In this document: in pieces, positions 1-24,108 of the stretch | Layout: each line of letters opens with the position of its first letter | Numbering within the stretch: position 1 is the first letter of the stretch | Virus record (IMG/VR): IMGVR_UViG_3300030406_001148 | Coordinates: 1 to 24,108 of that record | DNA: 24,108 nucleotides | Source of the DNA: a virus | Direction: 5' to 3' (one strand) | Notes under the pieces: model-generated | The model's input: the letters and a program-made list of their open reading frames with translations, nothing else | What the model was told of the DNA's origin: nothing | The model's database searches: none | Translations under genes and position numbers: made by a program

Positions 1-267
1 TTAACGACTTCTGGAACAATCCTAGAAGGACAGCAATCTGCACTAAGAATTGAAGCTGAAAGAAACATTCTTTCTAAGCAAGATGTTCTATCTGTTGACT
101 ATCACACTGCGTATCACGTTATGGGTACTAAGTGGAATGATGCTGCTGACAACCCAACTAATGCAAACTTAGCAACAGCTAACAAGTGGGCTATCACATA
201 CGATGCTGACTTGATTCCATTAGTTCAGTTAACAGTTAACTCTCCTCTAGACACTTCAACATATTAA
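1..267 (+). CDS. Major capsid protein, C-terminal part (5' end cut by window)
   Basis: Frame 1 is open from the first base to a taa stop at 265-267 and gives 88 residues. The fragment contains an ALRIEAERN stretch, a VDYHTAYHVMGTKW motif and an ending in acidic, hydrophobic strands (DADLIPLVQLTV). I recognise this as the C-terminal end of the major capsid protein of marine siphophages; the VDYHTAYHVMGTKW motif is typical of that group in my memory. Its place just ahead of the connector and neck genes fits, and so does the strong terminator directly after it, since capsid genes are often the most highly transcribed. The start lies upstream of the window. The protein would assemble the icosahedral head. 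The alternative, another abundant head protein such as a decoration protein, is less likely because of the motif. Confidence 0.75.
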   Translation, partial: LTTSGTILEGQQSALRIEAERNILSKQDVLSVDYHTAYHVMGTKWNDAADNPTNANLATANKWAITYDADLIPLVQLTVNSPLDTSTY

Positions 268-292
268 TTTTAATATTAATTTGTGGTCATCA

Positions 293-323
293 AACCTCAT
301 CAATTATTGGTGGGGTTTTTTCT
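293..323 (+). terminator. Intrinsic (Rho-independent) terminator after the capsid gene
   Basis: Left arm aacctcatca (293-302), 5-nt loop attat (303-307), right arm tggtggggtt (308-317). All ten positions pair, two of them as G-U. A run of six T (316-321) then ct follows. This is a classic intrinsic terminator 26 bases after the capsid stop codon. It probably separates abundant capsid mRNA from the neck and tail genes, with some read-through. Confidence 0.85.
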
Positions 324-335
324 TTACGCTACAAT
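307..335 (+). promoter_or_regulatory. Possible sigma70-type promoter overlapping the terminator
   Basis: TTGGTG (307-312) and TACAAT (330-335) are separated by 17 bases. The -10 matches the consensus at five of six positions and the -35 at three of six. Transcription would start near 342, giving a leader of about 17 bases before the GTG at 359. The -35 box lies in the right arm of the terminator hairpin. In such A+T-rich DNA a chance match is quite possible. Confidence 0.35.
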
Positions 336-358
336 AAAACTAAATTACTTTTTAGATC

Positions 359-889
359 GTGGCAGCTACTATAAACGCTACATTATCAGGAACATCAGCT
401 AATAGTTATGTTACGTTAGCCGAAGCTAACAGTTATTTTGAAACAGTGCCTGATTCAAGCACTTGGACAAATAAAACAGACGATCAAAAAAATAGAGCAT
501 TAATAGCAGCAACTAGAGAAATAGATAACTTAGTTTTTTATGGAGATAGATGTGATAATGGTCAGGCATTAAAGTTTCCTAGAAATAATTATAAAATTGA
601 TGATGTTGAATTAGCTTGTACAACAATTCCAAACAATATTAAATATGCACAATATGAATTAGCTAGAGCTTTAGCAAATGATACTGATGCAATTACTGGT
701 AATACAGGTACGGCAGGTGTTCCAGAAGAAGTAAAAATTGGTGATTTAGAAGTTAAATATAATAAAAGTTCTCAAAGCACAGGAACTGTAAATAACATTT
801 TTGACGTATATCCTTGGTTACAAAGTTTTCTTGGAGCATATTGTTCTGGTGGTAGTGGTAGCTATCAGGTGAGAGTAATGAGAGGATGA
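359..889 (+). CDS. Head-tail connector / adaptor (DnaT-like family)
   Basis: A 176-residue protein starting at GTG. The N-terminus has the pattern seen in small phage connectors of the family often labelled 'DnaT-like ssDNA-binding': ANSYVTLAEANSYF, then RALIAATREID, then G-R-C-D-NGQALKFPRN. The first ~110 residues would form the helical connector core, and the C-terminus is Ser/Gly-rich (GGSGSY). Such proteins sit under the portal and form the first ring of the neck. The 'DnaT-like' name is a historical label, and no DNA-replication role is implied. No Shine-Dalgarno is visible. GTG is chosen because the connector motif begins within 15 residues of it and no upstream in-frame start fits after the terminator. 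It is the first gene of the neck block and is separated from the next by one base. Confidence 0.7.
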   Translation: MAATINATLSGTSANSYVTLAEANSYFETVPDSSTWTNKTDDQKNRALIAATREIDNLVFYGDRCDNGQALKFPRNNYKIDDVELACTTIPNNIKYAQYELARALANDTDAITGNTGTAGVPEEVKIGDLEVKYNKSSQSTGTVNNIFDVYPWLQSFLGAYCSGGSGSYQVRVMRG

Positions 890-890
890 T

Positions 891-1268
891 ATGGCAGCTA
901 TAGATGATATTTTTAAAAGTATTCCGACTCAAGTTTTATCACAGTTTGGTCAGGATCTAACTTATATAAAAACTTTAACACCTAGAAATTATAATCCTAC
1001 AACTGGTGCTGTTATAGGATCTGATACAAGTGTTTCTGTAAAAGGAATTATTTCAGTTGTTAATTCAAGTCAAGAAGAAGGAGTTTACCAAGGAACAAGT
1101 GTGAAAGTATTAATTGGTGCAGAAGAATTGGGTGACTATTATCCAACACAGGCAGATCGTATTCAATACACTAGAGCAGGTTCTACTGTAGAAGGTAAAA
1201 TAACATCAGTTACAACATATAGAGGTAATGAGCCTGTATATCATTCTTTAATAGTGAGGATACAGTAA
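891..1268 (+). CDS. Head closure / head-tail stopper protein
   Basis: A 125-residue, strand-rich protein with a short N-terminal helix (AAIDDIFKSIP), then the pattern RNYNPTTGAV...VSVKGIISVVNSS, a central EEGVYQGTSVKVLIGAEEL and a C-terminal YRGNEPVYHSLIVRIQ. Order and size match the small beta-barrel head-closure (stopper) proteins that plug the portal after DNA packaging. The assignment leans on context (between connector and gp10-like protein) as much as on sequence. It has a plausible Shine-Dalgarno (agagg, 6 bases before ATG). Its taa stop overlaps the next ATG by one base (taATG), so translation is probably coupled. Confidence 0.55.
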   Translation: MAAIDDIFKSIPTQVLSQFGQDLTYIKTLTPRNYNPTTGAVIGSDTSVSVKGIISVVNSSQEEGVYQGTSVKVLIGAEELGDYYPTQADRIQYTRAGSTVEGKITSVTTYRGNEPVYHSLIVRIQ

Positions 1269-1897
1269 TGGCAAAACAAGTTAAATTATCTGATGGAACT
1301 TTATTTACAGTAAGGTCTGGACCAACTTTTAGTGCTGCTGGTAGAAGATATTTTGGTAGTAATAGACGAGAAGCTCGTAGACTTACTGATGACGTGATTG
1401 ATGATATAAATAATGGAATGAGAGGTGCTGCTTTAGATATTATCAATGAATTAGCAGAACTAGGTCCAAATTGGGATGGTAATTTTATAGATGAATGGAT
1501 CGCTATTCCTTTAGGAAAAGGAGCATCTGGTGAAAGTGGTGGTGTATATCCATATAAGATTGATGATATTCCAACGCTTGCAATAGATAAAAAAGAAGCT
1601 GGAAGAGTTAAAGTATTTGAAATTGTAAACAAATCTGATTATGCACCTTATGCTTTAGATTTAATTACTGGTAGATTTAGTCCTCATTTTGCTGTAAAAA
1701 GAACACCAAATAAAGCTCCCGTAGAAACAGGTAAAAGAGATAATACAAGAGAAACATTTAGAGGAGAACTGACAAGTGAACCTGGACAGGGTCAAAGTAC
1801 AGCAGAATTAGATTGGTATAATACATATATTGGAGGAGGAGGAATAGGAAAAAATATGCAAGCAGGTTTTAATAAAGGTATTAATTTTGGAAATTAA
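1268..1897 (+). CDS. Neck / tail-completion protein (HK97 gp10-like)
   Basis: A 209-residue protein. The N-terminus carries VKLSDGTLF and a basic region with AGRRYFGSNRREARR. A helical part (DINNGMRGAALDIINELAELGP) is followed by a strand region with IVNKSDYAPYALDLITGRF. The helix then 'N.s.YA.y.e.G'-type strand pattern is characteristic of HK97 gp10-like minor tail/neck proteins. The C-terminus is Gly-rich (YIGGGGIGKN). A gtgagg Shine-Dalgarno lies 8 bases upstream, and the ATG overlaps the preceding stop by one base. It would act in the neck, between head closure and tail terminator. The longest antisense reading frame across it is a shadow. Confidence 0.5.
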   Translation: MAKQVKLSDGTLFTVRSGPTFSAAGRRYFGSNRREARRLTDDVIDDINNGMRGAALDIINELAELGPNWDGNFIDEWIAIPLGKGASGESGGVYPYKIDDIPTLAIDKKEAGRVKVFEIVNKSDYAPYALDLITGRFSPHFAVKRTPNKAPVETGKRDNTRETFRGELTSEPGQGQSTAELDWYNTYIGGGGIGKNMQAGFNKGINFGN

Positions 1898-1903
1898 ATA
1901 TTT

Positions 1904-2332
1904 ATGAATTATCAATCAATCAGAGCAGCAATAGAAAATCCTCTTCTTACTGCTTTTACAAACTTATCTCCTTCAGTTCCAGTATTTTTTGATAACATCA
2001 CTGCTGCTCCATTAGGAAGTGTTACGGAATATGTACGGGTAAATGTAACTTTCGGTGTTACAAATGAAGTAACTCTAAATTCTAGTGTTGATAACGCAAG
2101 AGGTGCAATTATTATTCGTACTTATTGTGAAAAAGGTAAAGGACCTGCAAGAAATCAGACATTAATTACTACTGCTGTTAATGTGATAGAAACACTAAAT
2201 GCTACTGCAAAAACAAATTCTGGAGTATTTTTTAGAACGGGTGATATTACTGGACCAACATTTTCTACTACAGAAAATCCCCCTTTATTTGAAGGTAGAA
2301 TAGATACTTCTTATTTTGCTACTGTTTTATGA
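1904..2332 (+). CDS. Tail terminator protein (DUF4128-like)
   Basis: A 142-residue protein opening with a helix typical of tail terminators (NYQSIRAAIENPLLTAFTNL), then PVFFDN, a strand with TEYVRVNVTFG, ARGAIIIRTYCEKGKGPARN, a second helix (LITTAVNVIETL) and a C-terminal FEGRIDTSYFATVL. This helix-strand-strand-helix-strand layout matches the DUF4128 / tail-terminator fold, which caps the tail tube and joins it to the neck. It sits just before the tail tube gene, as expected. No Shine-Dalgarno is evident in the six bases after the preceding stop. Confidence 0.6.
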   Translation: MNYQSIRAAIENPLLTAFTNLSPSVPVFFDNITAAPLGSVTEYVRVNVTFGVTNEVTLNSSVDNARGAIIIRTYCEKGKGPARNQTLITTAVNVIETLNATAKTNSGVFFRTGDITGPTFSTTENPPLFEGRIDTSYFATVL

Positions 2333-2373
2333 TTAACAAAATGCAAAAAACACGCTAATGTATAGGATATACA

Positions 2374-2388
2374 ATTCTTTTTAAGAAT
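2374..2388 (+). promoter_or_regulatory. Short hairpin abutting the tail tube start codon
   Basis: ATTCTT (2374-2379), loop TTT, AAGAAT (2383-2388): six A-U-rich pairs ending one base before the ATG at 2390. It replaces the place where a Shine-Dalgarno would be. It could stabilise or process the abundant tail tube mRNA, or be chance in A+T-rich DNA. Confidence 0.3.
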
Positions 2389-2389
2389 C

Positions 2390-3160
2390 ATGGCTGTCAC
2401 CGCTTTATCTGGAACATCTGGAGCTTTATATTATAAACCTGCTGGTACTAAAGGTACTTTTGGTACGGCTGGTGTAGATATTAGTACTGAAACTATTACA
2501 GTTGAGACTTACTTAAATTTCAAAGTAGGAGATCCTGTTAAGTTCAGTGTTATCAACTCTCAAACTGGTGGATCTGGAACGGGTACATTACCAGCAGGGT
2601 TAACAACTTCTGATACTTTCTATGTGATTGCATATACAGCCACAACAGGAGCATTACAGGTATCAGCAACCTCTGGCGGTTCAGCGTTAAATATTACTGA
2701 TGTTGGAACAGCAGCATCTCCAAATGAGTTTCAAGTAGCCTATGCAGACTTTAGTAGTGTTACACAGGTTAGAGAATGGACATTTGAAATATCCAGAGAA
2801 GAAATAGACGTAACAACTATCGGTGGTACTCCAACACAATTTACTCCATTTAGAAAATATATTGCAGGTTTTGGTGATGGTACAGGTACTGCTACTGCTT
2901 ACTTTACAAATGAAGATACAGCAATGGTAAACCGTATGGTGCAAGATGTGCTACAGAGACAGCAAGTAGGTGCAGCCATGAAACTATATATGGATCAGGT
3001 ATTTACTGGTGGTTCTGTTAGTGACACATTAAGCAGATTTATTGAGTTTGAAGCTACATTAACTTCTGCTTCATTAAATGTTAACCCAGATGATGCACAG
3101 ACAGTAAGTGTAGAATTTAGACCTGCTGTACAGCCTACATTTGATTTTGCTACAGCATAA
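2390..3160 (+). CDS. Major tail protein (tail tube) with an inserted domain
   Basis: A 256-residue protein. Residues 1-25 form a first strand (SGALYYKP). Residues ~30-120 are an insertion with FKVGDPVKFSV, TLPAGLTTSDTFYVIAYT and TGALQVSATSGGSALNITD, a small beta domain I associate with marine phage virion proteins. Residues ~125-256 are the tube core: VREWTFEISREEIDVTTIG, FRKYIAGFGDGTGTATAYF, and a final SASLNVNPDDAQTVSVEFR strand. The WTFEI...VTTIG...G.G.A..YF pattern is typical of lambda-V/TP901-type tail tube proteins. Position (after the tail terminator and before the chaperones) agrees. The insertion probably projects from the tube surface. The same core recurs at 11759-12214 and 12214-13074. 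No Shine-Dalgarno; ATG at 2390 sits in an atcATGGC context. Confidence 0.75.
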   Translation: MAVTALSGTSGALYYKPAGTKGTFGTAGVDISTETITVETYLNFKVGDPVKFSVINSQTGGSGTGTLPAGLTTSDTFYVIAYTATTGALQVSATSGGSALNITDVGTAASPNEFQVAYADFSSVTQVREWTFEISREEIDVTTIGGTPTQFTPFRKYIAGFGDGTGTATAYFTNEDTAMVNRMVQDVLQRQQVGAAMKLYMDQVFTGGSVSDTLSRFIEFEATLTSASLNVNPDDAQTVSVEFRPAVQPTFDFATA

Positions 3161-3201
3161 AAGGTTGAGTTTTTCCTGTAGTTAGATTAGAATGAGATAA
3201 C

Positions 3202-3207
3202 TATAAT
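3202..3207 (+). promoter_or_regulatory. Perfect -10 hexamer just upstream of the chaperone gene
   Basis: TATAAT ends 9 bases before the ATG at 3217. The -35 at 17-base spacing (tagtta) is weak. If used, transcription would begin only 2-3 bases before the start codon, giving an almost leaderless mRNA. The gene has no Shine-Dalgarno. The match may be chance in an A+T-rich gap. Confidence 0.2.
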
Positions 3208-3216
3208 ATTATTTTT

Positions 3217-3564
3217 ATGGCATCAACCAAAACTATGCGAGCGATAGATCGCTTGCGTAAGGCTGCAAATTTAGAAGCTACAAAAAAAGAAGTTACATTA
3301 TCTGATGGAACTATATTTGAAATGTGGGTAACACCTCTTACATTAGCTGAAAAAGAAAGAGCACAAAGAATGGCAAAGTCTGATGATGCTAACGAATTTG
3401 CTTTACGGTTATTGTTAACAAAAGCACAGGATGAAACAGGAGAAAAATTATTTCAAATAGGTGAAATTGATATATTAAAAAATGAAGTAAGAGATTCTGA
3501 TTTACAAAAACTAATGTTAAGTATTATTCAGGAGGAAGAAGAACCTTTAGACCCAAAAGATTAA
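3217..3564 (+). CDS. Tail assembly chaperone, short product (gpG-like)
   Basis: A 115-residue protein that is acidic toward its end (IIQEEEEPLDPKD). It has a helical N-terminus (RAIDRLRKAANLEATKK), the strand pair VTLSDGTIFEMWVTPLTLAEKERAQRM, and a helical C-terminal half (NEFALRLLLTKAQDETGEKLF). Its position between tail tube and tape measure and the downstream -1 frame continuation identify it as the lambda gpG-type chaperone. It would coat the tape measure protein and recruit tube subunits during tail assembly, and is absent from the finished virion in known systems. It stops at taa (3562-3564) just after the slippery heptamer, so most ribosomes would make this form. The VTLSDGTIF motif recurs in the neck protein at 1268. 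Confidence 0.75.
   Translation: MASTKTMRAIDRLRKAANLEATKKEVTLSDGTIFEMWVTPLTLAEKERAQRMAKSDDANEFALRLLLTKAQDETGEKLFQIGEIDILKNEVRDSDLQKLMLSIIQEEEEPLDPKD
3552..3558 (+). promoter_or_regulatory. -1 programmed frameshift site, C CCA AAA
   Basis: In the gpG frame the codons are gac cca aaa gat taa. The heptamer C CCA AAA fits the X XXY YYZ rule exactly. Slipping back one base rereads it as ccc aaa, and the ribosome then bypasses the taa four bases later and continues to 3746. The site lies two codons before the zero-frame stop. Confidence 0.8.
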
Positions 3565-3746
3565 GTGCTGAACTGCGAAAAGACAGTTTAATGATGTTGC
3601 AGTTTGGTATTGCCAAAGAATTAGGAATGAGTCTTGCTGATGTAAGAAAAATGACTTTAGAAGAAGTTATTGGTTGGAGTGCTTATTTTCAAGTATTAAA
3701 TGAAGATCAAGAAAAAGAAATAGAAAAAGCTCGTAGACGTAGGTAA
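3558..3746 (+). CDS. T extension of the tail assembly chaperone (gpGT fusion via -1 frameshift)
   Basis: Read in the -1 frame from the slippery site, this gives 62 residues starting RLSAELRKDSLMM and containing GMSLADVRKMTLEEVIGWSAYF. It ends in a basic EKARRRR tail at taa 3744-3746. The 'T.EE..GWSAYF' motif is typical of the T part of siphophage chaperones. The full fusion would be about 176 residues (114 from G plus 62). No credible independent start with a ribosome-binding site precedes the motif, so frameshifting is the simplest way it is made. The T part of gpGT is known in lambda to contact the tail tube protein. It is too short to stand out as a free ORF and fills what would otherwise be a 230-base gap. 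Confidence 0.8.
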   Translation, partial: RLSAELRKDSLMMLQFGIAKELGMSLADVRKMTLEEVIGWSAYFQVLNEDQEKEIEKARRRR

Positions 3747-3793
3747 ATTTCATATTTTAGTTTAATATATAAACAACAGTAGTCAGAAAAGTA

Positions 3794-6445
3794 GTGGCCT
3801 CTAATTATCAACAAACGATAGTTCTTAATGTTGATAAAAGGCAGCTAAAAGCATTTTTTAAAGATTTAGGTCTTGTTCAAAAAAGAATACAAAAAATAAA
3901 CCAAACAGGTTTACAACTAAACCGTGTCAGATCAAGAACAAGAAATATCAAAGGTACAGGATTAAATTTAAGTACAAGTGAGACTAGGCAAGCTCCAGGT
4001 AGAAATCCTAGTGCAAGAGTACAAAAACAAACTGCTGCGTTAAATAAAGCTAATGCAGAACTTAATAAATATGTTCGTACATTAGGTACTGCTGATGGAG
4101 CACAAAGAGGATTTACTGGTTCTGCTAATAAAATGAGTACACAAGTCTCTGCATTAAGAGACAGGTTAAGGGGTTTAGCTCGTAGTAATTCAGAATATAC
4201 ATCTACACTTCAGGCTGTACAAAGAGGAGAACAAGCTTTATTTCAAGATAGAAATAAACGATTAGGAGATCAAAGTCGTACTCTTGGTAAAAGAGGAGGT
4301 ACAGGAGATTTAGTAACAAATACATTAAAAGCAAAAAACATAACACAATCTATAGATGGTTTGAATAATTACATATCCAGATTAGAAACTTTAAAAAATA
4401 AGGTAAATATTAATAGTAAAGAATTTAAGTTACTTGAAAATCGTATCGCAGAAGTAAATATTCAACTAAATGAAGCTCAATTAATGGGTCAAAGTAGAAA
4501 ATATCATCCTCCAATGAAACCTAAAACAGGTTCAAAAGTTAAAACTGCTCCCTCTGTAGAATTGGGTAGTATTCAAGCATTTACTCAACAAGAACAATAT
4601 CAAGATAAAATTCGTTCTATTGATACTCAAAGATTATCAATACAAGATAGAATATATGATTCTGAAATTAAACAAGCTGATAAATTAAAATTAATAAATC
4701 AATTAGAACAAACTAATTTAGATATTAATAATCACCAATTAAAAACTGCTAGAGAAAATAACATACAAGTTGATAAACAACTTAAAAAACTTGAGGGTAA
4801 AAACAGAAGAAGAGGAAGAATTGCATCAAGTGCTGGTATTGGTGCTGGTTTTCCTTTGTTATTTGGTGGAGGACCATTACAAGCTCTTGCTGGTGGTATA
4901 GGTGGTGGCCTTGGTGAATCGTTTACACCTGGCGGTGGTTTTGCTGGTTCTATTGTTGCAACTGCTGTTGTTCAAACAATTCAGCAAACTGTTACTGCTA
5001 TTGCTGATTTAGGAAAAGCAATGGGTCCATTTACTCAGAATACTGAAGCCTTAACACAGGCTATGGGATTTGCTGGAACAGCAGAAGGAGCAAGAATAAA
5101 AATAATAGAGCAACTTGAAGGAAAGCAAGCAGCTTTCAATGCTGCAATGCAAAAGATGAATGAAACAGTTGGAACAGAAGCGACTAAGAGGCTAAAAGAC
5201 TTTGGAGAAAAAGCATCACTGGTTGGAAGTGAATTTAGAATCGCTATGACAAGGATGCAAGCATCATTAATACCAGTAATTAACTTAGTTGATAGATTAT
5301 TTGGAATTTCTGCAAACGCTCAAAGATTACAAAGAGAAAGAACTATAAAAAATAGCAAAGATGTCAATATTCAATCAAGAGTTAATGAAATTGAACAATT
5401 AAGAGGTCAAACAGGTGGTGGAAGGCAAGCAGTAAAACGTAGAAATGACAGGATAAAACTTCTAGAAAGAGAATTAAAACTTAGAGCAGATGTAGAAATT
5501 ATCGAAACTAATATACAAACAAAAGCAGATGAATTAACACTAGAGTTTGCACAACACGTTAAAAAAATTCAAGAAAAGGCTGATCTTGAAAAAGAAATAG
5601 CAAAGTTAATGGCAGGTGGAATGAAGCAATCTGTTGCAGAACAAATAGCACAAAATAATATATTGGCAGATCAAGCTCGTAAACGATTAGAAGTAGAATT
5701 AGAAATTCTTAAAGCAAAAATAGCTGATCCTGACACTAAAAATGTATATCAATTAGGTGTTGAATTTAATAGGATAAAAAAGATATTACAAGATTTAGGA
5801 GTTGAACAAGACAAAATAAACAAATTAACGGAAGAGTATGGCAAGAAAACTGAAAAAGTAAAAGTAACAAAAAAAGAAATAGCAGATTTATTAGCTAATG
5901 AACTGACAAATGCAATTACGGGTCTTATTGATGGAACAAAAACATTAACTGAATCATTGTCAAGTTTTCTTAGATCATTTGGAAATATGCTTTTACAAGC
6001 TGGTATGCAAAGTTTAGTTAGTAAAATTATACCTACACAAGCACAAGGAGCTTATAACAGAGCAGGTGGATTTAAAGCTTTCCAACAGGGTGGTGTCGTA
6101 AATTCTCCTACTATGGGATTGATAGGAGAAGGTGGTGAATCAGAATACGTTATACCAGCATCTAAGATGGCTGGTGCGATGGCTAGATATTCAGCAGGTG
6201 CTAGAGGTGGTAATGTTATTCCAGGTGGTTCTGGAGATTCTGGTACAGTTGCAGGTAGTACTGGTAATACAATCGTTGAATATACAGGTCCAACATTAAA
6301 CTTTAATGGTGATGAGTACGTTCCAAAATCTGCTGTCCCTCAAATTATCGGTGCTGCTGCGAAACAAGGTGCAATGGCAGGTAAAGCACAGGTTATTGGG
6401 TCGTTAAAAAATTCTAGAAGTCAACGTTCATCTCTTGGATTATGA
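3794..6445 (+). CDS. Tail tape measure protein
   Basis: 883 residues from GTG. The N-terminal ~340 residues are helical and highly charged, with long coiled-coil stretches. Residues ~340-409 are hydrophobic and Gly-rich (AGIGAGFPLLFGGGPLQALA, then GGFAGSIVATAVVQTIQQTV), a probable membrane-interacting segment used at DNA delivery. A second charged helical region follows (RLQRERTIKNSKD to KTEKVKVTKKEIADLL). The end resembles the lambda-type tape measure C-terminus: ITGLIDGTKTLTESLSSFLR, then QQGGVVNSPTMGLIGEGGES and EYVIPASKM. By the usual ~0.15 nm per residue, tail length would be about 130 nm. No Shine-Dalgarno is visible. GTG is the first start after the T extension and has the same GTGGC context as the gene at 359. 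The next gene overlaps by ATGA. Confidence 0.85.
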   Translation: MASNYQQTIVLNVDKRQLKAFFKDLGLVQKRIQKINQTGLQLNRVRSRTRNIKGTGLNLSTSETRQAPGRNPSARVQKQTAALNKANAELNKYVRTLGTADGAQRGFTGSANKMSTQVSALRDRLRGLARSNSEYTSTLQAVQRGEQALFQDRNKRLGDQSRTLGKRGGTGDLVTNTLKAKNITQSIDGLNNYISRLETLKNKVNINSKEFKLLENRIAEVNIQLNEAQLMGQSRKYHPPMKPKTGSKVKTAPSVELGSIQAFTQQEQYQDKIRSIDTQRLSIQDRIYDSEIKQADKLKLINQLEQTNLDINNHQLKTARENNIQVDKQLKKLEGKNRRRGRIASSAGIGAGFPLLFGGGPLQALAGGIGGGLGESFTPGGGFAGSIVATAVVQTIQQTVTAIADLGKAMGPFTQNTEALTQAMGFAGTAEGARIKIIEQLEGKQAAFNAAMQKMNETVGTEATKRLKDFGEKASLVGSEFRIAMTRMQASLIPVINLVDRLFGISANAQRLQRERTIKNSKDVNIQSRVNEIEQLRGQTGGGRQAVKRRNDRIKLLERELKLRADVEIIETNIQTKADELTLEFAQHVKKIQEKADLEKEIAKLMAGGMKQSVAEQIAQNNILADQARKRLEVELEILKAKIADPDTKNVYQLGVEFNRIKKILQDLGVEQDKINKLTEEYGKKTEKVKVTKKEIADLLANELTNAITGLIDGTKTLTESLSSFLRSFGNMLLQAGMQSLVSKIIPTQAQGAYNRAGGFKAFQQGGVVNSPTMGLIGEGGESEYVIPASKMAGAMARYSAGARGGNVIPGGSGDSGTVAGSTGNTIVEYTGPTLNFNGDEYVPKSAVPQIIGAAAKQGAMAGKAQVIGSLKNSRSQRSSLGL

Positions 6446-6954
6446 GTCTTACAACTTTAGTTACTTTTGTAAAAGTATTTTCTGTAAATAAAAACGGAAA
6501 AGTAAAAGTAAAAGAGACATTACAAAATGGAAAAGTAGAACCTTCAAAAGGTACTAAACACACAGAAAATACAATAAATTTTAAAGGTGAAAATTATCAT
6601 TATTTACCTTTTGTTTATCAAGGCACAACGATTAGTAGATCTGGTGATAATGTTGAATCTAATTTAATTTTGGGTAATCATAAATTAAGTATGTCAAAAG
6701 CACAGGAAGCGGTTGCTAATGGATACTTTGTCGAAGTCAATGTGTGCATTATGTCTAATACAGATATTAATTCTTTAAGTAGAGTTTTAACGACAGATAC
6801 ATGGCTTGCTGCTTCATTATCTTATGATCCTAATGTTATAGAAATTCTATTAAGTAGTGCTATAGATGCAGTTGGTGTTAACATACCTAATTTAGTGCTA
6901 ACAACAGCAGCAGTAGGTAAATTGCCTGTAACAAGTGATATACAGAATAGATGA
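6442..6954 (+). CDS. Tail tip / baseplate protein (gpL / DUF1833-like)
   Basis: A 170-residue protein, overlapping the tape measure stop by ATGA and its own stop overlapping the next start the same way. The pattern matches lambda gpL- and DUF1833-type tip proteins. An early strand pair surrounds INFKGENYHYLPFVYQGTTI. SRSGDNVESNLILGNH (the 'G......L...N' element) follows, then NTDINSLSRVLTT, and finally SAIDAVGVNIPNLVL with VGKLPVTSDIQNR. Order (tape measure, L-like, NlpC-like, J-like) mirrors the tail tip operon of lambda-like phages. It would form part of the ring joining tube and tip. No Fe-S cysteine cluster of the true gpL C-terminus is visible (only one Cys), so it is nearer DUF1833 than gpL itself. 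Confidence 0.6.
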   Translation: MSLTTLVTFVKVFSVNKNGKVKVKETLQNGKVEPSKGTKHTENTINFKGENYHYLPFVYQGTTISRSGDNVESNLILGNHKLSMSKAQEAVANGYFVEVNVCIMSNTDINSLSRVLTTDTWLAASLSYDPNVIEILLSSAIDAVGVNIPNLVLTTAAVGKLPVTSDIQNR

Positions 6955-7340
6955 AGCCACATCAACTTATTGGTTTACGTTACAGGTTAGGTGCTGATCC
7001 TATAAAACATCATGCAGTGGACTGCGTATCTTTAGCACGAACAGTTCTAAAATATTATGGTATTAATTCACCAGAACCTACAAGAAATTGGTATAGAAGA
7101 GTAAGAAAAAAAGATTTTGATATATTTAAAGAAGAACTTGAAAAGTGGGGAAACGAGACAAAAGATATTAATATAGGTACAGTTGCATTATGTAAATCTA
7201 ATAATGGATTTGGTCTTGCTGTTTACTATGAAAAAGGATGGATAAGCTGCGGAGAATCGGAGGTAAGATGGAGTCCCTTAAACGCCCTGGAGGTCGTAGG
7301 GTGTTACTCCCCGCAGAAATCGAATTATGTGAAACAGTAG
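6951..7340 (+). CDS. NlpC/P60-like tail tip protein (gpK-like), possibly degenerate
   Basis: 129 residues. The N-terminus has the NlpC/P60 start, IGLRYRLGADP and then AVDCVSLARTVLKYYGI, with the candidate nucleophile Cys25. A basic helix region follows (RNWYRRVRKKDFDIFKEEL), then strands GTVALC and FGLAVYYEKGWISC, and finally WSPLNALEVVGCY. In active family members a His opens the strand that here reads NGFGLAVYY. I see no His there, so peptidoglycan cleavage may be lost or another residue may serve. The usual role is local cell-wall digestion at the tail tip during injection. The last ~73 bases overlap the J-like gene in another frame, and this stretch is markedly more G+C-rich, as expected of dual coding. 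Confidence 0.6.
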   Translation: MKPHQLIGLRYRLGADPIKHHAVDCVSLARTVLKYYGINSPEPTRNWYRRVRKKDFDIFKEELEKWGNETKDINIGTVALCKSNNGFGLAVYYEKGWISCGESEVRWSPLNALEVVGCYSPQKSNYVKQ

Positions 7341-10300
7341 GTATAACAGAGGATGAATATTGGTATTTTGTAGAATTAACACAAGCATATAACGGAAAAA
7401 GACCCAAAGAATATGATGTACTGCCTTATGTAATAAACTTTCAGGCTTTATTTGTTTTTGAAGCTGGTAAAATTGTTGGCCTAAGTATGTTAGGTTCGAT
7501 TGTTTTTGGGATTGCCCTTACTGTTGTCTCTGCTTTATTGACACCAAAACCTAGAGCAGAAGCTCCTCCTTCTCTTGCAACTGCTGGTCAAACTGGTCCA
7601 AAAAGATTCGCTCCACAGACAGGTTTTAATTCAGTACAAGATCTTGCTACTTTTGGTGAAATTGTTCCTTTGATATTTACCAAACAAGAAATAAAAAAAG
7701 GTAAAAATTATACAAAAACTACAGGAGGTATTCGTGTTAATACAAGGTTGTTATGGTCACAAATGCTAAGTCTTGGTTCTGGGCAACAATTAAAAGCCCT
7801 ATTTATGATTGGTTTAGGAACTTTACATACTGATCCTGATTTTGATGGTTATGCTATTGGTGACTTGTTATTAAAAAATTATATAAATCAAAAATTAGCA
7901 CTTTATATAAGAAGAAACGGAAATCGCCCACGGGAAAGTAACAGATATGCTGATGCTGGAACTTTACCGAAACAGGTAGATAGAAACGGTAGCGTTATGC
8001 AGGATGTAATGTCTGTTGATTGGGATATGGGTGAGGGCAAAGATGGAGAAGGTGGAGCCACAAAAGAAATTGTCAGTGGTACTAGATCACCTTCCACTCA
8101 AGTACAATTTGGTGCGTATGCTCCTATGCCAAATGGTATGAGATATAGAGTTCCTTATGAACTAGTATTAGTACAAAAAAGTTTAAAAGATCAATCACGA
8201 CATGATGCACTTGTAAAAAGATCAAAAATTAAAACCAGCTTTCCAAGATATGCGTCACTATTTTCAATAGATAATGATAAAACAAATCGCATCAATAAGA
8301 CTGTTACAGAAGGACAAAAAATTAAATATGTTATCGGAGACTTTGATCCTGAAATAGAATTTGAAGCAGGGGAACCTGAAAATAGCTTTGACCCCGAAAA
8401 GGGTAAATCTATATTTCATCCGTGGGGTGTGGATGATGTTAAATCTTCTGTTAATGCTTCAAGAGAAGAATCTGATGATGCAATTCAAGTAGGTGAATCT
8501 TATTTAGCTGGAACAGCTATAGTTGTTTGCGTGGGTAAATCAGAGGCGATTTGGACTCAAGGAACTACTCAAACTTGTACTTTTAAGGTAGAAGAAAGAG
8601 GACAGGTTGATATTAGATCAGGTGATGCTGGTTTAAAAGAAAGACAACCAGTATATAGTAGATTTACCTTACAAAAAGCTGCGATTGCTTCTATCAGTAA
8701 TAGTAAAGTCTGTGATGTTACTGAAATAGGTTTAAAATCAAAAGTATTTAAACAGGTATCAGGCTTTCCTAATGTAAACAGTCACCCTGGTGCGGTTGAT
8801 TGGGCAGAACAAGATGGTGATACAACAGATGGAGTTGTAAAAAGATACCAAGACGAGAATGGCTCTATAAGTCTTGGACCTATGAATAAATATTTAACAA
8901 GATATAGCTTTTTCAGATTACAAGCTAGGCAAGCTGGTGTAAAAGATGCAAAGTGGAAATATATAGATAAAACTACACCGTTTTGTGTAAAAGGTAATTC
9001 ACCACAACCTCAATATAATTTTATAAGAATTAATCATCATAATTCTGATAAAGAATTTGAATTTAGGTTTATACCTTATCCAGGTAATAAAATAAAAAGA
9101 AGTTTTCTTGATAATCAAAAGAAAGTAAGAATATTAAATGCCTCTCAGAAATCAGAACTTCAAAGTTACCAAGTCAAAGCACCTGGACAAGTTTATGAAA
9201 TATTTTATAAAGGATCTGATGTTCGTTTAAGAAGTGGCGATGTATCAAATACGGAATGGTATTTAGGTGAAATAGAAAAAGTAAAAAAGGGAGAAGTTAT
9301 TAAACTTTTAAAAACTCAAAAAGGAGTTGTCCCACGCACTGCACGTTGGGTCGCTGTAGATGCAAGAACAAGTAATATGGATGCTAATTATAATGGTGAA
9401 GGTCAACTATTTGTAAAGTTATATACCAAATCTACTAGATGGATCTGGGACAATTATAAAACTGTTGGTTGGATTGAAACTAGATCAGGTTCGCAATTTT
9501 ATGGTCTTAATGCAGACTCACCAGTAGGTGAATTTTGTATAGAACGAGATGGCTTTAGATACTGTAATGGAGCACATATTACGACTATTACGGATAATGG
9601 TGTTAAAAGAAGCAAAAGAGGTAGTTATTTTGGAATAACAAAATATAAATGGGATGATAATGCTGAAGTAGTGCCCGAAGAAATAGACGATTATGCAACT
9701 GAAACAAATGGAAAAGGAACAGGTTTAACCGTAACTTTAAAAATATATAGAAATGTAGGGAATGGCAAATATAAGGCTGCTAGATGGGAAATTAAAAATG
9801 GAGGTGAGGGTTATAAGGATGGAGATACAATTAGCCTTCCACCAAAAGGAAGTGGAGTTGGGCGTTTTCCAGGTATAGAAAATATAAATATTGCTACTGA
9901 TTTTAACATTTTTGTAACCAAACCTTGGCCAGCAGGTAAAAACTTAAATCCTTATGATGCTATTAGTGACTATTACCAGTATGATGCAGAACGCAGCAGC
10001 CATCAAGACGGTCCAGAGCACCAGATAGTATATGTGAATGAACAAAGTAATTTAGGTAAAGATGATGCAGTGCCTTATAGGTTTAAACAGGCTGGAATTG
10101 CTAATGTAGCTTTACGATTAAGTAGTTCGAAAGAATGGAATAATTTTTCTCAATTTTCTGTTTACATTAAAAACGGAATAGAAATAAAACGGTTAATAAA
10201 TGATAAAGGACAAACAGTTACAGATAGTAATAAAGGTCAGCATGGGGTAAGCACAAAAGGTTTAGGTCCCACTAATAATTTTGCAGAAATAGCTCATGCT

Positions 10301-11308
10301 TTATTAACTGATAGAAAGTTTGGACTTTCCAATTCGATTGGTGCAACTTCAGTAGATAAAGAAAAAATGATTATTGCTGCGAAATTCTGTGAAGCAAATG
10401 GTTTTTATTGGGATGGTGTAGTTACCGATAAACAAAATGTAAGAGAATTTATTTATAAAAATGCAGTTTTTAACTTGTTAGATTTTGCAATTCTTGGCGG
10501 TAAATTTGCATTATTCCCTTCTATTCCCTTTGATCCAAAAACTTTTAAAATACCCGATAAGAATATAGAGCATAAAAAACTTGCACCAACTGCTCAAGCC
10601 TTGTTTACTGATGGCAATACAAAAAATCTAAAGGTAAGTTTTCTATCACCCGAAGAAAGACAAAATTTTATTGGAACGGTTTACTTTAGAAAAGAAGTAG
10701 CAAATGGTTTTCCTGAAATCTTGTCAAAAACTTTAGCAATTGCAACTGATAATCCTGATGATGATGAAGAAGTAGAAAAATTTCCAATAGAAGTATTTGA
10801 TATGTCGGAGTTTTGTACTAACGAAGCTCATGCTGATTATTTTTTAAGATATGTTCTAAAAGTAAGACAAAAAATAGATCACGGTATTAAATTTGAAACC
10901 ACACCACAAGCAGCTATAGGTTTAAAACCAGGAGATACGATAAGGTTTATTTCAGAACTCACGCATAATAATAGATTTGAAAATGGGGTAATATCAGCCG
11001 ATGGATTAGTGCAAAGTGTAGGAAATATTCCTTTAAATAATGCACAAATTTATTACTGGAAACCAGGAACAGAAGAAGTCTTAGAAGCTACTTTAAAAAT
11101 TACTAATAATAAAGTTAAAGATGCTGAGTTATATGGAGCAGTTTTTTCAGTAAAACAAACAACTGAATCTAACAGATTATATAAAGTTGAATCACTTACA
11201 TATTCAGAAGAGGGGTTAGTGGAAATAGGAGCAAGTCATCTTCCCCTGTTAGATGATGGTACGCTTGCTACAATAAATTATGAAGAAACTGATTTTGAAA
11301 TTCTGTAA
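7268..11308 (+). CDS. Tail tip central protein (host-specificity J-like)
   Basis: 1346 residues from ATG 7268. The N-terminus (GGRRVLLPAEIELCETVGI, then EYWYFVELTQAYNGKRP) precedes a hydrophobic segment (GKIVGLSMLGSIVFGIALTV, ending ALLTPKP) like the gpI/J junction of lambda-type tails. The middle is strand-rich. Residues ~1010-1090 carry the J-type hub pattern IAHALLTDRKFGLS, AAKFCEANGFYWDGVV and NLLDFAILGGKFALFPSI, followed by KVSFLSPEERQNFIGTVYF. Such proteins form the tail tip that contacts the receptor. Start choice: ATG 7268 has GGAGGT only 3 bases upstream; GTG 7301 has GGAGGT at an ideal 6 bases; ATG 7238 has no well-placed signal. I favour 7268 but 7301 is a real alternative. The taa stop overlaps the next ATG by one base. 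Confidence 0.75.
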   Translation: MESLKRPGGRRVLLPAEIELCETVGITEDEYWYFVELTQAYNGKRPKEYDVLPYVINFQALFVFEAGKIVGLSMLGSIVFGIALTVVSALLTPKPRAEAPPSLATAGQTGPKRFAPQTGFNSVQDLATFGEIVPLIFTKQEIKKGKNYTKTTGGIRVNTRLLWSQMLSLGSGQQLKALFMIGLGTLHTDPDFDGYAIGDLLLKNYINQKLALYIRRNGNRPRESNRYADAGTLPKQVDRNGSVMQDVMSVDWDMGEGKDGEGGATKEIVSGTRSPSTQVQFGAYAPMPNGMRYRVPYELVLVQKSLKDQSRHDALVKRSKIKTSFPRYASLFSIDNDKTNRINKTVTEGQKIKYVIGDFDPEIEFEAGEPENSFDPEKGKSIFHPWGVDDVKSSVNASREESDDAIQVGESYLAGTAIVVCVGKSEAIWTQGTTQTCTFKVEERGQVDIRSGDAGLKERQPVYSRFTLQKAAIASISNSKVCDVTEIGLKSKVFKQVSGFPNVNSHPGAVDWAEQDGDTTDGVVKRYQDENGSISLGPMNKYLTRYSFFRLQARQAGVKDAKWKYIDKTTPFCVKGNSPQPQYNFIRINHHNSDKEFEFRFIPYPGNKIKRSFLDNQKKVRILNASQKSELQSYQVKAPGQVYEIFYKGSDVRLRSGDVSNTEWYLGEIEKVKKGEVIKLLKTQKGVVPRTARWVAVDARTSNMDANYNGEGQLFVKLYTKSTRWIWDNYKTVGWIETRSGSQFYGLNADSPVGEFCIERDGFRYCNGAHITTITDNGVKRSKRGSYFGITKYKWDDNAEVVPEEIDDYATETNGKGTGLTVTLKIYRNVGNGKYKAARWEIKNGGEGYKDGDTISLPPKGSGVGRFPGIENINIATDFNIFVTKPWPAGKNLNPYDAISDYYQYDAERSSHQDGPEHQIVYVNEQSNLGKDDAVPYRFKQAGIANVALRLSSSKEWNNFSQFSVYIKNGIEIKRLINDKGQTVTDSNKGQHGVSTKGLGPTNNFAEIAHALLTDRKFGLSNSIGATSVDKEKMIIAAKFCEANGFYWDGVVTDKQNVREFIYKNAVFNLLDFAILGGKFALFPSIPFDPKTFKIPDKNIEHKKLAPTAQALFTDGNTKNLKVSFLSPEERQNFIGTVYFRKEVANGFPEILSKTLAIATDNPDDDEEVEKFPIEVFDMSEFCTNEAHADYFLRYVLKVRQKIDHGIKFETTPQAAIGLKPGDTIRFISELTHNNRFENGVISADGLVQSVGNIPLNNAQIYYWKPGTEEVLEATLKITNNKVKDAELYGAVFSVKQTTESNRLYKVESLTYSEEGLVEIGASHLPLLDDGTLATINYEETDFEIL
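7289..7303 (+). promoter_or_regulatory. Second Shine-Dalgarno with in-frame GTG inside the J-like start region
   Basis: GGAGGT at 7289-7294 is followed after 6 bases by an in-frame GTG (7301-7303). A first GGAGGT lies at 7259-7264, 3 bases before ATG 7268. Either could start the J-like protein. Both lie inside the NlpC-like gene. Confidence 0.4.
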
Positions 11309-11721
11309 TGGCTTCATCTAAAGGCTTTCCAAATATAAAACCTTCTTCTAGAACTTATACTCCTGGAACGTTTCCGCAGTCAGAGTTTGTAGCACAGAAT
11401 GGTGCAAAAACTGTTATTAGATATGGTAATAAAAAAGTTGATGCTAAATTAACTTTTGGTTTTACAAATATAACAGATTTGGAGGTTGTAGAAATTTTAG
11501 ATTTTTATGAAGAAGTTAATTCAGATTATGATTTTATTCAATTCAGTAATGCCGAGCTTGCAGGTGTTACAGAAGATGTACTAAGAGCAAATATGAGAGA
11601 AAAATTTGGAACCAATCGTAAACTAAGGTATCGTTTTGAATCTCCTCCAGTTGTAACCAGTGTTCAACCAAACAGATCGAATGTGCAATGTAAATTTGTC
11701 GCTTGCCTCGATGGGGATTAG
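11308..11721 (+). CDS. Minor tail / virion protein, family unknown
   Basis: 137 residues, coupled to the J-like gene through a taATG overlap. The N-terminus reads FPNIKPSSRTYTPGTFPQSE, then VIRYGNKKVDAKLTFGFTNI, a helix (DLEVVEILDFYEEV), and a C-terminal KLRYRFESPPVVTSVQPNRS. The sequence reminds me of short structural proteins seen next to J in marine phages, with a faint resemblance to lambda gpM-type minor tail proteins (a strand region, a short helix, then 'F..P....'). The function is not established. It is probably a small tip or fibre-attachment protein. No signal peptide or membrane segment is present. Confidence 0.5.
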   Translation: MASSKGFPNIKPSSRTYTPGTFPQSEFVAQNGAKTVIRYGNKKVDAKLTFGFTNITDLEVVEILDFYEEVNSDYDFIQFSNAELAGVTEDVLRANMREKFGTNRKLRYRFESPPVVTSVQPNRSNVQCKFVACLDGD

Positions 11722-11739
11722 AATGTATTTAAAATGTAT
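11722..11739 (+). promoter_or_regulatory. Tandem AATGTAT motifs in the gap before the first tube-like paralog
   Basis: AATGTAT occurs at 11722-11728 and 11733-11739, spaced 11 bases, about one helical turn. The same heptamer or one-mismatch forms lie in other intergenic gaps at 2357-2363, 13087-13093 (gatgtat) and 15222-15228, always 16-30 bases before a start codon. A late-promoter or regulator site is possible. It is unproven in such A+T-rich DNA. Confidence 0.3.
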
Positions 11740-11758
11740 CTAAAATCTATCACGGACA

Positions 11759-12214
11759 ATGGCTAACTTTTATTCAGGATCCAAAGGAAAATTATTTGTC
11801 GGAGATGCAGATGAGGGAATAAGTGTTGCTCAAGATCAAGTAGCAAAAGTTAGATCTTGGTCATTTACAATTAATACAGCCGTATTGGAGACAGTATCTT
11901 TAGGAGATCACGATAGAACTATAATTCCAGGAATTACAAGTGGTTCTGGTTCTGCCAGTATTTATTATTATGCTGAAACAACAACTGGAGAAAAAAATAG
12001 TGGAGTTTTGTCGAGTAAAATCATATCAACAATAATGCCTGATTCAAGTGGTGAAAGATCAAAAGTTAGGTTTAGATTACAGTCTGACGCAGATCACCGT
12101 GTTGATTTTGATGCTGTTATTACAAGTCTCAGCATGACAAATTCTGTAGGGGAAGTACTTTCGGCTGATGTTAATTTTGATATAGACGGAATAGCTCCAT
12201 TTAATAAATTCTAA
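11759..12214 (+). CDS. Tail-tube-fold paralog 1 (no inserted domain)
   Basis: 151 residues. Opens with SGSKGKLFVG, then VRSWSFTINTAVLETVSLGD, RTIIPGITSGSGSASIYYYA, and a final SLSMTNSVGEVLSADVNFD. Element by element this lines up with the tube core at 2390-3160 (VREWTFEISREEIDVTTIG; GDGTGTATAYF; SLNVNPDDAQTVSVEF). It has no insertion between the first strand and the core. I infer a tail-tube fold. The role could be a tip ring, a tube-end cap or a fibre adaptor, since it lies after the J-like gene and not with the tube gene. No Shine-Dalgarno. Its taa stop shares one base with the next ATG. Confidence 0.6.
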   Translation: MANFYSGSKGKLFVGDADEGISVAQDQVAKVRSWSFTINTAVLETVSLGDHDRTIIPGITSGSGSASIYYYAETTTGEKNSGVLSSKIISTIMPDSSGERSKVRFRLQSDADHRVDFDAVITSLSMTNSVGEVLSADVNFDIDGIAPFNKF

Positions 12215-13074
12215 TGTCCATATATTTTGGATCGACAGGTTTTATTGAGTTAAAACGTGATGCTTTAAATTCTGAAATAACAACGTCTTTAGATCCTGCT
12301 GATGTTAACATAAATAAAAAAAGATTTTCTGTAGATAAAGTTGATGGTTCATTAATTACAGGAGATCAGATTGAAATAGAAACTAGCGATGGAAGTAATT
12401 TAGAGTTGTTATCTGGTCATAATTTTCCTGACCTTCGTAAATATATTCATATTGATGATGTTGGTGGTATAAGATTATTTGATAATTTTGCTTCTGCTTT
12501 GGCTGGTGAAGTTACAGATGCACTTACATTAACAGCACCATCCTCTACAAAAAATATATTAATACGCACCAGGAATACTAGATTTAGGCCGATTGCAAAA
12601 ATAACTGAATTTGAAATCACAACAACTAGAGATACTGTTGATATTACAAACTTAGGTGAAGAGTTTAGAAAGCAGTATGAAAACGGACTTATATCAGGAC
12701 AGGGAACAATACAAACGATATGGCAGCATAGGAATTTTCAAAATGATACCCCTGGGTTTGCTAGTCCAGAATTTCCTGTTTATCTAAGTCAGTTATTGGT
12801 TCGTATGCAACAGGGATCAGATTTTGAAGGAAGATTCTATGTTTATCACGATCCAAGTCAATCCACAAATAGTGTCTGGTATCAATCAATGTGCGTGGTG
12901 ACTAACGTAGCAATAAGTGTGCCTGCGAGTGGAGTAGTAGAGGCAAGAATAGAATTTATAACTAATGGTCCAATAAAACTTCATAATGGAGTTCCACCAT
13001 CATTCTTGTTATTAGAAAGTAGTGATAAGATATTGCAAGAGGATGGCGATGGTATTTTACTTGAAGATCCTTAA
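12214..13074 (+). CDS. Tail-tube-fold paralog 2 (with N-terminal insertion)
   Basis: 286 residues. Residues 1-20 form a first strand (YFGSTGFIELKRDAL). Residues ~22-125 form an insertion (LITGDQIEIETSDG, IHIDDVGGIRLFDNFASALA, LTLTAPSSTKNILIRTR). Residues ~128-286 form the core: ITEFEITTTRDTVDITNLGE, FRKQYENGLISGQGTIQTI, and a final VAISVPASGVVEARIEF. The insertion sits where the tail tube protein has its own. The C-terminus ends in a repeated acidic SSDKILQEDGDGILLEDP. A tube-like ring at the tip or a fibre-attachment collar are possible roles. It follows paralog 1 by overlap and precedes the fibre genes, so the pair may dock fibres. Confidence 0.6.
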   Translation: MSIYFGSTGFIELKRDALNSEITTSLDPADVNINKKRFSVDKVDGSLITGDQIEIETSDGSNLELLSGHNFPDLRKYIHIDDVGGIRLFDNFASALAGEVTDALTLTAPSSTKNILIRTRNTRFRPIAKITEFEITTTRDTVDITNLGEEFRKQYENGLISGQGTIQTIWQHRNFQNDTPGFASPEFPVYLSQLLVRMQQGSDFEGRFYVYHDPSQSTNSVWYQSMCVVTNVAISVPASGVVEARIEFITNGPIKLHNGVPPSFLLLESSDKILQEDGDGILLEDP

Positions 13075-13086
13075 AATTAGATTTAT

Positions 13087-13093
13087 GATGTAT
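13087..13093 (+). promoter_or_regulatory. AATGTAT-like motif before the first fibre gene
   Basis: gatgtat followed by ttaaa, 16 bases before the ATG at 13110. It resembles the tandem motif at 11722-11739 (atgtatttaaa in both). Candidate late regulatory site, unproven. Confidence 0.25.
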
Positions 13094-13109
13094 TTAAAGG
13101 TTATTTGAC

Positions 13110-15218
13110 ATGGCTGATCTACAGATTACACAATTACCAGAATTAGGTTCAGCCCAACTTCAAGCAACAGATCCTATTGCACTTGCAGATGTTAGTGCAA
13201 CAGAAACGAAAAAAATAACTGCAAAAAACTTTGTACAAGGTGCAATAGCTTTAGTAGATAATGCGTCAATACCAGCTACAGCGTTAACTTATCCATTAAC
13301 AGCAGGTCAAATCGTTACTGCAACTTTAGCTGATGGAGCAGTAACCGATGATAAAATTACTAACGCTACAATTACTGGAGCAAAATTAGTAAATGATACG
13401 ATTACAGCTACACAAATAGCTGCAAATGCTATTGGATCGAGTGAACTTGCAAATAATGCTGTAGATACTGCTGCCATAATTGATTTAAACGTAACAACAG
13501 ATAAATTAGCAGCTACGGCAGTGACAACTGCAAAACTTGCAAACAGTTCTGTTACTTTTGCAAAAACTAATTTTAGTGACGGTGATATTCCTGGAGCAAA
13601 ACTTGCGTCTGCATCTGTTACATCAACTCAACTTGCTAATAATTCCGTAACTGCAAATGAATTAGCAGATAATGCAGTAGATACTGCTGCTATAGCTGAT
13701 GATGCAGTAACAAGTGCAAAAATTGCTAACGATACAATTACTGCTGGTAATATTGCTACCAACGCTATCGGATCTTCAGAATTGGCCGATAACGCTGTAG
13801 ATAGTGCAGCTATAGCTGATAACGCTGTAATAACTGCAAAAATTACAAATTTAAACATAACAACTGACAAACTCGCAGCAAATGCTGTAACTGCTGCCAA
13901 GATTGCAAATGATACTATTACTGCTACACAAATAGCAGCTAATGCTATCAATGCTAGTGAACTAGCTGATAATGCTGTTGATACGGCTGCTATAGCTAAT
14001 TCTGCTGTTACTGATGTTAAAATCTCAGCCGTCTCAGGTATAAAAATAACAGATGGAACTATAACAGCAGCTAAATTAAATACTTCAAATATAGACAGAT
14101 CATTAAACGTAGCATCAGGTAATTTAGGAATAAATAATGCAGTTACAGGTGGAGCGTCTGCAAGAAATGGTATTACCTATAACGATGAAGGACTTATTAC
14201 AGCTACAGCAGCATTAGTTGCAAGTGATTTGCCCGAAGCTACAACGACAGCGATTGGAGCTATAAGCGTACCAACAGCAGGTGGTTTAGCTGTTACAGCA
14301 GCAGGTGCATTATCTATTAATAATACTGTCACCGCAGCCACTATCTCAGGAATAACTTTTAATGAACAAGGTTTAATAACATCTACTGCTGCTTTAGCAG
14401 GTAGTGATTTACCAGAGGCTACAACTTCTGCTATCGGTGCAATATCAGTACCGACATCCTCTGCTCCTTTATCTGTAGATGGAAATGGAGTTTTAACCAT
14501 TGCTGATAGTGGAGTGACAGGAGGTACATATACAAAAGTTACTGTTTCAGATCAGGGTTTTGTAACAGATGGATCAACACTTGCAGCAACAGATATACCT
14601 GATTTAGCTGCTACAAAAATTACAACAGGACAATTTGGAACATCATTTTTAGCTAATGACTCCATAACAATGGATAAAATAGCAAATAACGCCATTACCT
14701 TTATACAAGAAGCATCACCTGATATTTCAAATTTACCAACAGGTGTTCAATGGCTACAAGAATCTACAGGACAATTAAGAATATTTAACGGTAACAGCTT
14801 TTTCTCTGTTGGCTTTGGAAGATTAGCAGAAGAAAACCTTAGATTCTGTGGAACATTTAATGCTAGTAATGGAACAATAGTTACACTTACAGCATTTGGA
14901 ACTTCAGCAGGTTTTACTGTAAGTAATGCAATACCAGCAGGCACATCAACATTAACTGGAGCGTATTTTGTTTGTATTACTGCTGGAAACGGCACAGCAG
15001 TTGTACCGAATACTAGCTTTGACGCAGGTGATTGGTGTTTATGTGTTGGACCTGATAACTGGGATAGAATTGATACTTTATCTGGACCAGGTAGTGTTTC
15101 TAGTCTTAATGATTTATCAGATGTAACCTTATCAAGTCCTACTACTGGTCAGTTATTAGTATTCCAGGCAAGTGGTCAGTTTGCGAATGTTTCAGTAATA
15201 AGTGGAGGAACTTACTAA
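13110..15218 (+). CDS. Tail fibre with decapeptide repeat shaft
   Basis: 702 residues. Residues 1-70 are an N-terminal attachment region (LQITQLPELG, DPIALADVSATETKKITAKN). Residues 75-306 are a near-perfect decapeptide array of the type [ND]xAVTxxKIA. Residues ~342-510 hold three diverged copies of a ~60-residue module (GLITATAALVASDLPEATTT, then AIGAISVP). The C-terminal part (~530-702) contains VQWLQESTGQLRIFNGNSFF, a Cys-containing region (AYFVCITAGNG; GDWCLCVGPDNWDRID) and SLNDLSDVTLSSPTTGQLLV, a motif common in phage fibres. The protein is almost surely a trimeric fibre or fibre shaft. No enzymatic domain is recognised. The long antisense ORFs across the repeats are shadows of the Ala/Thr-rich array. 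Confidence 0.75.
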   Translation: MADLQITQLPELGSAQLQATDPIALADVSATETKKITAKNFVQGAIALVDNASIPATALTYPLTAGQIVTATLADGAVTDDKITNATITGAKLVNDTITATQIAANAIGSSELANNAVDTAAIIDLNVTTDKLAATAVTTAKLANSSVTFAKTNFSDGDIPGAKLASASVTSTQLANNSVTANELADNAVDTAAIADDAVTSAKIANDTITAGNIATNAIGSSELADNAVDSAAIADNAVITAKITNLNITTDKLAANAVTAAKIANDTITATQIAANAINASELADNAVDTAAIANSAVTDVKISAVSGIKITDGTITAAKLNTSNIDRSLNVASGNLGINNAVTGGASARNGITYNDEGLITATAALVASDLPEATTTAIGAISVPTAGGLAVTAAGALSINNTVTAATISGITFNEQGLITSTAALAGSDLPEATTSAIGAISVPTSSAPLSVDGNGVLTIADSGVTGGTYTKVTVSDQGFVTDGSTLAATDIPDLAATKITTGQFGTSFLANDSITMDKIANNAITFIQEASPDISNLPTGVQWLQESTGQLRIFNGNSFFSVGFGRLAEENLRFCGTFNASNGTIVTLTAFGTSAGFTVSNAIPAGTSTLTGAYFVCITAGNGTAVVPNTSFDAGDWCLCVGPDNWDRIDTLSGPGSVSSLNDLSDVTLSSPTTGQLLVFQASGQFANVSVISGGTY
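13332..14027 (+). repeat. Array of ~22 decapeptide (30-bp) repeats in the fibre shaft
   Basis: Eight decads (residues 75-154), a 12-residue irregular unit (155-166), then 14 decads (167-306). Typical units are DDAVTSAKIA, NDTITATQIA, DNAVDTAAIA and NLNITTDKLA. A higher-order period of six decads (180 bp) is visible: units beginning NDTITA, then NAI.SSELA or NAINASELA, then DNAVD.AAIA recur in the same order. Confidence 0.85.
14133..14640 (+). repeat. Three diverged ~60-residue modules in the same fibre
   Basis: Copies start at about 14133 (NNAVTGGASARNGITYNDEG), 14319 (NNTVTAATISGITFNEQG) and 14505 (DSGVTGGTYTKVTVSDQGF). The first two continue with near-identical ASDLPEATTTAIGAISVP and GSDLPEATTSAIGAISVP. 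The third is more diverged (ATDIPDLAATKITTGQF). Confidence 0.7.
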
Positions 15219-15221
15219 ATT

Positions 15222-15228
15222 AATGTAT
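15222..15228 (+). promoter_or_regulatory. AATGTAT motif before the S74 fibre gene
   Basis: AATGTAT lies 24 bases before the ATG at 15253, in the 34-base gap between two fibre genes. Same heptamer as at 2357 and 11722. Candidate late regulatory site, unproven. Confidence 0.25.
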
Positions 15229-15252
15229 CCTTTAATTAAGTTAAGGTAACCT

Positions 15253-18200
15253 ATGTCGATTCAAATTAAGCTAAAGAATAGTGTCGTACAGGATAGTACA
15301 CCAAGTACATCAGATTTACCTGCGGTTGGTGAAATAGCACTTAATGCAAATATAAATAGTATCGGTGGTTTTATGAGAGCCAGTGATAATACTATTGTAA
15401 AAATATTTGGACCAGGATCTTTAACAACACCTACTGCTACAACTACAGTTTCAGGTATTGCTGAGTTAGCTACAAGTGCTGAAACAACTACTGGATCTGC
15501 TACAAATAGAGTTGTTACACCTGCTGGTTTAAATGCGGTTACAGTTGCAGAACGTACCACATCAAATAATACTTATTTAGCAAAAGCTGGTGGTACTTTA
15601 ACAGGAGTAGTGGCTGCAACTGCTGGAAGTGCTTCTGCACCTGCCATAAACTTCGGAGATAATGATAGTGGAATATTTGGTGGATCTAATACTGTCAGCC
15701 TTTCTGCTGGTGGTGCAACAAGATTGACTGCCGATACAGGTGTAAGTGTTACTGGTACGTTAGCTGTAACAGGAGCTATTACATCTACGAGTGATTTAAC
15801 TATTGCGGAAAAAATAATTCATTCTGGTGATACAGATACTTTCTTTTCATTTCCTGCTGCTAATATTGCTGCTGTAGATACTGCTGGATCTGAAAGGTTA
15901 AGAGTTGATGCTTCAGGTCGTTTGCTTATTGGAACGACTGCTCCTAGATCACCTGGTGCCGTTACTGCACAGATACAACTTGAAGGAACAAATGCAGCTA
16001 CAAGTTCATTATCTATAACTAGAAATTCGGGAAATACTGGTGGACCTAATTTAATTTTTAATAAAACAAGAGGAACTGCTGTTGGAGCAGATACAAGTGT
16101 TAATAGTGGAGATACTTTAGGAATTATAGCCTTTGCAGCCAATGATGGAACAGATTCTGATAATTTAGCTGCCAGTATTGTTGCAAAGGTTGATGGTACA
16201 CCTGGAACTAACGATACGCCAGGAAGAATCGAATTTACAACTACTCTTGATGGTTCTAACTCAACTACTCCAAGAATGGTAATAAAATCAAGTGGTTTAA
16301 TTGGAATGGGAACCGAGTCTCCAAACGCAGATTTACACATTAGCGGTGGAGCAACTGTAGTGCAAGTAGAGTCTACAAATTCGGGGTCATCTGCAAGATT
16401 AGTAATAAAATCAGCAAATGATACATATGCAGGTGTGCATTTCGGAGATGACGCTGATGAGGATGTAGGAAGAATTAGGTATTATCACAACACTGACCAT
16501 ATGCAGTTTTCTGCTGGTGCATCTGAACGGATGAGAATTAACTCATCAGGGCAGTTATTGGTAGGTCTTACTTCATCTTCTAATGGAAAATTTGTAGTTG
16601 AACACACTGCAAATCAAATTGCAGTCGAAACAGGAACTTCAGGAGATGGTCGTTTACATATTGGTCATTTTAATAATGGTACATTTATTGGAACTTATGG
16701 TGATGATGGAGGTGCTGCTGACTTAATTCGTTTTGGAACCCACAGTGGTGACGAAAGAATGAGAATACAGTCAAATGGAAAGGTTGGAATCGGTATTAGT
16801 TCGCCTGACCAAACCCTCCACGTTCATAAAGGTAGTGCTGGAACTGTTAGCTCCGATGGAAATGCTGTTATAACTGCGGAAAATAACAACCATTGTATTT
16901 TTCAGATGTTATCTCCTAACACTGTTTCTAACAGGATAATGTTTGGCGATCCAGAAGATACAAATGTTGGTGAAATTCAATATAGCCATAATAGTGATAG
17001 TTTAATTTTTACAAGTGGAAATGTACATAGATTTAATATAGGTAGTAGTGAAAAAGTACGCATATCATCATCGGGTGATGTAGGTATAGGTACAAACAGT
17101 CCAAATACTAAATTAGACGTTAGAGATAGTAGTGCAACTGGTATATCTTCTAGATCTACGTCTACACAAGCAACTGATAGTAATAAAGGATTAAGAGTAA
17201 GGAATAATAGCGATACTGATACTTTTAGTGTTAGTTATAAAGGTCAAGGTTATTTTGCTGGAAATGTTGGTGTAGGAACCACCTCCCCTGCGGGTAAACT
17301 GCACATTTCATCTGGAACATCTGGTGATTGTAACGTAATAATTGAAGCTGATACAGATAACAATGATGAAAATGACAATCCAAGAATAGTATTTAGGCAA
17401 GATGGTGGTGGGGATCAATCCTCTGTTGGTGCTGGTAACAATACTCTACAGTTAAGAAACGCTGTTTCTACAAGTGGCGGTATTCTCTTTATGGCTGGAA
17501 CTGGTTCAGGTCATGATAGTGCTACTGAGGCTATGAGAGTTGACTCATCTAGAAGATTATTAATAGGTACAACTGCTGCAAGATCACCAGGAGGTGTTAC
17601 AGGTGTATTAGAAATTGAAGGTACTAATGTTTCTGGTTCTGCTATGTCATTAACTAGAAATAGTAATGATGGTGGAGGTTGTAATCTTACTTTCAATAAA
17701 ACAAGATCCACTTCAACAGGTGGTGACGGACTAGTTTCAAGTGGAGACACAATAGGAGCTATACGTTGGTGTGCTGCTGACGGACAGAACGCAGATAACA
17801 CAGCAGCATTTATAATGGCATCGGTTGATGGAGCTACAGGTACAGATGATATTCCTGGCAGATTAGTATTTGGAACTGCTCCTGATGGTTCTAATAGTGC
17901 AAGTGAACGTATGCGTATAGATAATCAGGGAAGAGTAAAGATAGGAACAACAACTGAAGGAGCTGGTGATGCTGATAATTTAACTGTTGCTCAAAGCGGT
18001 CATTGTGGAATAACAATTAGAAGTTCAACATCTACTCGTGCAAGTCTATTTTTTGCAGACGGTACAAGTGGTGAAATGGAATATAGAGGCTTTGTAGTAT
18101 ATGACCACTCAAATAATGTTTTAAAATTTGGTTCTAATGCTAATGAACGAGTAAGGATTCATAGTGGTGGAAATACTTCTTTTGGTTCGACCAGTGATAA

Positions 18201-18693
18201 AGCAAGAGTATATATTAAAGGAAGTGGAAATGGGTCAGGAGCTACCGCTTTTGATATTGAAAATAGTGATAGCGAAGATTTATTCAGAGTTAGAAATGAT
18301 GGAGGATTCTTTACAGGTGAAGATACTGGTTCACCGTATAATCATACAACCAGCAGCACTGCAAATGCTCGTATAGACTCAAATGGCAGATTAAGAAGGC
18401 AAACTTCTTCAAGAAGATATAAGAAAGATATAACTGATGCAACCTGGGGTCTTGCAGAAGTTCTTAAGTTAAAACCAGTTACTTTCAAATCAAATAGAAC
18501 AGGTGAAGATGCAGATGATAAAACTTATGCTGGATTTATAGCAGAGGATGTACATGATATAGGTCTTACGGAATTTGTTGAATATAATACCAGTAATCAA
18601 CCAGACGCTTTAGGTTATGCACAAATGGTTGCTTTATTAACTAATGCTATAAAAGAATTAGCAGCTAAAGTTACTAAATTAGAAGCAGCATAA
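15253..18693 (+). CDS. Tail fibre / tailspike with C-terminal peptidase S74 chaperone
   Basis: 1146 residues. Residues ~1-50 are the attachment end (IQIKLKNSVV, VGEIALNANI). Residues ~65-110 resemble phage fibre repeats (GIAELATSAETTTGSA; TYLAKAGGTLTG). Residues ~115-1030 are strand-rich with many S.ERMRI.S.G...IGT.SP units typical of beta-structured spikes, including a duplicated ~150-residue module. From residue 1052, SSRRYKKDI opens a peptidase S74 domain: the first Ser and the Lys five residues on match the Ser-Lys dyad used for self-cleavage, and TYAGFIAEDV is the family's second motif. The end is a coiled coil (MVALLTNAIKELAAKVTKLE). In this family the ~95-residue C-terminal chaperone folds the trimer and then cuts itself off. 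Probable receptor-binding fibre. No Shine-Dalgarno beyond aaggta, about 5 bases upstream. Confidence 0.8.
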   Translation: MSIQIKLKNSVVQDSTPSTSDLPAVGEIALNANINSIGGFMRASDNTIVKIFGPGSLTTPTATTTVSGIAELATSAETTTGSATNRVVTPAGLNAVTVAERTTSNNTYLAKAGGTLTGVVAATAGSASAPAINFGDNDSGIFGGSNTVSLSAGGATRLTADTGVSVTGTLAVTGAITSTSDLTIAEKIIHSGDTDTFFSFPAANIAAVDTAGSERLRVDASGRLLIGTTAPRSPGAVTAQIQLEGTNAATSSLSITRNSGNTGGPNLIFNKTRGTAVGADTSVNSGDTLGIIAFAANDGTDSDNLAASIVAKVDGTPGTNDTPGRIEFTTTLDGSNSTTPRMVIKSSGLIGMGTESPNADLHISGGATVVQVESTNSGSSARLVIKSANDTYAGVHFGDDADEDVGRIRYYHNTDHMQFSAGASERMRINSSGQLLVGLTSSSNGKFVVEHTANQIAVETGTSGDGRLHIGHFNNGTFIGTYGDDGGAADLIRFGTHSGDERMRIQSNGKVGIGISSPDQTLHVHKGSAGTVSSDGNAVITAENNNHCIFQMLSPNTVSNRIMFGDPEDTNVGEIQYSHNSDSLIFTSGNVHRFNIGSSEKVRISSSGDVGIGTNSPNTKLDVRDSSATGISSRSTSTQATDSNKGLRVRNNSDTDTFSVSYKGQGYFAGNVGVGTTSPAGKLHISSGTSGDCNVIIEADTDNNDENDNPRIVFRQDGGGDQSSVGAGNNTLQLRNAVSTSGGILFMAGTGSGHDSATEAMRVDSSRRLLIGTTAARSPGGVTGVLEIEGTNVSGSAMSLTRNSNDGGGCNLTFNKTRSTSTGGDGLVSSGDTIGAIRWCAADGQNADNTAAFIMASVDGATGTDDIPGRLVFGTAPDGSNSASERMRIDNQGRVKIGTTTEGAGDADNLTVAQSGHCGITIRSSTSTRASLFFADGTSGEMEYRGFVVYDHSNNVLKFGSNANERVRIHSGGNTSFGSTSDKARVYIKGSGNGSGATAFDIENSDSEDLFRVRNDGGFFTGEDTGSPYNHTTSSTANARIDSNGRLRRQTSSRRYKKDITDATWGLAEVLKLKPVTFKSNRTGEDADDKTYAGFIAEDVHDIGLTEFVEYNTSNQPDALGYAQMVALLTNAIKELAAKVTKLEAA
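15889..16320 (+). repeat. S74 fibre module, copy 1 (~145 residues)
   Basis: Begins ERLRVDASGRLLIGTTAPRS, continues with LEGTNAATSSLSITRNS and LIFNKTRG, a NSGDTLGIIAFAANDG stretch, then TNDTPGRIEFTTTLDGSNS, and ends near residue 355. It pairs with copy 2 at 17527-17960 along its whole length. Confidence 0.75.
17527..17960 (+). repeat. S74 fibre module, copy 2 (~145 residues)
   Basis: Begins EAMRVDSSRRLLIGTTAARS, then IEGTNVSGSAMSLTRNS, LTFNKTRS, SSGDTIGAIRWCAADG and TDDIPGRLVFGTAPDGSNS. It aligns with copy 1 without large gaps, so an internal duplication occurred, or two modules were acquired from a common source. Confidence 0.75.
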
Positions 18694-18699
18694 ACCGTA

Positions 18700-18728
18700 T
18701 TGCCGTTATACGTTCCACTAGCTACACT
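18700..18728 (+). promoter_or_regulatory. Weak sigma70-like promoter after the S74 fibre
   Basis: TTGCCG (18700-18705), 17-base spacer, TACACT (18723-18728), each four of six to consensus. An imperfect hairpin (aaccgtat / atacgtt, one bulged C) spans 18693-18714 and overlaps it. Either element could be chance; no T-run follows, so it is not an intrinsic terminator. Confidence 0.2.
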
Positions 18729-18750
18729 TTAAAATAATTACAAAAATTTT

Positions 18751-18987
18751 ATGTCAAAACTATCTGACAGATGCGAAGAGCGTAAAAATGAAGCACAAGC
18801 TCTTGCTGATAAATTCAATGCTGAAAAAGCGGAAATAGATAAATTAAGAACTGAAGCAAATCAAAAAGAAAAAGAAAATGCCATTGTTTACGAACAATTT
18901 ATGGTTAAAAATTCTCAATATGCAGAATTACTTGGGTTACTAAAAGAAGAAGAAGGTGTTGAAACTCCAAGCGAAGTCGTAGAATAA
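18751..18987 (+). CDS. Small coiled-coil protein, function unknown
   Basis: 78 residues, highly charged and helical almost throughout (RCEERKNEAQALADKFNAEK, then IDKLRTEANQKEKENAIVYE), ending NSQYAELLGLLKEEEG and an acidic Glu/Val tail. The heptad-like spacing of Leu, Ala and Ile suggests a coiled coil, possibly trimeric. It lies directly after the S74 fibre, so it could be a fibre chaperone or a small virion component. I do not recognise a family. No Shine-Dalgarno is seen; the ATG follows caaaaatttt. Codon use matches the neighbours. Confidence 0.6.
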   Translation: MSKLSDRCEERKNEAQALADKFNAEKAEIDKLRTEANQKEKENAIVYEQFMVKNSQYAELLGLLKEEEGVETPSEVVE

Positions 18988-19018
18988 GGTTAAACTATTA
19001 GTAAAAGTATTTTTAATC

Positions 19019-19324
19019 ATGGCTGCGACTACTACCTGGGGATTATCACAAGTTGATTACAATGAAAGTGATGGATTCTGTCATACTGCCCACTGGACAG
19101 TAACTAGAACTGATGGAGATTATGTTGCTTCAGTTTATGGTACAGAAACACTAACCAGGCCAAGCTCTTTAACAACAAGAACAGATTTAAAGACAGCAGA
19201 TATTCTTGCTGATGTAAAGGCAGTTCTTGGAACTGATAGAGTTGCAAGTATTGAGGCTAACTTAGTTCTTGATATAAGTGAGCAAAAAACACCAACTCAA
19301 GGCTCTTTCATACCTGCTAGTTAA
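19019..19324 (+). CDS. Small phage protein of the 'TTTW...DGF..TAHW' family (DUF7936-like)
   Basis: 101 residues. The N-terminal TTTWGLSQVDYNESDGFCHT, AHWTVTRTDGDYVASVYGTE and the C-terminal VASIEANLVLDISEQKTP match a family I recall as widespread in marine cyanophages and related phages, where it lies near fibre genes. I believe it is catalogued as DUF7936, but cannot check. It is strand-rich in the first 50 residues and helical at the end. The role is unknown; a fibre or baseplate accessory is likely from context. No Shine-Dalgarno; ATG in the atcATGGC context shared with the tail tube gene. Confidence 0.6.
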   Translation: MAATTTWGLSQVDYNESDGFCHTAHWTVTRTDGDYVASVYGTETLTRPSSLTTRTDLKTADILADVKAVLGTDRVASIEANLVLDISEQKTPTQGSFIPAS

Positions 19325-19332
19325 TTAATTAA

Positions 19333-19674
19333 ATGGCAAATCCTGGGACTTATAATTTAGTTCTCCAAAGGAGAGCAGATCATTCCTTTGACGTAAATTT
19401 AAAGGATAGTAATAATGCCAATGAAAATTTAACAGGAAAAACCATTTTATCTCAGATATGGAATAAAGATAGAACAACAAAATTAGCAGATGTAACTATT
19501 ACTGTGACAGATGCAACTGGGGGTGATTTTACATGGAAAGTAACTGACACGCAGACTGCAAATATGACAGATAATACTTATCAATACGATATTCTAAAAA
19601 TCGAACCAAATGGTGATCGAGAATATTTTATAGAGGGTACAATATTTATGTCTGAAGGATATACAGCACAATGA
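19333..19674 (+). CDS. Ig-like / BppU-type baseplate or fibre adaptor domain protein
   Basis: 113 residues. YNLVLQRRADHSFDVNLKDS, LTGKTILSQIW, DVTITVTDATGGDFTWKVTD, TYQYDILKIEPNGDREYFIE and GTIFMSEGY form a strand succession typical of the N-terminal domain of baseplate upper proteins and of free-standing fibre-associated proteins in marine phages. The likely role is attaching the following fibre to the tail. Coupled to it by an ATGA overlap. It starts 8 bases after the previous stop, with no room for a full Shine-Dalgarno. Confidence 0.55.
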   Translation: MANPGTYNLVLQRRADHSFDVNLKDSNNANENLTGKTILSQIWNKDRTTKLADVTITVTDATGGDFTWKVTDTQTANMTDNTYQYDILKIEPNGDREYFIEGTIFMSEGYTAQ

Positions 19675-21308
19675 CTTCTGTTAATGTTACTGAAAACAAA
19701 TATAGTGTTAGCGTAACTGAAGGAGCGACAACTGTTGTAACAGCAAAAGCACCTGGTCCACAAGGTCCAGGTTTTCCTGATGGTAATTTAGGTGATGTTA
19801 CATCATCAAATACAGGAGCTAGTGTTGTTGTTAATAGTGGAGCGATAACAAATGCAAAAGTTAATGATAGTGCTGCGATAGCTGGAACAAAGATTAGTCC
19901 TGATTTTGGTAGTCAGAATATAACAACTACTGGAAATGCGGTGTTTGGTGGTAACTTGACCGTTTCTGGAACTACCACAACTATTGATACGACTACGCTT
20001 AGAGTTGAAGATAAAAATATTGAATTAGGTAAGGTAGGAAGTCCAACAGATATAACTGCTGATGGTGGCGGTATTACTTTATTAGGAGATACGAACCACA
20101 CATTTAATTGGTTAAATGCAACCGATAGCTGGACAAGTAGTGAACATATTGGTTTACCTGATAATAAAAAATTACAACTAGGAGATTCGCAAGATTTGGA
20201 GATATTCCATGACGGATCTTCTCATTCTTATTTTAGAACAACTGCTGGTGGGATTATTGTAAAAAGTTTTGCAGATTTACAGTTTAGAAGTGATAATATT
20301 CAAATAAAAAGTGCAGCGTTAGAAAATTATATTACTTGCACAGCAAATGGAAGCGTGGAATTGTACTACGATAATGTAAAGAAGCTTGAGACTACAAATA
20401 ATGGTGTAACAGTTAATGGAAATTTGTTAGCATCGTCTGATGGAAATACAAGTATTAATATATTAGATACTGGGCATGGATTTAGTGCTTCAACTCTTTC
20501 ATTATCAAATGGTGGTCGAGATTTAGACATAAAAGCACCGAAAGATATACGTTTAAAACCTACGGATGGTGAGAGTGGGATAGTTATTGAAGCCAACGGA
20601 CAAGTAGAACTATATTACGACAATGTGAAGAAGGCGGAGACAGCTAGTAACGGCTTGAGTGTTGAAGGAACTGTTACTTGTGATGATATTTTGCTTGCTA
20701 ACTCAATAACACATGAAGGTCAAACTAATACAAAAATTTCATTTGATGCCACTGCAATGAACTTTATATCAAATGGAGTTCAAAGATTTTCGGTTACACA
20801 ATATGCAGTATTTATGCAACAAGGTTTTAAATTAGCTTTTATTGCTGCTTCTGGTGAAAATCCTTACATAAGATCTACTGGGACTAATAATGGTGACTTA
20901 GAAATTGGTCAAGGCACAGAATCAATGGCTCAGTTTAAACGTGATGGTGCTGTGGAGTTGTACTACAATGGCGTTGAAAAGCTCAAAACGCAATCTTGGG
21001 GTGTAAATTTAACTGGAACTTTAAATACAAACAACGTAACTTCTCAGGGTTATTCAATTACTAATGGTGATTTTTTACCTAGTTCAGATAATAATAATGA
21101 TTTAGGTTCATCTACAAAGCGATTTTCAACTCTACATTCTGTTTCTTTAAATACGGGTGATATAAATATGTCAAACCTCAACAATAATGGTAATGATGTT
21201 GATGGGAGCAAAGGTTCTTGGTCTTTACAGGAAGGTGCTGATGATTTGTTTATTATTAATCGTGTAAGTGGTAAGAAGTATAAATTTAACCTTACAGAGA
21301 TCAATTAG
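19671..21308 (+). CDS. Tail fibre protein with ELYYDNVKK repeats
   Basis: 545 residues. Residues 1-35 hold an attachment strand (VNVTENKYSVSVTEGATTVV) and a short collagen-like GPQGPG. A NAVFGGNLTVSGTTTTIDTT, TLRVEDKNIELGK, TADGGGITLLGDTNHTFNWL and DSQDLEIFHDGSSHSYFRT region follows (residues ~85-190). I recognise this block in fibres of many marine cyanophages and pelagiphages. Three repeats beginning VELYY occur at residues 229, 312 and 428. The end (SSTKRFSTLHSV, ADDLFIINRVSGKKYKFNL) is typical of fibres lacking an S74 domain. Function: probable second or third receptor-binding fibre. It starts at an ATGA overlap, and its stop overlaps the end of the antisense gene at 21301-21429 by eight bases. 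Confidence 0.75.
   Translation: MTSVNVTENKYSVSVTEGATTVVTAKAPGPQGPGFPDGNLGDVTSSNTGASVVVNSGAITNAKVNDSAAIAGTKISPDFGSQNITTTGNAVFGGNLTVSGTTTTIDTTTLRVEDKNIELGKVGSPTDITADGGGITLLGDTNHTFNWLNATDSWTSSEHIGLPDNKKLQLGDSQDLEIFHDGSSHSYFRTTAGGIIVKSFADLQFRSDNIQIKSAALENYITCTANGSVELYYDNVKKLETTNNGVTVNGNLLASSDGNTSINILDTGHGFSASTLSLSNGGRDLDIKAPKDIRLKPTDGESGIVIEANGQVELYYDNVKKAETASNGLSVEGTVTCDDILLANSITHEGQTNTKISFDATAMNFISNGVQRFSVTQYAVFMQQGFKLAFIAASGENPYIRSTGTNNGDLEIGQGTESMAQFKRDGAVELYYNGVEKLKTQSWGVNLTGTLNTNNVTSQGYSITNGDFLPSSDNNNDLGSSTKRFSTLHSVSLNTGDINMSNLNNNGNDVDGSKGSWSLQEGADDLFIINRVSGKKYKFNLTEIN
20355..21020 (+). repeat. Three VELYYDNVKK-type repeats in the third fibre
   Basis: Copies begin at 20355 (VELYYDNVKKLETTNNGVTV), 20604 (VELYYDNVKKAETASNGLSV) and 20952 (VELYYNGVEKLKTQSWGVNL). 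Each is ~25 residues long, with unrelated sequence between them. The first two differ at few residues but use several different codons, so they are old duplicates or are under protein-level selection. Confidence 0.75.
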
Positions 21309-21429
21309 ATTTTTCTGTCATCTGACGAGTCATAATTCCTAAAGTTATATACAAAGGAGCTAAAGCCATAATTCCTGTGAAGGTTATAATGGTGACAGGT
21401 ATTAATGCTTTTGCAAACGCATCTCTCAT
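21301..21429 (-). CDS. Small single-pass membrane protein on the minus strand
   Basis: 42 residues from ATG 21429 (57 or 60 if ATG 21474 or GTG 21483 is used). Starts MRDAFAKALIPVTIITF, has one hydrophobic helix over residues ~8-32 (ending LAPLYITLGIM), and ends with the polar RQMTEKSN. Codons on this strand (aga, gca, tta, gga, act) match the phage's plus-strand genes, which an antisense shadow would not normally do. The plus strand has no other coding candidate at 21309-21427. Its start codon shares the palindrome CATG with the plus-strand gene at 21428, and its stop overlaps the third fibre's end. A holin-like or other lysis-related role is conceivable but not shown. It is the only minus-strand gene I support here. 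Confidence 0.5.
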   Translation of the reverse strand: MRDAFAKALIPVTIITFTGIMALAPLYITLGIMTRQMTEKSN

Positions 21430-21640
21430 GTTAAATAAAATCTCATCTGTATTATCTATTTTATCTTTTATCATTAGCGTCACAACTATTGCTGCTGGAT
21501 ATGCAGGTTATCGTTACATTACAAGTCCACAGTTTGAAGCGATGATGATGGAGAAGGTTATGGATAGTGTAGGTAAAATATTACCTAATCAAATAGATAA
21601 GAAACTACCAAAGGTAACAGGTCCAATGCTGCCTTTATGA
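21428..21640 (+). CDS. Small membrane protein, YxxSPxFE family, copy 1
   Basis: 70 residues from ATG 21428. A membrane helix spans residues ~6-28 (VLSILSFIISVTTIAAGYAG), followed by YRYITSPQFEAMMMEKVMDS, VGKILPNQIDKKLPK and a C-terminal PMLPL. I recall similar short proteins in marine cyanophages. The topology suggests a short N-terminus and an amphipathic C-terminal region. An upstream ATG at 21377 would add 17 residues antisense to the minus-strand gene. I prefer 21428 because the added part has no homology to the paralog next door. It is coupled to that paralog by an ATGA overlap. Function unknown. Confidence 0.6.
   Translation: MLNKISSVLSILSFIISVTTIAAGYAGYRYITSPQFEAMMMEKVMDSVGKILPNQIDKKLPKVTGPMLPL
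21458..21485 (-). promoter_or_regulatory. Candidate minus-strand promoter for the antisense membrane gene
   Basis: On the minus strand TTGTGA (21485-21480), 16-base spacer, TAAAAT (21463-21458). The -10 matches five of six positions. Transcription would begin near 21451, about 20 bases before the ATG at 21429. It lies within the plus-strand gene 21428-21640. Chance match possible. Confidence 0.25.
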
Positions 21641-21960
21641 CAAAATTAGAACGCACACCTAGTCGTATAAGAACACGTTTTATAGCTGTATTAGCATTAA
21701 TAACATCAGGAATAACTTTTGGATCGGGATTTATGGTGTTTTTATATATGAAAAGTCCAGCTTTTGAAAATCAATTACTTGGACAGGTAATGAAACACAT
21801 GGATTGGATTATTGCCGATGAATTTGAAAAGCAGATAAAGAAACTAAAGCCAAGACCCGTAGCAGATGCTAACGATCCAAATAAATGGTTTTGGGATTAT
21901 ATAGAGCAAAGAAATAAAGAGCATATAGAATGGGAAACAAGAGGTAAATGGGAACAATGA
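21637..21960 (+). CDS. Small membrane protein, YxxSPxFE family, copy 2
   Basis: 107 residues. The basic N-terminus (TKLERTPSRIRTRFIA) leads into one membrane helix (residues ~16-38, LALITSGITFGSGFMVFLYM). MKSPAFENQLLGQVMKHMDW and EFEKQIKKLKPRP line up with copy 1 (ITSPQFEAMMMEKVMDS; IDKKLPK). The C-terminal ~40 residues (ANDPNKWFWDYIEQRNKEHI, then EWETRGKWEQ) have no counterpart in copy 1. A tandem paralog pair, overlapped by ATGA on both sides. Positive-inside reasoning places the N-terminus in the cytoplasm. Function unknown. Confidence 0.65.
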   Translation: MTKLERTPSRIRTRFIAVLALITSGITFGSGFMVFLYMKSPAFENQLLGQVMKHMDWIIADEFEKQIKKLKPRPVADANDPNKWFWDYIEQRNKEHIEWETRGKWEQ

Positions 21961-22124
21961 ACTGCTGGCACTGTAAAACTGAATTAATCTGGGGTGGAGA
22001 TCATAGTTTAGATGGTGAAGATTATCCATTAAGGTCTGGAGAGTACAGTATGGTGACTAATCTTTCCTGTCCTAAATGTCATTCTTTTGTAGAAGTATAT
22101 TTACCAAGAGATGCCTACGATTAA
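21957..22124 (+). CDS. Small zinc-ribbon protein (CWHC ... CPKC)
   Basis: 55 residues, too short for usual ORF cut-offs. It starts MNCWHCKTELIWGGDHS, has an acidic middle (DGEDYPL), then VTNLSCPKCHSFVEVYLP. The two CxxC knuckles (Cys3/Cys6 and Cys39/Cys42) are spaced as in a zinc ribbon. I recognise this as a common small protein of marine T4-like and other cyanophages; its function is not established as far as I know. ATGA overlap with the previous gene, and taATG overlap with the next, so it is part of the coupled block. A nucleic-acid or protein-binding role is a guess from the fold. Confidence 0.75.
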   Translation: MNCWHCKTELIWGGDHSLDGEDYPLRSGEYSMVTNLSCPKCHSFVEVYLPRDAYD

Positions 22125-22348
22125 TGATATTTGGATTTTTAAAAAAACTAATTAAACATTATATTGATAAACTTGTGCATTGGTTAAGGGTAAAAAAATT
22201 ACAACTTGAACTCGATAATGAAATAAAAAAGTATCACGATAGTTTTGAAAAGAAACAAGAGCCTAAAATAAGAGAAGTTGGAAAATTTGGAGAAGATGGC
22301 TGGTCTATTTCTATTGGAGATATAGATGACGAAGATACTAAAAATTGA
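22124..22348 (+). CDS. Small amphipathic / coiled protein, unknown
   Basis: 74 residues from ATG 22124, sharing one base with the zinc-ribbon gene's stop. The N-terminal half is hydrophobic-basic (IFGFLKKLIKHYIDKLVHWL, then RVKKLQLELDNEIKKYHDSF), suggesting a membrane-surface helix followed by a coiled coil. The C-terminus (GEDGWSISIGDIDDEDTKN) is acidic. A longer frame exists from 22076 but its added part is antisense-like, Cys/Arg-rich and overlaps the zinc-ribbon gene, so I reject that start. No family recognised. The end overlaps the next gene by 23 bases. Confidence 0.55.
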   Translation: MIFGFLKKLIKHYIDKLVHWLRVKKLQLELDNEIKKYHDSFEKKQEPKIREVGKFGEDGWSISIGDIDDEDTKN

Positions 22349-22946
22349 AATAAAAGAGGTTTACGTCCCAAAAATAAGATTATGGGAAGTACAGCCACCA
22401 ATATTAGATACTATTTATAAACCAGTTGTAGATATTCCAGGATGTGTTGATGCTCATAGAAATAATTTAACAGGACTGATAAATGAAGATGAACTAGGCA
22501 CATATCAAGCCTGTGGTACATTTAATATCCCTAGCTTTGAACCGCTTGAATATAATCCTGCAAATTTTATATATACAACACCTGCAAAACAACAGGAACA
22601 AAAACAACAGCAACCTCCACAGCAAAAACCTCAGATAACACAAAAGAAAAAAGATGAAGAATTAGAAATACCACCCTGTCCTAGTAACAAAGAGCAAAAA
22701 ATTGGAGATTTTCGTAACGATAAAAAGCTGGAACGTGTTATTGGCTATGAAAGAGGGCAAAATGGGATTGAATGTATCACTTTGTATGAAGACGTACCGT
22801 TCATCTCCCAATACATTCCAAGTTTTAAGCAGTTTACTGGGGTTTTTAGTCTTGCTTTGGTCGGCTGTTCTGCTCCGATCATTCTTAATTTAGTAAAACC
22901 AGTAGTAAAAAATGTGATAAAGAAGCTAACAAAGAAAAAAGAATAA
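22326..22946 (+). CDS. Tail-anchored membrane protein, IRLW...GCV.AHR family
   Basis: 206 residues. Residues 1-80 contain EVYVPKIRLWEVQPPILDTI, VDIPGCVDAHRNN and a polar YQACGTFNIPSFEP. Residues 86-112 are Gln/Pro/Lys-rich linker (EQKQQQPPQQKPQ). Residues 115-165 contain PPCPSNKEQKIGDFRND, ERVIGYER and CITLYEDVPFISQYIPS. One hydrophobic helix lies at ~168-190 (FTGVFSLALVGCSAPIILNL), with a very basic tail (KPVVKNVIKKLTKKKE). I recall this layout in a conserved cyanophage protein of unknown function. It appears to be C-tail-anchored with the basic end cytoplasmic. Cys residues at 40, 63, 118 and 150 could pair in the periplasm. A role in lysis or in the virion cannot be told apart here. Confidence 0.65.
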   Translation: MTKILKIEIKEVYVPKIRLWEVQPPILDTIYKPVVDIPGCVDAHRNNLTGLINEDELGTYQACGTFNIPSFEPLEYNPANFIYTTPAKQQEQKQQQPPQQKPQITQKKKDEELEIPPCPSNKEQKIGDFRNDKKLERVIGYERGQNGIECITLYEDVPFISQYIPSFKQFTGVFSLALVGCSAPIILNLVKPVVKNVIKKLTKKKE

Positions 22947-22972
22947 CATTGTTACGATTTTAAAACATATAC

Positions 22973-22999
22973 AAAGTGATGACACTTTAATGATAAACT
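22973..22999 (+). promoter_or_regulatory. Dyad and extended -10 before a new gene module
   Basis: Perfect inverted repeat AAAGTG (22973-22978), spacer ATGA, CACTTT (22983-22988), followed by TGATAAACT (22991-22999), which fits an extended -10. The dyad would lie between -35 and -16, where a repressor commonly sits. No T-run follows the dyad, so it is not a terminator. This 81-base gap is the largest break after the tail genes and precedes the gene at 23028. Confidence 0.3.
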
Positions 23000-23027
23000 A
23001 TGAAGGCAATAACATTTATGAGGTTTT

Positions 23028-23336
23028 ATGAAACTTTCCATACAAAACAAAACAAGTCATCATCTTGAAGATAATGATGAATTTTACTTTGACAATGATA
23101 TTTTGAACGATAAAGTTCATTTATTTTTTAAATCAAATCGTAGCGTTGATGAATACTCAATAAGAGGTCATCAATTTTTAAATTCTTTTGAACTTTCTAT
23201 TAATACTTTAGGTATTGAGCATGACATAATGCTTAAAAAACTTGGCAATATTATTTTTGCAAGAATTAAACAACTTGAAAAAGATATGGAGATGGTTCGT
23301 GCTCACGAAGATTTACAAAAAAAGGAGGCGGTATGA
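23028..23336 (+). CDS. Hypothetical protein upstream of the ParB-like gene
   Basis: 102 residues. Polar, with Asp/Asn-rich N-terminal half (HHLEDNDEFYFDNDILNDKV, HLFFKSNRS) and a helical C-terminal half (LGNIIFARIKQLEKDMEMVR). I do not recognise a family. It has a gagg Shine-Dalgarno 4 bases before ATG, unlike most of the structural genes. The end overlaps the ParB-like gene by ATGA and its last codons contain that gene's Shine-Dalgarno. The pairing suggests a shared role, possibly regulation or partition, but that is inference. No membrane segment. Confidence 0.55.
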   Translation: MKLSIQNKTSHHLEDNDEFYFDNDILNDKVHLFFKSNRSVDEYSIRGHQFLNSFELSINTLGIEHDIMLKKLGNIIFARIKQLEKDMEMVRAHEDLQKKEAV

Positions 23337-23341
23337 CCTCC
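23321..23341 (+). promoter_or_regulatory. Strong Shine-Dalgarno sequestered in a hairpin over the ParB-like start
   Basis: AAAGGAGG (23321-23328) precedes ATG 23333 by 4 bases. GGAGG (23324-23328) can pair fully with CCTCC (23337-23341), which leaves an 8-base loop, cggtatga, holding the start codon and the stop of the upstream gene. Binding of this stem would block translation. A second possible hairpin, GCCCTC/GAGGGC (23354-23359, 23372-23377), follows. Confidence 0.5.
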
Positions 23342-24108
23342 CAAGCTCAAAATGCCCTCTCAACTGTATATGAGGGCTTAGACTATTCTCTAGAATTTAT
23401 TACACCAGAAAAAGCACAGTTTTATCTAACAAAAAACTTTGAAAATAACCGCAAGATTAGTACAAATAATCTTGAAGAATTAAAAAGAGAAATGAGAAAT
23501 AATCGTTTCATCTTATCTGATTCTGCCATTTGTTTTGATGCAGATGGCACTTTGGTTAATGGTCAGCATAGATTAATGGCTGTTGTTCAGACAGGAATGA
23601 CTCAACCATTTCTTGTTGTTAAAAATATGCCTAGCAAATCTAAACAGATTATGGATGTTGGTAAGTCTAGGTGTATGTCTGATCGTATTACTGTTAGTGG
23701 TGTCAGGATAAGTAGAAGAGATTGTGCAACCATAAGACACGCTATGGCTGCTATAAATAGCACAACTGGTACTGAGCAATACTCTAGACCATGCCATGAT
23801 GCCATAGTTGCAGAAACTTATTTGAAACATAATCAGTTTCTTTATCTTATGGGTAAAGTTTGTCCTACTAACACAACCAGAGTTAGATCATTTTTTCTTG
23901 GAGCAGCACTAAAAATTTATGCTGAGATGACTTATAACAGCCAACACTCAAGACATAAAAAATATAACCATACAATGAATCCTAAAGAAAGAGCATTGCA
24001 TTGGTTAAATATTGTCACTACAGGTATGGCAAGTCCTATTGATGGCATTGATAGAGATATTAAGCCATACGATAGAGCAGCACAGATTATTTTTACCAAA
24101 TCTTGTGA
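23333..24108 (+). CDS. ParB-like nuclease / partition-domain protein, partial at 3' end
   Basis: 258 residues to the window edge. ITPEKAQFYL, then RKISTNNLEELKREMRNNRF, then SDSAICFDADGTLVNGQHRL and AVVQTG make the ParB/sulfiredoxin-like pattern with the typical NGQHRL core motif. KNMPSKSKQIMDVGKSR follows. I know this arrangement from many phages, where it is annotated ParB-like nuclease or partition protein. The rest is helical with many His/Arg/Lys (VRSFFLGAALKIYAEM; MNPKERALHWLNIV). The real function could be DNA binding, or NTP-dependent clamp activity as in chromosomal ParB; neither is shown. Base use (cgc, gcc, ctc codons near the start) differs from the tail genes. A second hairpin at the 5' end hints at translational control. 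Confidence 0.7.
   Translation, partial: MTSQAQNALSTVYEGLDYSLEFITPEKAQFYLTKNFENNRKISTNNLEELKREMRNNRFILSDSAICFDADGTLVNGQHRLMAVVQTGMTQPFLVVKNMPSKSKQIMDVGKSRCMSDRITVSGVRISRRDCATIRHAMAAINSTTGTEQYSRPCHDAIVAETYLKHNQFLYLMGKVCPTNTTRVRSFFLGAALKIYAEMTYNSQHSRHKKYNHTMNPKERALHWLNIVTTGMASPIDGIDRDIKPYDRAAQIIFTKSC

Follow-up and report, generated by a model that had tools for sequence, protein, structure and literature searches.

Evidence for an overlooked antisense gene of a small membrane protein, with predicted face-to-face promoters, in Prochlorococcus-type siphoviruses

Layout and surroundings of the locus

In the window, a 24.1-kb viral record, a short minus-strand frame is squeezed between a tail-fibre-like gene and a cassette of small plus-strand genes, and its start codon arises from the same palindrome as that of its plus-strand neighbor. 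This layout raises the question of whether the frame is a real antisense membrane gene, as the initial annotation proposed, and, if so, how its expression would relate to that of the neighbor. The features considered are as follows.

21301..21429, minus strand: antisense gene, 42 codons, single-helix membrane protein (core ALxPVTIITF..ALAPLYxT)
21427..21430: CATG palindrome, source of both ATG start codons (2-nt divergent overlap)
21428..21640, plus strand: head-to-head partner, 70 codons, N-terminal membrane helix, phrog_568 family
21385..21390, plus strand: TATAAT, predicted -10 box of the plus cassette, in minus codons 14-15
21397, plus strand: putative start of plus transcription (A at +1), 31 nt ahead of the plus ATG
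21458..21485, minus strand: TTGTGA-16-TAAAAT, candidate minus promoter within the plus gene, with a predicted start at about 21451, some 22 nt before the minus ATG
19671..21308, plus strand: tail-fibre-like gene upstream, convergent on the minus gene; 3' ends overlap by 8 nt
21637..21960, plus strand: following cassette gene (107 codons), with an N-terminal hydrophobic stretch and weak similarity to the plus partner
22326..22946, plus strand: cassette gene, phrog_570, C-terminal hydrophobic stretch and basic tail

Inspection of the coordinates verified the two ORFs, both ATGs and the common CATG, as well as the gap of 119 nt between the tail-fibre stop (21308) and the plus ATG (21428), which the minus ORF fills while overlapping the tail-fibre ORF by 8 nt and the plus ORF by 2 nt. 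The translation of the minus ORF (21301-21429) begins MIKEAFLKALMPVTIITF... and reads in full MRDAFAKALIPVTIITFTGIMALAPLYITLGIMTRQMTEKSN, followed by the stop. In most relatives the convergent overlap between the tail-fibre gene and the minus gene measures 4-17 nt, and in most loci the minus gene is overlapped by its neighbors at both ends. Longer, GTG-started versions present in the window (minus to 21483, plus from 21377) are not conserved in relatives and were rejected, both ATGs being backed.

The partner is followed by small cassette genes and, beyond them in most relatives, by a convergent gene that lies on the strand of the minus gene at a distance of about 1 kb. The products of 21428-21640 and 21637-21960 are weakly similar (E 0.001 in a single comparison) and are possibly tandem duplicates. 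Farther into the cassette, a zinc-ribbon-like small gene at 21953-22003 shares 88% DNA identity over 51 bases with pelagiphage HTVC027P, which suggests exchange between phages of different marine hosts.

Coding character of the minus-strand frame

A tblastn search with the minus peptide retrieved six phage records at 62-68% identity, namely MED4-117, MED4-184, P-HS2 and marine virus AG-345-A17, some of them in both a GenBank and a RefSeq copy. In the Prochlorococcus siphoviruses MED4-117 and MED4-184/P-HS2 the gene lies antisense in a gap without annotation, and our literature searches found no earlier description of it. Viral contigs were scanned twice, with 399 and 414 confirmed relatives, and the best 80 of each scan were retrieved. 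Matches in genome contigs were limited to three (a Prochlorococcus single-cell contig equal in length to a viral record, a Maricaulis MAG contig with phage-like sequence, and one match of 11 residues), and a cellular origin of the gene was rejected. The contig binned as Maricaulis sp. (L091) contains this phage locus and probably belongs to a cyanophage, placed in the wrong bin.

The substitution pattern was analyzed in 121 distinct core sequences. Most variation falls in third positions (pS 0.57, pN 0.15, pN/pS 0.27) and no core contains a stop, while all 124 distinct minus genes start with ATG and are 41-45 codons long. The only competing frame is an in-frame upstream extension of the plus gene, with which the minus frame has its wobble positions in common when the starts overlap as CATG. 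The mean BLOSUM score of replacements was +0.71 in the minus frame vs. -1.03 in the competing one; the N-terminal extension of the plus frame, which is interrupted by an in-frame stop in every relative except one, was discarded. The minus ORF is thus under purifying selection with free silent sites, and its start and stop are stable. The initial annotation had named conservation in viral databases with synonymous bias as support for a gene, and both were found among the approximately 400 viral-contig relatives. On this comparative evidence we conclude that the minus-strand 42-codon ORF is a real, overlooked gene.

Head-to-head geometry, the partner and the peptide

When relatives were collected through the minus gene, the start of a divergent partner lay within 10 nt in all 146 loci with enough sequence; the overlap was an exact CATG in 90 of 126 distinct loci, and most others had CATATG or CAT-N3-ATG. 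To avoid selecting on the minus gene, we also searched with the partner proteins P0002 and P0004 as queries and accepted minus ORFs of at least 28 codons starting near the partner ATG. Results showed an antisense single-helix ORF of 31-54 codons head to head with the partner in 159 of 160 viral loci, with an exact CATG in 130 of the 159 and the remaining starts within about 11 nt. The strict pattern of the window family matched only 38 of the 160 loci; the reading that most of them lack the minus gene was overturned by the diverged antisense ORFs that the remaining loci carry. Relatives that conserve the plus frame but not the minus one had been named beforehand as evidence against the gene; with both present in 159 of 160 partner-anchored loci, this check did not refute it. 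The opposite-strand start codons overlap, and this divergent arrangement is conserved in relatives.

The plus partner matches phrog_568 with E 1.2e-7 for the window and 4e-21 for MED4-117. We consider the PHROG label "plasmid stability", which also appears in RefSeq phage records, doubtful for a one-helix membrane protein. In one class of loci (L032, L041, L065, L087 and similar) phrog_568 is replaced head to head, with CATNNNATG spacing, by an unrelated proline-rich protein of 161-169 residues (MDEIY...) that has a C-terminal hydrophobic stretch and basic tail; no convincing copy of phrog_568 was found nearby. A strict two-protein partnership is thus not universal, as the partner in this MDE class is unrelated to phrog_568.

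The window peptide has one hydrophobic stretch (Kyte-Doolittle over 19 residues, maximum 2.0), in agreement with the single membrane helix read from the sequence initially, and was modelled as a single helix spanning residues 2-41 (pLDDT 91, pTM 0.48; alignment of 13 close relatives), of which only the helix is informative given the pTM value. A strong hydrophobic stretch occurs in all 136 distinct antisense peptides of the partner-anchored set, and a loose P-x-Y-like motif in 133 of the 136, a frequency slightly favored by the count, which prefers candidates with the motif where several starts exist. In an alignment of 12 diverged members only M1, P25 and Y27 are invariant. The antisense peptides of L154-L313 fall into groups marked by PVTIITF, APISLM, SFTSVL, SHSLIIS, LFVLLTIIGIT, LPLTTIIVF and others, whose common features hardly extend past one helix and PLY; the plus partner, in contrast, can still be recognised. 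One antisense ORF (L166) resembles the window through ALAP and continues with unrelated sequence, as if recombined or truncated.

Pfam searches returned no family above the cut-off for either product. The window peptide matched neither phrog_17581 nor phrog_35614; the 12 diverged members gave two weak matches to phrog_17581 (best E 0.0055) and one to phrog_35614. Profile matches in the PDB to MAP3K12 and cytochrome b (E 0.8) were judged to be due to chance. Most likely, the conserved PLY-containing helix would dock on another membrane protein. Our best guess, based on a weak argument, is that this would be a host membrane protein rather than the plus partner, since the minus core varies less than the partner (62% and 41%, respectively, between the window family and the MED4-117 types) and the gene persists beside an unrelated partner.

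Predicted opposed promoters, competing readings and known systems

Codon usage in the minus gene points to a plus-strand promoter lying within it. At codons 14-15 (Ile-Ile) ATT-ATA is used almost without exception, and at codon 11 (Pro) CCT is used in 120 of 121 sequences, a choice that Ile and Pro do not show at other positions of the gene. Read on the plus strand this gives TATAAT, six bases and then an A, an arrangement spaced like a -10 box and its start site; the A at the predicted +1 is present in 121 of 122 sequences despite being the silent third position of the minus Pro codon. Of 107 relatives, 98 contain TATAAT, whereas synonymous codon shuffles gave 20 +/- 3.8; when one sequence per cluster was used the hexamer was found in 14 of 16 vs. 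2.9 expected; either TATAAT or TATTAT is present in 120 of 122. Among the diverged groups the hexamer is kept in D, E and F (in group E at another codon position, 17/17) and partly in C, and is not kept in group B (7/42; L168, L245, L248 and others). No consensus-like -35 was seen for this promoter. By these sequence statistics, the plus -10 is preserved by codon choice within the minus gene.

The minus gene probably has its own promoter in the first codons of the plus gene, for which the statistical support is weaker than for the plus -10. A -10-like element was reported initially, and a promoter-like pair, TTGTGA-16-TAAAAT, is present at 21485-21458. Taken by itself, the -10 shows no excess on the minus strand (0 perfect sites vs. 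approximately 8 expected), so the prediction rests on the score of paired hexamers. The best -35/-10 pair scored 8.62 on average vs. 7.95 (sd 0.14) in synonymous shuffles (z 4.7), with z 0.1-1.7 in three control regions (the plus strand and codons 31-60 serving as controls). In 10 of 16 clusters, where 4.0 were expected, the minus -10 lies at a distance of 26-31 nt from the plus ATG, and the partner-anchored set gave a weaker result in the same direction (8.73 vs. 8.13, sd 0.23). All shuffles kept the amino-acid sequence fixed and relatedness was handled only through clustering, so that significance is approximate, the clusters being treated as independent. Judged from sequence, the proposed face-to-face architecture would combine a strong plus -10 with a moderate minus pair.

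These data lead us to favor, with a probability of roughly 60%, an overlooked antisense small-membrane-protein gene in Prochlorococcus-type siphoviruses that has face-to-face promoters and tied expression with its partner. The gene would overlie the cassette promoter, in the region that separates the late tail genes from the cassette of small membrane proteins, with its own promoter inside the first codons of the plus gene. As the predicted promoters face each other, the 5' ends of the two mRNAs would overlap over about 55 nt, a stretch that takes in both start codons. Collision of RNA polymerases, promoter occlusion or antisense pairing of the 5' ends could then tie the expression of both membrane proteins, fixing their ratio or their order or, possibly, letting one exclude the other. 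In this arrangement, expression that is coupled or antagonistic is plausible. The switch-like expression suggested by the initial annotation fits the predicted promoter embedded in each opposite gene and the predicted 5' overlap, but fits poorly with the proline-rich partner in one class of loci. Only tentatively would we go further and regard the pair as a control unit in which start-overlapping genes carry each other's promoter and antagonism through transcription and the pairing of 5' RNA would set a timing or fate decision during cyanophage infection.

It is unlikely, in our estimate, that the gene is real but expressed by read-through from the opposing operon (last gene phrog_848, about 1 kb away), with no promoter of its own and no switch. 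The same gene family, phrog_848 in MED4-117, ends 0.4-3 kb upstream on the strand of the minus gene in 96 of 101 loci, and the unenriched minus -10 is also consistent with read-through. Against it stand the paired -35/-10 signal and the terminator-like hairpins with T-runs found in the gap before the minus gene in some relatives (e.g., L012, L107), though a terminator scan of MED4-117 found no hairpin.

We attach a similarly low probability to a moron-like cargo gene (e.g., for superinfection exclusion) with its own promoter, in which the start overlap would reflect compactness and carry no regulatory meaning. Such genes are alike in being small membrane-protein genes antisense within late genes, and both the position beside the tail genes and the promoter-like pair would suit one. 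A moron would be expected to occur sporadically and to have its own promoter and terminator, whereas this gene shows core-like conservation, is found in essentially all relatives with the partner (159/160), and in most loci has neighbors overlapping both ends, with no room for a terminator of its own.

Still less probable is that the two head-to-head proteins act on each other, as holin and antiholin or toxin and antitoxin, with the overlap keeping their ratio. The near-obligate pairing with phrog_568 in the partner-anchored loci would fit this, both proteins being small with one helix, and siphophage lysis genes often come after the tail fibres. The annotation of MED4-117 includes no holin, endolysin or other lysis gene; a search for a holin family gave no Pfam match and no PHROG with a lysis label for the pair. 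However, the minus gene persists head to head with the unrelated MDE-class protein, and its core is more constant than the partner. Cyanomyoviruses carry the same phrog_568 family as the plus partner, but in the four loci checked a same-strand neighbor precedes it and no antisense membrane ORF was found.

That no protein is made and that conserved regulatory DNA or RNA merely happens to be open on the minus strand is hardly credible: a promoter element is indeed embedded in the gene, but the substitution pattern (third-position variation, stop-free cores, conservative replacements) already contradicts this, as do 31-54 codon ORFs with the same hydropathy in several diverged sequence groups.

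Our favored reading, a coding antisense gene with opposed promoters, brings to light a small-protein family that the annotation of cultured cyanophages has missed but that is widespread in ocean viral contigs. Antagonism within the pair, if it exists, would make it a compact control element in viruses of a host that ranks among the most abundant photosynthetic organisms. The closest known parallels are in temperate phages. Pe/Pc of P2 is a face-to-face promoter switch. Coliphage 186 pR/pL likewise combines two opposed promoters and overlapping transcripts in one compact control region, and transcriptional interference of pR on pL has been described (PMC7708051). The genes of 186 and P2 encode DNA-binding regulators that decide between lysis and lysogeny, whereas both products here are one-helix membrane proteins; neither has a Pfam family that would indicate a DNA-binding repressor, and a membrane helix dominates both. 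In the cyanophage pair, moreover, the start codons themselves overlap. P-HS2, a cultured siphovirus of MED4, has been described as a lytic cyanophage (PMC7852597), and the proposed reciprocal coding of promoters within genes is directly testable in this P-HS2/MED4 system.

The pair also resembles prokaryotic divergent overlapping genes, in which the 5' ends of two divergent genes overlap. Divergent overlaps make up about 1% of prokaryotic overlaps, and all long ones checked were misannotations (PMC2478687); their under-representation has been attributed to regulatory elements that probably must fit there (PMC2174442). In contrast, the 2-nt overlap of the cyanophage pair is kept across hundreds of loci, a rare case of a divergent start overlap maintained by selection, with predicted promoters embedded in the opposite genes, and codon choice in each gene appears to be constrained by the promoter of the other.
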